The notes beneath the pieces were generated by a model. The model saw only the letters and a list, made by a program, of their open reading frames with translations, was not told the origin of the DNA and searched no databases. From positions 1-46,908 of IMG/VR virus record IMGVR_UViG_3300031339_000012: DNA of 46,908 bases; one strand, 5' to 3'. The DNA is from a virus. This document shows, piece by piece, positions 1 to 46,908 of the stretch (its first letter is position 1; every line of letters begins with the position of its first letter). The position numbers and the translations under genes are program-made.

Positions 1-229
1 CACCTTTGCAGAATAGTTCACCAATCTGTTCTAACTGTTTACTCTTGTAAACATTGGTTCCGCCAAAGTTAAGGAACGCCCCAGGCGTTGTAGCCTGAGG
101 GGTTTCTCCTCCTGAGATAACGACAATTTCTTCCATTGTAGCTTGACGCAGTTGCGTGGGTAAGTGGTCTTTCCACTCACCTGTGTATCGAGTAGATACA
201 CTTTCAACATCTACAATGTATACAGTCAT
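1..229 (-). CDS. Probable glycosyltransferase-like protein, N-terminal part only
   Basis: The gene runs off the left edge; only its first 76 codons are present. They read from MTVYIVDVE through a conserved ISGGETPQATTPGAFLNFGG stretch. From memory of marine T4-like phage genomes, this N-terminus belongs to a conserved protein family with a glycosyltransferase-like body, but the diagnostic part lies outside the window. The ATG overlaps the TAA of the upstream gene (TAATG), so translation is probably coupled. A role in DNA or surface glycosylation is inference only. Confidence 0.5.
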   Translation of the reverse strand, partial: MTVYIVDVESVSTRYTGEWKDHLPTQLRQATMEEIVVISGGETPQATTPGAFLNFGGTNVYKSKQLEQIGELFCKG

Positions 230-420
230 TAGCCTCTCCGAAAGTTTCCGCGGGCTTTTGCTCGCAACCAGCCTTGATATTTCTGATACTGCTGCCATAC
301 TGGCGACTGTCCCCGATACAGATCCGCTTCGTCGTATACTTTGCCTTCTAGGCAACAAAAGTTGCGGTACGCATCTAGGTCGTTAAAGATCTTGTTTACA
401 GTAGGGTTTTTAATAGCCAT
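229..420 (-). CDS. Small conserved phage protein (63 aa)
   Basis: The protein starts MAIKNPTVNKIFNDLDAYRN and has a patterned acidic and aromatic middle followed by a basic tail. I chose the ATG at 420 because AAGGAA lies just upstream at a good distance; a longer reading to 498 would overlap the neighbouring gene by 56 nt and has no such site. Similar small proteins occur in marine T4-like phages without a known function. It is translationally coupled to the next gene by a TAATG overlap. Confidence 0.75.
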   Translation of the reverse strand: MAIKNPTVNKIFNDLDAYRNFCCLEGKVYDEADLYRGQSPVWQQYQKYQGWLRAKARGNFRRG

Positions 421-442
421 GTTATAGTATTCCTTGAAAATT

Positions 443-832
443 TTAGTTGGTTGATTGGTTTGGGTAAAAGTTTGAACAGCCGTTTTCTTTATCTTCACTT
501 ACATCAATCTCAACAAAACGGTTAGGGTATTGAGTTGATATCTCTGCGTAAAGCCCGTCAGCGAGCATTTCGCAAGATTTGTTATCAAGTGCTAGTGTAC
601 CGTACTCAAAAAGCCGTTCACACCAGCGCTTAAATTGTATAAATTCAATGTCGCGATCGTCGTGGAATACTTCAATACGAACGCGAAAGTGAAACGTGTG
701 TCTGTGGAGGTAACCTAAGAATGATACATCGTCCCATCCGCCTGTTGCTAGTTTAGGGTCAGTGTCAGCGCCTGGGTACTTATGTACGCCTTCTTTCTGA
801 AATGTAACCCAGATACTTTTAGAGTTCTTCAC
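443..832 (-). CDS. Conserved hypothetical protein, possible T-fold (QueD-like) relative
   Basis: 129 aa with a GTG start, preceded by AAGGAG seven bases upstream. Conserved-looking stretches are DVSFLGYLHRHTFHFRVRIEV, split here as SFLGYLHRHTFHF and RVRIEVFHDDRDIEF, and later LDNKSCEMLAD and VSEDKENG. The pattern of paired histidines, alternating hydrophobic strand, D/E-F-x-x-F-K and a late Glu-Asn recalls 6-pyruvoyl-tetrahydropterin synthase/QueD T-folds, but the canonical zinc and cysteine residues cannot be assigned. This is a weak resemblance, mentioned because a TGT/DpdA-like gene lies 1 kb away. The family is common in marine T4-like phages and uncharacterised. Confidence 0.7.
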   Translation of the reverse strand: MKNSKSIWVTFQKEGVHKYPGADTDPKLATGGWDDVSFLGYLHRHTFHFRVRIEVFHDDRDIEFIQFKRWCERLFEYGTLALDNKSCEMLADGLYAEISTQYPNRFVEIDVSEDKENGCSNFYPNQSTN

Positions 833-1049
833 TATTTCTCCTTGGCTTTTGAATTTCGTTAATCTTTAAAGGAGCAGTTTGTCTTTCGGCTACTGTGTTA
901 ATTCGTTTGTGATAATCTCCAGTTGCGTAATGTACGTCTTCACCAGTTAACACTGCATTAATGCCAGCAGCCTGTAATGCATCTTTGACTAGCATTGCAA
1001 TAGCTGTTTTTCCAGTGCCTACACTACCTACAACGTTAATTTCTAGCAT
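819..1049 (-). CDS. Small P-loop NTPase-like protein
   Basis: 76 aa. The N-terminus MLEINVVGSVGTGKTAIAML holds a clean Walker A motif (GSVGTGKT, residues 8-15) after a beta strand, typical of adenylate-kinase-like or AAA P-loop folds. The protein is far too short for a full NTPase: no Walker B or sensor region follows. It may bind nucleotide without catalysing a known reaction. It is the first gene after the promoter at 1079-1107 and overlaps the next gene by 14 nt. Confidence 0.75.
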   Translation of the reverse strand: MLEINVVGSVGTGKTAIAMLVKDALQAAGINAVLTGEDVHYATGDYHKRINTVAERQTAPLKINEIQKPRRNSEEL

Positions 1050-1078
1050 CTAATGTTCCTTTTAGTTTCTATACTGTA

Positions 1079-1107
1079 AGTATATGATTACTTTACGATT
1101 TTGTCAA
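1079..1107 (-). promoter_or_regulatory. Sigma70-type early promoter
   Basis: Read on the minus strand: TTGACA at 1107-1102, a 17-nt spacer, then TATACT at 1084-1079. It sits about 30 nt upstream of the P-loop gene at 1049, partly inside the 3' end of the previous gene. Five of six bases match at -10 and six of six at -35. Confidence 0.75.
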
Positions 1108-1606
1108 GTGAATACTTGTTCCAATCTGTAAATTTCTCACGGTCTAAAAGATCATGCAGACTGTGACACCACACGCCGGGATTAGTTGCGTTGAAGTCAC
1201 GATCGTCAATTTTGATCATAGTGTTGTAATTCCACTGCTTAACGTAGGGTAGCGGAATACGGATTTGTGGGATAAAGTTATTGTATTCTACTAGTTCGCT
1301 TTCGAGAAAGTCTTCAGCGAGTGTAACATCAATGTCTAAGCTACACAGGAAGTCCTGTTTAAGAAAAGTTTTGATCATCTCATCCCATTCGAACCAGTCA
1401 TCATCACTGTCTATTTTAAAACTGTGATTGGCTCCAAAGAAGATGTGAGTACACTCTTCTTCGTCTGCGATTGCTCGTATCTCGTTTACGTCCTGAAGAC
1501 CAGTAACAAACAGGGTGCGCATTCCGAGCGCAGGGGTCTTTTCGACCTCTGTGCCCACAAAGAACGTTACTCCTGATGCTGTTTCTCCTTCATAGTCACG
1601 CTTCAT
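1088..1606 (-). CDS. Conserved marine T4-like phage protein, unknown function
   Basis: 172 aa starting MKRDYEGETASGVTFFVGTE. I recognise the opening (variants of MKRDxxGExASGVTFFVGTEVExTPAxGMxTLFV) as widely conserved in marine T4-like phages, but no function is known to me. The protein is acidic with no membrane segments. The middle (HIFFGANHSF, then SDDDWFEWDEMI) suggests a globular alpha/beta protein. Its 5' end overlaps the 3' end of the upstream 65-aa gene by 11 nt. The 3' end carries the early promoter of the next gene. Confidence 0.75.
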   Translation of the reverse strand: MKRDYEGETASGVTFFVGTEVEKTPALGMRTLFVTGLQDVNEIRAIADEEECTHIFFGANHSFKIDSDDDWFEWDEMIKTFLKQDFLCSLDIDVTLAEDFLESELVEYNNFIPQIRIPLPYVKQWNYNTMIKIDDRDFNATNPGVWCHSLHDLLDREKFTDWNKYSLDKIVK

Positions 1607-1793
1607 GTTGTGCCTTTAGTGTTTTGTTAAGTCGGTGGATTTTGTCTTTGTACCATAGTTTGATGGTTTTTAAACGATTAATTTCGTAGTTCGAAGCATA
1701 CTCAGTATAGCGCCGTTTAACTAGCGTGTCAACCTTGTTGTGTTGAAATTTAAGTTCTTCTAGTCGATTTGACTCTTTGCTAGGATTGTTCAT
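1596..1793 (-). CDS. Small coiled-coil protein, DUF465-like
   Basis: 65 aa and highly charged. The order of features, L-x3-H-x3-D then NYEINRLKTIKLWYKDKIHRL, resembles the short helical hairpin of the DUF465/YdcH family, in which basic helices alternate with leucines. The function of that family is not established. It overlaps the end of the DpdA-like gene by 14 nt and the next gene by 11 nt, so it is part of a tightly packed operon. Confidence 0.65.
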   Translation of the reverse strand: MNNPSKESNRLEELKFQHNKVDTLVKRRYTEYASNYEINRLKTIKLWYKDKIHRLNKTLKAQHEA

Positions 1794-3309
1794 CTTCTAG
1801 AATCTCCAAGTTATGTTCTGCATCTTCTGCAAACTCGTCATCTTTTTGTGACGAAGAGTCGAACAAGCTATCAAAATAAGTGCTAGCGTTTACTGTCTTT
1901 TTGCCGACTGCGCCGCGTGTTCCCGGAATAGACATCCAAAAACGACTATGCTGGTCTATTATCTCTAGCGCATCTTCTCGAGTCGTCTGTGCAAAGATTT
2001 CATCTACTACATCACGAAAGAACTTTTGATCAAACTGTTCTTCTACTAGCATCTTAGGCACAATACCGTTGTCGTACTGTCTGTTTGCTTCTTGGACAGC
2101 GTTGATATGACTCCATACGTTGTGCCCCATCTGAATAGCATAGCTAAACGAATCCCAGCTGGTCTTTCCTTCTTTGCCGATCTTATTTAGATCACCTGGT
2201 GCATAGATACAAACGTCTGATACTTTCAATTCTTCTGTAAGAGGGCTGTCTGTAAAGTTCTTAAAGATACCGTCAGTTAACACTGCATCACGGAACAATC
2301 GTTGGTCCGTAGAATACTTCTTATTGTCTATGCTGGGCTGCATTCTATAGACCCACTTCTTGCGATCTGGTGTTTCTGTTTGAATGTAAATCTGTCCATT
2401 TGCTGTAGCAAGGAACGGCGATGCACAATCAAACGTGACCATAAAGTTTGGGTTATGATACTTGCGAACAGCACGTTGTATGTCGGTTAGCAGCGTTGCC
2501 CACTCTAGCTTGCTTGTACCAAGAAAGTGCATTACGTCATGTATGCCTTGTTCTAATAAGCCGTCGAATCGCAGCGTAACAAGCCGTTTAAGCACGAGAT
2601 GTACATCACACATGTTTTGCCCACCCATACTCCATCCATTGAAATGGTTGTCTGGATACACAGTTGGATCACAGTAGTCTTTCATCTGCTCGTACCAATC
2701 TTCTGCGTCTGCGTGATTCTCACCTTGCAATACGTTAAGAAACTTGCAAGCACCTGTTCTGTGCTTGAGCCAGTAGTCATTGTTGATGCGAGTAGCTGCT
2801 ACTGCTTCACCATAGGTACTAATACCTGTTGCCTTCGCTCCTTCTGGGCTACGTGCTACCCACGCAGGGATATCAAGGATCATACCGTAGTCCATGTATG
2901 CGTCCATCCAGCGCAATACACCGTCTCGCTTCTTCTGCGCCTTAGGACATTTAGGATCTTTCCAGTCACCTTCCCATACACCTTTACCAATTTGGAAACC
3001 GCCGCTGTCACCTAGCATCCAAGAATTTTCACGATCGCGATTGCGGATCATATCCTCTTTAGGCGAATGTTTGTTAATGTCAAGCTCTGCGTGTCCTGCG
3101 GAATACAGACTCCATTTATACTGAAACTGCCCTTCTGCGGGATTTAGATAGTTAAGGCTTTCAATGCCGTGATTAAAGTTGCTAGGAATGCGTGACGTTA
3201 AAACATATTCACCATATCGTTGCTTGCCTACATAAGTGGCGTAAAAGCCACTAAGTGCTGGTAGGAAAAAGGCATAATCTTTTTGTTCTGCGGTTAAGTT
3301 ACGATTCAT
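1780..3309 (-). CDS. dpdA-like: TGT/DpdA-like guanine base-exchange enzyme
   Basis: 509 aa. Visible motifs fit the tRNA-guanine transglycosylase superfamily in the right order: GDSGGFQ at about 100-106 (D101, the substrate-binding Asp position), NVLQGE at 192-197 (TGT VQG loop), SMGGQ at 227-231 (TGT GGLAVGE loop), HFLG at 261-264, and TFDCASP at 292-298, whose D294 corresponds to the TGT nucleophile Asp in FDCV-P. The C-terminal CxCxxC-H zinc site of bacterial TGT is not visible. Phage relatives of this kind (DpdA) insert 7-deazaguanines into DNA to evade restriction; tRNA modification is the alternative. No preQ0 synthesis genes are in the window, so the base would have to come from the host or from genes elsewhere. 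It overlaps the upstream gene by ATGA. Confidence 0.75.
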   Translation of the reverse strand: MNRNLTAEQKDYAFFLPALSGFYATYVGKQRYGEYVLTSRIPSNFNHGIESLNYLNPAEGQFQYKWSLYSAGHAELDINKHSPKEDMIRNRDRENSWMLGDSGGFQIGKGVWEGDWKDPKCPKAQKKRDGVLRWMDAYMDYGMILDIPAWVARSPEGAKATGISTYGEAVAATRINNDYWLKHRTGACKFLNVLQGENHADAEDWYEQMKDYCDPTVYPDNHFNGWSMGGQNMCDVHLVLKRLVTLRFDGLLEQGIHDVMHFLGTSKLEWATLLTDIQRAVRKYHNPNFMVTFDCASPFLATANGQIYIQTETPDRKKWVYRMQPSIDNKKYSTDQRLFRDAVLTDGIFKNFTDSPLTEELKVSDVCIYAPGDLNKIGKEGKTSWDSFSYAIQMGHNVWSHINAVQEANRQYDNGIVPKMLVEEQFDQKFFRDVVDEIFAQTTREDALEIIDQHSRFWMSIPGTRGAVGKKTVNASTYFDSLFDSSSQKDDEFAEDAEHNLEILEDEQS

Positions 3310-3701
3310 GGCTTTCCTTCTTTGCTGTTAATTATATCGCTAAACGTGTTGTACAATGAGCTATTCTTAGGAACAGCGTAGTTTGTGGTGCTGTATTTGT
3401 AGGGGTTGCCTCCGCCACCACCGTACCAATCTAGCCCGCTCCCGCCTATGTGTTGATTAGACCGTATTGCGTTCTTCATAGTCAACTCCATATCCGCCAT
3501 ACGTTTTTCGAGAACACTCACTCTGTCAAACACGCTAACTAATCCGTCAGTGCATCGCACTCCTAGCTCTTCTGCTTCGGCAATACTAGCTATTAACATA
3601 AAGTTACGCAGTGCCTTTTTAACACTTGGGTTATTTGACGCTATTGCAGCGTCAAATAACTTTGCGAATTGATATAGATCTACTTCGTCGTCTTCGCTCA
3701 T
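3306..3701 (-). CDS. Conserved phage protein with coiled coil and Gly-rich tail
   Basis: 131 aa. The acidic N-terminus (MSEDDEVDLYQFAKLFDAAI) leads into a helical section with NPSVKKALRNFMLIA, then a predicted coiled coil (about 58-80). A flexible Gly-rich stretch GGSGLDWYGGGGG at about 86-98 follows. It is related by eye to conserved proteins next to gp45 in marine T4-like phages. No function is known. It sits between the sliding clamp and the DpdA-like gene, overlapping the latter by 4 nt. Confidence 0.7.
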   Translation of the reverse strand: MSEDDEVDLYQFAKLFDAAIASNNPSVKKALRNFMLIASIAEAEELGVRCTDGLVSVFDRVSVLEKRMADMELTMKNAIRSNQHIGGSGLDWYGGGGGNPYKYSTTNYAVPKNSSLYNTFSDIINSKEGKP

Positions 3702-3713
3702 ATTAACCTCAAA

Positions 3714-4442
3714 TTACTTAGACTGTGCTGGTAAGATGTAATCGTACTTGGCCATACCACTGTCTACTGTAATCATCATAGCACCTTGGTCCGAAATGCT
3801 CATAGTAAGCTCCCCGTCTAGGTTCAGGATGCTTTGAATCTGCGCCACCGGCCAGCTCCATGTGTGTTTAAGTGTACCTTCTACACCGTGCTGAAAAACA
3901 AACTCGCCGGCGTGTGTGCTTGCGTCACCGAAGCTAAACACCAGATTGCCGCCTTTAGTTTTTACATTAAAGATAATTTCTTCAGAATGTGCCGCGCTCA
4001 TTAACTTCATACGTGCAATAGAAGCCATAGTAGGTTCTACTTGAATATTCCAAGCTGCACCTTTAAACTTAACAGTCTTAAGCCTTTCTTCAACTACGTT
4101 TTGCGAGATAAAGCGATAGTCGTTTTCAAAGTCGCCTGCTGCATTTTCAAAGTGAACGTATGTAGGAACATCAGTACCGTCCTTCTGCTTGGACACTACT
4201 TCAATCTTAGCGTTGTCTTTGTATTCGGGATTCTTCAAGTGAAGGTTCAGCTTGTCCAAGTTAGTCATGCCAAACGTGCCGTGGAATTGTGGCACAGGAG
4301 TGTGAGTAGTTGCACTCATTATCACACTGCGGTCTTCTGCCATTGAATCAATCTGAGTACCTTCGTCATTGGTTATTTTAATAATTGTTAGGAAGCCCAG
4401 TGCGTGGGTATGTGCTACTACGTCTTGCAAAATATCTTTCAT
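3714..4442 (-). CDS. 45: Sliding clamp, DNA polymerase accessory protein gp45
   Basis: 242 aa, against 228 in T4 gp45. It is recognised by its overall pattern: the MKDILQDVVAHTHALGFL start, a conserved centre around FHGTFGMTNLDKLN and a YDYILPAQ end. Gp45 forms a trimeric ring on DNA that tethers the polymerase and, in T4, also activates late transcription together with gp33/gp55. The polymerase C-terminal half in this window ends in NSLFDF, a good partner peptide for the clamp. The gene follows its own early promoter (4476-4504). The clamp loader subunit gp44 is about 23 kb away, unlike the T4 45-44-62 order. Confidence 0.9.
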   Translation of the reverse strand: MKDILQDVVAHTHALGFLTIIKITNDEGTQIDSMAEDRSVIMSATTHTPVPQFHGTFGMTNLDKLNLHLKNPEYKDNAKIEVVSKQKDGTDVPTYVHFENAAGDFENDYRFISQNVVEERLKTVKFKGAAWNIQVEPTMASIARMKLMSAAHSEEIIFNVKTKGGNLVFSFGDASTHAGEFVFQHGVEGTLKHTWSWPVAQIQSILNLDGELTMSISDQGAMMITVDSGMAKYDYILPAQSK

Positions 4443-4475
4443 TTGTGATCCTCTTAGTTTAATTTCACTCTATAC

Positions 4476-4504
4476 AGTGTATGCTCTAACTTGCTGACTG
4501 TCAA
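4476..4504 (-). promoter_or_regulatory. Sigma70-type early promoter of gp45
   Basis: Minus strand: TTGACA at 4504-4499, 17-nt spacer, TACACT at 4481-4476, about 34 nt upstream of the gp45 start. The same hexamer and spacing pattern recurs at 1079, 9800, 27921 and 31923. Confidence 0.7.
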
Positions 4505-4533
4505 CAAGTTTATGCATGTATTTAGGTTTAGTT

Positions 4534-5607
4534 TCAGAAGTCAAAGAGACTATTGAATGTAGTTGTTTGCTTAGTGCTTTCTAAGTCGTAGTCTAGTACT
4601 CCTATAAGGTTGCCTAGTTTATTGTCAATAATAGTTTCTGCCATTGCGTCATCGTCAAACGGCAGCTCTTTAAACCAGTCTGGCAAACGAAGTTCGTCAG
4701 TAGGATAAGCAACTGATGTATATCCTAGTGGGTTTGGTTTAAGCTTGCAAACAATGCACTTCATTCCGTCTACTGCTTCTTGTGAATATCGATCACTGTG
4801 CATACGCTTGAGAGTATTCCAATTTATTGCTGCTCTAACGTGGCCTGGCATATTAGCCTTGCCTTGCTTTTCTTCAAGGTGTTGATAATGGCCTAGCTTA
4901 TTCACACGCTTAGGGGTACCTTTCTCCCAGCCAGGTCTGTCAATAAATTCCTTGCGGAACGTGGAGATTCGATCGAGTACTATTTCTCGATCAACGTTGG
5001 TCAACACCATAAGTAGTATTTCTTTCAAAAAGTCTTGCATATACACAGGTGTATCGCTGCGACGAAGGTCTAATCCCATTGCTTTGACTTTGCCTTCTGC
5101 TCCGTCTACATCTTTGCGCTTTCCTTCGTCATCATACACTAGTGCAGCGTAGCGTTTCTTAGTAATAAACAACCCCGAACTAGCAACAATTTCCCGGCCT
5201 GCCTTGATAACTTCTGCTCTTGACTTAGCACAATGAAACGCTTTTGCTGCAAAGTCTATAAACGTTGTGTCTACTTGTGCACTAATTTGATCATACAACG
5301 AAACAATACTGTCTTTGTCCCAAGGTATAGTTCCTTCCTTAATGTCTTTTTTAAGCGTAGGATACGCACTAAAGTAGACCGAATTGTGTATTAAGATATT
5401 GTTAGCAAAAAACCAAGGGTGGTTTTTATTTTTCATTCCTATGTCATATACATAATCATTTGCTTTTTTTATTTTAGTTACCCTAGCAACTTTTCCTCGA
5501 GTAACAGAAACCTTTTTGCTTCCTAATAATTTCAGGAATGCATCTGTGTATTCTTTTACTTGCTCTATTGAAGATGCGTTTAAAATATTAGTAAATTCTT
5601 TTTTCAT
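4534..5607 (-). CDS. 43: DNA polymerase gp43, C-terminal half, fused to the C-part of a split intein
   Basis: 357 aa. Residues 1-75 are intein C-part: a 30-odd residue extension, then block F (VYDIGMKNKNHPWFFANN) and block G ending ILIHN, with penultimate His and terminal Asn for cyclisation. Residue 76 is Ser, the +1 nucleophile, which begins the extein SVYFSAYPTL. The 282-residue extein contains the remaining palm and the thumb of a family B polymerase: KKRYAALVYDDEGKRKDVDG, then KAMGLDLRRSDTP as in T4 gp43. The end NSLFDF matches the T4 gp43 clamp-binding tail. The ATG overlaps the stop of the endonuclease gene (ATGA). Active polymerase requires trans-splicing with the product of 6614-8809. 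Confidence 0.92.
   Translation of the reverse strand: MKKEFTNILNASSIEQVKEYTDAFLKLLGSKKVSVTRGKVARVTKIKKANDYVYDIGMKNKNHPWFFANNILIHNSVYFSAYPTLKKDIKEGTIPWDKDSIVSLYDQISAQVDTTFIDFAAKAFHCAKSRAEVIKAGREIVASSGLFITKKRYAALVYDDEGKRKDVDGAEGKVKAMGLDLRRSDTPVYMQDFLKEILLMVLTNVDREIVLDRISTFRKEFIDRPGWEKGTPKRVNKLGHYQHLEEKQGKANMPGHVRAAINWNTLKRMHSDRYSQEAVDGMKCIVCKLKPNPLGYTSVAYPTDELRLPDWFKELPFDDDAMAETIIDNKLGNLIGVLDYDLESTKQTTTFNSLFDF
5383..5607 (-). other. Split intein C-part (IntC) coding segment
   Basis: 75 codons from the ATG to the Asn before the extein Ser. Blocks F and G are intact (H-P-W-F-F-A-N-N and I-L-I-H-N). Typical phage IntC fragments such as those of gp41 or NrdJ have about 35-45 residues; here about 32 extra residues precede the recognisable part, possibly for association with IntN. 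Confidence 0.88.
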
Positions 5608-6557
5608 TCATTCCACCATTTTAGGATTTGATTTTCGACTGCCTGTCTATTGTTAAAGTAATCGCTTTCCCATATAACCAATACACTAAATCCTCTTTTC
5701 TTAGCTTCATTAAGTTTAATAGCATCTCTCTGCCAAACCTCCAGTGCACTAACACCAGACTGCTTTATAATAAAGTCTGAAGAATATTTGTTAGGATTAC
5801 AATGCCAGTAGTCTCCATTATACTCTATAATCTTTTTCTTTTCATAATCTGTAACATCATAAAATAACGGAGCACTTAATTCATGAGACCAAATACAGTA
5901 CTGTTTAGTTTCATTAGTATACACTAGTTTTCCTAGTATGCGTTCTAAATTTTCTACAAACTGTTTTTCAGACTTTGAGGTATATCTATTTTTATATCGG
6001 TCTGCTAATTTAAGTTCAGCTTGTTCTTTAGAGAGGTTATACTTTTCTTGTACAAATTCGATGTTAGAAGATTTTCCTCGATCTTTACAATATTGGTTCC
6101 ATTTTAACTCACCCAGCTCACCGTATTGTTGAATAAAGTAGGATAAACTATTAGTATACCGCTGTCTCTCAATGTATTCTTCCCAGTAGATTATGCCTTT
6201 CTCTTCCCCATGACGTGTTATCATATTCTGCAACGTGCAAGATCTGCTTTCATTGTACTCATCAAACTGTTCTCGAGTCATGCCATGCTTCTTTAGCTTG
6301 TACTCAAAGGTATTACTAGCGGCCTGTTTAGCAACATAGCTGTTCCATCGAGAGCTGCCGTCTTCAACTCCATATTTTTTTATCAAGTTATTTTTAGTAA
6401 TTGCAGTATTCTTTGCTAACTCATTGTCAACCAGAAGTGCGCTAGGATACACCTTTTTGTATTCTCTTCCGTTAGAGAATCTGCCAGTACACTTGTACTT
6501 AAAGTGGGTCCATTGTAACCTACTAGCTTCAAACCCACATTCTAAACACTTAGGCAT
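5604..6557 (-). CDS. Vsr-like (EDxHD-type) homing endonuclease
   Basis: 317 aa from the ATG at 6557, chosen because GGAG lies eight bases upstream; a longer reading to 6590 would start inside the hairpin. The N-terminus has a zinc-finger-like CLECGF...H...C pattern (C4, C7, H18, C23). Residues 60-165 carry about three repeats of the form (Y/H)G-E-x-G-x3-W-x2-Y, probably DNA-binding. The C-terminal domain (about 195-317) has the very-short-patch-repair endonuclease fold signature: D234, IIEYNGDYWHCNP (243-255), W275 with D278, and VLVIWESD (292-299), parallel to Vsr VDGCFWH and RIWE. Such enzymes cut intein-free alleles so that the insertion is copied. It lies between the two polymerase genes and overlaps the second by 4 nt. 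Confidence 0.88.
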   Translation of the reverse strand: MPKCLECGFEASRLQWTHFKYKCTGRFSNGREYKKVYPSALLVDNELAKNTAITKNNLIKKYGVEDGSSRWNSYVAKQAASNTFEYKLKKHGMTREQFDEYNESRSCTLQNMITRHGEEKGIIYWEEYIERQRYTNSLSYFIQQYGELGELKWNQYCKDRGKSSNIEFVQEKYNLSKEQAELKLADRYKNRYTSKSEKQFVENLERILGKLVYTNETKQYCIWSHELSAPLFYDVTDYEKKKIIEYNGDYWHCNPNKYSSDFIIKQSGVSALEVWQRDAIKLNEAKKRGFSVLVIWESDYFNNRQAVENQILKWWNE

Positions 6558-6570
6558 AACAATTCTCCAA

Positions 6571-6600
6571 TAGTTGTACGGCAATAGCACCGTACAACTA
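6571..6600 (-). promoter_or_regulatory. Hairpin in the endonuclease leader
   Basis: A perfect 11-bp inverted repeat (TAGTTGTACGG at 6571-6581 and its complement at 6590-6600) with an 8-nt loop. Its base lies 2 nt before the GGAG ribosome binding site of the endonuclease gene. Read-through transcripts from the upstream polymerase gene would fold it next to the start region. Confidence 0.75.
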
Positions 6601-6606
6601 TTTATC
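6599..6606 (-). promoter_or_regulatory. T4-type late promoter of the endonuclease gene
   Basis: GATAAATA on the minus strand, one base from the T4 late consensus TATAAATA. Initiation six or seven bases downstream would fall inside the left arm of the hairpin at 6590-6600, so late transcripts would not form it. Confidence 0.6.
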
Positions 6607-6613
6607 CTATCTT

Positions 6614-8809
6614 CTATTTTATACTTAGTGTTAGAATAACATCATTAATGTCAATATCAACTGGGTGAACTTCTATTAACTTTCCTTCTCGTTCTACCAT
6701 TATGGAATGATCTTCTGTAACAGTAACAGTGTTGCCATTACTATCTTCGATCTCGTACATGTCTTTCTCTACTTTGTGTCTATAAACGTAATTCATATGG
6801 CCCATATACGGCTCGTCTTTGGCTATGTCGTATGACATCACCATAATGTTTTCGTCTATTGCATACTCCTTGTCTTTATCATTAGTTTTATCTTCGCACA
6901 GATCAAACAGCTCTTCGATTGTTAATACACCTTGCGACGTTTCTATTAACGAAGTTCCCACGCAGGAGTCAGTGTCGCCGTAGATCACAGCTTCGCCTGT
7001 GTGGTCATAAACACCTGTGATAGTCTTGTTTACCTCTGCGCTCATATGCTTAACAATCTGCCTACCAGTTAGTGTAGTTGATTGCCCAATACGTTTGTCG
7101 AAGAATCTACAGCCTGGATTAAGAATTGCTCCGTACAGTGAGTTGAGGTTGATCTTCTTAACCAATTGTCTCTTATCCCAAAACGTTATTTCGGTCTCGT
7201 TCCCTGCTGCAATAGCTTTCTTTAGCATTCCTTGTAGTTCTTTTCGTTCTGCGTACCAACGTTTTAGTATACCGGGTATAACGCCTTCAAACTCGGTTGT
7301 AAAGATCGTGCCGTTAGCACTAATCATCCAAGGCATTCGACTTTCAAATATCAGTTTGTATACTTCTGCACCGCTGAGCACGTCATGTCTGCCGTCTTCC
7401 CAATCAATAGTCAACGCAACGTCTTTTCGTTTTTCCATCACAGCAACATATTCAAGGCTTCCAAAATGACCTTCCCATGCACCTGCAAATGTTTTCTTCT
7501 GAAGCGTCATTGCTTCGTGTACCATTCTGTCTGTCATATCTGGACGAAGTTGACCCACCACAGTTTCGGGCCCCATGTTCAGTGCTCGAATCACACTAGG
7601 ATATAGTGAATTTAAGTCCATTGATCCTATGGCTAAGTGTAGTCCTTTTTTTGGAAAGGCAACGTATGCACCTGCTGCCTGCGTGTTTTCAGTACCTTGG
7701 TTTTTTCTATTAGGAACCTGTAGTCCTCTGTGATGCGCTTCATTTATGATTGCTTGCTCAGTAACAGCAACAGCTCCCATAACTGTTTTCAACATTACTG
7801 TGTTGGCGTGTGCAAGTTCGTTGGACAAGTCAATAAATTGCAGCTTCTTGTCTAGCTTGTCTAACAGAGCAGTATCCTGTCTGTTGTATTCAACAAACGT
7901 CTCAAAGTCGTTATTATACAACTGATCTAGTGTTCCTTCATACACAGTCTTATTTTCGCCTATCTCTAGCTCGCCGATTGCATCAAGTCTATAAGTGTGT
8001 CGTTCTTCATAAGTGTACTTCCTATAAAGATTTAGACTGTCAAGATGCACACGTCCTACAAAGTCATAGGTTTCGGACGTCTTTCCGAACTTCTCGTATT
8101 CTCGCTTCTTAGGAAGCTCTCCCCATAGGCAAAACTTTCGTGTATCGTCTTTGCTTAGGACGCGCTGTATACGGTTTACAGTGTAGGGCACGTCATACCC
8201 CTCTGAGTTCCAACCGCTGTGTACGTCAGCATCTTCCAACAGGTCTAAGAACGTAAGCAGCATATCTTGCTCACCTTTGCCTTTAGAATCGTTAGGAAAC
8301 AGTATTACTTCGTCGCCCCATCTCTTTTGGCACATTGCTTTGGCTTCCTCTAGTGGGAGACCTTTGGGCGGTACTGCTAGTGTGATCAACATGCTGTCTA
8401 GCCATTGTAGGCATACTGTGATAGCTGTAATGGGCATAAACGGGTCGTCAGTCGGAGCAAATCCTCTCACTGGATCGAAGTCTGTCTCAATGTCCCAAAA
8501 CAATACGTTCAGCTTGGGGGAATCTTGATTGAGGTAGTTCTCACTTAGACATTGAAATATTGGATTAATGTCGCTTTCAAACAGCGTCTTATCTCTGTTG
8601 ATAGCAACTTCCTTTCGAAAGTCCTTGGTATTCTTTGCGACAATTCTACTCAGAGCATCGCCAAAGATGCTCTGATGCTTTCCTTTTGGATCTTTGTAAT
8701 AAAAAGTGTACTTAACAGGATACTCAGTAAACGTTCGTTTTCCGTCGCGTCTTTCAACTATCCGAATAACATCGTCTTTTCTGTCAAACATTGCGTCGAC
8801 ATAGCTCAT
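6614..8809 (-). CDS. 43: DNA polymerase gp43, N-terminal half, fused to the N-part of a split intein
   Basis: 731 aa. Extein residues 1-614 hold a family B polymerase with proofreading exonuclease: Exo I FWDIET (104-109), Exo II SGWNSEGYD (198-206), Exo III YNRQD (308-312). Polymerase motif A is DLNSLYPS (398-405) and motif B is K-INLNSLYGA (about 552-561). The extein stops at YGDTD (610-614), the middle of motif C. Residue 615 onward is intein N-part. Neither half can polymerise alone because motif C is divided. Extein halves of 614 and 282 residues sum to 896, against 898 for T4 gp43. The ATG overlaps the stop of the small Cys-rich gene upstream (ATGA). Confidence 0.93.
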   Translation of the reverse strand: MSYVDAMFDRKDDVIRIVERRDGKRTFTEYPVKYTFYYKDPKGKHQSIFGDALSRIVAKNTKDFRKEVAINRDKTLFESDINPIFQCLSENYLNQDSPKLNVLFWDIETDFDPVRGFAPTDDPFMPITAITVCLQWLDSMLITLAVPPKGLPLEEAKAMCQKRWGDEVILFPNDSKGKGEQDMLLTFLDLLEDADVHSGWNSEGYDVPYTVNRIQRVLSKDDTRKFCLWGELPKKREYEKFGKTSETYDFVGRVHLDSLNLYRKYTYEERHTYRLDAIGELEIGENKTVYEGTLDQLYNNDFETFVEYNRQDTALLDKLDKKLQFIDLSNELAHANTVMLKTVMGAVAVTEQAIINEAHHRGLQVPNRKNQGTENTQAAGAYVAFPKKGLHLAIGSMDLNSLYPSVIRALNMGPETVVGQLRPDMTDRMVHEAMTLQKKTFAGAWEGHFGSLEYVAVMEKRKDVALTIDWEDGRHDVLSGAEVYKLIFESRMPWMISANGTIFTTEFEGVIPGILKRWYAERKELQGMLKKAIAAGNETEITFWDKRQLVKKINLNSLYGAILNPGCRFFDKRIGQSTTLTGRQIVKHMSAEVNKTITGVYDHTGEAVIYGDTDSCVGTSLIETSQGVLTIEELFDLCEDKTNDKDKEYAIDENIMVMSYDIAKDEPYMGHMNYVYRHKVEKDMYEIEDSNGNTVTVTEDHSIMVEREGKLIEVHPVDIDINDVILTLSIK
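6617..6967 (-). other. Split intein N-part (IntN) coding segment
   Basis: 117 codons. Aligning block A (CVGTSLIETSQGVLTIEEL) with phage split inteins and demanding an exact YGDTD/SVYF junction places the first intein residue at Ser, one residue before the Cys, so the intein is Ser1-type. Block B is present as TVTEDHS (T-x-x-H). No endonuclease domain is included; that function is in the separate gene next door. Confidence 0.87.
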
Positions 8810-8955
8810 TCAATTACCTCGTCTCTTACTAATGCTACGTCTTCGTGAACATAGCTTTCTATAACACACTCACGTATACATCCGTTAGGGTGGGGACATT
8901 CTTCGCATTGCTTGACTGCTTTGTCTGGGTCTAGCCAGTCATAAGGGGTTATCAT
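8806..8955 (-). CDS. Small Cys-rich protein, possible zinc-binding
   Basis: 49 aa, beginning MITPYDWLDPDKAVKQ. Four cysteines lie in CEECPHPNGCIREC (two pairs, C-x2-C and C-x3-C), suggesting a small zinc site or knuckle. A clear GAGGAG stands seven to eight bases before the ATG, and the TGA overlaps the gp43 start (ATGA), so it is probably translated and coupled to the polymerase. Function unknown. Confidence 0.7.
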   Translation of the reverse strand: MITPYDWLDPDKAVKQCEECPHPNGCIRECVIESYVHEDVALVRDEVIE

Positions 8956-9028
8956 TTTTATTCTCCTCGTTGTTATTGGTCAACGCTACCGTGGTCTTGT
9001 TCTTAAGGGAACGACTCTTCAATACTTA

Positions 9029-9265
9029 TTATTTGGCATGTTTAAGTATATACAAAGTAACTCTTGGGTCATTGACAACCAAGCAGTCTTCAGGGTATAC
9101 TTTTTTGACGCCGCAATAACTAGTTATAGAAACAACTACCATCTTGGGTCCTAGTCTCTCAACTGTTCCTAGCTTCAAGACCCTTTTGCCGTCGGGTACG
9201 ACGACGAAATCTCCTACGGCAATCTTACTGCCCAGAAGGTCTTTGTGTTCGGGTACTTCTGCCAT
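9029..9265 (-). CDS. Small conserved protein, SH3/KOW-like
   Basis: 78 aa. The middle part, KIAVGDFVVVPDGKRVLKLG then VERLGPKMVVVSI, has the valine- and glycine-rich turns of a small SH3-like/KOW barrel, as in proteins that bind nucleic acid or ribosome-associated factors. This is a fold impression, not a match. It lies in the operon that starts at the promoter 9800-9828 and ends with gp43. Confidence 0.65.
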   Translation of the reverse strand: MAEVPEHKDLLGSKIAVGDFVVVPDGKRVLKLGTVERLGPKMVVVSITSYCGVKKVYPEDCLVVNDPRVTLYILKHAK

Positions 9266-9273
9266 TGTGTTTC

Positions 9274-9501
9274 CTAAAAGAATAGTCCTATTACGTAGAT
9301 CATTGTAAGTGTACCGTTTAACACAATCAAACTACGTTCTTTCCATAGCCAAGCAACGACGGTCCAGAGACCGCTGCTGACTACAAATGCTACTATGTAA
9401 TAAGGGTATATGTTAAATGATGATAAAATAGCAGCGGTGATTAGCAACGCTGTTGCTAACCACGCTAGTTTCTGATAAGGCTTCTCATCAGGTGACGGCA
9501 T
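9274..9501 (-). CDS. Small integral membrane protein
   Basis: 75 aa with three hydrophobic segments (about 13-29, 33-50 and 58-74) separated by short loops containing WLWKERSL. The start MPSPDEKPYQ is polar. The compact three-helix layout recalls short PnuC-like or inner-membrane phage proteins, but there is no diagnostic motif. It overlaps neither neighbour and sits between the DsbA-like gene and the SH3-like gene. Confidence 0.7.
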   Translation of the reverse strand: MPSPDEKPYQKLAWLATALLITAAILSSFNIYPYYIVAFVVSSGLWTVVAWLWKERSLIVLNGTLTMIYVIGLFF

Positions 9502-9502
9502 G

Positions 9503-9763
9503 TTACTTGTCTGCTCCTATAGTAGTAACAATAGTTTCGAGGTCGTCAAAGTCGTCGTAGTAGTTTTCCCAATCGCGATTCTTAGCAATTTTAATTGCTT
9601 TATTGACCAGCGAAGGTTTAATATCTAATTCTTCTGCTACTGCTTTCACAGTGTCTTTAAGTCCACCTTTCAAGTCTTCGATTTCTTGTAATACAGTAAT
9701 GCCTTCCTGAACTAACTTCTCTAACTTGGCTTTTTCTTCAGGTCCGTAGGTGCGATCACTCAT
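9503..9763 (-). CDS. dsbA: DsbA-like double-stranded DNA-binding protein
   Basis: 86 aa, against 89 for T4 DsbA. The protein is acidic and helical: YGPEEKAKLEKLVQEG, a central helix-turn-helix-like DTVKAVAEELDIKPSLVNKA, then an aromatic/acidic YYDDFDDLE tail. The T4 protein binds late promoter regions and is encoded near gene 33. The match is by overall pattern and the usual length. It is the first gene of a short early operon leading to gp43, directly behind the strongest promoter in the window. Confidence 0.75.
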   Translation of the reverse strand: MSDRTYGPEEKAKLEKLVQEGITVLQEIEDLKGGLKDTVKAVAEELDIKPSLVNKAIKIAKNRDWENYYDDFDDLETIVTTIGADK

Positions 9764-9799
9764 AGTTTCTCCTTTGTGTGTTACTCTAAGTTACTGTTT

Positions 9800-9828
9800 A
9801 TTATACGGTTTTTTTGACAGGATGTCAA
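9800..9828 (-). promoter_or_regulatory. Consensus sigma70 promoter of the dsbA-gp43 operon
   Basis: Minus strand: TTGACA at 9828-9823, 17-nt spacer, TATAAT at 9805-9800; all twelve bases are consensus. It overlaps the last codons of the upstream 212-aa gene and lies about 37 nt before the DsbA-like start. Confidence 0.85.
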
Positions 9829-10463
9829 CCGGTAAATACTTTTCGATTGTCGAATGCACGATGCCATCCGAAGAACTTTGCCTTATAGTCACTCTGGTCG
9901 TCGCTCGAAAGATCCTTCCATTCGGATTCACGTGCGAGTAAGTTCTTGACACCTTGCTCCCAATCTGTGGTTTCGATGATGATTTCTAACTGCTTTTTTG
10001 CTAATATAGCAGTTTTGATGTCAGTAAAGTCTTGTTCGATGTGAATTACTTCCATGCATATAGCATGGGTGACATAATCTAGTGAAAAGTCAATGCCCCA
10101 TTTGGGATTGACACTTAATAGTTTGTTAAGTATAGGGCGAGTTTCGGATACTTCCTGGATACGCTGACGCGCTTCACCTGCAAATGCGCCGCGGTATAAT
10201 AGCATACAATGATCTAGCACTAGTCCCTCTTCTGAGGCTTCACTGTCGACATACCATGCCTGGACTGGAGCAACATGGTACTGTATATCTTTGTTTAGTG
10301 TAACCCCGTTTGCAATGTAATGCAAGTGTTCAAGCTCCGTGGGGACTTCGTAACCGTCTTTATCAAAATCTTTAAAAGGAAGGGTTCTTAATTTTTCATA
10401 AGAGATAGGCACTGTTAAAAACGGATTAGTTTCAAACTTGCTATTAACGTTTATTAATTTCAT
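9825..10463 (-). CDS. Conserved hypothetical protein (212 aa)
   Basis: The protein begins MKLINVNSKFETNPFLTVPI. It is soluble-looking, with a conserved aromatic/acidic profile and no signal peptide or membrane segment. A possible helix-rich C-terminus ends KFFGWHRAFDNRKVFTG. A GGGG-containing site precedes the ATG. No family is recognised with confidence. The stop region overlaps the promoter of the DsbA operon, which marks the boundary between this gene and the early operon downstream. Confidence 0.7.
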   Translation of the reverse strand: MKLINVNSKFETNPFLTVPISYEKLRTLPFKDFDKDGYEVPTELEHLHYIANGVTLNKDIQYHVAPVQAWYVDSEASEEGLVLDHCMLLYRGAFAGEARQRIQEVSETRPILNKLLSVNPKWGIDFSLDYVTHAICMEVIHIEQDFTDIKTAILAKKQLEIIIETTDWEQGVKNLLARESEWKDLSSDDQSDYKAKFFGWHRAFDNRKVFTG

Positions 10464-10526
10464 ACGGCCCCTGCACTTTGCTAACGTTGGTATGACCGCT
10501 TGATATAGTCAAGCACCAGTTACTGG

Positions 10527-11249
10527 TTATCTTTTTTTCTTCTTGTCGAACTCGTCGAGTGCTTTAAGCAATGATTCTTTAATAGAGTCTTTGTTTTTTG
10601 TTGACGCAGATTCTTGCTGAGGAGCTTTTGCGTTTAAAAATTGTTCAAATTCTCTTGTTAGTCTAGCGTTCTTAAAGATAGTTTCTAGTTGAGCAGAATA
10701 CTTTTCCAACCTAGCAGTTACTTTAGGATTCGTGCCGCCTGTTGCAGCCTTTTGCTTAGGTGCTGATCCTTTCTTCTCTGACGATTTTCCTTTGTTGCTT
10801 CCGATACCAAACGCTTTTTTAAAACTCTGCGGATTCTTATATCCTTGTTTAACTTCGTCAGCAAATCCTTCTTCAAAGTCGTCTTCATCTTCAAAGTCGT
10901 CTTCATCTTCATAATTGTAATCGTAGGATCCTACTAGTTTATCGTCTAGCGGATGATTCCTACGCCCGGGTTTGGCTTTAGGCGTAGGAACATTGCCTCT
11001 AGCATAATCGCCGTCTTTCTGACTCTCGGTCAACTGTACGCCTGCAAGAGCAGCAAAATCCGACATACTATAGTCTCGATCCATGCTTAGTGATCCTTCT
11101 GTAACCGGTAGACTATCTTCTAAGTAGTTTTCGGTTGAATTAACTGGGGCGGCTGTCCGAGCAGCAGACTCTCGTAATTTTCGTAGTTCTTCTTGGGTGT
11201 CTGAAGGCTCTATGTCATACAGAGTCCTTTGCAGTTTGTTGTAGTCCAT
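10527..11249 (-). CDS. Acidic virion-associated protein (putative)
   Basis: 240 aa. Low-complexity acidic centre with an internal repeat: EDEDDFEDEDDFEE at about 115-128, encoded by an 18-bp DNA repeat near 10870-10911. This is followed by a basic Lys/Ser/Gly-rich linker and a helical C-terminus (LEKYSAQLETIFKNARLTRE) ending in DEFDKKKKR. The pattern suits a scaffold or internal head protein. It overlaps the next upstream structural gene by one base (TAATG) and lies in the late-promoter-driven cluster. Function is inferred from context only. Confidence 0.65.
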   Translation of the reverse strand: MDYNKLQRTLYDIEPSDTQEELRKLRESAARTAAPVNSTENYLEDSLPVTEGSLSMDRDYSMSDFAALAGVQLTESQKDGDYARGNVPTPKAKPGRRNHPLDDKLVGSYDYNYEDEDDFEDEDDFEEGFADEVKQGYKNPQSFKKAFGIGSNKGKSSEKKGSAPKQKAATGGTNPKVTARLEKYSAQLETIFKNARLTREFEQFLNAKAPQQESASTKNKDSIKESLLKALDEFDKKKKR

Positions 11250-11986
11250 TAATCCTTCCTGTTACTTCTTTTTCCGACTACTTGAGAGTTTTCTTTTAGC
11301 TTACTAGCAGTGCGTTCTGCTAACTTTGTGCCTAGTCGGCTTGCTAACTTGCGTTTAACACCTTCAGTTGTTGGATCACTTGACTTGGTTGTTATTTGCA
11401 CTTTTTTATCAGGATACTTTTTCCTAATGGTATTTGCTGCCTTTCCCGCTGCATCAAAGTTTCTAAACTCAACAGGCCGGCCATCTTTTTTCCACAACTT
11501 GCCGTTAATCAGCATATAGTGTGGAGACATCTTAGACATTTTTTTTGCAGTGTTAATGCTGCCGGACTTAAAGTCGTCTTTAGTATCGTAGGCAATATCC
11601 TTGCCCATCTGGTCGCGCTTACCTGGTCCGCCCATTACACCGCCGGACCGATTATCGAACCTACCTTCGCCTACGTTAATCTCACTAGAAGGCATAGCAC
11701 CGGGCACGTTGGCTTCTCCATTAGACTTAACCTTGTATTCTAGATTGTGAAACACTGTATCCATGTAGTCTGCGGCTTTGGTAATCTTTGCTTGCTGCCA
11801 CGCTTCTAGATCATATGTATCTGGTAGTGTCTTCATTAAGTCATGAAGTTTGATTGCGTACTCTGCAATGCGGTATAGTTGCGATCGAGCCATTTGCAAC
11901 TCGTGATCTGCGTCGGCTTTTCCTGCTAGATCAGATATTGCTTCGTTTACCCTACCAACTTTTCTGTTGATTTTGGTGTTAGCCAT
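11249..11986 (-). CDS. Conserved structural/virion-associated protein
   Basis: 245 aa. Residues about 32-85 form a helical module (ARSQLYRIAEYAIKLHDLM, then WQQAKITKAADYMDTVFHNL) that I recognise from several virion proteins of marine T4-like phages. It continues with a Gly/Asp-rich linker and a small domain with HYMLINGKLWKKDGRPVEF. The C-terminus is strongly basic. A GATAAATA late promoter lies 24-31 nt upstream, with TAGGAG before the ATG, which fits a virion protein. Confidence 0.75.
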   Translation of the reverse strand: MANTKINRKVGRVNEAISDLAGKADADHELQMARSQLYRIAEYAIKLHDLMKTLPDTYDLEAWQQAKITKAADYMDTVFHNLEYKVKSNGEANVPGAMPSSEINVGEGRFDNRSGGVMGGPGKRDQMGKDIAYDTKDDFKSGSINTAKKMSKMSPHYMLINGKLWKKDGRPVEFRNFDAAGKAANTIRKKYPDKKVQITTKSSDPTTEGVKRKLASRLGTKLAERTASKLKENSQVVGKRSNRKD

Positions 11987-12009
11987 TATTGTTAATCTCC
12001 TAATAATCT

Positions 12010-12017
12010 TATTTATC
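12010..12017 (-). promoter_or_regulatory. T4-type late promoter
   Basis: GATAAATA on the minus strand. It leaves a leader of about 18 nt that contains TAGGAG before the ATG of the 245-aa virion protein at 11986, the ideal T4 late layout. Confidence 0.75.
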
Positions 12018-12228
12018 GTTTAACCGGCCTGCCACCCATTATGTTGTCATTGACATCAAGGGCATTTTTTGCTGTACCGTTTTTATTCTTTTTTTGAGGT
12101 GCAATCGGGATTCCGTTTTTATCTAGTTTAGCTTTAGCTTTTGCCGCTATAGGATTAGCTACGCTTGCAACTGCGCCTGCGCTAGTTCCACCTGCGCTTG
12201 CAGTTTCTACAATTTCTTGTATTTTCAT
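12013..12228 (-). CDS. Small Ala-rich protein with capsid-targeting-like N-terminus
   Basis: 71 aa, beginning MKIQEIVETASAGGTSAGAV. The first eight residues end in IVE, fitting the (L/I)xE prohead-protease rule of T4 and resembling the T4 internal-protein leader MKTYQEFIAE. The rest is Ala/Gly/Lys-rich and probably disordered (IAAKAKAKLDKNGIP), as in internal head proteins. The neighbouring 54-aa gene begins almost identically. The ATG overlaps the stop of that gene. Confidence 0.7.
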   Translation of the reverse strand: MKIQEIVETASAGGTSAGAVASVANPIAAKAKAKLDKNGIPIAPQKKNKNGTAKNALDVNDNIMGGRPVKR

Positions 12229-12389
12229 TGTGTTCTTCCTGCTCGCAACGTGGGTGGTCGACCGTCTTTGTCAACAGTGTTGCCAAACTTTGCTGCTTGT
12301 ATTTTTACTTCGTCCGTGCCGACATCCGGAGTAGTGTTTACACCTTTAACGATTCTTCCTACTGCTTCTGTAATTTCTTGTATCTTCAT
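12225..12389 (-). CDS. Small protein with capsid-targeting-like N-terminus (54 aa)
   Basis: It starts MKIQEITEAVGRIVKGVNTT; the leader ITE/A again matches the T4 gp21 cleavage rule and pairs with the start of the next gene, MKIQEIVET. The tail KDGRPPTLRAGRTQ is basic. It overlaps the upstream dehydratase-like gene and the downstream 71-aa gene by ATGA on both sides. Short internal-protein-like peptides of this type occur in T4-like phages. Confidence 0.65.
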   Translation of the reverse strand: MKIQEITEAVGRIVKGVNTTPDVGTDEVKIQAAKFGNTVDKDGRPPTLRAGRTQ

Positions 12390-12706
12390 ACTTGCCTTTC
12401 TGGCGGTTTGGCACCCATTTGGTCTAGTGATGCGTCTATATATAACGCAAGTTCAAAGTCTAGATCTGTTAACCCGCCCACGTCATGCGTTGTAATTGCA
12501 ATTGTAACTTCGTTGTAGAAGAACATAAAGTCAGCAAAGTGATCTAGCTTTACTTGTGCTTCTTCAATATCCATAAAGAAACGTAAGGTTTGATTGTAGT
12601 CATCAAATGATACCTGCTTGTAAAGATATGTACCTTTGCGCATCTCCCAGTCTGGAGTATGCTTCTTTCGAATTTCTTCTGCTTGTAACGGCTCTAACTT
12701 CTTCAT
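12386..12706 (-). CDS. Pterin-4a-carbinolamine dehydratase-like protein
   Basis: 106 aa, the normal length for the family. The fold signature is clear: W20...GTYLYKQVSFDDY, then a long helix and EVTIAITTHDVGGLTDLDFELALYID, matching the PCD sequence V-x-L-x-T-H-D-x-GG-LT-x-D. The active-site motif normally reads (E/D/K/H)-x3-H-(H/N)-(P/C/S); here it is KLDHFAD, with H56 kept but Phe-Ala in place of His-Pro. H74 is present. It may therefore be inactive or act as a binding protein (as in DCoH). PCDs recycle 4a-hydroxypterin cofactors and are known cyanophage auxiliary genes. It lies in the virion gene cluster. Confidence 0.8.
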   Translation of the reverse strand: MKKLEPLQAEEIRKKHTPDWEMRKGTYLYKQVSFDDYNQTLRFFMDIEEAQVKLDHFADFMFFYNEVTIAITTHDVGGLTDLDFELALYIDASLDQMGAKPPERQV

Positions 12707-12933
12707 TTCTTGCGTCCTCTAAAAGCAGGAGTCTGGTTGAGGTTATTAAATTGGCCAAACCATAAATCAAACCATTCAGGTGTGCCAGGACTAAAGTCGT
12801 GCTCACGTTCTGTTTCTTTATTTTCTGCTGCTCGTTGGCTACGTTCTTCTACAGTGTTAACAGGGTTGTATTCTTGATACCCTTTGAATTCGTTTACTCC
12901 TGCTAGCTTTTTGATTCGATCCAAATCATCCAT
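12703..12933 (-). CDS. Small conserved protein (76 aa)
   Basis: It begins MDDLDRIKKLAGVNEFKGYQ, a start I recognise from small proteins beside structural genes in marine T4-like phages, and ends with a conserved PGTPEWFDLWFGQ section. The middle is Glu/Arg-rich and probably helical. No catalytic residues can be assigned. It is coupled to the dehydratase-like gene by a 4-nt overlap. Confidence 0.7.
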   Translation of the reverse strand: MDDLDRIKKLAGVNEFKGYQEYNPVNTVEERSQRAAENKETEREHDFSPGTPEWFDLWFGQFNNLNQTPAFRGRKK

Positions 12934-12934
12934 G

Positions 12935-14278
12935 TTATGTAAGTGGTCTCCATTGGCCTGACGAACTACTCCAACCTAGGTTTTGCTGTCGTGCAGTTTC
13001 GTCAAGTCTTGCATTTTCTATTCTGATCATTTCAGCAATAGACTCGTACGCAAATTCTTTCCCTGCTAACTTTGTGCCTGTGTATTCTTGTACTATCTTC
13101 CAAACAGCTTGATCTTGGCCGTCATCTATAAGACTCTTCACCCGGGCAATTAAAGCGTTGTCGTCATTCTCTTTAGCTTTCCTATAGAACTGAACTAGCT
13201 CCATCATCCCAATATTACCAGTATATGATGCCATTTCGTTAGTATCTCGATGCACTTTATCTAAAGTGTTTTCTACTTGCAACACTTGATCAGGCGTCTT
13301 AAAATTTTTCTTACGTATAACAGTCTTAGCAACAAGATTAATTCCTTGTCCGCTTTCATCCCAATTCAACACAAACGGCAGGCTTATGTCAGTAGACATT
13401 GCTTTAATAACAGCCTGAGCTTCTGGCCTCATCTGTGATATCTTCTGTCCCCACTTGCGATAAGCATTATTAAACAACTTAGCGATCTCATCAATAGTAA
13501 TTTTTGGACTGTTTCTTGAGTCGTTCATTCTATTAAAAAAATGTCGTGTAAAACTAACATCAATATCTAAACTAGAAAATAGTTGGTCTAGATATTTTTC
13601 TAGTTTTTGCAGGTCCTGCCCAGTAATATCAGGTGTGTTTGTCTTTTTCTCATTCTCGGAAGTTACAACTTCGTTTGACCCTAACGCAGTATCTAACAAT
13701 TTTGCTGCTTCATTGCCACTTTTTCCGTACATTAATTGTGCAGCTTTTAACTTATCCTGGTCGTTCATTGTAGTCCACGCTGATCTAAGTTCACTGGCAC
13801 TTTTAATCTGCATTCCGCTGAAGTCAAAGTTAACAGCAGGTCCGTATACCATATACCCCATTTCATCAGCAGTGTTTACATCTTTGCCGGTATAGCTTCT
13901 TAGGTAGCCAGGCTCGCCATTCTTTTTTACTTGGTCTGGTTTAGGATGCTCGGATTGGTCCTTTGTACTGCGTACAAATACTAGAGCAGTGTTGTCATCA
14001 AGCAGTTCTTTATAGCTAGTAACGTTGAACGGGCTTTTAACTTGAATAAAGTTGCTTTGGGGAACCCCTGCCATTATTGCAAGTTTCTTCTTTACTTCAA
14101 ACGGAAAGGGTCTTGATGATGTATCATTAGTGGCCGCAACGTAGACGTTGGATTGCCCAAAAGTCTTTACAGCCCAGTCATAAAGACTTTTGTGCCCAGG
14201 ATGGAAGGGGTGGAAACCTCCTGGCATAACTGCCACTATACGTTTTGCTTGTGCTTCGTATAATTGTCTTAATAACAT
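12935..14278 (-). CDS. Nucleotidyltransferase with C-terminal virion-type domain
   Basis: 447 aa. The N-terminal domain (about 12-180) is a cytidylyltransferase/NMN-adenylyltransferase fold: GGFHPFHPGHKSLYDWA (20-36) contains the HxGH nucleotide-binding motif. An SSRPFPFEVKKKLAIM segment and ALVFVRSTKDQ follow. The C-terminal part (about 235-335; SFTRHFFNRMNDSRNSP, VAKTVIRKKNFKT) is a module I know from other virion-associated proteins of these phages. The first residues MLLRQLYEA contain LYE/A, compatible with prohead-protease cleavage. A nucleotide-activating enzyme on a structural protein suggests packaging and injection; the substrate is unknown. Confidence 0.8.
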   Translation of the reverse strand: MLLRQLYEAQAKRIVAVMPGGFHPFHPGHKSLYDWAVKTFGQSNVYVAATNDTSSRPFPFEVKKKLAIMAGVPQSNFIQVKSPFNVTSYKELLDDNTALVFVRSTKDQSEHPKPDQVKKNGEPGYLRSYTGKDVNTADEMGYMVYGPAVNFDFSGMQIKSASELRSAWTTMNDQDKLKAAQLMYGKSGNEAAKLLDTALGSNEVVTSENEKKTNTPDITGQDLQKLEKYLDQLFSSLDIDVSFTRHFFNRMNDSRNSPKITIDEIAKLFNNAYRKWGQKISQMRPEAQAVIKAMSTDISLPFVLNWDESGQGINLVAKTVIRKKNFKTPDQVLQVENTLDKVHRDTNEMASYTGNIGMMELVQFYRKAKENDDNALIARVKSLIDDGQDQAVWKIVQEYTGTKLAGKEFAYESIAEMIRIENARLDETARQQNLGWSSSSGQWRPLT

Positions 14279-14287
14279 TTCTTGTTC

Positions 14288-15382
14288 CTAGTGTGGTTGC
14301 CATCTCTGTCTAGGCACAAGCTTGATCTTTGAATCTTGTGCTACGTATCCTTCGCCACCGCGCTCGCTGCCGGTGCTTGCCTTAACATCACTGTCTGCAC
14401 TGTCTAACTGATCAATCACGTTATCTTTAGCGGACATTACTTCTTTAACCAATCTAAAAATTAGTGGAATAGCCTTAGGTGATGCTTGTGCCATGTCAAT
14501 AATTTTCTTTTGTTTATTAGAACTTACTTTTGAGTTTTCGAGCCAACTAAAGAAGCCAGTTTCTAGCCCCGCTAAATTCTTTGCCTTGCTAGTCTGATTT
14601 ACATAAGTGTATATTATGTTCTTCATATCAGACAATCCCTTCATTGGGGCTAGAAATTGATCAATGATAGGAGCAAACTTTTTAGCGTCTTGTCGTATCC
14701 TATCAACACTAGATGTATCAATCTCGGGCTGATGGGTTACATAGGTCTGACCTAAAACAACTGCATCCTTACTAGCTAACTCAGTAACATCAGTAATCGG
14801 AGTACCGTTTTTACTTCCAAACTCACCAAACTTTGTGTGAACAACAACACCAACTCTACTAGCTGCAATGCGCTTACCAAGCTCGCTATTGCTGCTCACA
14901 GTGTATTTAACGTGATTGGGAGTAAACTCAATACCTGCCTTGGTCTTTTCAAAAGGGTCACGCGGCGTGTACAACAAGTCTCCAAACACATATCCTCGAA
15001 ACTCCGGCGGAGTTGCTTGCTGCATAATTTTAAATACCATGCTCATACTTGAAGCAAACTCTGCTCTTTTAGAATCACCCTGGTCCTTGCCAGTGTTATT
15101 AATAAAATCTTCTAGCTCTTCAGGAGAAGTGGCTTTGGTCCTACCCCATGCGTTCTTATTGACTAATACAAACTGCCCTTCATCATCACGCCCCCAGTAG
15201 ATAGTAGGCATACCATCCCACTTGATACTAACGTCTGAACTATCTGAACCTAGTTTGTCTAGTATGTCTGCTGCTTTGATTGCGCCTTCGCTACCGTTAA
15301 CAAACACTAGGTCTTCTAGGTGTTGATACTCTCGTCCAACAGTAGCTTCTGTTAGCTTTTTGTTAAACTCGCTGAACTGCAT
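14288..15382 (-). CDS. Ligase-like nucleotidyltransferase-fold protein (KxDG)
   Basis: 364 aa. Motifs of the ATP-dependent DNA/RNA ligase superfamily appear in order: motif I KWDGMP (54-59, K54 the would-be adenylated lysine), motif III-like RGYVFGDLLY (about 129-138), motif IV-like EGYV (344-347) and motif V-like KIKLV (352-356). Spacing between III and IV is much larger than in classic ligases, and motif VI is missing. Homologues are common in marine T4-like phages (DUF6267-type). The leader MQFSEFNKKLTEATVG resembles a T4 capsid-targeting peptide with LTE/A. It sits beside the nucleotidyltransferase gene. Confidence 0.75.
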   Translation of the reverse strand: MQFSEFNKKLTEATVGREYQHLEDLVFVNGSEGAIKAADILDKLGSDSSDVSIKWDGMPTIYWGRDDEGQFVLVNKNAWGRTKATSPEELEDFINNTGKDQGDSKRAEFASSMSMVFKIMQQATPPEFRGYVFGDLLYTPRDPFEKTKAGIEFTPNHVKYTVSSNSELGKRIAASRVGVVVHTKFGEFGSKNGTPITDVTELASKDAVVLGQTYVTHQPEIDTSSVDRIRQDAKKFAPIIDQFLAPMKGLSDMKNIIYTYVNQTSKAKNLAGLETGFFSWLENSKVSSNKQKKIIDMAQASPKAIPLIFRLVKEVMSAKDNVIDQLDSADSDVKASTGSERGGEGYVAQDSKIKLVPRQRWQPH

Positions 15383-15702
15383 TAATAAGCACCGTTTTTT
15401 ATTTGTGTTAATTCTTCTGCAAATAGTTTGTCAACAATTGCTCGCTTATCGTCTTTCTTAAATACTCGATCAGGGCGACCTAATTGAAACTGATCGCAGT
15501 AAGACTCCATTGCACTTCCTACAGCTTGACCTAGAAATTTATTGGGGTCAATTTGTTTTTTTGCATCGTGCATGTCTTTCATTTTCATTATAGCTGGGAA
15601 CAGCGTCTTGCGATAAAACATAGGATCATTTCTCATGTAGATAATGACATCCTCGACTGTGCCATCTGTATCAAACGAGTCTTCAAATTCTACTAATCTC
15701 AT
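15382..15702 (-). CDS. Conserved virion-cluster protein (106 aa)
   Basis: It begins MRLVEFEDSFDTDGTVEDVI. I took the ATG at 15702 because AAGGAA stands eight bases upstream; an open frame continues to 15840 inside the previous gene without such a site. The sequence is helical, with paired basic and acidic residues (MRNDPMFYRKTLFPAIMKM) and AMESYCDQFQLGRPD. No membrane segment. It is probably a structural or assembly factor, judged by location between ligase-like and DUF-type head genes; the TAA overlaps the next ATG. Confidence 0.7.
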   Translation of the reverse strand: MRLVEFEDSFDTDGTVEDVIIYMRNDPMFYRKTLFPAIMKMKDMHDAKKQIDPNKFLGQAVGSAMESYCDQFQLGRPDRVFKKDDKRAIVDKLFAEELTQIKNGAY

Positions 15703-15712
15703 AATATTTCCT

Positions 15713-16285
15713 TTACCAGTTCTTACATGACCAAAACTTTGCAGAAGTCTTTGGTCCTGGGTTGTCACAATTATGTCTTGCCCTAAAACTCTTCTTTGCT
15801 TCAGGGTTGTCTGCTTTAATTTCCATGTCAGGGTCACCAAAGTTTACTTTCTTGGTGTTCTTGGTCTTTGGGTCTGTAACGTATACATGAAACTTTTTTG
15901 GACCGTTATTGCTTCTAACAGGCTTGCCTAGCTTAACAGTTTTGCCTTGATACTCCGCTTCGTCTAGCTGTACACTATTATACCACATAACACCGTATTC
16001 TTCAAAGAACTCATTTGCTTCAAGTGTTTCCTCGTCAACTACACTGCCTTCAACTGTTGAAATTTCAATATCGAAATCATCGTAACCGTTTTCAAACATG
16101 TAGTCTGCTAACTTTTCTGCATACTCATCTGACTCGGCTTCGGTTAGATCTCGTTCAAGAGGTATATGAAATACACTTGCGTCTTGCTCTGTTTCTAGCA
16201 GTTCTAGACCGGGAAAGATAGTTTCGTCTAAACTTTCCAGCAACCCTTCTTTCTTTTCAAAAATTATTCTTACAAAATGATCCAT
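15713..16285 (-). CDS. Virion protein with conserved C-terminal SFRARHxC domain
   Basis: 190 aa. The N-terminal half (1-105) is very acidic, typical of a removable prohead propeptide, and contains several (L/I)xE motifs; QLDEA (106-110) marks the start of the conserved domain. That domain (110-190) reads EYQGKTVKLGKPVR, then KVNFGDPDMEIKADNP, SFRARHNCDNPGP and WSCKNW, a combination I recognise as recurrent in virion proteins of marine T4-like phages. Two cysteines (C173 and C187) could bind metal or form a bridge. Proteolytic maturation is an inference. Confidence 0.75.
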   Translation of the reverse strand: MDHFVRIIFEKKEGLLESLDETIFPGLELLETEQDASVFHIPLERDLTEAESDEYAEKLADYMFENGYDDFDIEISTVEGSVVDEETLEANEFFEEYGVMWYNSVQLDEAEYQGKTVKLGKPVRSNNGPKKFHVYVTDPKTKNTKKVNFGDPDMEIKADNPEAKKSFRARHNCDNPGPKTSAKFWSCKNW

Positions 16286-16294
16286 AGCTCTGCC

Positions 16295-16636
16295 TTAGTG
16301 GTTTAACACGATGGACTCGATTGTCCCGTCGAAGTAACTAACAAACGCTCTTATCCAAACATAGTTACCGGTGAAGTTGGTAATTCTGCTGCCAGTGTCT
16401 ACGCTAGTTTCGTATGAATGTGCGGTGAACCAATCTTCTTCGATAGGATCTAATGCTAGAGTTGCTTGGATAGTGATAGTACCAGTGAAGGCACTATAGG
16501 TATACTGAACAGTGTGTACACCGTCTCTTCTACCATAGTAGCCGTCACCTTTAAATTTGTCTCCGGTGATTGTTTCAACCGAAGAAGAATCATTAGAGTG
16601 TGTATTGTTTGGTAAAATTATTTCGCTAGTTGCCAT
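16295..16636 (-). CDS. Conserved virion structural protein (113 aa)
   Basis: It begins MATSEIILPNNTHSND. Beta-rich throughout, with a conserved core FTGTITIQATLALDPIEEDWF that occurs in structural proteins of marine T4-like phages. The ATG at 16636 follows the stop of the preceding gene closely (TAACATG). A GATAAATA late promoter overlaps that stop region, giving a very short or absent leader from it. Confidence 0.75.
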   Translation of the reverse strand: MATSEIILPNNTHSNDSSSVETITGDKFKGDGYYGRRDGVHTVQYTYSAFTGTITIQATLALDPIEEDWFTAHSYETSVDTGSRITNFTGNYVWIRAFVSYFDGTIESIVLNH

Positions 16637-16637
16637 G

Positions 16638-17333
16638 TTAATATTTATCAATATCTTTTTTATATACTAAGTAATCTATCCTCCTAATGTTATGACCAAC
16701 TAGCATACTAATGAGATTGAGCACTCTCTCGTCTCTTACATAAAAGTACAAGCCAGAAGTAAAATATCCTTTTCTAATGTTGTTAATAGTTGATTTACCA
16801 ACTCTGCTCTTGTCTTGATTGGCGTCTAACCAGTTGATAAAGTCCGGATCAATTTTATTGTTACCAAAAGTAACTTTTATTGGAAACTCAGGAACGGAGT
16901 TAGTAAGTATTACATTCTTTTCTGTCTGCAAAAACTTAGAAAGAGCAGCGTCCGGCGCCCAGAATTCTCTATTGCTGACCTTCATTTTATCTGATATTTT
17001 TTCTAGCAATGCTTTATCGTTAGCGTATATTATCAAAGTTCGGCCGGGGTTAAGTCTTATTTTGTAATCTTCTGCAAACTTTAGCACAGAATAGATATGC
17101 TTGGCGTCGAGATAATGTTCAATTGGAACAGTGCGGGTTGTCCTCCAAACTATTTCGGACATTGGTTCGTTGTTTCGATAATTTTCTGTAAGTTGGTCAA
17201 GTTTTTCTCTAGCATACCCCAACGCGCTACTCTTTTGAAGGCTAGACCGGAATATTGTGTTTAGCTGATTAGAAAGTACCAGCTTGTACTGGTACTTACC
17301 GTAATGCAGCTTTGTTGTTTCAAACTGCTTCAT
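16638..17333 (-). CDS. Conserved hypothetical protein (231 aa)
   Basis: It starts MKQFETTKLHYGKYQYKLVL. Conserved-looking blocks are LGYAREKLDQL, VWRTTRTVPIEHYLDAKHIY, REFWAPDAALSKFL and YLVYKKDIDKY. I recognise the opening (K-T-T-K-x-H-Y-G-x-Y-x-Y-K) as a recurring marine-phage protein with no known function. Basic, without signal or membrane segments. It overlaps the ClpA-like gene by 14 nt and therefore belongs to the same transcript. Confidence 0.7.
   Translation of the reverse strand: MKQFETTKLHYGKYQYKLVLSNQLNTIFRSSLQKSSALGYAREKLDQLTENYRNNEPMSEIVWRTTRTVPIEHYLDAKHIYSVLKFAEDYKIRLNPGRTLIIYANDKALLEKISDKMKVSNREFWAPDAALSKFLQTEKNVILTNSVPEFPIKVTFGNNKIDPDFINWLDANQDKSRVGKSTINNIRKGYFTSGLYFYVRDERVLNLISMLVGHNIRRIDYLVYKKDIDKY
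16642..16649 (-). promoter_or_regulatory. Possible T4-type late promoter
   Basis: GATAAATA on the minus strand, six bases before the ATG at 16636. A leaderless transcript would result for that gene, so it may serve mainly the genes further downstream. Confidence 0.45.
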
Positions 17334-19566
17334 GGATTACATTTACTGAGCATTCTAGTTTGATCTCTCCAGCAACACAATCAATAGTGACATTGCCACC
17401 GTCTTTTAAGTCTCCAAACAGTATCTGTTTCGATAGCGGCCGTTTAATTTCTTTGTCAATCACACGCTGCAATGGCCTTGCACCATTCTTTGGATCAAAC
17501 CCGTTGTCAACTAGAAAGTCAAGTGCTTCGTCAGTAATGTCAATTGTAATGTTTTTGTCAACAACTAAGTCTCGTAATTCGCACAAGAATTTGCCAACAA
17601 TTTTCATCATTACAGGCTTGCCTAACTTAGCAAATGTAATTACACCGTCTAGTCTATTGCGGAATTCAGGAGCAAAAAATCGTTTGAATTCAGCATCTTC
17701 GTAGTTAGTATTTTCCTCGTCGCTAAACCCAATGGAGTTTTTCTCAGTCTGTGCAGAGCCAAGGTTAGTTGTTAGGATTAACACACAGTTACGAGCGTCG
17801 GCTTCTTTACCGTTTGATCCAGTGATCCTACCGTTGTCCATAATCTGTAGCAGGATCTGACTTACATCAGGGTGTGCTTTTTCAATCTCGTCTAACAGTA
17901 ACACGCAGTTTGGATTCTCTTGTAGCTTGGTAATTAATCGTCCAGCATCGTCGTCGTGGCCTACATAGCCTGGCGGAGACCCTATCAGCTTGCTCACAGA
18001 GTGTTTTTCCATGAATTCGCTCATATCAAATCGTACAAGTTCAACGCCGAGGTTCTTTGCAAGAGCTTTAGTTGTTTCGGTTTTGCCTGTGCCTGTTGGG
18101 CCCATAAACACAAAGCTGCCCACTGGCTTGTCGTCTGGCTTTAGTCCTGCTTGGTTAACAAGAATCTTATCAACTATCGATTCTATAGCAGAGTCTTGCC
18201 CGTAGACTGCTCCTTTAAGGTTAGTCTCTAAGTTTACAAGGTTATCAGTTTCTTTTTCCGCAATCTGTGCTATTGGCATTTTAACCATCTTAGCAAGTTC
18301 AAACTGAATTTCTTTTTCGTCTACTACTTTCTCACCTTCGTACTCGTCTTTAAGTTTATATCGAGCACACGCTACGTCAATTAGGTCAATTGCTTTGTCT
18401 GGTAATTTTTTTGTAGTCTGGTATTTGACACTTAGCTTAATGGCTGCGTCAATTGCTTCGCTGGTTATTACTGTATTATGGTAATCTTCGTAGTACTTTT
18501 TAAGTCCTTCAAGGATATCTTTAGTAACCTCTACTGTGGGCTCGTCAACTGTTACGCGCTGGAATCGACGCATGAGAGCACGATCTTTTTCGAAGTACTT
18601 GCGATATTCTTCCCACGTAGTAGACGCTACTACTTTCAGGTCACCTTTGGACAGGGCTGGTTTAAGCATATTTGCTAGGTCGTTTGCACTGCCGCCACTA
18701 CCTGCGCCGGCGCCGTTCATCATGTGAGCTTCGTCAATGAACATAATTGTCTTGCCCTGCTTTTGCAGTGCATCTAGCACGTTCTTAAACCGTTCCTCAA
18801 AGTCGCCGCGATACTTGCTACCCGCTAGCATTGAGCCAATGTCTAAGCTAAACACTTTGTAATCTTGCAGGAACTTTGGTACAGCGCCGTTAACGATATT
18901 GTATGCTAGCCCCTCGGCAATTGCAGTTTTACCTACACCCGGGTCACCTACTAACAGCACGTTGTTCTTAGATCGTCGACCTAATGCCAATGCCAAGCTT
19001 TCTAGCTCTTCACTGCGACCGATAATAGGATCGATCTTGCCGCTTTCTGCAAGGCTGTTAAGGTCAGACGTAAAGCTCTTTAGTGCTTTCTTGCCTTCGG
19101 GCGAAGCAGCTTCACTTTCTTCAAATTCTTCGTCAAACTCTTTGGCAAGATATGCTGCAAACTTAGCTTTTTCAACGTTGCCTTTTTCTAGGTAATAGAC
19201 GCACATTGCTTTCTTTTCTGACAACGTGCTTAGCAGAATGTCAACAAGTCCAATTTCCTGGCGTCCGGCAAACAGTACTTGTGTAAATGCCCGGTTAAGC
19301 ACCCGTTCAACTGTTTGTGTTTTCTTTGGCTTATACTTTGCCTGATCAGTAACTATCTCGTCGCATTGATAAGTTAGGTAGTGGTCTAAATTTGCCTTAA
19401 CGTAATCAACGTCGGCACCAAACTCTGTCATAATGCTCGCAAAACTCTTTTCGCAAAACATAGCATGGACCATGTGCTCAAGAGTCACGTACTCGTGACT
19501 GAGCTTCTTTGCGTTGCTAATTGCTTTGTCGAACGTTTCTTGCAGTTCTTTGCTCGGTTCTACCAT
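17320..19566 (-). CDS. clpA-like: ClpA-like AAA+ unfoldase
   Basis: 748 aa, close to E. coli ClpA (758). An N-domain (1-150; HEYVTLEHMVHAM) is followed by D1 with Walker A GDPGVGKT (207-214) and Walker B MFIDEAH (275-281), and D2 with Walker A GPTGTGKT (489-496) and VLLLDEIEKAHPD. The ClpB-type middle coiled coil is absent, so this is a ClpA/ClpC-type machine rather than a disaggregase. An IGF tripeptide at 612-614, where E. coli ClpA has IGL, is the loop that docks on ClpP, so the phage protein could feed substrates into host ClpP. Adaptor recruitment through the N-domain is possible. It follows a J-protein gene. Confidence 0.9.
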   Translation of the reverse strand: MVEPSKELQETFDKAISNAKKLSHEYVTLEHMVHAMFCEKSFASIMTEFGADVDYVKANLDHYLTYQCDEIVTDQAKYKPKKTQTVERVLNRAFTQVLFAGRQEIGLVDILLSTLSEKKAMCVYYLEKGNVEKAKFAAYLAKEFDEEFEESEAASPEGKKALKSFTSDLNSLAESGKIDPIIGRSEELESLALALGRRSKNNVLLVGDPGVGKTAIAEGLAYNIVNGAVPKFLQDYKVFSLDIGSMLAGSKYRGDFEERFKNVLDALQKQGKTIMFIDEAHMMNGAGAGSGGSANDLANMLKPALSKGDLKVVASTTWEEYRKYFEKDRALMRRFQRVTVDEPTVEVTKDILEGLKKYYEDYHNTVITSEAIDAAIKLSVKYQTTKKLPDKAIDLIDVACARYKLKDEYEGEKVVDEKEIQFELAKMVKMPIAQIAEKETDNLVNLETNLKGAVYGQDSAIESIVDKILVNQAGLKPDDKPVGSFVFMGPTGTGKTETTKALAKNLGVELVRFDMSEFMEKHSVSKLIGSPPGYVGHDDDAGRLITKLQENPNCVLLLDEIEKAHPDVSQILLQIMDNGRITGSNGKEADARNCVLILTTNLGSAQTEKNSIGFSDEENTNYEDAEFKRFFAPEFRNRLDGVITFAKLGKPVMMKIVGKFLCELRDLVVDKNITIDITDEALDFLVDNGFDPKNGARPLQRVIDKEIKRPLSKQILFGDLKDGGNVTIDCVAGEIKLECSVNVIHEAV

Positions 19567-19575
19567 GTCAAATCC

Positions 19576-20388
19576 TCATTGTTTATTAATCTTGTTTCGT
19601 AATAAGATAACTTCGTCTATTAACTGCTCGTTGGTAATTTTTGGAATCTCTGCATTTATCTCAACGTACAAGTTTCCTCGCTTACCTGTGTTTATATTAG
19701 GAACACCATACCCAGTAACACTAAATATTTGTCCGACTTTAGTGCAACGAGGAATTTTAAGTTCTAGCCTCTTATTATCTAATGTAGTCATTAGTATAAC
19801 ACCTCCTAGCATTAAGTCAAACACATCTACTTGTTTTTTTGTAATTAGATGATCAAGGTCACGCTCCCAACCTGCGACCTTGTTTACTCTTACCTTAATA
19901 TGAAGATCACCTCGAGGATACTCTGGGTGTCCGTTGTCTCCTAGTAACTGGTATCTTATTGTGTCGCCGGCCTTTGCACCTGCAGGAACATCTACTGTTA
20001 CTGTTTCTAGCTCGCCTCTGGCCAATCTGTACTGCATGATCAAACTTTTTCCAGTGATCACATCACATAGATCTAAGCTAGCCACAAGGACCACGTCTTT
20101 ATTACGCGGAGTACGCTGAGCAAAACCGTGCTGATTAAATGCTTGTTCGAAAGGACTTCGTGCGCGAGAAAAATCTTGACTGTTAAACGCATAATTGTTG
20201 CGAGGATTATCGTGGGCAGCACGCTTGTCTACGCTGCCTAGTACATCGTATGCTTCGTTAATGTTTTTAAATGTGTTAGGATTACCTCCCCGGTCGGGGT
20301 GATGTTTCATTGCTAAAGATCGATAGGCACGTTTGATTTCCTCAGCGGTTGCTGATTGTTCTACGCCTAGTAAGTTATAATAGTCCAT
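19576..20388 (-). CDS. dnaJ: J-domain co-chaperone (DnaJ/CbpA type II)
   Basis: 270 aa. J-domain at 1-65 with the HPD tripeptide intact (H30-P31-D32 in MKHHPDRGG), so stimulation of a host or phage Hsp70 is possible. No zinc-finger CxxCxGxG repeats occur, which makes it CbpA-like rather than full DnaJ. The two beta-barrel substrate-binding domains follow: [19 protein letters not shown] (about 133-151) and later [20 protein letters not shown]. The 9-nt gap to the ClpA-like gene and the same strand suggest co-expression. Lambda and some T4-like phages also recruit J-proteins for assembly or replication. Confidence 0.9.
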
Positions 20389-20433
20389 GCATTTACTTAT
20401 CTGAGACTAGGCATGTATTAACACATATTGATA

Positions 20434-20730
20434 CTACTTACGCTTTATCCAAGCAGTTGTGCCCATAAATGCGCCTACTATGCCTGCTTGTGCAAGGTAA
20501 AATAGATCTATCATGTCTGCTAGAGCAGCAACGCGGTCGACGTCTATGAAGGGCATAAACAATAACGCAGTAAACACTATCATAGTCATAATAGAAGTCC
20601 AAGCCATTTTCGACTGGTCGTCTTGTTTGGCGAGGTCCGCCTTTAGCGTTTCGTTTTCTTTGTAGAGAGCAAACTCAGTTTCGGTAAGTTTGCCGTCATT
20701 GTTGAAGTCAAATTTTGCCATTTTGTCCAT
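20434..20730 (-). CDS. EF-hand membrane protein, possible holin-like
   Basis: 98 aa. Residues 8-19 form a complete EF-hand loop D-x-N-x-D-G-x-L-x-x-x-E (DFNNDGKLTETE), followed by a polar helix and two hydrophobic segments (about 43-61 and 72-92) with a basic end WIKRK. The two-helix topology, length and location next to endolysin and spanins suit a holin or antiholin, with calcium binding as a possible gate; that is inference. Related proteins occur in marine phages. GGAG stands before the ATG inside a hairpin arm (20734-20765). Confidence 0.8.
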   Translation of the reverse strand: MDKMAKFDFNNDGKLTETEFALYKENETLKADLAKQDDQSKMAWTSIMTMIVFTALLFMPFIDVDRVAALADMIDLFYLAQAGIVGAFMGTTAWIKRK

Positions 20731-20733
20731 GAT

Positions 20734-20765
20734 AGTTACTCCTTGCTAATATTTATGGAGTAACT
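20734..20765 (-). promoter_or_regulatory. RBS-masking hairpin with embedded late promoter-like box
   Basis: A 9-bp perfect inverted repeat, AGTTACTCC (20734-20742) and GGAGTAACT (20757-20765), with a 14-nt loop. In the minus-strand RNA the second arm contains GGAG, the ribosome binding site of the EF-hand gene. CATAAATA at 20757-20750 (one base off the late consensus) would start transcription inside the loop, leaving the site open. Confidence 0.65.
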
Positions 20766-20806
20766 GCGTAAGATAATACTCACACTTTATAAAACTACAG
20801 GTAGCG

Positions 20807-20846
20807 GCCCAGTTTCATCGGTAGTGAGCACCGACACACCATGGGC
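20807..20846. other. Nested stem-loop in the gap between spanin and EF-hand genes
   Basis: GCCCA (20807-20811) pairs with TGGGC (20842-20846) around an inner TCGGT/ACCGA stem (20818-20822 and 20830-20834). The 160-nt gap 20731-20890 holds no open frame of note. The structure could be an RNA element or processing site; no known class was matched. Confidence 0.4.
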
Positions 20847-20890
20847 TTATGTAACTATAACGGTCCCAAGTGCTGTGTTCTTTTAACTAT

Positions 20891-21292
20891 TTACTCAGTG
20901 TTACTCTTTTCGATCTTGTTATTGATTTCGTCCATAGTCTTTTCTGACTGGACATAGTATTGTCTGTACGCTTTGATAATACTTTGCTGCTGTTGTATGA
21001 ACGCACGTACATCACTAAGGTTCAAACTAATTCTTTCATAGCCGTTGCTGGTCAAGCCTAGTAATACTACTGATTCACCTGATACTCTTAATTCTTCAAA
21101 TATCTCTTCATAGTTATCAGGAGTAATAATATACCATTCGAGACTGCGCATACGTATCTCGTCAGCATCTGGTAATACTAATTCTGGTTTAGCAATAGGA
21201 GTAAACGAAGCGTCAACCTTTTTAGTAAATATACTACAGCCGCTTAGCAAGGTTGCAACCAGGACGAGCACCAGTACATTAGTTGCTTTCAT
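20891..21292 (-). CDS. Outer-membrane spanin-like lipoprotein (o-spanin)
   Basis: 133 aa. A signal sequence (MKATNVLVLVLVATLLSGC) ends in a clear lipobox LSGC, so the protein should be lipidated and sorted to the outer membrane. The mature part is mixed alpha/beta with a C-terminal helix (FIQQQQSIIKAYRQYY, coiled-coil-like). It directly follows the membrane-anchored coiled-coil gene with a short overlap, the usual i-spanin/o-spanin order. It is longer than classic Rz1, so assignment rests on the lipobox and context. Confidence 0.75.
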   Translation of the reverse strand: MKATNVLVLVLVATLLSGCSIFTKKVDASFTPIAKPELVLPDADEIRMRSLEWYIITPDNYEEIFEELRVSGESVVLLGLTSNGYERISLNLSDVRAFIQQQQSIIKAYRQYYVQSEKTMDEINNKIEKSNTE

Positions 21293-21746
21293 CAACAGGC
21301 TCCTTGAACAACCACGGACACTCGGAGTTCGCGGTCCTTGCTGACGTCGCGTTCTTTTCTTGTTCTGTTAGTTCTGCTCCGCTCAACAATTCAAAACACC
21401 TGCCGGCTTTTTCGGTTGCGTTGTTTATGACTCGTTCAACTAGGCCCGGCTTACGACTTGCCAACACACCTAACTCGTGTTTTTCGAGTTTATTAGCCAG
21501 CTGGTTGTTTTGCGATCGAATATTTGCAAAGTCTTCGTTCAATTGTGTTATTTGGTTATTAGAAGTAGCAATGTTAGACTTGAGAGTATTCACAGCTCTT
21601 TCACTAAGTTCTAAAGATGTTTCGAGCACAGCATTATTCTTCTGCAGGGTAGAAATAGTTGATTGACTATCTGAGTAATACCAATAGCCCAAGCCGCCCA
21701 TAAGCAGCATAACTAACGCAAATACTCCCGCAAGTTTAAAACCCAT
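21279..21746 (-). CDS. Inner-membrane spanin-like protein (i-spanin)
   Basis: 155 aa. One N-terminal membrane anchor (about 5-24), then a long coiled coil (about 30-90; ISTLQKNNAVLETSLELSER). A C-terminal domain follows with conserved-looking KAGRCFELLSGAELTEQEKN and ECPWLF. Two cysteines (C117 and C143) may form disulphides in the periplasm. The layout equals that of lambda Rz. It is encoded between the endolysin and the lipoprotein, completing the cassette that fuses inner and outer membranes at lysis. Confidence 0.8.
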   Translation of the reverse strand: MGFKLAGVFALVMLLMGGLGYWYYSDSQSTISTLQKNNAVLETSLELSERAVNTLKSNIATSNNQITQLNEDFANIRSQNNQLANKLEKHELGVLASRKPGLVERVINNATEKAGRCFELLSGAELTEQEKNATSARTANSECPWLFKEPVDESN

Positions 21747-21747
21747 A

Positions 21748-22638
21748 TTACTCTCCTAGTAGTGCTTTGATAGTGTTCGGGCCTACAATTCCGTCTGCTA
21801 CTAGTCCTGCTTTTTTCTGCCAACGCTTGACAGCTCGTCCTGTACCTGGGCCGTAAATGCCGTCAGATGTAATGCCTAGCTTTTCTTGTACTAGCGCCAC
21901 TGTTGGTCCTCTACTACCTTCTTTTAGTATTACATCGAGGTTTATTTTACTTGACTCAAGATCGCCACCTAGTACGTCCATGGCCTTTATATAACGCGCT
22001 TTTCGATCGTCCATTCCGTGAGTGCCACCGTTAATGCGCTTGCTTAATCCAACGATGTCTTGTCTGTCGCAATACCTGTTTAAGTTATTCTCTTTCCAGA
22101 ACCAGCATGCGCTTTCTAAGGCACCTTCCTTGGTGCGTACATAGGCAGCCGCACTATGTGAACTCATGCCGATGTATTTTCCAAAGAGACTGTAATTGTT
22201 AAATCCTGTAAGCTGTAGAATGCCGCCGCCGCGATAGTACCAGCCGTCGCCACTTGCAGTGTCTCCGTTGCCCATTCTGTTGGCGTAGATAACGTTAGCA
22301 ATCGCTTCAGGCTGCCTGTGGTAGTCTACTGCGTAAAGCCCGGCGCGCACAAAATACTTAGGAAAGATCTTGTTCAGTGCGCTAGCAGAATAGTTTAAGT
22401 TCTCAGTGAGCACACTAAAGTCTCTGCTTTCATGACCACACTGTGCAATAAACCCGGCTACTCGTTCGACTGTGGTAATCTCGTACTTAGGTAGCACCTT
22501 GCACATCATTTTGAACCAATCATCTGTTTCGTTATTGCCAGACAACAGCTCCTTTAGCATGTTACTGTTAAAGGTAAATGCAAAGTCGGCAGATACGTTA
22601 TTCTTTTTAGTAAACAATTCTTTCCAAGACCAAAACAT
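21748..22638 (-). CDS. Endolysin: GH19 chitinase-like lysozyme with PG-binding domain
   Basis: 296 aa from the ATG at 22638 (GAG about ten bases upstream; slightly longer starts exist). The catalytic GH19-like domain (about 40-215) has AGFIAQCGHESRDFSVL with the probable catalytic Glu (E70), the following TENLNYS, a substrate loop YYRGGGILQLTGFNNY and KRINGG. A peptidoglycan_binding_1 domain occupies about 225-296 (GSRGPTVALVQEKLG, DGIYGPGTGRAVKRWQ). It cleaves the murein sugar backbone at lysis. No signal peptide is visible, so export should depend on a holin. It is followed by spanins. Its start overlaps the preceding structural gene by 32 nt. Confidence 0.88.
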   Translation of the reverse strand: MFWSWKELFTKKNNVSADFAFTFNSNMLKELLSGNNETDDWFKMMCKVLPKYEITTVERVAGFIAQCGHESRDFSVLTENLNYSASALNKIFPKYFVRAGLYAVDYHRQPEAIANVIYANRMGNGDTASGDGWYYRGGGILQLTGFNNYSLFGKYIGMSSHSAAAYVRTKEGALESACWFWKENNLNRYCDRQDIVGLSKRINGGTHGMDDRKARYIKAMDVLGGDLESSKINLDVILKEGSRGPTVALVQEKLGITSDGIYGPGTGRAVKRWQKKAGLVADGIVGPNTIKALLGE

Positions 22639-23326
22639 GATTTTCATTCTCAAAGGTTAGTTTATTACCGTACTTGGTAATGTTATAGTCGCCAATATAT
22701 TTAGACAAGAATATGATTTCTGAAAAGTCGTTCGCATTAAACGATTCTGATATATTGTCTAATGTTTCTTGTGCAGGGCCAAAGTCAATGAACTTAAACC
22801 GAACCGGGTCGGCGTATGTTTTTTTAATAGTTAACGTATCATCTCGCATGCTAACGTCTTCAACAAAACTCCTATTAAAAAAATTCTTATAGTTGTTTAG
22901 ATTAGACTCGTTTACTGTGATATTATATTCGTCAGCGTCAACTGGCATAACTTCTTCTAGAGCAGCCTGTGTTAGAGGCACACTCTTAAAGTTTTTATAG
23001 TATCTAAACTTAATCTCTTCCAGAGCAGTAAGATTTTTAACACCGTTTGCTATTTCTTCAATTTGTGCCGGCGCTGCCTTATCTCTTTCAATTTCTACAA
23101 ACACCTTGTATGTTCCGTCAGCTTGCTCGCCCGGAGTAGCGTCGGCATCTAATACAAAGCTGTAACCTCTTTCTATAAAATCTGCCAGGTCAGTTGCTGA
23201 TTCGGTTGTCATCGTACTGAACGCAATGACAACAATATCTTCGTCACTGCCCATCTTACTTTTGTACGAGTCTATTTCTATAATCTCGTCTACTAGATCT
23301 CTTAGATCTCCTTTGGTTAAACTCAT
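22607..23326 (-). CDS. Conserved virion structural protein (239 aa)
   Basis: I recognise the N-terminus, MSLTKGDLRDLVDEIIEIDS followed by KMGSDEDIVVIAF and FVLDADATPGEQADGTYKVF, from structural proteins of marine T4-like phages. The C-terminal half includes NNYKNFFNRSF and DDTLTIKKTYADPVRF. No enzymatic motif. It overlaps the upstream gene by 4 nt and sits behind the late promoter at 23895-23902. The exact place in the virion is unknown. Confidence 0.78.
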   Translation of the reverse strand: MSLTKGDLRDLVDEIIEIDSYKSKMGSDEDIVVIAFSTMTTESATDLADFIERGYSFVLDADATPGEQADGTYKVFVEIERDKAAPAQIEEIANGVKNLTALEEIKFRYYKNFKSVPLTQAALEEVMPVDADEYNITVNESNLNNYKNFFNRSFVEDVSMRDDTLTIKKTYADPVRFKFIDFGPAQETLDNISESFNANDFSEIIFLSKYIGDYNITKYGNKLTFENENHVLVLERIVY

Positions 23327-23883
23327 AAGTCAAGTTCTCCTTCGCCGCTCATATCTTCGCCGCTCATATCTTCGTCGGCAGTCATATCATCTGCTGGTTG
23401 AGTTTCTTCTGTCGGAGGGGCAGTCTGTTCAGGCGGCTCAAAAGCATCGTCCATGTAACCTGTGTAAATATCTGCAATTAATTTCTTAGGCATTTGAATC
23501 TCAACTACCCAAACCGGAAGTCGATCAAGCTTGCCTTTCTTAGTTCCTGGGCGAACGTCATTTGGCTCTTCTATCTTTCTCGGAACAACAAGACTAGACT
23601 TAGAATAACGTACCTTGCAGTCGTAGTCTAGTAAACGCTTGCCGCCCATAGGGTCGGGCATTTCTTCTTCGGGCCACATGAAGGAGCAGGTTACCCAGTG
23701 TCGTTCGATATTAGGTCCTTCAACTACTTCGCCTTCCGTCCAGTTCGCATACACATATATATCAAGATGGTCTAAGACTCTTTCGAAGTCTTTAAGCACC
23801 TGGAACGATGTATTTGAACCGAAAACGTTTTCAATGTTCTTAACAATATCTAATACGTCATGCATGTTTTTAACTTGCCTCAT
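23323..23883 (-). CDS. Conserved virion structural protein (186 aa)
   Basis: It begins MRQVKNMHDVLDIVKNIENV; ATG at 23865 is an alternative, since the late promoter leaves only a short leader before 23883. The conserved body (SFQVLKDFERVLDHLDIYVY, RHWVTCSFMWPEEEMPDPMG, LPVWVVEIQMPKKLI) is familiar from marine T4-like phages. The C-terminus is a Pro/Glu/Thr- and Met/Ser-rich acidic tail with a 15-bp DNA repeat near 23341-23370. Probably a virion component. Confidence 0.78.
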   Translation of the reverse strand: MRQVKNMHDVLDIVKNIENVFGSNTSFQVLKDFERVLDHLDIYVYANWTEGEVVEGPNIERHWVTCSFMWPEEEMPDPMGGKRLLDYDCKVRYSKSSLVVPRKIEEPNDVRPGTKKGKLDRLPVWVVEIQMPKKLIADIYTGYMDDAFEPPEQTAPPTEETQPADDMTADEDMSGEDMSGEGELDL

Positions 23884-23894
23884 TCTATTACTCT

Positions 23895-23902
23895 TATTTA
23901 TC
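23895..23902 (-). promoter_or_regulatory. T4-type late promoter
   Basis: GATAAATA on the minus strand, twelve bases upstream of the structural gene start at 23883. It lies in the divergent gap shared with phoH. Confidence 0.6.
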
Positions 23903-23969
23903 GTATAATAAAAGTTCCACACTAATTTATTAATACGCAACAAAAGGTAAATATTAGTGTAAGGACAAA

Positions 23970-24020
23970 ATGATTACTACAGCATTTACCTTACTCTTCG
24001 ACCCTAAGGAGGACACTTAA
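23970..24020 (+). CDS. Possible 16-codon leader peptide of phoH
   Basis: The ATG at 23970 is preceded by AAGGAC. It reads MITTAFTLLFDPKEDT and ends in TAA, whose last base is the first base of the phoH ATG (TAATG). The AAGGAGG site of phoH lies inside this mini-frame. It may tune phoH translation or be accidental. Confidence 0.35.
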   Translation: MITTAFTLLFDPKEDT

Positions 24021-24742
24021 TGGGTGCAAAACGAAATACTGCTAAGAAGCAGACTAACCGAAACTTTGACAACGTAGTCGAGTTTAACCAAAGTAAACAA
24101 CAGCAACAAGTTCACATCGTGCCTAAGAGCATATCGCAGGAATCATACGTATTAAAATTATTAGACGAAGGCAAAAATATTGTCTTTGGCGTAGGTCCTG
24201 CTGGCACCGGCAAAACAATGCTGGCTGTACAGGCTGCTGTGAAAATGTTTAAAGACGGCAAAGTTGACAAGATTGTAGTCACAAGGCCGGCTATTGACAC
24301 AGACGAAGATATCGGTGCTTTACCTGGTACATTAGAAGAGAAAATGGCTCCGTGGATGAGGCCTATTTTCGATGTGTTGCGTGAATACTTTAACTCAAGA
24401 GAGCTAGAAGCAATGATGCAGGAGGGAATACTTGAAATAGCGCCACTCGGTTTTATGAGAGGAAGGACCTTTAAAAATTCGTATATAGTTGCAGACGAAA
24501 TGCAAAATACGACACCTAGACAAATGAAGATGTTGCTTACACGTTTAGGCCAAGGATCATGCATGGCAGTTACGGGAGACTTAGCACAAGCTGACCGTTC
24601 TAAAGATAACGGTTTAATCAATTTTCTAAATCTCTTAGAATCAAAAGATCTAACTCATTTGGACATAGTCCGTTTTGCACAAGGAGACGTTGAGAGACAT
24701 GACGCAGTTAAGGAAGTTCTTGAGATATATGGAGACGAATAA
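24020..24742 (+). CDS. phoH: PhoH-like ATPase
   Basis: 240 aa. Walker A GPAGTGKT (59-66) and Walker B-like IVADEMQN, followed by TTPRQMKMLLTRLGQGS, VTGDLAQ (sensor) and GLINFLN, the regular PhoH order. It is a core auxiliary gene of marine T4-like phages; a link to phosphate stress is often assumed but unproven, and an RNA-related role is also discussed for the family. It is the only plus-strand gene of the window, isolated between divergent and convergent neighbours, with a strong AAGGAGG site and a palindromic terminator at 24761-24787. Confidence 0.93.
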   Translation: MGAKRNTAKKQTNRNFDNVVEFNQSKQQQQVHIVPKSISQESYVLKLLDEGKNIVFGVGPAGTGKTMLAVQAAVKMFKDGKVDKIVVTRPAIDTDEDIGALPGTLEEKMAPWMRPIFDVLREYFNSRELEAMMQEGILEIAPLGFMRGRTFKNSYIVADEMQNTTPRQMKMLLTRLGQGSCMAVTGDLAQADRSKDNGLINFLNLLESKDLTHLDIVRFAQGDVERHDAVKEVLEIYGDE

Positions 24743-24760
24743 CACTCAGTAACTCAAAGT

Positions 24761-24787
24761 AAAAGGAGCATATAATATGCTCCTTTT
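24761..24787. terminator. Bidirectional terminator between phoH and the convergent operon
   Basis: Palindrome AAAAGGAGCATAT, one central A, then its complement ending in CCTTTT. Both directions have T-rich 3' sides, so it can end phoH and the minus-strand operon that stops at 24799. Confidence 0.8.
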
Positions 24788-24798
24788 ACCTTTTACTA

Positions 24799-25047
24799 TT
24801 ATGCAAATTCCTTTAACCCTTTTAAGTTAAAGTAAGTTGCCCATTTTTCTTCTTCAAACCATAACAACACAACGTGATGTTCACTGTCCCAAACTACAAC
24901 ACTGTTACTCTTGCTCTCACTACAGTATCGAGACACCTTAGATACAACGCCTGCCATCTCCCATCCGTTGTTGACTTCTACTCTAACCAAGCAGCGATCT
25001 AGTGTTTTGTGTGTTGCTGCTTTATCTGTTCTATGAACTAGTTTCAT
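24799..25047 (-). CDS. Small hypothetical protein (82 aa)
   Basis: It begins MKLVHRTDKAATHKTLDRCL. It contains two hydrophobic beta-like stretches (NSVVVWDSEHHVVLLWFEEE) and ends in KGLKEFA. No known family. It is the last gene of the operon containing thyA, folA and glyA and is coupled to the 94-aa gene by ATGA. Confidence 0.65.
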   Translation of the reverse strand: MKLVHRTDKAATHKTLDRCLVRVEVNNGWEMAGVVSKVSRYCSESKSNSVVVWDSEHHVVLLWFEEEKWATYFNLKGLKEFA

Positions 25048-25328
25048 GCTATTTCCTTTTGTGTGTATATACCGGACAATTGAAACAATGTGCCAATTTT
25101 TGGATCACTAAACGCAAGGAAAATAACAGCCGGTGCTTTGTGTGTTCGGTTTAAATCAATGTCCCACACTACATACTGGTCGAGACAATTTCGCTCCTCG
25201 ACCCATTGCTCGCTTTTTACTAAAAACCTCAGTGCCAGGTGAGTATCGTTGATCTTGTGAGTGTGCCAACTAAAGTCGTCTTCTTTACCACCTTGAGCTA
25301 TGTGATCGTTAATAAACCGAAATTCCAT
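25044..25328 (-). CDS. Small hypothetical protein (94 aa)
   Basis: It begins MEFRFINDHIAQGGKEDDFS, with mixed charged and aromatic residues including WHTHKINDTHLALRF. No membrane segment or catalytic signature. It is close to the thyA gene (one-base gap) and overlaps the next gene by 4 nt, so it is co-translated with the nucleotide-metabolism genes. Confidence 0.65.
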   Translation of the reverse strand: MEFRFINDHIAQGGKEDDFSWHTHKINDTHLALRFLVKSEQWVEERNCLDQYVVWDIDLNRTHKAPAVIFLAFSDPKIGTLFQLSGIYTQKEIA

Positions 25329-25329
25329 A

Positions 25330-26196
25330 TCACTCTGCCATTGGCGCTGGAATTAAATCCATTGGGTTGTAGTTTAATAATGTGTAGTCGGATGTTTTTG
25401 TATTTACTAGCTCTGCTAGGTCTTTGAACGCAGGCATCTTTAGAGTAGGGCCAGATGTTGGTTCGCGAGCTAGCTGTTCACGTACTTGATCGAAGTGATT
25501 CTGATAGATATGACAATCACCGCCAGTCCAGACAAACTCGCCTACCTTTAATCCAAGCATCTGCGCAAACATATGAATCAGTAAACTGTAGCTGGCAATA
25601 TTAAAGGGCACACCTAAGAACATATCTGCTGAACGCTGGTAAAGTTGGCAACTTAACTCGCCATCGCACACGTAGAATTGAAACAGTGCATGGCACGGTG
25701 GAAGGGCCATTACATTAACTCGATCTGCATTCCACGCACTTACAACGTGTCGTCGGCTATTAGGGTTATGATAAAGTCCTTCTAGTACCTCAGCAATTTG
25801 ATCAACAAACCCAAGCTGAGAATCCCACGATCGCCATTGGTGTCCATAGACTGGCCCAAGATCTTTTACTAGATCGTCGTTGATGTAACCTAAATCTTTA
25901 CCTTGTTTATCAGCGTTAGCAGTCCATATTGTTTTCTTGCCTATGAGATTTTCTCGCTTGTCTTCGTATCGTATTTCAGCCAGTCTGCGTTCGTCACTGC
26001 TGCCTTCCAACATCCATAACAGTTCACTAACTACGCCTTTCCACGCTAGTTTCTTTGTGGTTACTGCGGGGAATTCTTTGCACAGGTCAAATCGCATCTG
26101 GTAGCCGAATACACTGCGAGTACCTGTGCCAGTTCGGTCGCCTTTGTCTTTACCGTGTTCTAAAATATACTCTAGTGCTTCGAGGTATTGTTTCAT
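25330..26196 (-). CDS. thyA: Thymidylate synthase
   Basis: 288 aa. It converts dUMP to dTMP using methylene-tetrahydrofolate, releasing dihydrofolate. Signature stretches are DRTGTGTRSVFGYQMRFDL (20-38), SRRHVVSAWNAD (148-158, phosphate binding), and the catalytic cysteine in LPPCHALFQFYV (C168). SCQLYQRSADMFLGVPFNI, GDCHIYQNH and a C-terminal LIPAPMAE are also present, so it looks fully active. It overlaps the upstream gene by ATGA. With DHFR and SHMT in the same block it closes the folate cycle for phage dTTP production. Confidence 0.95.
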   Translation of the reverse strand: MKQYLEALEYILEHGKDKGDRTGTGTRSVFGYQMRFDLCKEFPAVTTKKLAWKGVVSELLWMLEGSSDERRLAEIRYEDKRENLIGKKTIWTANADKQGKDLGYINDDLVKDLGPVYGHQWRSWDSQLGFVDQIAEVLEGLYHNPNSRRHVVSAWNADRVNVMALPPCHALFQFYVCDGELSCQLYQRSADMFLGVPFNIASYSLLIHMFAQMLGLKVGEFVWTGGDCHIYQNHFDQVREQLAREPTSGPTLKMPAFKDLAELVNTKTSDYTLLNYNPMDLIPAPMAE

Positions 26197-26450
26197 TTAG
26201 GTTGGTCCTTTGCTAGGTTAGTAATATTGTCTATCAATTCTCTGTCTATTTCTTTTTTGATCTCGTCTGCTAACATCATGTCTGCTTCGTTACGGAGCTT
26301 TTCACCCAGTCGTGCTGCTCTTTTTTCTAGCAAGGACAGCCCAAGAGCGCCGCCTGCCCATAAGTAATAAAGATCAAAAAGATAGTTTACACCCCACTTT
26401 AGCACAAGGTAAGTGTGTTCTTTGTCAGTAACAATTACTTTTTCTTCCAT
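26193..26450 (-). CDS. Small hypothetical protein between thyA and DHFR
   Basis: 85 aa. A hydrophobic, aromatic central part (YLVLKWGVNYLFDLYYLWAG) is followed by a basic/acidic helical C-terminus. One membrane-associated helix is possible. No family recognised. It overlaps both neighbours (thyA by 4 nt, DHFR by 16 nt), so it is translated with them; T4 has td and frd directly adjacent, here separated by this gene. Confidence 0.65.
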   Translation of the reverse strand: MEEKVIVTDKEHTYLVLKWGVNYLFDLYYLWAGGALGLSLLEKRAARLGEKLRNEADMMLADEIKKEIDRELIDNITNLAKDQPK

Positions 26451-26935
26451 ATCTCAAATGTAACCTCAGGATGTACCTCTTGGAACGTTAACTCAAACTG
26501 GTCCTCAATAGCTGCAACATCTAGAAATGTGTCACAATCGTAGCTACCTGGAATTCTGCTTAGATAGAACTCGTCAATAACATCCAGTGTTTGGTTAATT
26601 ATGTTGCGGCCGCCTATTACCCAAGTAATTAGCCCAGGATATGAATCAGCGATCAAGCACACCTGATGTGCAATATCGCCGCTAATATATTCATGAGCGC
26701 CGGGGTAATCGTCTGGCCTAGTGGTAACTAGCACGTTTGTTCGCATTGGCATAGGTCTAAGAAAGTCAGATGCTGCCCATGTACTTGACCCCATTACAAT
26801 AACGTGGCCTTTGGTGTTTTCCTTATACCATGCCATATCTTTAGCGTTACTAGGCCACGGAAGGCCTCCGTTTGCTGCTATGCCACCTTGTTCGTCGCAT
26901 GCTAAGATCGCTTTAATTATATTTTTTTTGTTCAT
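26435..26935 (-). CDS. folA: Dihydrofolate reductase
   Basis: 166 aa, normal length (T4 Frd 193, E. coli FolA 159). Motifs: IKAILACDEQGGIAANGGLPW at the start with the substrate loop G-G-LPW, then MAWYKENTKGHVIVMGSSTW (NADPH-binding GxxT/S-W). TNVLVTTR, VIGGRNI (nucleotide-binding GG) and DEFYLSRIPG follow. It reduces the dihydrofolate released by ThyA back to tetrahydrofolate. The gene overlaps the upstream membrane-protein gene by 23 nt. Confidence 0.93.
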   Translation of the reverse strand: MNKKNIIKAILACDEQGGIAANGGLPWPSNAKDMAWYKENTKGHVIVMGSSTWAASDFLRPMPMRTNVLVTTRPDDYPGAHEYISGDIAHQVCLIADSYPGLITWVIGGRNIINQTLDVIDEFYLSRIPGSYDCDTFLDVAAIEDQFELTFQEVHPEVTFEIWKKK

Positions 26936-27242
26936 TATTTCTTCCGCTTAGTGAGTTTAATATTTGGGTATTCTCGTATTTAATTCTTTTTCTTGCTCGG
27001 ATCACTATGGTTACAATCCAGTAAACTATCGCAATAACAGCTAAAGACGAAAATATAGAAACTGGTGCCGCTGTTTCTGGGTGAAGTCCGGCACCAGTTT
27101 CTAGAATGTATGCGAACCAAAATACAAATCCTAACCAACTAACGACACCTACTATAGCCAGTGCTACTTTACTAGTAACTAATCCGAAGAAAGCTCTTAT
27201 ATCATTTCCAATTTCACGAAGTATTGTTTTAACGAATCTCAT
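26913..27242 (-). CDS. Small membrane protein, first of three tandem paralogues
   Basis: 109 aa. An amphipathic N-terminus (MRFVKTILREIGNDIRAFFG) precedes two membrane segments (about 26-47 and 60-82) and a basic tail RARKRIKYENTQILNSL. The tail motif K-x-EN-x3-(I/L)-x-N recurs in the two following genes, indicating duplication. It diverges most from the other two. It is coupled to its neighbour by a 4-nt overlap. Possible functions are membrane takeover, superinfection exclusion or a pinholin-like role; none is established. Confidence 0.75.
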   Translation of the reverse strand: MRFVKTILREIGNDIRAFFGLVTSKVALAIVGVVSWLGFVFWFAYILETGAGLHPETAAPVSIFSSLAVIAIVYWIVTIVIRARKRIKYENTQILNSLSGRNNEQKKYN

Positions 27243-27547
27243 CGTGGATTTCTAACGTTGTTCATTAGTGTAGAGTTTTCGTTTTTAACTTTTTCCTTTG
27301 CTTTAACGTAAGCATTATTTGTCCAAGCTATTAGCAAGATCTCAGATACTACTACAAGTATGAGTATTATGACAGAAAAGCCCCCGCCCGCGCCAATTAG
27401 TGGTAATAGGATTATGAGACCAATTGCAGATGCAACTACAACGGCAATTGATAGTACGACAACACAAATAGGCCTAAGCCATTCTCCAGCCCATTCTTGA
27501 AAATCTGTCTGCATCTGCGTTACTGTTTCTTTATATACTCGTTTCAT
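27239..27547 (-). CDS. Small membrane protein, second of three tandem paralogues
   Basis: 102 aa. It starts MKRVYKETVTQMQTDFQEW, paralogous to MRVFKETINLMRRDFRIW of the next gene. Two hydrophobic segments (about 27-50 and 56-78; ICVVVLSIAVVVASAIGLII) and a basic, Asn-containing end KVKNENSTLMNNVRNP. The Gly-rich turn between helices (IGAGGGF) suggests a hairpin. Unknown function. Confidence 0.75.
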   Translation of the reverse strand: MKRVYKETVTQMQTDFQEWAGEWLRPICVVVLSIAVVVASAIGLIILLPLIGAGGGFSVIILILVVVSEILLIAWTNNAYVKAKEKVKNENSTLMNNVRNPR

Positions 27548-27571
27548 TTCTCTTACCTTAATAGCTCAGTG

Positions 27572-27889
27572 TTAGTTGCGTGGCTTAGGGTGTTTAATGT
27601 TTCTCAACAGCTCGTCGTTTTCTTTCTTGACATTCTTTGCTGCTGTTTTATATGCGCCCCATGACCAGATAGCCAGGAATAGTTGGGTAATGCCCACAAT
27701 TAATATAGTTATTAATATGCCATCACCGCCAATAGGAGTGAATTTAGCCAGTAGTACTGCAATAATAAACGAGGATGCTATTATCACAGCAGTAATTAAC
27801 AAAAACGCAAGTAGTGGTACCAACTGATTTTTAGTCCAAATCCTAAAGTCTCTCCTCATTAAATTAATCGTTTCTTTAAATACTCGCAT
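27572..27889 (-). CDS. Small membrane protein, third of three tandem paralogues
   Basis: 105 aa. Same plan as the previous gene: amphipathic start MRVFKETINLMRRDFRIW, helix 1 (about 25-48), Gly/Asp turn IGGDG, helix 2 (about 57-77) and tail NVKKENDELLRNIKHPK. It is the first transcribed of the trio, behind the early promoter at 27921-27949. Two-helix hairpins with conserved cytoplasmic ends recall holin-like or host-membrane-binding phage proteins; function is unknown. Confidence 0.78.
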   Translation of the reverse strand: MRVFKETINLMRRDFRIWTKNQLVPLLAFLLITAVIIASSFIIAVLLAKFTPIGGDGILITILIVGITQLFLAIWSWGAYKTAAKNVKKENDELLRNIKHPKPRN

Positions 27890-27920
27890 GTCGTGTTCCT
27901 TGTTAGCTCAGTGTCTTGCC

Positions 27921-27949
27921 AGTATAAGCTCACAAGTAAAGAGCGTCAA
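27921..27949 (-). promoter_or_regulatory. Sigma70-type early promoter of the membrane-protein/folate operon
   Basis: Minus strand: TTGACG at 27949-27944, 17-nt spacer, TATACT at 27926-27921, about 32 nt before the first paralogue start at 27889. It could drive the trio, DHFR and ThyA. Confidence 0.7.
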
Positions 27950-27950
27950 C

Positions 27951-28877
27951 CTATTTCTCTAGATTACGTGCAAGTCGGATCATAGTTGCAGCTAAATTTA
28001 TCTCCGGATCAACGACCAATGTATGGTCTACTAATCCTTGTTTAATAATTAGCACTGCGCTGTCTTGCTGGTGCTCGCTGGCTCCAAAAAGCTCAATGTT
28101 ATTATAGAGCCAACGGTACACTTCTTCCATTTCCTCCGGCTGTGCTTGACTACAGATTAGCTTACGGGCTTCTGTAATCTTTCCTGCCTTAAACAAATCA
28201 GTCATTGCCAAGTGGAAGTCTGCGCTGCTACTAGCATTACCTGCGGCCTCTAGCTCACCACTTTGTGAGTTTAGCTGCACGGTATTAATGCACTTACGCA
28301 TATCAGGATAATATGCTTTTACATAGCTGTCTATTGTTTCAAGGGTGAAACTTACTCCTTCTGTGATAAGTATCTCAGCAACTCGAGCAGTAAACTCTGT
28401 TTGATCAATCTTCTCAAAATGTAAGTGCTGGCATCTGCTGTGTATAGCTGGCATGATCTTGTTGGGGAAATTACACGTTAGAATAAATCTAACATCTGCG
28501 CTATAAGACTCCATAAGATTACGCAGTGCAGGCTGAACGCTATTAATGTTCATGTAGTCTGCTTCATCAATTAATACAATCTTGTAGTCACCAAACGCCA
28601 TTGTCTGACAAAACATAATAAGCTTATCAACCCATTCAATCTTTCTGCCTTCTTTTGAACCGTTAGCAATTAATACGTCAGTATCTTGAACGTCTAGCTG
28701 ATTGATTAGTATCTTGGCAAGGGTAGTTTTACCAATGCCTGCAGATCCTGACAGCAGCAGGTGCGGAATACTGCCCTGTTTAATCCATCCTTCGATCTGT
28801 TCTTTTTGCGAGTTGTCCTTAAAGACATAGCCGTTTAGATCATTTGGCCGATACTTTTCGGTCCATAATTGATTCAT
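27951..28877 (-). CDS. 44: Clamp-loader large subunit gp44
   Basis: 308 aa (T4: 319). AAA+ core: WTEKYRPNDLNGYV near the start as in all RFC/gp44 proteins, Walker A SGSAGIGKTT (43-52), Walker B VLIDEAD (101-107) and the SRC arginine-finger motif at 146-148. With gp62 it loads the gp45 ring onto DNA in an ATP-dependent way. No gp62 gene is seen next to it. It directly follows the SHMT gene with a 4-nt overlap. Confidence 0.93.
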   Translation of the reverse strand: MNQLWTEKYRPNDLNGYVFKDNSQKEQIEGWIKQGSIPHLLLSGSAGIGKTTLAKILINQLDVQDTDVLIANGSKEGRKIEWVDKLIMFCQTMAFGDYKIVLIDEADYMNINSVQPALRNLMESYSADVRFILTCNFPNKIMPAIHSRCQHLHFEKIDQTEFTARVAEILITEGVSFTLETIDSYVKAYYPDMRKCINTVQLNSQSGELEAAGNASSSADFHLAMTDLFKAGKITEARKLICSQAQPEEMEEVYRWLYNNIELFGASEHQQDSAVLIIKQGLVDHTLVVDPEINLAATMIRLARNLEK

Positions 28878-30031
28878 AATTTACCTTTGGTGTTTAAAAT
28901 GTTGGATATTGTTTCAGCAAGGTCAGTAAACCATTGCTTACTATTTCCGCGTGTTGTTTCCGCTGCTGTTCCTATTCTGATTCCTGACGTCTCAACAAAA
29001 GAGCGTGGGTCGTCGGGTATACTATTTTTGTTAACAGTTATGCCATTTATCTCAAGTAGGTCAGCAGCAGCTCTTCCGGAATGTTTGCTAGTGCTTAGAT
29101 CCAGTAGTATTATATGAGAATCTGTACCGTTTGTCAATGTTTTAATGCCCTGCTGATTAAACACTGTACACATCGCCTTGGCATTAACAATCACCTCAGC
29201 TGCATATTCCTTAAATGACACGGTATCTGCTTCAATAAAGCATTGCGCTTTGGCTGCAATTGTATTCATCAGCGGGCCACCTTGCGTACCAGGAAAGATT
29301 GCACTGTTGATCTTCCTGGTGTAGGCGGAGTCGTTCCACATAATTATGCCACCGCGTGGACCACGTAGAGTTTTGTGTGTAGTAGAAGTAATGACGTCAG
29401 CTAGTCCTACTGGGGTTGGATATACTCCTCCAGCAATCAATCCCGAATAGTGAGCTACGTCAGCTAGTAATACTGCGCCTACAGCGTCTGCTATGGCTCT
29501 AAAACGCACAAAGTCGATTTGGCGTGGGTAGGCACTAGCTCCACATATGATCATTTTAGGACGATGTTTATGGGCAAGTTCCTCAACTTCGTCATAGTCA
29601 ATCCATCCATCGGAGTCTACCCCGTAGCTAAATGCATTATATATCTTGCCAGATATGTTAGGAGCAGAGCCATGTGATAAGTGGCCACCGCTACTAAGAC
29701 CCAGGCCTAGGATAGTGTCACCTGTATTAAGAAATGCCTGAAACACTGCTGTATTTGCATTAGCTCCGCTATGCGGTTGTACGTTTGCAAAATTGCATCC
29801 AAACAGTGCTTTTAGTTTACTAATTGCTAGCTCTTCAATTTCATCAATGTGTTCGCAGCCATTGTAGTAACGTTTGCTCGGGTATCCTTCTGCGTACTTG
29901 TTAGTAAACACACTCCCGTTGAGCTCCATTACTTCTGCACTAGCAAAGTTTTCACTGGCAATTAGCTCTATAGTAGAGTTTTGCCTAGCTTGTTCTCTTG
30001 CTACTATCTGCTGTATGGTATCATTAATCAT
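28874..30031 (-). CDS. glyA: Serine hydroxymethyltransferase
   Basis: 385 aa from the ATG at 30031; a start at 30067 (397 aa) would overlap the previous gene by 44 nt. It makes methylene-tetrahydrofolate from serine. Strong family marks are IELIASENF, TNKYAEGYPSKRYYNG, QPHSGANANTAV, LADVAHYSGLIAGG, and the PLP lysine in STTHKTLRGPRGG (K220 in this numbering). GTQGGPLMNTIAAKA follows. The sequence is complete to the C-terminus. SHMT is uncommon in phages; together with ThyA and DHFR it supplies the one-carbon unit for dTMP. Confidence 0.93.
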   Translation of the reverse strand: MINDTIQQIVAREQARQNSTIELIASENFASAEVMELNGSVFTNKYAEGYPSKRYYNGCEHIDEIEELAISKLKALFGCNFANVQPHSGANANTAVFQAFLNTGDTILGLGLSSGGHLSHGSAPNISGKIYNAFSYGVDSDGWIDYDEVEELAHKHRPKMIICGASAYPRQIDFVRFRAIADAVGAVLLADVAHYSGLIAGGVYPTPVGLADVITSTTHKTLRGPRGGIIMWNDSAYTRKINSAIFPGTQGGPLMNTIAAKAQCFIEADTVSFKEYAAEVIVNAKAMCTVFNQQGIKTLTNGTDSHIILLDLSTSKHSGRAAADLLEINGITVNKNSIPDDPRSFVETSGIRIGTAAETTRGNSKQWFTDLAETISNILNTKGKL

Positions 30032-30506
30032 CTGCTTCGGAATCTCTATATTCGTAAATTGGTTCATCTGGTTTAGTATATGGAAACTCTACAGGCGTTG
30101 CGCAGCCACTGCCTGAGAAGTGGATTTTAGACTTCTTTCCAGATTCTTCGTCGGTGTGCCATTCCCAAAACAACTTGCCGTCGATGTCCCAGGCGCTGTT
30201 GTTGTCTTTAAATACGCTGCTCAATCGTTTGTTTTGGTACATTACATTACCGCCTGACTCTGCGGTGACGTCTGTCCACTCGCTGTCTTCGCCGGTAAGC
30301 GGTGTTAGTGGCTCGAACGCCAGCAGCTTCTTGAGAACACCTAATGCATAGCTTGCGCTGTATCCACTGTGACCTTCCGCACTGAACTCTTCTACCATGC
30401 GTAGAATGTGATCTCGCATACAGAAGTTTATGTCATCACCCGTTCTGTCTTCGCTAGTCATTCCAATTCGATCTAATTCTGATTTTGCAAAATCTAGCAT
30501 ACTCAT
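30024..30506 (-). CDS. Conserved phage protein (160 aa)
   Basis: It begins MSMLDFAKSELDRIGM, and the middle reads EGHSGYSASYALGVLKKLLA then FEPLTPLTGEDSEW, a pattern I know from many unrelated phages but not with a function. The C-terminal half is rich in aromatic and acidic residues (WDIDGKLFWEWHTDEESG, SGSGCATPVEFPYTKP). Its start overlaps the previous gene by 4 nt. Confidence 0.75.
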   Translation of the reverse strand: MSMLDFAKSELDRIGMTSEDRTGDDINFCMRDHILRMVEEFSAEGHSGYSASYALGVLKKLLAFEPLTPLTGEDSEWTDVTAESGGNVMYQNKRLSSVFKDNNSAWDIDGKLFWEWHTDEESGKKSKIHFSGSGCATPVEFPYTKPDEPIYEYRDSEADD

Positions 30507-30697
30507 TTTTTAAACTCCATAAACGGTTCAATATCGTTGTCAAACACCTGCGCCATTTGTCTCCACAAAAAGTCTTTCTCACCTTGAGTCAGTGCACAGT
30601 TAAACAGATTAGTGTCATCATCGGCTTTTGTGGGTAAAAAATACGCATGATTATATGTTAAGCACATGTTGTTAATAATATTTTCACGATCCATCAT
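30503..30697 (-). CDS. Small hypothetical protein (64 aa)
   Basis: It begins MMDRENIINNMCLTYNHAYF and contains ALTQGEKDFLWRQMAQVFDN, a small helical protein found beside DUF6794-like genes in phages. Two adjacent ATG codons at 30697 and 30694 are possible starts. It overlaps both neighbours. Confidence 0.7.
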   Translation of the reverse strand: MMDRENIINNMCLTYNHAYFLPTKADDDTNLFNCALTQGEKDFLWRQMAQVFDNDIEPFMEFKK

Positions 30698-30968
30698 CTA
30701 GATCCTCTTGCAGTCTGTGCCAGACTTCTTGTATAATGCCCTGGCTTAGCGCATCTGGGTGTCCGTTGCTACAGTCAACGCCGTCTTGTAGCTCTGGAGT
30801 CCATTTTGCTTCCCACAAACTAAACTCATTGCGTATCTTTCGACCCAGCGTGTGGTGATACAGTATTAGGTCCGATTCTTTTGTTTCTAAAAACGCCACC
30901 TTAGACTGTTTTGCTTCGTTGTGGAACCAGCCAATAACTTCTTCAATTATCTGTTCGCGTGTTTTCAT
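30684..30968 (-). CDS. DUF6794-like phage protein
   Basis: 94 aa from the ATG at 30968 (GAGG ten bases upstream). Key stretches are LILYHHTLGRKIRNEFSLWE and HPDALSQGIIQEVWHRLQED, matching the familiar order (Y-H-H-T-L-G-x-x-I-R-N-x-(Y/F)-x-L-W ... HPD-x-x-S ... VWxRLQ) of DUF6794-type phage proteins. Function unknown. It overlaps the preceding and following genes. Confidence 0.72.
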   Translation of the reverse strand: MKTREQIIEEVIGWFHNEAKQSKVAFLETKESDLILYHHTLGRKIRNEFSLWEAKWTPELQDGVDCSNGHPDALSQGIIQEVWHRLQEDLDDGS

Positions 30969-31134
30969 CGTATACCTCAAATGCTATTTTAATATAATCA
31001 CGACAAGCGTTGCTCCAAACAGTTTCGGCCATAGAGCACATTTGTCCATCGCCTACATCAATTACATCAGCACACTGTTTAGCTATTAACTTAGCAAATC
31101 GCTGTACTACTTCGTTGTAGAACGACTCTTTCAT
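30943..31134 (-). CDS. Small hypothetical protein (63 aa)
   Basis: It begins MKESFYNEVVQRFAKLIAKQ. It is helical, with three cysteines (C19, C31, C42) distributed through QCADVIDVGDGQMCSMAETVW. No metal-binding spacing is obvious. It overlaps the DUF6794-like gene by 26 nt and may share its 5' region with a 35-codon frame. Confidence 0.6.
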   Translation of the reverse strand: MKESFYNEVVQRFAKLIAKQCADVIDVGDGQMCSMAETVWSNACRDYIKIAFEVYDENTRTDN

Positions 31135-31198
31135 CAAAAGAATCGCCGCCTGCTTGCTGCCAAAGCAATTGAATATCTGTCCTGGTTACTTTTTTCAT
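31091..31198 (-). CDS. Possible 35-codon gene coupled to the exonuclease
   Basis: It reads MKKVTRTDIQLLWQQAGGDS and ends ...STAIC. The ATG overlaps the exonuclease stop (ATGA) and AAGGAA lies 14 bases upstream. It overlaps the start of the 63-aa gene by 44 nt, which argues against it; otherwise this short gap would be empty. Confidence 0.35.
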   Translation of the reverse strand: MKKVTRTDIQLLWQQAGGDSFDERVVLQRSSTAIC

Positions 31199-31734
31199 CG
31201 TTTAATACCTAATTCCTTGTAGGCAAGTTGCACGGCCTTGGCTTGAAAATATGAGTCTGCCAGCGCGTTGTGTAGGGCATCTTGCCCTACTGACTTCCTT
31301 GGGTCCGATGCACATGCCGAAAACAATGTGCGACTGTCGCGGATTTGCCAAAAGTTCCAGGGAACCGGTTTGCCTATACAGCGATATAAGTCTTCAAGAA
31401 TGGTATAGTCAAAGCCGTATCCTTGCCCCCAAAGTACGCTAGTTCCCACACACCACTTAGATAACTGTCGTAGCGCGTCTTCTACGCTGAGCCTGCCTTC
31501 GGGATCAAATGCTTCTTCCATAACAGCAGGGTCCTGCTTGCCCCACCACTCAATTGTACTGTCACTTGCTGATCGCCCCAGCCTGTCTTGTTCGTCGATG
31601 TCAATCTTAAAATACAGTTCCGAATGCGGTTCTGAACCGCATCTGGGATCAAACTTGACTGCACCTAGGCTCAGTACTGTTGCACTTGGCGTTACGTCAA
31701 GTGTTTCTAAATCGATCATTCCGTGGGTTGCCAT
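31195..31734 (-). CDS. dexA-like: 3'-5' exonuclease of the DexA/Rv2179c-like RNase H-fold type
   Basis: 179 aa from the ATG at 31734, which has AGGAG nine bases upstream; a longer frame to 31803 lacks that. DEDDh marks: MIDLETLDVTPSATVLSLG (D8 and E10), a central WGQGYGFDYTILEDL with the second Asp, and HNALADSYFQAKAV with the final His and Asp. T4 DexA (227 aa) is a comparable exonuclease; the Rv2179c-like family acts on RNA. A role in degrading host nucleic acid or processing RNA is possible. It overlaps the upstream membrane-protein gene by 19 nt. Confidence 0.85.
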   Translation of the reverse strand: MATHGMIDLETLDVTPSATVLSLGAVKFDPRCGSEPHSELYFKIDIDEQDRLGRSASDSTIEWWGKQDPAVMEEAFDPEGRLSVEDALRQLSKWCVGTSVLWGQGYGFDYTILEDLYRCIGKPVPWNFWQIRDSRTLFSACASDPRKSVGQDALHNALADSYFQAKAVQLAYKELGIKR

Positions 31735-31898
31735 GTTGGACTCCTGTTTTCCTGGCCTATGCCAGATATGATTAAGAATATATACAGGATGGGCCAACCC
31801 CATCCTGTAATAGAGCTAGTGAGGTGCAGAAACATCAAGACAATGCCTGCGAGCCCAGTGGTAGTAAGACTTTTGTTGTTTGTTTCTGGAAGTTTCAA
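31716..31898 (-). CDS. Small membrane protein with TTG start
   Basis: 60 aa. A polar start MKLPETNNKSLTTT precedes a hydrophobic stretch (about 15-46; GLAGIVLMFLHLTSS, then PILYIFLIISGIG) with a Trp-rich turn, so one or two membrane helices. The start codon is TTG with AGGAG five bases upstream; both lie within the hairpin 31896-31940. It is the first gene after the promoter at 31923-31951. Function unknown. Confidence 0.6.
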   Translation of the reverse strand: MKLPETNNKSLTTTGLAGIVLMFLHLTSSITGWGWPILYIFLIISGIGQENRSPTWQPTE

Positions 31899-31940
31899 GT
31901 TCTGCTCCTGTACTGTTAATACAGTGTAGCGCAGAACTTG
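31896..31940 (-). promoter_or_regulatory. Hairpin covering the start region of the small membrane gene
   Basis: A 10-bp perfect inverted repeat, CAAGTTCTGC (31896-31905) and GCAGAACTTG (31931-31940), with an inner ACTGT/ACAGT stem (31912-31916, 31921-31925). In RNA it pairs the TTG start codon and borders AGGAG, so read-through transcripts may not be translated here. Confidence 0.65.
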
Positions 31941-31951
31941 AGAAATGTCAA
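31923..31951 (-). promoter_or_regulatory. Sigma70-type early promoter
   Basis: Minus strand: TTGACA at 31951-31946, 17-nt spacer, TACACT at 31928-31923. Transcripts starting near 31916 would lack the upstream hairpin arm, freeing the TTG start of the membrane gene. Confidence 0.7.
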
Positions 31952-31964
31952 TGACAGAATCACG

Positions 31965-32222
31965 TTATTTGGTAATGGTAAATTCAACATCTATGAACTC
32001 TAATGGAATATAAGGACAATAGAAGAGACTAGTATTAAAACGATTTTTGTTCTTTTCTACGTAATCTTTGTAGGTTAGACCCGCTAGGGCTTTGTAGGTC
32101 TCAAACTGTTCAAACTTACCCTGACTCCATAATTTATCAAGAGCCGACACGTTGTCTAAGAGATACATATCCCAGGCAACGTCTGTGCGTATTTTATTTC
32201 CTGCATCAAGTAGTAAACTCAT
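31965..32222 (-). CDS. Small hypothetical protein (85 aa)
   Basis: It begins MSLLLDAGNKIRTDVAWDMY and includes YKALAGLTYKDYVEKNKNRF; the end is beta-like (PLEFIDVEFTITK). No recognised family or membrane segment. It is the first gene downstream of the 640-nt non-coding region. The early promoter 31923-31951 begins just after its stop. Confidence 0.65.
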   Translation of the reverse strand: MSLLLDAGNKIRTDVAWDMYLLDNVSALDKLWSQGKFEQFETYKALAGLTYKDYVEKNKNRFNTSLFYCPYIPLEFIDVEFTITK

Positions 32223-32468
32223 AATACTAGTCCCGTGTGTTAAATATTTTTCTATCGTCTAAGATAAGTAGTTTCTTTTAATTCAGAACATGCCATTTAT
32301 GTAATAGTTTATTAACTGTCTTTGTGTACGCTTCGCTTAACACAAGTTTTCGCTTGCGCTCAAACTATGTTCTTTTATGAATAATGTTTTTATTACCCAG
32401 TTAACACTTGCTTTGCATGGCTGCTAACAGCAGTCATGTTCTATTATATTATCTAGATAGTAGAACCA

Positions 32469-32492
32469 TTATTCACCCAAGTGGGTGAATAA
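32469..32492. other. Strong stem-loop in the non-coding region
   Basis: TTATTCACCC, loop AAGT, GGGTGAATAA: 10 perfect pairs. Neither side has a clear T-run, so termination is uncertain. Confidence 0.6.
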
Positions 32493-32788
32493 AAGGTATC
32501 TCAACATTATCTGAGTGAGCTTTACCATCTTAATAAAAGAGATTTACATTTCTGTATCAGAGGCGGTTGACCGGTACCCCTTACTCTAGCTTCACAATAT
32601 CAACGGATGGCAGTTAATTCCTATTAAGCGAAATTACTTGCCCGTAGGTTGTATCTTTTTCACAGCGCCTACTTCTTTTAAAGCCTTTAGTTAGCTTTTG
32701 CCTTCCAGTGCATCAAAATCCGTCGACGATATTATATCGCAGACTCTTGATGAGTCGAGCATCCCCGACCAAACAGTACTGGTTATAT

Positions 32789-32828
32789 GCCTATGCGTGC
32801 CTATGCGTGCCTATGTGTGCCTATGAGT
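32789..32828. repeat. Four-copy 10-bp tandem repeat GCCTATGNGT
   Basis: Two identical copies of GCCTATGCGT followed by GCCTATGTGT and GCCTATGAGT, then a degenerate GCCTGAG. The repeats are head to tail like iterons, 36 nt downstream of the MazG-like gene end. Confidence 0.85.
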
Positions 32829-32863
32829 GCCTGAGAAGTCGAGAACTATTAATTGTTATAAAT

Positions 32864-33160
32864 CTAGGTAAGGTCAGCTGATTTCACAAAGACACCGTCT
32901 ATCATTCGGCCCTTGCGGTCTTTAATATCATTGTAGGCAACTTCAAGGCATTCATCTAGTGTATGTCCGTTTCGCACCATAATGTTAATTAGTACGACCA
33001 TCATATCGCCGATGTCGTCCTTAATGTCTTTACCTTTGCATAGAGAATCTGACAATTCTCCAGCCTCTTGAATCAACTTCATGTACTGGTCTTTGTCTGT
33101 GCTGCCTGCGATCAAATTTCGGTCGTGGTGCCATTGCTTGATTAAAGTTTCGTAATCCAT
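32864..33160 (-). CDS. mazG-like: MazG-like nucleotide pyrophosphohydrolase
   Basis: 98 aa, the single-domain all-alpha form. The MazG metal-binding pattern E-x2-E ... (D/E)-x2-D is visible as QEAGE (31-35, E32 and E35) and DDIGD (48-52). Helices then continue with MMVVLINIMVRNG and AYNDIKDRKGRMIDG. Such enzymes hydrolyse (d)NTPs or ppGpp-like alarmones; phage MazG is a frequent auxiliary gene. The following gene is the GroES-like co-chaperonin, with a 15-nt gap. Confidence 0.85.
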   Translation of the reverse strand: MDYETLIKQWHHDRNLIAGSTDKDQYMKLIQEAGELSDSLCKGKDIKDDIGDMMVVLINIMVRNGHTLDECLEVAYNDIKDRKGRMIDGVFVKSADLT

Positions 33161-33175
33161 TTTATTCCTCTTTGG

Positions 33176-33586
33176 TTAGTGTTGTGGGTTTACAAACGAG
33201 CTAGGGTCTACTGTAGCGTGTTCGCCGTCTCGGTATTCTGATCCCATGTTTAAGCTATTAGGAGCAGTTACTGAATAGGCTAATATGCTTTCGGTTTCTA
33301 TCATTCTAACTTCAAACTCGTTGTCGTTATTTTCTAAACTGATACCTCTAGTCCAACGACCGTGTTCAACTAAGACCCAATCACCTACATTGTATACATC
33401 TGAATTAATTGTTCCTTTACTGTATACCTTGCCCCAGCGAGGATAAATGCCTCGAGTTTTTCCGTCGTCGTTAGATACCACTATACCTGTATTAGTAGTT
33501 TGCTCACCAAAGTGCATGCCGGTAACTAGCACTCGGTTGTTGATTGCCCTTAGGTCGCCTTTTATATTGTTAATGTTAGTGGCCAT
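33176..33586 (-). CDS. 31: GroES-like co-chaperonin (gp31 analogue)
   Basis: 136 aa. A GroES-type beta barrel: AINNRVLVTGMHFGEQTTNTGIV with the mobile loop (about 24-35) that contacts GroEL, then RWGKVYSKG and VYNVGDWVLVEHGRWTRGISL, parallel to GroES V-x-V-G-D-x-V. T4 gp31 replaces GroES when folding the major capsid protein; this is the likely job here. The N- and C-terminal extensions beyond the 97-aa host GroES are typical of phage versions. It overlaps the next gene by one base. Confidence 0.87.
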   Translation of the reverse strand: MATNINNIKGDLRAINNRVLVTGMHFGEQTTNTGIVVSNDDGKTRGIYPRWGKVYSKGTINSDVYNVGDWVLVEHGRWTRGISLENNDNEFEVRMIETESILAYSVTAPNSLNMGSEYRDGEHATVDPSSFVNPQH

Positions 33587-34008
33587 TATTTACCTTTTTT
33601 TGTAAAGTTGCCGTCTGTGTCTTCGATCCAATCTTCTTCGTTAGCTTCTAATTCTTCTTCTGCTGCTGTTAATTGTTCTTGAACTTTGGGCTGAGACTTC
33701 TTCGCAGGTTTCCTAGTAGCCACTGGTTTAGTAGTTGGCTGCTCTACTGGTTTTGTTTCTATTTCAGTAGTTGATACTGCTCTTCCGCTGTCTGATCGAA
33801 CTTTGCCTGCTTGAGCATAGTGCTCCTGAACGATTGCTTCACGCTTGCGTATAATTTGGCCACCGGGGCCCAATTCGTCTCCACGTGCGTTTACTTTTGC
33901 ATTACCGACCGCCGGGGTCAATTCGTTTCTTTTGCGTAGCAAGTCCATGTCAACTCGCTTTCCTCTCATACTAGTGTGCTGTCTTTTTGCTGGTGATACT
34001 TTTGACAT
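33586..34008 (-). CDS. Conserved marine T4-like phage protein (140 aa)
   Basis: Very well conserved start by memory: VSPAKRQHTSMRGKRVDMDL, then LLRKRNELTPAVGNAKVNAR and GDELGPGGQIIRKRE, present in most marine T4-like phages. The C-terminal half is low-complexity (Pro/Lys then Glu-rich) and ends in DTDGNFTKKGK. Function not established. It is expressed with the GroES-like gene (TAATG overlap). Confidence 0.78.
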   Translation of the reverse strand: MSKVSPAKRQHTSMRGKRVDMDLLRKRNELTPAVGNAKVNARGDELGPGGQIIRKREAIVQEHYAQAGKVRSDSGRAVSTTEIETKPVEQPTTKPVATRKPAKKSQPKVQEQLTAAEEELEANEEDWIEDTDGNFTKKGK

Positions 34009-34032
34009 AAATGTCTCCTATTATGTACTTAC

Positions 34033-34554
34033 TTATCTCATGAACTCGTGGAAGTCCAGTCCGTATTGAATTGAGTTTATTTTGTGCACTCCGATCAAGT
34101 ACAGTACAAAACTTGCTACACTAGATCCTCTGCCCACTCCCCAAACTATTTCATTCTCTCTCATAAAATTAACCAAAAAGATCATGTACCTAAGTATATT
34201 AAGCATGTCGCGTGTTTGATATTCTTGTAATTCCTGAGACAGTCTGTTTATCTCGTCTTGGTTTGTACAGGACACTACAAGGTAATCGTAAACGTTTATC
34301 TTTAGATACTCGTCAGGCATAAACCACTCAGACTGACAAGCATCATCAAATTCTAACATTGTTACGTTTGGGGGGATATAAACTTGCAGACCTTGGGTGT
34401 ACCTATGCTTTGCTGCGGCATTAAATCGTTGTACATCAGCTGTGTCTTCACACTGCACATCATGCACTTTAGATGCATGGCCACTATAGATCAGATTGAT
34501 AAGATCCGCAGCGGAAAAGATCGGTATACCCAAGTCGTCTATTTTTATAAGCAT
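34033..34554 (-). CDS. Stand-alone PolIII-alpha-like palm fragment
   Basis: 173 aa. The C-terminal third reads EIVWGVGRGSSVASFVLYLI (136-155) then HKINSIQYGLDFHEF, matching the DnaE segment with the G-x-GRGS motif that contacts the incoming nucleotide. The catalytic Asp-bearing segments of DnaE are absent, so it cannot polymerise alone. Equivalent proteins are common in marine T4-like phages and are annotated as PolIII-alpha. The ATG at 34554 has no ribosome binding site; a promoter at 34561-34589 would give a leaderless transcript. Confidence 0.8.
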   Translation of the reverse strand: MLIKIDDLGIPIFSAADLINLIYSGHASKVHDVQCEDTADVQRFNAAAKHRYTQGLQVYIPPNVTMLEFDDACQSEWFMPDEYLKINVYDYLVVSCTNQDEINRLSQELQEYQTRDMLNILRYMIFLVNFMRENEIVWGVGRGSSVASFVLYLIGVHKINSIQYGLDFHEFMR

Positions 34555-34560
34555 GTAAAC

Positions 34561-34589
34561 AGTTTAATTGATATTGATTAGATTGTCAA
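34561..34589 (-). promoter_or_regulatory. Possible sigma70 promoter giving a leaderless transcript
   Basis: Minus strand: TTGACA at 34589-34584, 17-nt spacer, TAAACT at 34566-34561, only six bases from the ATG at 34554. It lies within the end of the upstream gene. Confidence 0.5.
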
Positions 34590-34809
34590 CACTTTTGTGG
34601 CCGTTTGCGGCCATTTGTTCTCTTTCTTTTTGTGCTGCGATCACACGACGTTCAGCTACCTCAGCATAGTAAATATCAAGGAACACTGTGATCTGATGCT
34701 TAACACTTGGGTTTGAACTCTGAAAGTACTTGCGCTGAAGTTCGGATATTTTTGAATCTAGTTGACTTTCGCTCATGTCACTCAATGAGTGTATCAGCGG
34801 ACTGATCAC
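34564..34809 (-). CDS. Conserved structural-cluster protein (81 aa, GTG start)
   Basis: It begins with GTG at 34809 overlapping the upstream TGA (GTGA), with GGAGAG upstream; it reads MISPLIHSLSDMSESQLDSK. Related proteins with the pattern N/SPLIHSLS-(E/D)-x8-KI-x-(E/D)-L-x-(R/K)-KYF occur in marine T4-like phages. The body is helical, KYFQSSNPSVKHQITVFLDI. Function is unknown. An ATG at 34776 would be the alternative start but lacks a site. Confidence 0.75.
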   Translation of the reverse strand: MISPLIHSLSDMSESQLDSKISELQRKYFQSSNPSVKHQITVFLDIYYAEVAERRVIAAQKEREQMAANGHKSVDNLININ

Positions 34810-35378
34810 GAGAACTCTCCGATGTAGTTTGCAAACACAGTGCTGCCTTTGGTTGCAGTCCAAAATTCAACAATGACCGATGTGTCATTACTAGCAACAG
34901 TTAATGGTTCTGGAAAATCCGACGAATACTTAATTGTTCCGGCATTGGTCGTTAACCCTATTTCGTGTACAGTAGAATCACTTCCTTTAAATTCTACAGT
35001 CATTTTTGAAACATAGACTCCGTCTCGTTCAGGCCAATTAGTCAGCATAAACGTAGCGTCAGTTCCTAGTGCAATCGTTTGGTAGTGTCCTTCTAAGAAA
35101 CTAATTACTAAGTTCGGCGATTGCTCGTTTATTGTTAGAGGATTACGTGATGAGTGAGTAGACAACGACAGTTCTGCATTAGCAACTACACTGCCGCCGA
35201 AGTCGTTAGGCTGACTCAGCTTTGCAGTATTACTCTGCAGGGATGTAATTTCATTTTTTGCAATGCCTAATCCTGCCTTAATGATACTAAAGTTATCGCG
35301 AAAGCCTTGAGTGTCATTATCTACTCCGGCAACTGGGTACGTTGCATCTACTGTTTCGCTTATAATTTGACTTGCCAT
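34806..35378 (-). CDS. Virion structural protein (190 aa)
   Basis: It begins with the widely shared virion module ISETVDATYPVAGVDNDTQG followed by FRDNFSIIKAGLGIAKNEI, known from tail-associated proteins of marine T4-like phages. A beta-rich section with no catalytic motif follows. GAGGAA precedes the ATG. It is coupled to the following GTG gene. It is probably a small fibre or baseplate component. Confidence 0.8.
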   Translation of the reverse strand: MASQIISETVDATYPVAGVDNDTQGFRDNFSIIKAGLGIAKNEITSLQSNTAKLSQPNDFGGSVVANAELSLSTHSSRNPLTINEQSPNLVISFLEGHYQTIALGTDATFMLTNWPERDGVYVSKMTVEFKGSDSTVHEIGLTTNAGTIKYSSDFPEPLTVASNDTSVIVEFWTATKGSTVFANYIGEFS

Positions 35379-35414
35379 AATTATTCCTCTGTTATATAAA
35401 CCTATTTAGTATTG

Positions 35415-38400
35415 TTACACGTTGAACAGGTAGTTTGCGAATAGTATAAATTTTTCTTCCAATGAGTCTTTGCTTCGCTTAACAATGTACCTATCTATAT
35501 CGTAGTTAATAATATTAGGATTAAAGTTACTATTATTTATGGCTGCTAGGACATTCTTTGCTTCTCCCGGCACACAGTAGCAAACTGGGATAGCACTTAC
35601 ATATCCTAGTTCTTGCAATTTGTTTTGAGGAGTGCGCATCCAAAGAGGCAGGTAATTTCTTTCGTTCTGCCCAATTGCCTTGATGTTATCTCGCATGTGT
35701 TCGATACTAGCTCTATACTTTACGACATCTGCACTCTGACTAACAAGTATGGCATTACTATCTACCTTTAGTGTGTTTGTGGGATTCGGTCTGATTCTGT
35801 ATGGTTCACTGTCTGTTCTTTCAAGAACAACTACAACACTCGAAGTGTCAGTTAGCTCTACCTCAAAGTCTGCATTGTCTGTTGAAAGTTCAACATCGCC
35901 TTCTCTGGTTTCGATAATTAATTGGTTTAGTGTAGAGGGAATAAATCTAACAAAGCCGCCGCGCCCGTACACTGGCAAAGAGTCGATACCTAATCCAGTG
36001 TTTGTATTATCGTCAACAGCGGCGTACTGTAAACTGTCAACTGTGATTTTTTTAGGATTTTTTATGCTAAACTTACTTTGTGTTTTACCTTTATCAGTCT
36101 GTGCAAAATCGTTAACATCAATATAAATTACTTCGTATACCTGTTCCTCAGTATCTGGGTCAATTGCAATTGCTGTCTTAAACTCTCCCAAACTGTACTT
36201 TGTTCTTTTATGATTCTTTGCTGCGGCTGCAACAAACTCTGCAATGTCTTTGGCTTCAATCCCAGCATAGATCAGCATATCTAGGTTCTTTTGTATACCA
36301 AATGTAGCGTTACCTAGTCTATAAATTTTATCAGGTGTAAATATGCTCGGATCGCTTGTAAAATCTCGGTAAGCTTTTCGTTGACTCTGCTGAAGCATGG
36401 GCCTTGCATAGATATCTGTATACTGCGTGTTGTCAAAGCTTTCTACTCGCACAGTAAATGTACGTTCAATTGCTGCAATGCCAAATCGATCAACTGCTCT
36501 AACAGTAAAATCGTATTGTCGATCGAAAGTTGTATCACCTGGTATTTTACCGTCCCACGACACACTGTCATTATCAAATATGCTTAGTCCTAGGCCTTCT
36601 GCGTCAGCAAACTGCTTAGGAGCTCCTACTATTTCTCCATTGTATTGTAGCCGCATGCCAAACGGCAGCTTGCCTTTTACTAGTTTATACGTCATCTTCG
36701 AAAAGGGCACTGTTGTTTCTGCCTCTAATTTGAAAATACTAGTGAAGTTGGCATTAATAGTTCCTAGGTCCGCAGCAGTAATCCAACTTATGTTACTGTC
36801 AACTTCACCAATTATCTGTATGTTAAATGTTTTTGCAGTGCTAGGAATGACCACTTCGTCGTTTTCCGCAACAACTATGTCCTCAGAGAAAAAGTCTCGG
36901 GCAAATAGTGATATACCAATATTTCTTCCTTGTGCTAACGCAACAGTAAGATTTTTATCTAGCTGCACAAAATCTTCATTGTCTCGTAATGCCTTTACAA
37001 CAATAGTTCCGTTATTGCCAAAGAAGTTACGAATATTTGAAACAGCCCTAGAACCAGCAGTACTAGGAATTCTAATTACCCATCTACGAGGTTCTTGTGC
37101 AATAACAAATGCTTTGTTGTTATAGGTGTCTTCAAGTGCTTGTATTGTTGCAATTACTCGGTCGTTAATACTTAGGTCATTAGACGTTTCAGCAACTTCG
37201 GACCACTTGTTTAGTTCAAATACCAGTTGGACATTTCCTTCATTGTCAAAGATAATATCACCGTTAGCATCAAGTTGTGGCTCAGTTGCGTGTGCTGCTA
37301 TGCACACATAGATAAACCCATTCCCTCCACTGGACAACGAGCGAACAATATAATCACCCACGATATAATCTTCGCCTACTTGTATATCTCTAGGACTGCC
37401 TGAAGGAAATATTCCTGTAATACTGAGATCAGTTTGTGTTATTTCATATTCAATATACGGAGTAATACTGCTTATAGTATAGGCTTTGTTTTGTTCAAAT
37501 CGTAATTGACGTTGATTGTACGTTTGCCTGTTGATTTCGGACAGCCGTTTAACAAATAGATAGTCGCTGCTTATAACAGCAGCTCTGCTGAGTATTAGAG
37601 GAACACTTGAAGTAAGAGGCGATCCTAGAAAAATTACGTCATAGTCTGCGTTCGAGTCATCAACATTTATAACTTTATAGAGTCTTTCTTCAAGAAGAAT
37701 TTCTCGATTAATCAAGGACAGCAGGTCATTAATTCCGTCTATGTCACCTGTACGATCTATCTTAAATATTTTAAACGAAGTTGCCCCTGGCGGAGTGTCT
37801 TCAAAGTAGTTTGCAAATATACTAACTATTCCGGTATCTGGTGATACCCTAGTAGCTCGTATTGTAAATGTGTAGTCTATTGTAATAGCTGGCTGATAGG
37901 GAATTTGTCCAGTAATTGTTCCAGTACCACTGTCTAATGATAATCCTGGTGGTAATTTGCTTATGGTTCCTAGCTGGTTTACGTTTTCAAGAGTGTAAAT
38001 TAGTTCGCCGTCGAGCTGAATATTATCAATTGTTTCTAAATATATAGTAGCGTAATTGTTTGCACGTCTAACTCCTAGGTCTCTTGGAGTCAGCCAAGTA
38101 GGCGTTCTTATGTTAGTTAAATCAGCAGTAAATATACCTGAGCTAGATTGCATTAGTGTATTATCAGCAGTTAGAAAATCGTCTCCTACTACGTATATTT
38201 TAAATTCTCTTCGAATAAAGCTAGTACCGTCTGTTACGGTAACAGCAAAGGGATAATACCTGTTTAGTTTTCTAGAAAAAATCGAAGTTGCACTAAATCC
38301 ATAGGGCACAGAATCGTAAACATAACTGCTGAAGCCTGTTGTTGTTACATCATTGCTATCAGTAACAAAGTCTAAGTCCAAACTTAGCAGAGGTTCTACA

Positions 38401-38885
38401 ATTCCCTGGAGTTTGCCGTCGTTAGATAATTTTATTCCTGGTGGCAACTCGCCGTCGTTGTTTGCAATATAATAACTTAGCTCGTCGCCCGCTGGAAGAT
38501 CAGTGTCTGTAGCAAGTAATTGAAAATCTACAAGTACATTGTCTAAAATGAACAGAGCATCGTTTGCTCCGATTGGCAGTAGGCCGGAGTTTGTAACCCA
38601 GCGAGGATCATCGGGCCCTGTAACTATTATTTCTACAGTTCGATCTTCAAATAAATCGTCTAGTTCAGCTCGAATAACAACATTAAAGCTCTGATTGTAG
38701 GCCACTTCAAACAGTGTACCTACTATAACATTGCCTTCTAATCTTGCACCTGGTGGAAGACGGCCGCTTATAATTTCAGTAATAGTGTCGTTATTGTTTG
38801 TTAAGGGCAACAGAATATTAACAGCTTCTCTTTCGATTGAAGTTGCTATTCTAGCTCCTGTTTGTACGTTCCAAAGACTGCTCAT
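35415..38885 (-). CDS. Large virion protein with putative Ig (He_PIG-like) repeats
   Basis: 1156 aa. At least four repeats of the pattern LPPG-x-x-L-x2-(D/N)-G-x-(I/L)-x-G occur: LPPGARLEGNVIVG (about 42-55), LPPGIKLSNDGKLQG, LPPGLSLDSGTGTITG and LPFGMRLQYNGEIVG, each in an Ig-like/cadherin-like domain. Such folds display on phage tails and may bind surface carbohydrate. Close relatives are large structural proteins of marine T4-like phages. The N-terminus SSLWNVQTGARIATSIERE looks like an attachment end. A late promoter is 23-30 nt upstream. Confidence 0.8.
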   Translation of the reverse strand: MSSLWNVQTGARIATSIEREAVNILLPLTNNNDTITEIISGRLPPGARLEGNVIVGTLFEVAYNQSFNVVIRAELDDLFEDRTVEIIVTGPDDPRWVTNSGLLPIGANDALFILDNVLVDFQLLATDTDLPAGDELSYYIANNDGELPPGIKLSNDGKLQGIVEPLLSLDLDFVTDSNDVTTTGFSSYVYDSVPYGFSATSIFSRKLNRYYPFAVTVTDGTSFIRREFKIYVVGDDFLTADNTLMQSSSGIFTADLTNIRTPTWLTPRDLGVRRANNYATIYLETIDNIQLDGELIYTLENVNQLGTISKLPPGLSLDSGTGTITGQIPYQPAITIDYTFTIRATRVSPDTGIVSIFANYFEDTPPGATSFKIFKIDRTGDIDGINDLLSLINREILLEERLYKVINVDDSNADYDVIFLGSPLTSSVPLILSRAAVISSDYLFVKRLSEINRQTYNQRQLRFEQNKAYTISSITPYIEYEITQTDLSITGIFPSGSPRDIQVGEDYIVGDYIVRSLSSGGNGFIYVCIAAHATEPQLDANGDIIFDNEGNVQLVFELNKWSEVAETSNDLSINDRVIATIQALEDTYNNKAFVIAQEPRRWVIRIPSTAGSRAVSNIRNFFGNNGTIVVKALRDNEDFVQLDKNLTVALAQGRNIGISLFARDFFSEDIVVAENDEVVIPSTAKTFNIQIIGEVDSNISWITAADLGTINANFTSIFKLEAETTVPFSKMTYKLVKGKLPFGMRLQYNGEIVGAPKQFADAEGLGLSIFDNDSVSWDGKIPGDTTFDRQYDFTVRAVDRFGIAAIERTFTVRVESFDNTQYTDIYARPMLQQSQRKAYRDFTSDPSIFTPDKIYRLGNATFGIQKNLDMLIYAGIEAKDIAEFVAAAAKNHKRTKYSLGEFKTAIAIDPDTEEQVYEVIYIDVNDFAQTDKGKTQSKFSIKNPKKITVDSLQYAAVDDNTNTGLGIDSLPVYGRGGFVRFIPSTLNQLIIETREGDVELSTDNADFEVELTDTSSVVVVLERTDSEPYRIRPNPTNTLKVDSNAILVSQSADVVKYRASIEHMRDNIKAIGQNERNYLPLWMRTPQNKLQELGYVSAIPVCYCVPGEAKNVLAAINNSNFNPNIINYDIDRYIVKRSKDSLEEKFILFANYLFNV

Positions 38886-38907
38886 TTATAGTATTCCTCA
38901 TGCAGAG

Positions 38908-38915
38908 TATTTATC
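38908..38915 (-). promoter_or_regulatory. T4-type late promoter
   Basis: GATAAATA on the minus strand, with a leader of about 17 nt containing GAGGAA before the ATG of the 1156-aa virion gene at 38885. Confidence 0.75.
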
Positions 38916-38921
38916 GGAATA

Positions 38922-39587
38922 TTAAATGACACCTTCGTCAATATTAATTGCTGATGGGTTGGTAAAAGTGCCTAGGTCAAAGTCTGATGTTGCAGTAAGT
39001 AATTCAATTGTGTTGGTAACAGAAAATAGTATTCCACCTAGTTCAATGTTTTCAAAGTAAACAGCATACGCTGCTGGATCAACTCCGTTTACTAACCCAG
39101 TAAGATTGCCTACATTAAGTATATCGTATCCGCCGGCATTAAGATTGCCACTCAGTTCCGGAGTAATATCTTGTGAAAGTTCTGCAAGATAATCATTGTT
39201 AATAACAAGATCACCGTTAACTATGCGAGTGGAAATGCCAGGCCCGCCTTGAATAGTTAGTGCTGCGCTGCCTTCTAGTAGAGTGGCTCCACCGTCAGTT
39301 GTTATAGCAAGTTGAATAAGTCCCGAATTACTAACTGTAACGTTTTCAAAATCTGATGTTAGCGCAATGCCGTCACCAGCAGCAAGTTTTTTAAACTGTA
39401 GGTCGTTGTTAATGCTAGCAGAAAAAAGTCCTTGACCTACAGTACCAAGATTGCTAGCAGTTGCGGTCAGGCCGATTGAAAGATCAAGCTCTTCAAAATT
39501 TTGATTTATTTTAATCATTGCTTCGCGAAGATCATCACCTGTGCCGTCGTTTGCAATTTGTCCTAGATTGATTAAATTTACTGCCAT
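38922..39587 (-). CDS. Tail-fibre-type structural protein (221 aa)
   Basis: It begins MAVNLINLGQIANDGTGDDL then REAMIKINQNFEELDLSIGL, an N-terminal module shared by many fibre-associated proteins of marine T4-like phages. The rest is repetitive beta (SNSGLIQLAITTDGGATL, NAGGYDILNVGNLTG), as in fibre shafts. It follows the 301-aa fibre gene within 10 nt. A membrane segment or enzyme motif is not visible. Confidence 0.8.
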   Translation of the reverse strand: MAVNLINLGQIANDGTGDDLREAMIKINQNFEELDLSIGLTATASNLGTVGQGLFSASINNDLQFKKLAAGDGIALTSDFENVTVSNSGLIQLAITTDGGATLLEGSAALTIQGGPGISTRIVNGDLVINNDYLAELSQDITPELSGNLNAGGYDILNVGNLTGLVNGVDPAAYAVYFENIELGGILFSVTNTIELLTATSDFDLGTFTNPSAINIDEGVI

Positions 39588-39597
39588 TGTCTTTTCC

Positions 39598-40503
39598 TTA
39601 CGCTGTTTGTATTTGCTTCCATGCGCCGTCTAGGTACACAACCATTGTTTGTACTCCTGAGTTTGTTGGATCCCATTCTGTTCCGTCTGCAATTGCTATC
39701 ATTCCGTCTTCAGGAAACCCAGGCTCTATCTCTATTATGCCTAGTGTTATTAGATTGTTAATAGTAACAATCTCTTCAACTATTAAATTTTGTGAGCGAA
39801 TACTAATAGTGTCTACTGATGCATTCTCTACATTGCCCTTAATAATTCCAGAGATTCCGTCTACTAGTATACTAGAATCGTCAGCAAATACACTACCAAT
39901 AATATCCAAAGTTGCTGTTATTCCTGATGCAAACAGGTTGTCAAACGCCACGCCTAAGTTACTAGATTGCAAAAAACCTATGTCGTCAGTAAATTCTGAA
40001 AGACTCGACGGTGCGCCTTGTAATGCGGCGTAAGATAATTTACCTGTACTGGCATTAAAGACAACTTCGTCGTTTAGACTTAGCAAGTTTCCTTTTAGAT
40101 TAGTAGCAGTAATTCTTGCAAATGCTGCTTGGTCAGTGCCTACCCTGCCAGTAGCATTTACACTAGGTATAATATCGTTGCTTAGTGTTAGACCGTCGAG
40201 TTGAATATTACCGAGGTCGCTTAGGGATCGATAGACAATGCCGTCGCCTGCTGCATTAACTTTTAAAAAGTAATCCTCAGAATCGACGAAGCTAGATGGA
40301 GTTTCATCTAACTCCGAGAACGACTGAGCTACTAGTCTATTACCATTTACCCTAATATCGCCCGCGTTAATAGTTCCTGTTGCTGTAATATCCTGAACTT
40401 GAACAATAGAAGACCCTTGTAAAGTGAGATTGTCACCTACTGGTATCTCTTTTATCTTGTTACTGTCGTTGACATCAATTATTAGTGGATATCTATTGGC
40501 CAT
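39598..40503 (-). CDS. Tail-fibre-type structural protein (301 aa)
   Basis: It begins MANRYPLIIDVNDSNKIKEI followed by PVGDNLTLQGSSIVQVQDI and GTINAGDIRVNGN, typical of fibre shafts with short beta repeats. The C-terminal part ENASVDTISIRSQNLIVEE and a GMIAIADGTEWDPTNSGVQT end appear in phage fibre proteins. The 10-nt gap to the next gene suggests one transcript from the late promoter at 40526-40533. Confidence 0.8.
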   Translation of the reverse strand: MANRYPLIIDVNDSNKIKEIPVGDNLTLQGSSIVQVQDITATGTINAGDIRVNGNRLVAQSFSELDETPSSFVDSEDYFLKVNAAGDGIVYRSLSDLGNIQLDGLTLSNDIIPSVNATGRVGTDQAAFARITATNLKGNLLSLNDEVVFNASTGKLSYAALQGAPSSLSEFTDDIGFLQSSNLGVAFDNLFASGITATLDIIGSVFADDSSILVDGISGIIKGNVENASVDTISIRSQNLIVEEIVTINNLITLGIIEIEPGFPEDGMIAIADGTEWDPTNSGVQTMVVYLDGAWKQIQTA

Positions 40504-40525
40504 TCCTGCGTCCTGTTTGTTTATA

Positions 40526-40533
40526 TATTTATC
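40526..40533 (-). promoter_or_regulatory. T4-type late promoter
   Basis: GATAAATA on the minus strand, 23-30 nt before the 301-aa fibre gene start at 40503, with CAGGACGCAGG in the leader. Confidence 0.75.
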
Positions 40534-40534
40534 G

Positions 40535-40564
40535 TATCTGCCTTAAGCACCACTAAGGCAGATA
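40535..40564. terminator. Probable intergenic terminator hairpin
   Basis: An 11-bp perfect stem (TATCTGCCTTA and its complement, 8-nt loop) directly after the giant fibre gene and before the late promoter. On the plus strand it is followed by TTTTT; on the minus strand it is not, so efficiency in the gene direction is uncertain. Confidence 0.55.
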
Positions 40565-40591
40565 TTTTTAGGCTGTGTTACATTTGTTACG

Positions 40592-43500
40592 TTATCTTCC
40601 TATTACTACTTCGACTGTACCTCGGTCGTTAGTGTCTTTAGAACCAACTGCCTTACCAATCATCGTGCCGTTAACCGGATTGTTGTTTACACAACCGTAT
40701 CCAAATATTCCGCTTGTAACAATTATATCTCCTTTACTGACTTTGCCAACTACTTTACATGGGACTCGTCCTTGAAGCGCTAGCGCAACTACATTCTCAC
40801 CTGACAATGCAGTGTTCATTAGATGCGCTGGATTAGTTGATACCACTCCAGCAGCTCTGAAGTTATCCTTTTGGTTAGTTGTAGTTACTTCGGCATCGCC
40901 ACCAAATACCAAAACAGTGCCGGCTTCGTATGCTGCGTCAGCTTGATAATTTTCAGCTAAGTCAGCGTAGTATGCAGTAGTTGCAGTACCATTAAATATA
41001 TTTGCATAGACATTATCATATTTTAATGCTGCGCTGCCAATGTCGTACGTGTTAGTAGCATCTGGCAAGAATCCTTTACCAGTATATTCACCTGCAACAA
41101 TACTGGCTCCGTTTACAAACAAATTACCACTTGAATACATATTACGATATCTTAGCGAATTACTACCAATGTCGTAGGTGTTAGTAACGTCAGGCAGTAC
41201 CCCTGCTGAGCTAAAAGTAAACGGAATCACACTTGTGTTTGAGCTACTGTCTGCTGTTACTATTGCAACCTCTCCGGCTGCCGACACACCAGAAGCAGCA
41301 CCTATAGAGATGCCTGTTGAAGCAGCACCCTTTTCGTCTTGCGCTTCTATAAAGCTGGAGTAAATCCAATTTACTCCGATAGCCTTCTTGCCTGCAAGTG
41401 TAGAGTTAACTTTTAATACAGACTGGGTTGAATTGGAGTCTCCAATATTCAGACCACCTGGTATCTGTACAGTCGGCGCTACACTTGGAGAGCCACCTAC
41501 TGATCGAAGTATTTCGCCTTGTGTCGGAGTTTTAAACAAAACAGTAGTTGTATTAAGACTCAATATTTCATAAGATGGGTTACCCCCTAATATTAAAGAG
41601 TTGACCTGAATACTACCGCTGGCATTTGTTTTTAGTATTGAATTTGTCTCGCCAGTGTTGGTAACATTTGAAATACTGTATGTACCTGTGCCCGTTCTTA
41701 TCAGTGCTTGTCCTGGATCACTCGCTGCCGCAAGTGCAGCACCAGTAAAGTCTCTATCCTCTAGACCAAGGCCCTCAGCTATAACATCGGAAAAAGATAC
41801 TTCGTCTATATCGCTAGCACCGTCATCACCACTCCAATTACCTAATACTGTGCCATTGGATATGCGCTGTAGTTTATTAATACTTAGTGCACCGTTGTTT
41901 ATTGTAATCCATCCAGTAGTTGAATCAAACACTGCTGAGTCGAATGATGCAGATCCTAGATCACTTTGTGATATTCCTGCTGGATTTGCCCTTGTGGACG
42001 CAGATACAAGTGCTAGTTTACTTTGTGCTATGCCAGCGTTTGCATTAACATCAGCATTTATAATAACTCCTGCTTTGATCTGCAGATTAATTTCTTCTCG
42101 GCCGGTTGCTATACTGATATCGCTGCTAGCAGAAGCCAAAACGTTAGCCCATTCGTCTATAGGACCATCTATTATAATCCCTTGGGCCCCGGCTGGCAAT
42201 ACTTCGGCTCTGTCTTGCCCTGGAGAATTACCTGCAGGAGTTCCATCGCTAAATTCTCCTGATAGCGGTATATAAACCAATATAACAATGTCGCCGTCTA
42301 CTGATCCTGTCTCTTCAATAACTTCGACTATTTCACCTGTAGCTCCAGTTACTGATCCGGTTATGACATCCCCCGAAACATACGGTCCTGCTACTACGCT
42401 GCCTGCAGGTAATACAAGGCGCTTAGCTCCAGTTGAAGACAATACTTGCCCTGATTGGTAACTGTTATAGCTGATTGAACGCATATCTCGAATTTCGTCC
42501 CCGCCACTAGCAGTATTATCAACGTAACGTTTGGTTGCTGCATCTGCTGCATTACTAGGTATACCTAAGTTAGAAATTGTGTTGTTAGCTGCATTCAAAT
42601 CACCTGTTAGCGGAATTGAACCGTTAGGAGCCAGCGCGCCAGGTCCTAGTCTGTTGGACACTGCATTTCCAGATACATCGTAGCCTAACCGACGGTTTAT
42701 ATATCCCCTAACAGCAAGTTCGGTAGGCACTGTATCTGAAGCATTATCGGTCATTGCAGTGTCTGTTGAAAACTCAGTTACAACAACCCCGCGCTTGAAT
42801 CCAATTCCGTCTACGTCACTCAGTGCTATCGAAGCACTAAACGTTACTGTGCCTGTGCCCTGATCTACGCTAAAGAAACGACCTACTCTAAATACACCGT
42901 CTTGATCTGTGCTCACGTAGAACACTCGTCCCTTGCCGCGTTCGTCTACTTCGTTTGCACTATTCTTATCCGATGGCTCTCCAAATAAAACATTTGGGTA
43001 GTTAGTAGAATTATAGCCTCCTGTGCCAATGTCAAGAAAGTCGTGGCCTGTGACTCTACAAGTAGAAATATTAACAGTAATATCGCCAATGCTTCCGGCT
43101 TTTAATCCGGCACGTATTGTAACAATACTGTTTCCTAAAATTGTTGTGCCTGCAAGTCCCTCGGCACTAAGAGGATAGTTTATATCTATTCCTACATCTT
43201 GAATGTCTACGATTGCATAGTCGTTATCTTCTGCTGGCGCTACTTCAGTTTCAACACCTCCAATAGTCTTTACACCCCGGAAGTTGTAAACATAATGCTG
43301 CTTACCAGCCCATGCTATAATAGGAGGGATAGCAGTTAATGAATCCGCAGTCCATCCTACTGGTCGATTGCTTTGGGGAGTTAGCAAGTTATTATTTAAT
43401 CGAAAAATTTCATTAAAATCTGAAGCTGCCAATAATGCAATTCTAGTATCCCCAATAGTGCTGCCTTTAGTAGTACCAGTACCTGAAAGGGTAGACTCGC

Positions 43501-46500
43501 CTGCTCGCTGAGAGTCTACTAACAGCCTTATGTAGTCATAACTTGTATCAAACCCAGTTTGTAGTTGATCTGATTCTAACTCATTGCCCAACGAATCAGA
43601 TGTGAGGAAACTAACTGATCTGTACACAAATTCAGGATTTTCATCAAAGATGATAGCAGTAGATGGTCTAATTGTTAGAAGTCCAGTCCTTGCAACGTCA
43701 CCTAAAATGTGTGTTGAGTTACGACGATACTGAATAATAGTATCAAATGCAACTTCCTCTAGCAACCCATTATCACTAAACTGAGCATCTCCTGTTGAGA
43801 AGTTTAATCGGTAAACAGTGTTACTAACGGTCGGAGTTGTTGGCTCGATATATATTATGCCTGTTACTGAAATACCGGTTATTATGCCGTTGCCTTCGGT
43901 ATTGTCTATAGCAGTAATTGCAATAGTACAATCGTGCGTGCCGTTTTGCCCACCAAGTAACGAACCTGTAATATTGAAAGAGTCGTCTACTCTATAGTCA
44001 TTACCGCCGTTTTCTATAGTTGCAGTATATCCACCGTTAATAGTTTTTCTAATAGTAAATATTGCGCCGCTTGCGGTACCTGTTGCTGCTCCGCCGGTGA
44101 TGTAGTTATAAAAAATATCAGTACCTACGTTGAGATACGCTCCTACATCCTCTCCTGTGTTTTCTACGTTTGCAACTTCATATCTTGCAAAAACGTTACG
44201 TGTTGGATGATATAGATCTATTTCGGATCTATTAGACGGTACATCCTTCATGTCGTATACATAGATGGACAAGCTTTCGACGTCGTTACCGTAGCCTACA
44301 GCATTCACGGTTACTGGAATACTATTTGGTCCTAGTGTACTTGCTGTGCCCTGTGGGTCAAGTGTTAGTTGATCTGCTGTATTAAATATACCTGTAGGAT
44401 TTTTTAAGTAAACAGTAGTTGATCCAGTTCCTCCGTTGCTAGTTTGTGACGTGCTGGCACTTACTGTTGCGATAGCATCTGAGTTTGCCTGCTGCACAAC
44501 ATCGCCTACTGTGAGTTGTATTGGATTTGTTACTATTAATACCACATCGGCAGTAAAGGATTTAGCAGGTTGAGCCATATCTTGTAGCAGCTCAACAGCA
44601 TCTGGTATCTCGTTAGGGTCAGCTCCTTCTGCAATTAATCCATATTCCCCGTAACAAGACGATCCTGCGATTGAACGTATTTGACCGCCGTTTGCTGCGT
44701 AGTAAGACGTCCAGCAATAGTAAGTAAACATGCTAACCATCTCTGATAATGCACCGTTCAATACCACTAGTCCGTAGCCAAGATCGTTAATCTGCGTAAA
44801 GTCGTTGCCTAGTATGGAACGGTTGCCTGCTGTTTGCAAAGTAATAGGTATTGGTGTTTCGGAACCTCCGATAGCATCCAGGTCAACACCAGTAAGCAAT
44901 TGACTAGTTATTCCTGTAAAACCTTGACCGTCGTTTGAGCTAGGATCTAGAATAAGCTCAGCTGAGCCTAAATCTGGATCGTAGTTAGTAACTGCGTTTA
45001 CTTGAAAACGCCTTCCGTCAACGTAGAATGCACACGGAGTTTGAGGACGTCTTACAAATAACCCTTGCGGTTCAGCTTGACTGCCAAAACTTTGTATACT
45101 AAGCCTAAACGCTGATCCGTCAATCCTATCAGATACTTGAACTGCGGTGTTACCTACAAACGCATCAACAAACATTCCTCCTCGGAACGACTGTTTATTA
45201 AGACTTCTCGAAAAGCTTGAACCGGTTTGAATATATGGTGATTTAGTTAGCACTTGTCCCTCTGGGTCTAGTGCTAGCATAAATCCGCCGTGACCTTGTA
45301 CAGTTACGTTACGAATAATAGTCGCATCGTCCATGAGGAACACGTCCATTTCGTTGTTACGAAGAGGCGGACGATAGTTTGGTTCAAAAGCAAATGCTAT
45401 TGTAGTAATTAAATTACTAATTACTAATTCAGGACCGTCTATTTCTCTCCAAAACCCATCATCGTTAGCTTGACTGAATGAACCTCCGGAAACGTGTTCA
45501 ATAGTCGGAATGTAATACCGTGTTGTTCCTGCTACTGTATTTGATACAACAATACCTAACTGATATCTAACACTGCTGCTCCATTCGTCTGGATTAGTGT
45601 CGCCGTTAAACAGGTCTGTCTCATACTGGTTATCTGTGCCATATAGTATATCTGGACCTTGGCCTCTAATTATCTTATTCGCAATGGTAGCAATATATTG
45701 TATTCCTGCAATAGTCGCAGTTGTTGGGCTAGAGTTAGTTGGAGATTGTCCCACATAATACTCGCCTTGAGCTTCTAGTGAAAACTCATTACCGCCGAGG
45801 CGCATATCCTTAATCAATGCATCGACTATTTGTCCAACACCTTCAAAATATGCAGTTTTGTCAGTTTGGTTGTCGAATATAGAAAATTGATCGTCTAGAT
45901 ATTCAACTACTTGTTCTTGTATAAATTCTCTGTTGTCAACTAACGACAGTGCTGAAGTTTTCCAAGAACCTACGTTTGGGTACCCGGCTCCAATCTGTTT
46001 CTGTTGATTAGGTTTTTCTAGATAGTGATAGCCAAAGTAACCGTCTACTTTACCGGTTAACGGGTTTACGTATTCAACACCGTTTGGAATTCTAGACACT
46101 ATTAAAATAACCGGATCCGCGCCACCTGCGCCTAATGCACTATCTGAAATTGTAATTAATTCATCTTTAATAAAGTCTACGCCAGGGGTTAGTACAGTAA
46201 CGTCAGTTACTGTGCCGGAGATATTAACATTTACTTCAAACACAGCGTCTTTACCTAGATTGTTTGAAGTCCAACCGGTATTATCTACTGTATAATTACC
46301 AGGAGTCCTGCTAGCATCAGTCGAAGCTACAAAGCTAACGGATTCAATTATACTGCGCCCAAGAACTAGCCCGTCGAACTGTGCATCTCTATAGAAGTAC
46401 AAGTTAGCCCAACGTGATTGCGAAACTCGTTTCTTAGGGCGAATTATTACCCGTCTAAACTCGTCACCTTTAATAGACACGTTAGCAGACATTCTAATTG

Positions 46501-46908
46501 GATAATCTTCTTCGTATACACCAGTTTCTACTCTTATAGAAACCTGTGTTTCGCGTACAATGTTTCCAAATTCTAAAGTTTCGCCGTCTTGGAATTCTGT
46601 AGGTTCCAGTAGTTGCACTTCAACTTCGTCTGTTTCTGCTAAGCTAACTGCTCTGTCACCTGACTCGTTTTTATAGTCAACAATGCGACCAATTGCGCCT
46701 GAAGACTTACCTTGTATTACCTTGCCAGGGATTATATCTGCATTCAACGGGTTGGCTTGATCAACAAATCCATAATTGCCGTTGGAGATATTAATTTTAT
46801 AATTAGTTAATCCGTCTACAATTACAGGAGCGTTTAAAACGCCTTGGTCAATCACGCTAAGTACAACGTCAAACTTAGCATCGATTGTTTCGTCAGCTAA
46901 AATATCTG
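40592..46908 (-). CDS. Giant tail-fibre protein, 5' end outside the window
   Basis: At least 2,104 codons; the frame is open to the right edge, so the true start lies beyond. The N-terminal visible part has long beta repeats (e.g. TGVYEEDYPIRMSANVSIKG, then RRVIIRPKKRVSQSRW), a possible beta-helix. The C-terminal 250 residues show two copies of a shaft motif PDxTNTYDIGS-x2-LxY-x-N-x-Y (as in SNSLRYRNMYSSGNLFVNG). The end carries a YYADLAENYQADAAYEAGTV module, similar to self-assembly or peptidase G2-type fibre tips, ending in GTVEVVIGR. It is probably the host-recognition fibre. Confidence 0.88.
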   Translation of the reverse strand, partial: DILADETIDAKFDVVLSVIDQGVLNAPVIVDGLTNYKINISNGNYGFVDQANPLNADIIPGKVIQGKSSGAIGRIVDYKNESGDRAVSLAETDEVEVQLLEPTEFQDGETLEFGNIVRETQVSIRVETGVYEEDYPIRMSANVSIKGDEFRRVIIRPKKRVSQSRWANLYFYRDAQFDGLVLGRSIIESVSFVASTDASRTPGNYTVDNTGWTSNNLGKDAVFEVNVNISGTVTDVTVLTPGVDFIKDELITISDSALGAGGADPVILIVSRIPNGVEYVNPLTGKVDGYFGYHYLEKPNQQKQIGAGYPNVGSWKTSALSLVDNREFIQEQVVEYLDDQFSIFDNQTDKTAYFEGVGQIVDALIKDMRLGGNEFSLEAQGEYYVGQSPTNSSPTTATIAGIQYIATIANKIIRGQGPDILYGTDNQYETDLFNGDTNPDEWSSSVRYQLGIVVSNTVAGTTRYYIPTIEHVSGGSFSQANDDGFWREIDGPELVISNLITTIAFAFEPNYRPPLRNNEMDVFLMDDATIIRNVTVQGHGGFMLALDPEGQVLTKSPYIQTGSSFSRSLNKQSFRGGMFVDAFVGNTAVQVSDRIDGSAFRLSIQSFGSQAEPQGLFVRRPQTPCAFYVDGRRFQVNAVTNYDPDLGSAELILDPSSNDGQGFTGITSQLLTGVDLDAIGGSETPIPITLQTAGNRSILGNDFTQINDLGYGLVVLNGALSEMVSMFTYYCWTSYYAANGGQIRSIAGSSCYGEYGLIAEGADPNEIPDAVELLQDMAQPAKSFTADVVLIVTNPIQLTVGDVVQQANSDAIATVSASTSQTSNGGTGSTTVYLKNPTGIFNTADQLTLDPQGTASTLGPNSIPVTVNAVGYGNDVESLSIYVYDMKDVPSNRSEIDLYHPTRNVFARYEVANVENTGEDVGAYLNVGTDIFYNYITGGAATGTASGAIFTIRKTINGGYTATIENGGNDYRVDDSFNITGSLLGGQNGTHDCTIAITAIDNTEGNGIITGISVTGIIYIEPTTPTVSNTVYRLNFSTGDAQFSDNGLLEEVAFDTIIQYRRNSTHILGDVARTGLLTIRPSTAIIFDENPEFVYRSVSFLTSDSLGNELESDQLQTGFDTSYDYIRLLVDSQRAGESTLSGTGTTKGSTIGDTRIALLAASDFNEIFRLNNNLLTPQSNRPVGWTADSLTAIPPIIAWAGKQHYVYNFRGVKTIGGVETEVAPAEDNDYAIVDIQDVGIDINYPLSAEGLAGTTILGNSIVTIRAGLKAGSIGDITVNISTCRVTGHDFLDIGTGGYNSTNYPNVLFGEPSDKNSANEVDERGKGRVFYVSTDQDGVFRVGRFFSVDQGTGTVTFSASIALSDVDGIGFKRGVVVTEFSTDTAMTDNASDTVPTELAVRGYINRRLGYDVSGNAVSNRLGPGALAPNGSIPLTGDLNAANNTISNLGIPSNAADAATKRYVDNTASGGDEIRDMRSISYNSYQSGQVLSSTGAKRLVLPAGSVVAGPYVSGDVITGSVTGATGEIVEVIEETGSVDGDIVILVYIPLSGEFSDGTPAGNSPGQDRAEVLPAGAQGIIIDGPIDEWANVLASASSDISIATGREEINLQIKAGVIINADVNANAGIAQSKLALVSASTRANPAGISQSDLGSASFDSAVFDSTTGWITINNGALSINKLQRISNGTVLGNWSGDDGASDIDEVSFSDVIAEGLGLEDRDFTGAALAAASDPGQALIRTGTGTYSISNVTNTGETNSILKTNASGSIQVNSLILGGNPSYEILSLNTTTVLFKTPTQGEILRSVGGSPSVAPTVQIPGGLNIGDSNSTQSVLKVNSTLAGKKAIGVNWIYSSFIEAQDEKGAASTGISIGAASGVSAAGEVAIVTADSSSNTSVIPFTFSSAGVLPDVTNTYDIGSNSLRYRNMYSSGNLFVNGASIVAGEYTGKGFLPDATNTYDIGSAALKYDNVYANIFNGTATTAYYADLAENYQADAAYEAGTVLVFGGDAEVTTTNQKDNFRAAGVVSTNPAHLMNTALSGENVVALALQGRVPCKVVGKVSKGDIIVTSGIFGYGCVNNNPVNGTMIGKAVGSKDTNDRGTVEVVIGR

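What the first reader, a model, noticed from the sequence alone, without database searches (positions are those of the whole stretch)
4534..8809. DNA polymerase gp43 fractured by a split intein with a Vsr-like endonuclease gene in between
Gene 43 is two genes. The N-half ends in IntN, the C-half starts with IntC, and the break falls inside YGDTDS, the catalytic motif C. The exteins add up to 896 residues, against 898 for T4 gp43, so trans-splicing should recreate the normal enzyme. The separating gene is a Vsr/EDxHD-type nuclease. This matches the fractured-gene layout known from marine metagenomes (split inteins plus this nuclease family), but an essential replicative polymerase split at its active site makes replication depend on protein splicing.
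Basis: partly seen in the sequence, partly recalled or inferred. Interest (0 to 1): 0.85.

Follow-up and report, generated by a model that had tools for sequence, protein, structure and literature searches.

The report
Phage DNA polymerase fractured by split intein
A virus of bacteria carries its DNA-copying enzyme as two genes whose products should be stitched together by a self-splicing protein element, with a DNA-cutting gene between them that probably spreads the whole insert; the arrangement is real, but it is a new example of one already known from cultured phages.

Summary
Confirmed. The family-B DNA polymerase (gp43 type) is two ORFs. The N-half (6614-8809, minus strand) is a 614-aa extein ending YGDTD plus a 117-aa IntN. 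The C-half (4534-5607) is a 75-aa IntC plus a 282-aa extein starting SVYF. An EDxHD/Vsr-type nuclease gene (5604-6557) lies between. A near-identical phage (L018, 96-97% DNA identity) has the gene uninterrupted, joined exactly at the predicted splice point, so the spliced product is a normal 896-aa polymerase.

This is a Ser1/Ser+1 intein. Its closest solved relative is the Aes123 PolB1 split intein of Aeromonas phage gp43, which has the same site and a Vsr-type nuclease between the halves, and trans-splices in vitro. Pseudomonas phages PA5oct and MIJ3 have a split intein at the same site. It is a new member of a known kind.

New is a natural series of states: occupied L133 is 99.6-99.8% identical to empty L027/L028; the nuclease cassette is 97-98% identical between phages whose polymerases are 66-80% identical; nuclease-deleted and continuous forms exist. 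The nuclease has its own late-type promoter. Two relatives carry inteins at both motif-C sites, two residues apart.

The parts
6968..8809 (-). N-extein: gp43-type family-B DNA polymerase residues 1-614 (exonuclease domain, motifs A and B, first part of motif C ...IYGDTD)
   Evidence: phrog_262 9e-138, PF00136 3.9e-29, PF03104 5.6e-15; 99% identical to intact L018
6617..6967 (-). IntN, 117 aa (Ser1; motif NX YRH; block B TEDH), stop codon 6614-6616
   Evidence: TIGR01445 1.1e-8, PF14890 8.3e-7, alignment A2, profile hit to 9HTH 6.9e-27
6599..6606 (-). GATAAATA, T4-type late-promoter motif ahead of the nuclease gene
   Evidence: 7 of 8 NATAAATA in the window lie just upstream of minus-strand genes; NATAAATA at the same place in 20 of 27 fractured relatives
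6569..6602 (-). inverted repeat (14-bp stem in the RNA fold) between IntN stop and nuclease start, upstream of a GGAG ribosome-binding site; partly overlaps the late-promoter motif
   Evidence: fold -21.1 kcal/mol; near-identical hairpin in L133, hairpin of unrelated sequence in L127
5604..6557 (-). EDxHD/Vsr-type putative homing endonuclease, 317 aa; C-terminal nuclease domain (about 194-310), N-terminal repeat-rich presumed DNA-binding region
   Evidence: phrog_22677 1.9e-49; profile hits only Vsr chains, weakly; predicted model (pLDDT 91) best matches I-Bth0305I (prob 0.99) and Vsr (0.97)
5383..5607 (-). IntC, 75 aa, ending ILIHN; start codon overlaps the nuclease stop (ATGA)
   Evidence: alignment A2; aligned end to end with the continuous intein of L012, 92% identical
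4537..5382 (-). C-extein: polymerase residues 615-896 of the spliced product, starts SVYF (Ser+1); stop codon 4534-4536
   Evidence: phrog_262 3.8e-43; 97% identical to intact L018

Best explanation
This is a fractured gp43-type gene. The two polymerase halves are made separately; IntN and IntC associate, fold into one HINT-type splicing domain, and by Ser1/Ser+1 (oxoester) chemistry with Asn cyclisation join D614 to S76 of the C-half, rebuilding motif C (YGDTDSVYF) in an 896-aa polymerase. The gene between them encodes a free-standing EDxHD (Vsr-related) homing endonuclease, driven by its own late-type promoter and translationally coupled to the C-half. It most likely cuts gp43 genes that lack the element, so that repair copies the whole IntN-nuclease-IntC block into them. 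Shown: architecture, all splicing residues, fold matches, exact empty site, purifying selection on the intein, recent spread between diverged phages. Inferred: trans-splicing, nuclease cleavage and target, promoter use, dependence of replication on splicing.
For: Domain and profile hits for both halves. Exact in-frame empty site in L018: 614 and 282 residues joined directly, 95.8% and 97.2% DNA identity on the two sides. Splicing residues Ser1, RH (NX), TEDH, HN, Ser+1 conserved across relatives. The intein of L012, a continuous version of the same intein, is predicted with pLDDT 86.5 and its best PDB match is the Aes123 PolB1 intein (E 5e-15, TM 0.88 on the target). Aes123 PolB1 trans-splices in vitro (PMC11923092, PMC13014065). 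IntN and IntC are under purifying selection (dN/dS 0.17). The nuclease model matches I-Bth0305I and Vsr. Mobility: L133 is 99.6-99.8% identical to empty L027/L028 up to the site, yet its spacer and nuclease start are 97-98% identical to the window's while the exteins are 66-80%.
Against: No activity was measured. The Pfam hit for the nuclease is weak for this member (0.016) and Foldseek E-values are modest (0.07-0.08), although 13 of 22 family members hit the restriction-endonuclease-like family MTES_1575. The rest of the genome is not in hand, so a second polymerase cannot be excluded in this phage; complete relatives such as PA5oct show a single place. The L133 contig ends inside the nuclease, so its IntC and C-side junction were not seen.
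Confidence: 0.9

Rival explanations
1. The two halves work as a non-covalent two-subunit polymerase, as in Aeromonas T4-like phages where gp43A and gp43B are separate subunits, and the intein sequences are inert remnants.
For: Split gp43A/gp43B without an intein at that break exists in Aes123/Aes508 and an ORF break without an intein exists in Atu_ph07.
Against: The break lies inside motif C, not between domains; all splicing residues are intact and the intein is under purifying selection; a related phage encodes the same intein continuous inside an intact gene (L012), where it must splice.
Confidence: 0.05
2. The nuclease is not a homing enzyme for this site but a passenger defence or anti-competitor nuclease that happens to sit in the intein gene.
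For: Target and cleavage were not tested; homologues of the nuclease domain occur in contigs without a detected polymerase or intein match nearby (L139-L171).
Against: The same family sits between IntN and IntC at motif C in more than 35 IMG/VR loci, some of them near-copies, and in Klebsiella and Aeromonas phages; the recent independent occupation of two empty lineages by near-identical cassettes is what homing predicts; deletion scars of it remain in split inteins that lost it.
Confidence: 0.1
3. The gene is a pseudogene or an assembly artefact: a broken polymerase in a defective phage.
For: The record is a metagenome fragment.
Against: All three frames are open, with purifying selection; N-side junction and nuclease start reproduced at 97-98% DNA identity in an independent contig; same layout in complete cultured phages.
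Confidence: 0.01

Closest known systems
Aeromonas phage Aes123 / Aes508 gp43 (PolB1) split intein with VSR-like endonuclease
   Same: Same host gene, same DTD^S site, Ser1/Ser+1 intein, IntN 120 aa / nuclease / IntC with overlapping ORFs; nuclease homologous (30-32% identity)
   Different: Aes gp43 is additionally split into gp43A/gp43B, and Aes508 also has a Seg-like endonuclease and a group I intron; IntC 39 aa instead of 75; polymerase only ~27-30% identical
Pseudomonas jumbo phages PA5oct / MIJ3 split PolB intein (PMC6892783)
   Same: Same site (YGDTD^S), IntN 117 aa, polymerase ~50% identical, IntN 52% identical
   Different: The gene in between is annotated as a Hef-like (PA5oct record) or HNH (MIJ3 paper) homing endonuclease and gave no match to the EDxHD nuclease
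Klebsiella phages KP13-7 / phiKp_21 split polymerase
   Same: Fractured polymerase with the same EDxHD nuclease family (38% identity)
   Different: Intein at YGD^TDS, two residues upstream; annotated only as hypothetical proteins
Fractured genes of Dassa et al. 2009 (marine metagenomes)
   Same: Split intein in a DNA-metabolism gene, free-standing Vsr-like nuclease gene in between, control elements carried with the nuclease (paper known from memory and from citations; text not held)
   Different: Another host phage; here with an empty-site and a continuous-intein relative
Nanoarchaeum equitans PolB split intein (NEQ068/NEQ528) and Mimivirus PolB intein (pol-c site, YGD^TDS)
   Same: Family-B polymerase interrupted inside motif C (PMC549080)
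   Different: Site two residues away; archaeal or eukaryotic-virus polymerase; in N. equitans the two halves are separate genes without this nuclease arrangement (own knowledge)

Membership tests
Fractured gene (split intein plus free-standing endonuclease gene) | conserved enzyme broken in two ORFs whose facing ends are IntN and IntC | tested here: met
Fractured gene (split intein plus free-standing endonuclease gene) | endonuclease gene of its own between the halves, Vsr-like in about half of known cases | tested here: met
   separate ORF 5604-6557; model matches I-Bth0305I and Vsr; profile hits only Vsr chains in PDB, E 0.05
Class 1 Ser1 split intein (Aes123 PolB1 type) | Ser1, block B TxxH, motif NX (R/K)H, C-terminal HN, Ser or Thr +1 | tested here: met
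   sequence and alignment A2; motif definition from PMC10189870
Class 1 Ser1 split intein (Aes123 PolB1 type) | HINT splicing fold | tested here: met
   model of the continuous L012 version, best match 9HTH E 5e-15, TM 0.88 on the target
Cysteine-less inteins in the strict sense | wholly free of cysteine | tested here: not met
   Cys at intein position 2 and one more in IntN; the catalytic junctions are Ser, so it is cysteine-independent, not cysteine-less
Class 1 Ser1 split intein (Aes123 PolB1 type) | trans-splicing activity | not testable with these tools
   needs co-expression
EDxHD homing endonuclease | EDxHD/Vsr-type catalytic domain | tested here: met
   invariant D234, E245, G248, Y250, W251, H252 and nearly invariant D249, D278 in 22 members; Foldseek 3R3P prob 0.99; E-values modest
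EDxHD homing endonuclease | site-specific cleavage of the element-less allele, followed by copying | tested here: inconclusive
   cleavage not testable; population pattern is that expected of homing
gp43-type family-B DNA polymerase | exonuclease and polymerase domains with motifs A, B, C | tested here: met
   phrog_262, PF03104, PF00136; DLNSLYPS, KINLNSLYG, YGDTD^S in sequence

The most novel reading that the evidence does not exclude
Motif C of phage PolB is a two-site intein hotspot (YGD^TDS and YGDTD^S) colonised by one nuclease lineage. Within one group of related phages the same split intein passes through the whole homing cycle: empty, fractured with nuclease, split with a nuclease scar, and re-fused into a continuous intein (L012), a reversal from trans- to cis-splicing. 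In the extreme both sites are occupied, so that the motif's own Thr-Asp is a two-residue extein between two inteins (L127, L184).
Probability: 0.5. Interest if true: 0.62.

Novelty: new member of a known kind. Interest (0 to 1): 0.42.

Why it matters
The case itself repeats a known design, but its relatives make fractured-gene evolution directly testable. There are near-isogenic empty and occupied alleles (window/L018; L133/L027-L028), a nuclease cassette shared by diverged phages, nuclease-deleted scars, and a continuous twin of the same intein. They also give a supply of new Ser1 split inteins related to the ultra-fast Aes123/CLm tool.

Tried and rejected
Cys616 as the intein's first residue: rejected, because the empty allele shows the joint YGDTD^SVYF and the relatives start with Ser. 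GTG 6590 as the nuclease start: rejected, since homologues start MPKCLECG at the ATG and a promoter motif and hairpin precede it. Rising extein identity toward the site between window and L133 as a co-conversion tract: rejected, because two empty alleles (L018, L028) show the same values there, so it reflects conservation of motif C. A search for IntN relatives by back-translation gave only two loci. Tandem-intein pattern scans gave mostly chance hits, with L184 and L127 as the real ones. The continuous L012 form as the ancestral state: not excluded, but relatives L092, L020 and L023 are split at about the same place and L020 and L023 hold nuclease scars, so re-fusion is more parsimonious.

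Full report
WHAT IS THERE. On the minus strand, 8809 to 4534, lie three ORFs. The first (731 aa) is the N-terminal part of a gp43-type family-B DNA polymerase followed by an intein N-part. The third (357 aa) is an intein C-part followed by the rest of the polymerase. Both halves hit phrog_262 over complementary profile ranges (11-584 and 581-850 of 856). The N-half also hits PF00136 and PF03104 and the intein model TIGR01445 above its cut-off. The extein lengths are 614 and 282, so the spliced enzyme is 896 aa. The predicted joint is YGDTD^SVYF.

THE JOINT IS FIXED BY AN EMPTY ALLELE. IMG/VR contig L018 encodes the same polymerase uninterrupted: residues 1-614 at 1468-3309 and 615-896 at 3310-4155. 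It is 95.8% (N side) and 97.2% (C side) identical in DNA to the window right up to the insertion. The insert is 1,585 bp (5383-6967). The intein nucleophile is therefore Ser1, not the following Cys, and the +1 residue is Ser.

THE INTEIN. IntN has Ser1, YRH (the motif NX of Ser1 inteins, PMC10189870) and TEDH; IntC ends HN. A profile of the group finds the Aes123 PolB1 intein 9HTH best (6.9e-27), and N. equitans NEQ068 among the weaker hits. A model of the continuous version found in L012 matches 9HTH at E 5e-15 and TM 0.88 on the target. Purifying selection acts on IntN and IntC (dN/dS 0.17, window against L012). It is not strictly cysteine-less, having Cys at position 2 and one more in IntN.

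THE NUCLEASE. The 317-aa product has homologues at the same place in more than 35 IMG/VR loci, some of them near-copies. Its C-terminal domain carries invariant D234, E245-x-N-G-x-Y-W-H252. Sequence searches are weak: MTES_1575 at 0.016 for this member, with 13 of 22 members matching, and only Vsr chains in PDB, at 0.05. The predicted structure (pLDDT 91) has I-Bth0305I (3R3P, prob 0.99) and Vsr (0.97) as its best matches. EDxHD/Vsr-type is therefore well supported, though by fold rather than by strong sequence scores. The review PMC3943268 lists I-Bth0305I as the EDxHD type.

CONTROL ELEMENTS. NATAAATA occurs eight times in the window, all on the minus strand, seven of them just upstream of a minus-strand gene; TATAAATA is absent. 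One, GATAAATA at 6599-6606, precedes the nuclease, followed by a 14-bp-stem hairpin and a GGAG site. The same motif sits at the IntN stop or in the spacer in 20 of 27 fractured relatives (some relatives are near-copies; the L136 match lies too far upstream to count). The nuclease gene thus most likely carries its own T4-type late promoter, and the C-half is coupled to it by an ATGA overlap. This is inference from sequence.

MOBILITY. The extein tree needs at least 8 changes between empty and occupied (quick search, long branches noted). Two pairs are telling. Window/L018: occupied and empty, 96-97% DNA identity. L133/L027-L028: occupied and empty, 99.6-99.8% identity over 4.6 kb. Yet window and L133 are only 66-80% identical in the polymerase, 88% in IntN, 97% in the spacer and 98% in the available part of the nuclease (IntC of L133 not covered). 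The last bases of IntN in L133 match the window rather than L012, with which it is otherwise identical. This is what recent spread of a nuclease-centred cassette between diverged phages would leave. Flank co-conversion is not visible.

LIFE-CYCLE STATES. Besides empty and fractured loci there are split inteins without a nuclease. In L020, L021 and L023 the short spacer still encodes the nuclease C-terminus (L020 QQILKW*; L021 TLVIWEEECLNNPTETIKRCVEW; L023 KWWNK*), that is, deletion scars (translated by eye). In L012-L015 IntN residue 116 is followed directly by the IntC start methionine in one frame: a continuous intein. Because L092, L020 and L023 are split at about the same point, re-fusion is the simpler reading; the opposite is not excluded.

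COMPARISON WITH THE KNOWN. Aeromonas phages Aes123 and Aes508 have the same site and layout, with a VSR-like gene, and Aes123 PolB1 trans-splices in vitro; the engineered CLm form has a half-life of 16 s. PA5oct and MIJ3 have a split intein at the same site with another nuclease. KP13-7 has the same nuclease family at YGD^TDS. SCTP-2 has a continuous mini-intein. Archaeal, Mimivirus and N. equitans inteins sit at YGD^TDS. The finding is therefore a new member of a known kind, and the dependence of a replicative polymerase on splicing is not new. The Dassa et al. 2009 paper is not held and is cited from memory and from papers that quote it.

VERDICT. Observation confirmed, interpretation supported, novelty moderate. 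The added value lies in the natural series of alleles and in the two-site tandem inteins, neither of which I found described in the papers available here; that search was limited.

Noticed in passing
L127: 4573-6501 (IMGVR_UViG_3300009194_000009): Both motif-C sites are occupied: YGD^fractured intein^TD^continuous mini-intein^SSYF, leaving a two-residue Thr-Asp extein between two inteins.
   Followed up: partly
L184: ORF starting at 1773, junction 2703-2731 (IMGVR_UViG_3300021431_000095): A quite different phage PolB with two continuous inteins at the same two sites, again with TD alone between them.
   Followed up: partly
L012: 3232-3804 (also L013-L015): Continuous version of the window's split intein, without the nuclease; IntN is identical to that of fractured L133 except in its last bases.
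   Followed up: yes
L020: 5885-6012; L021: 5850-6010; L023: 5860-5900: Split inteins whose spacer holds a scar of the nuclease C-terminus, i.e. the nuclease was deleted.
   Followed up: partly
L016: 2549-5983: A second, Cys1 continuous intein with LAGLIDADG-like stretches inside the exonuclease motif GWN^SEGYD of the same polymerase, besides a nuclease-less split intein at motif C.
   Followed up: no
L103: 2352-2555; L107: 4179-4395; L020: 5100-5314; L127: 4163-4369: Group I introns (RF00028) in the motif-B region of the same polymerase genes.
   Followed up: partly
window 12010-12017, 16642-16649, 20750-20757, 23895-23902, 38908-38915, 40526-40533 (-): NATAAATA motifs shortly upstream of genes: this phage probably uses T4-type late promoters with G or C at the first position; TATAAATA is absent.
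   Followed up: partly
L009: 1501-4470 (Agrobacterium phage Atu_ph07): The polymerase is annotated as two ORFs that break without any intein match near residue 528.
   Followed up: no
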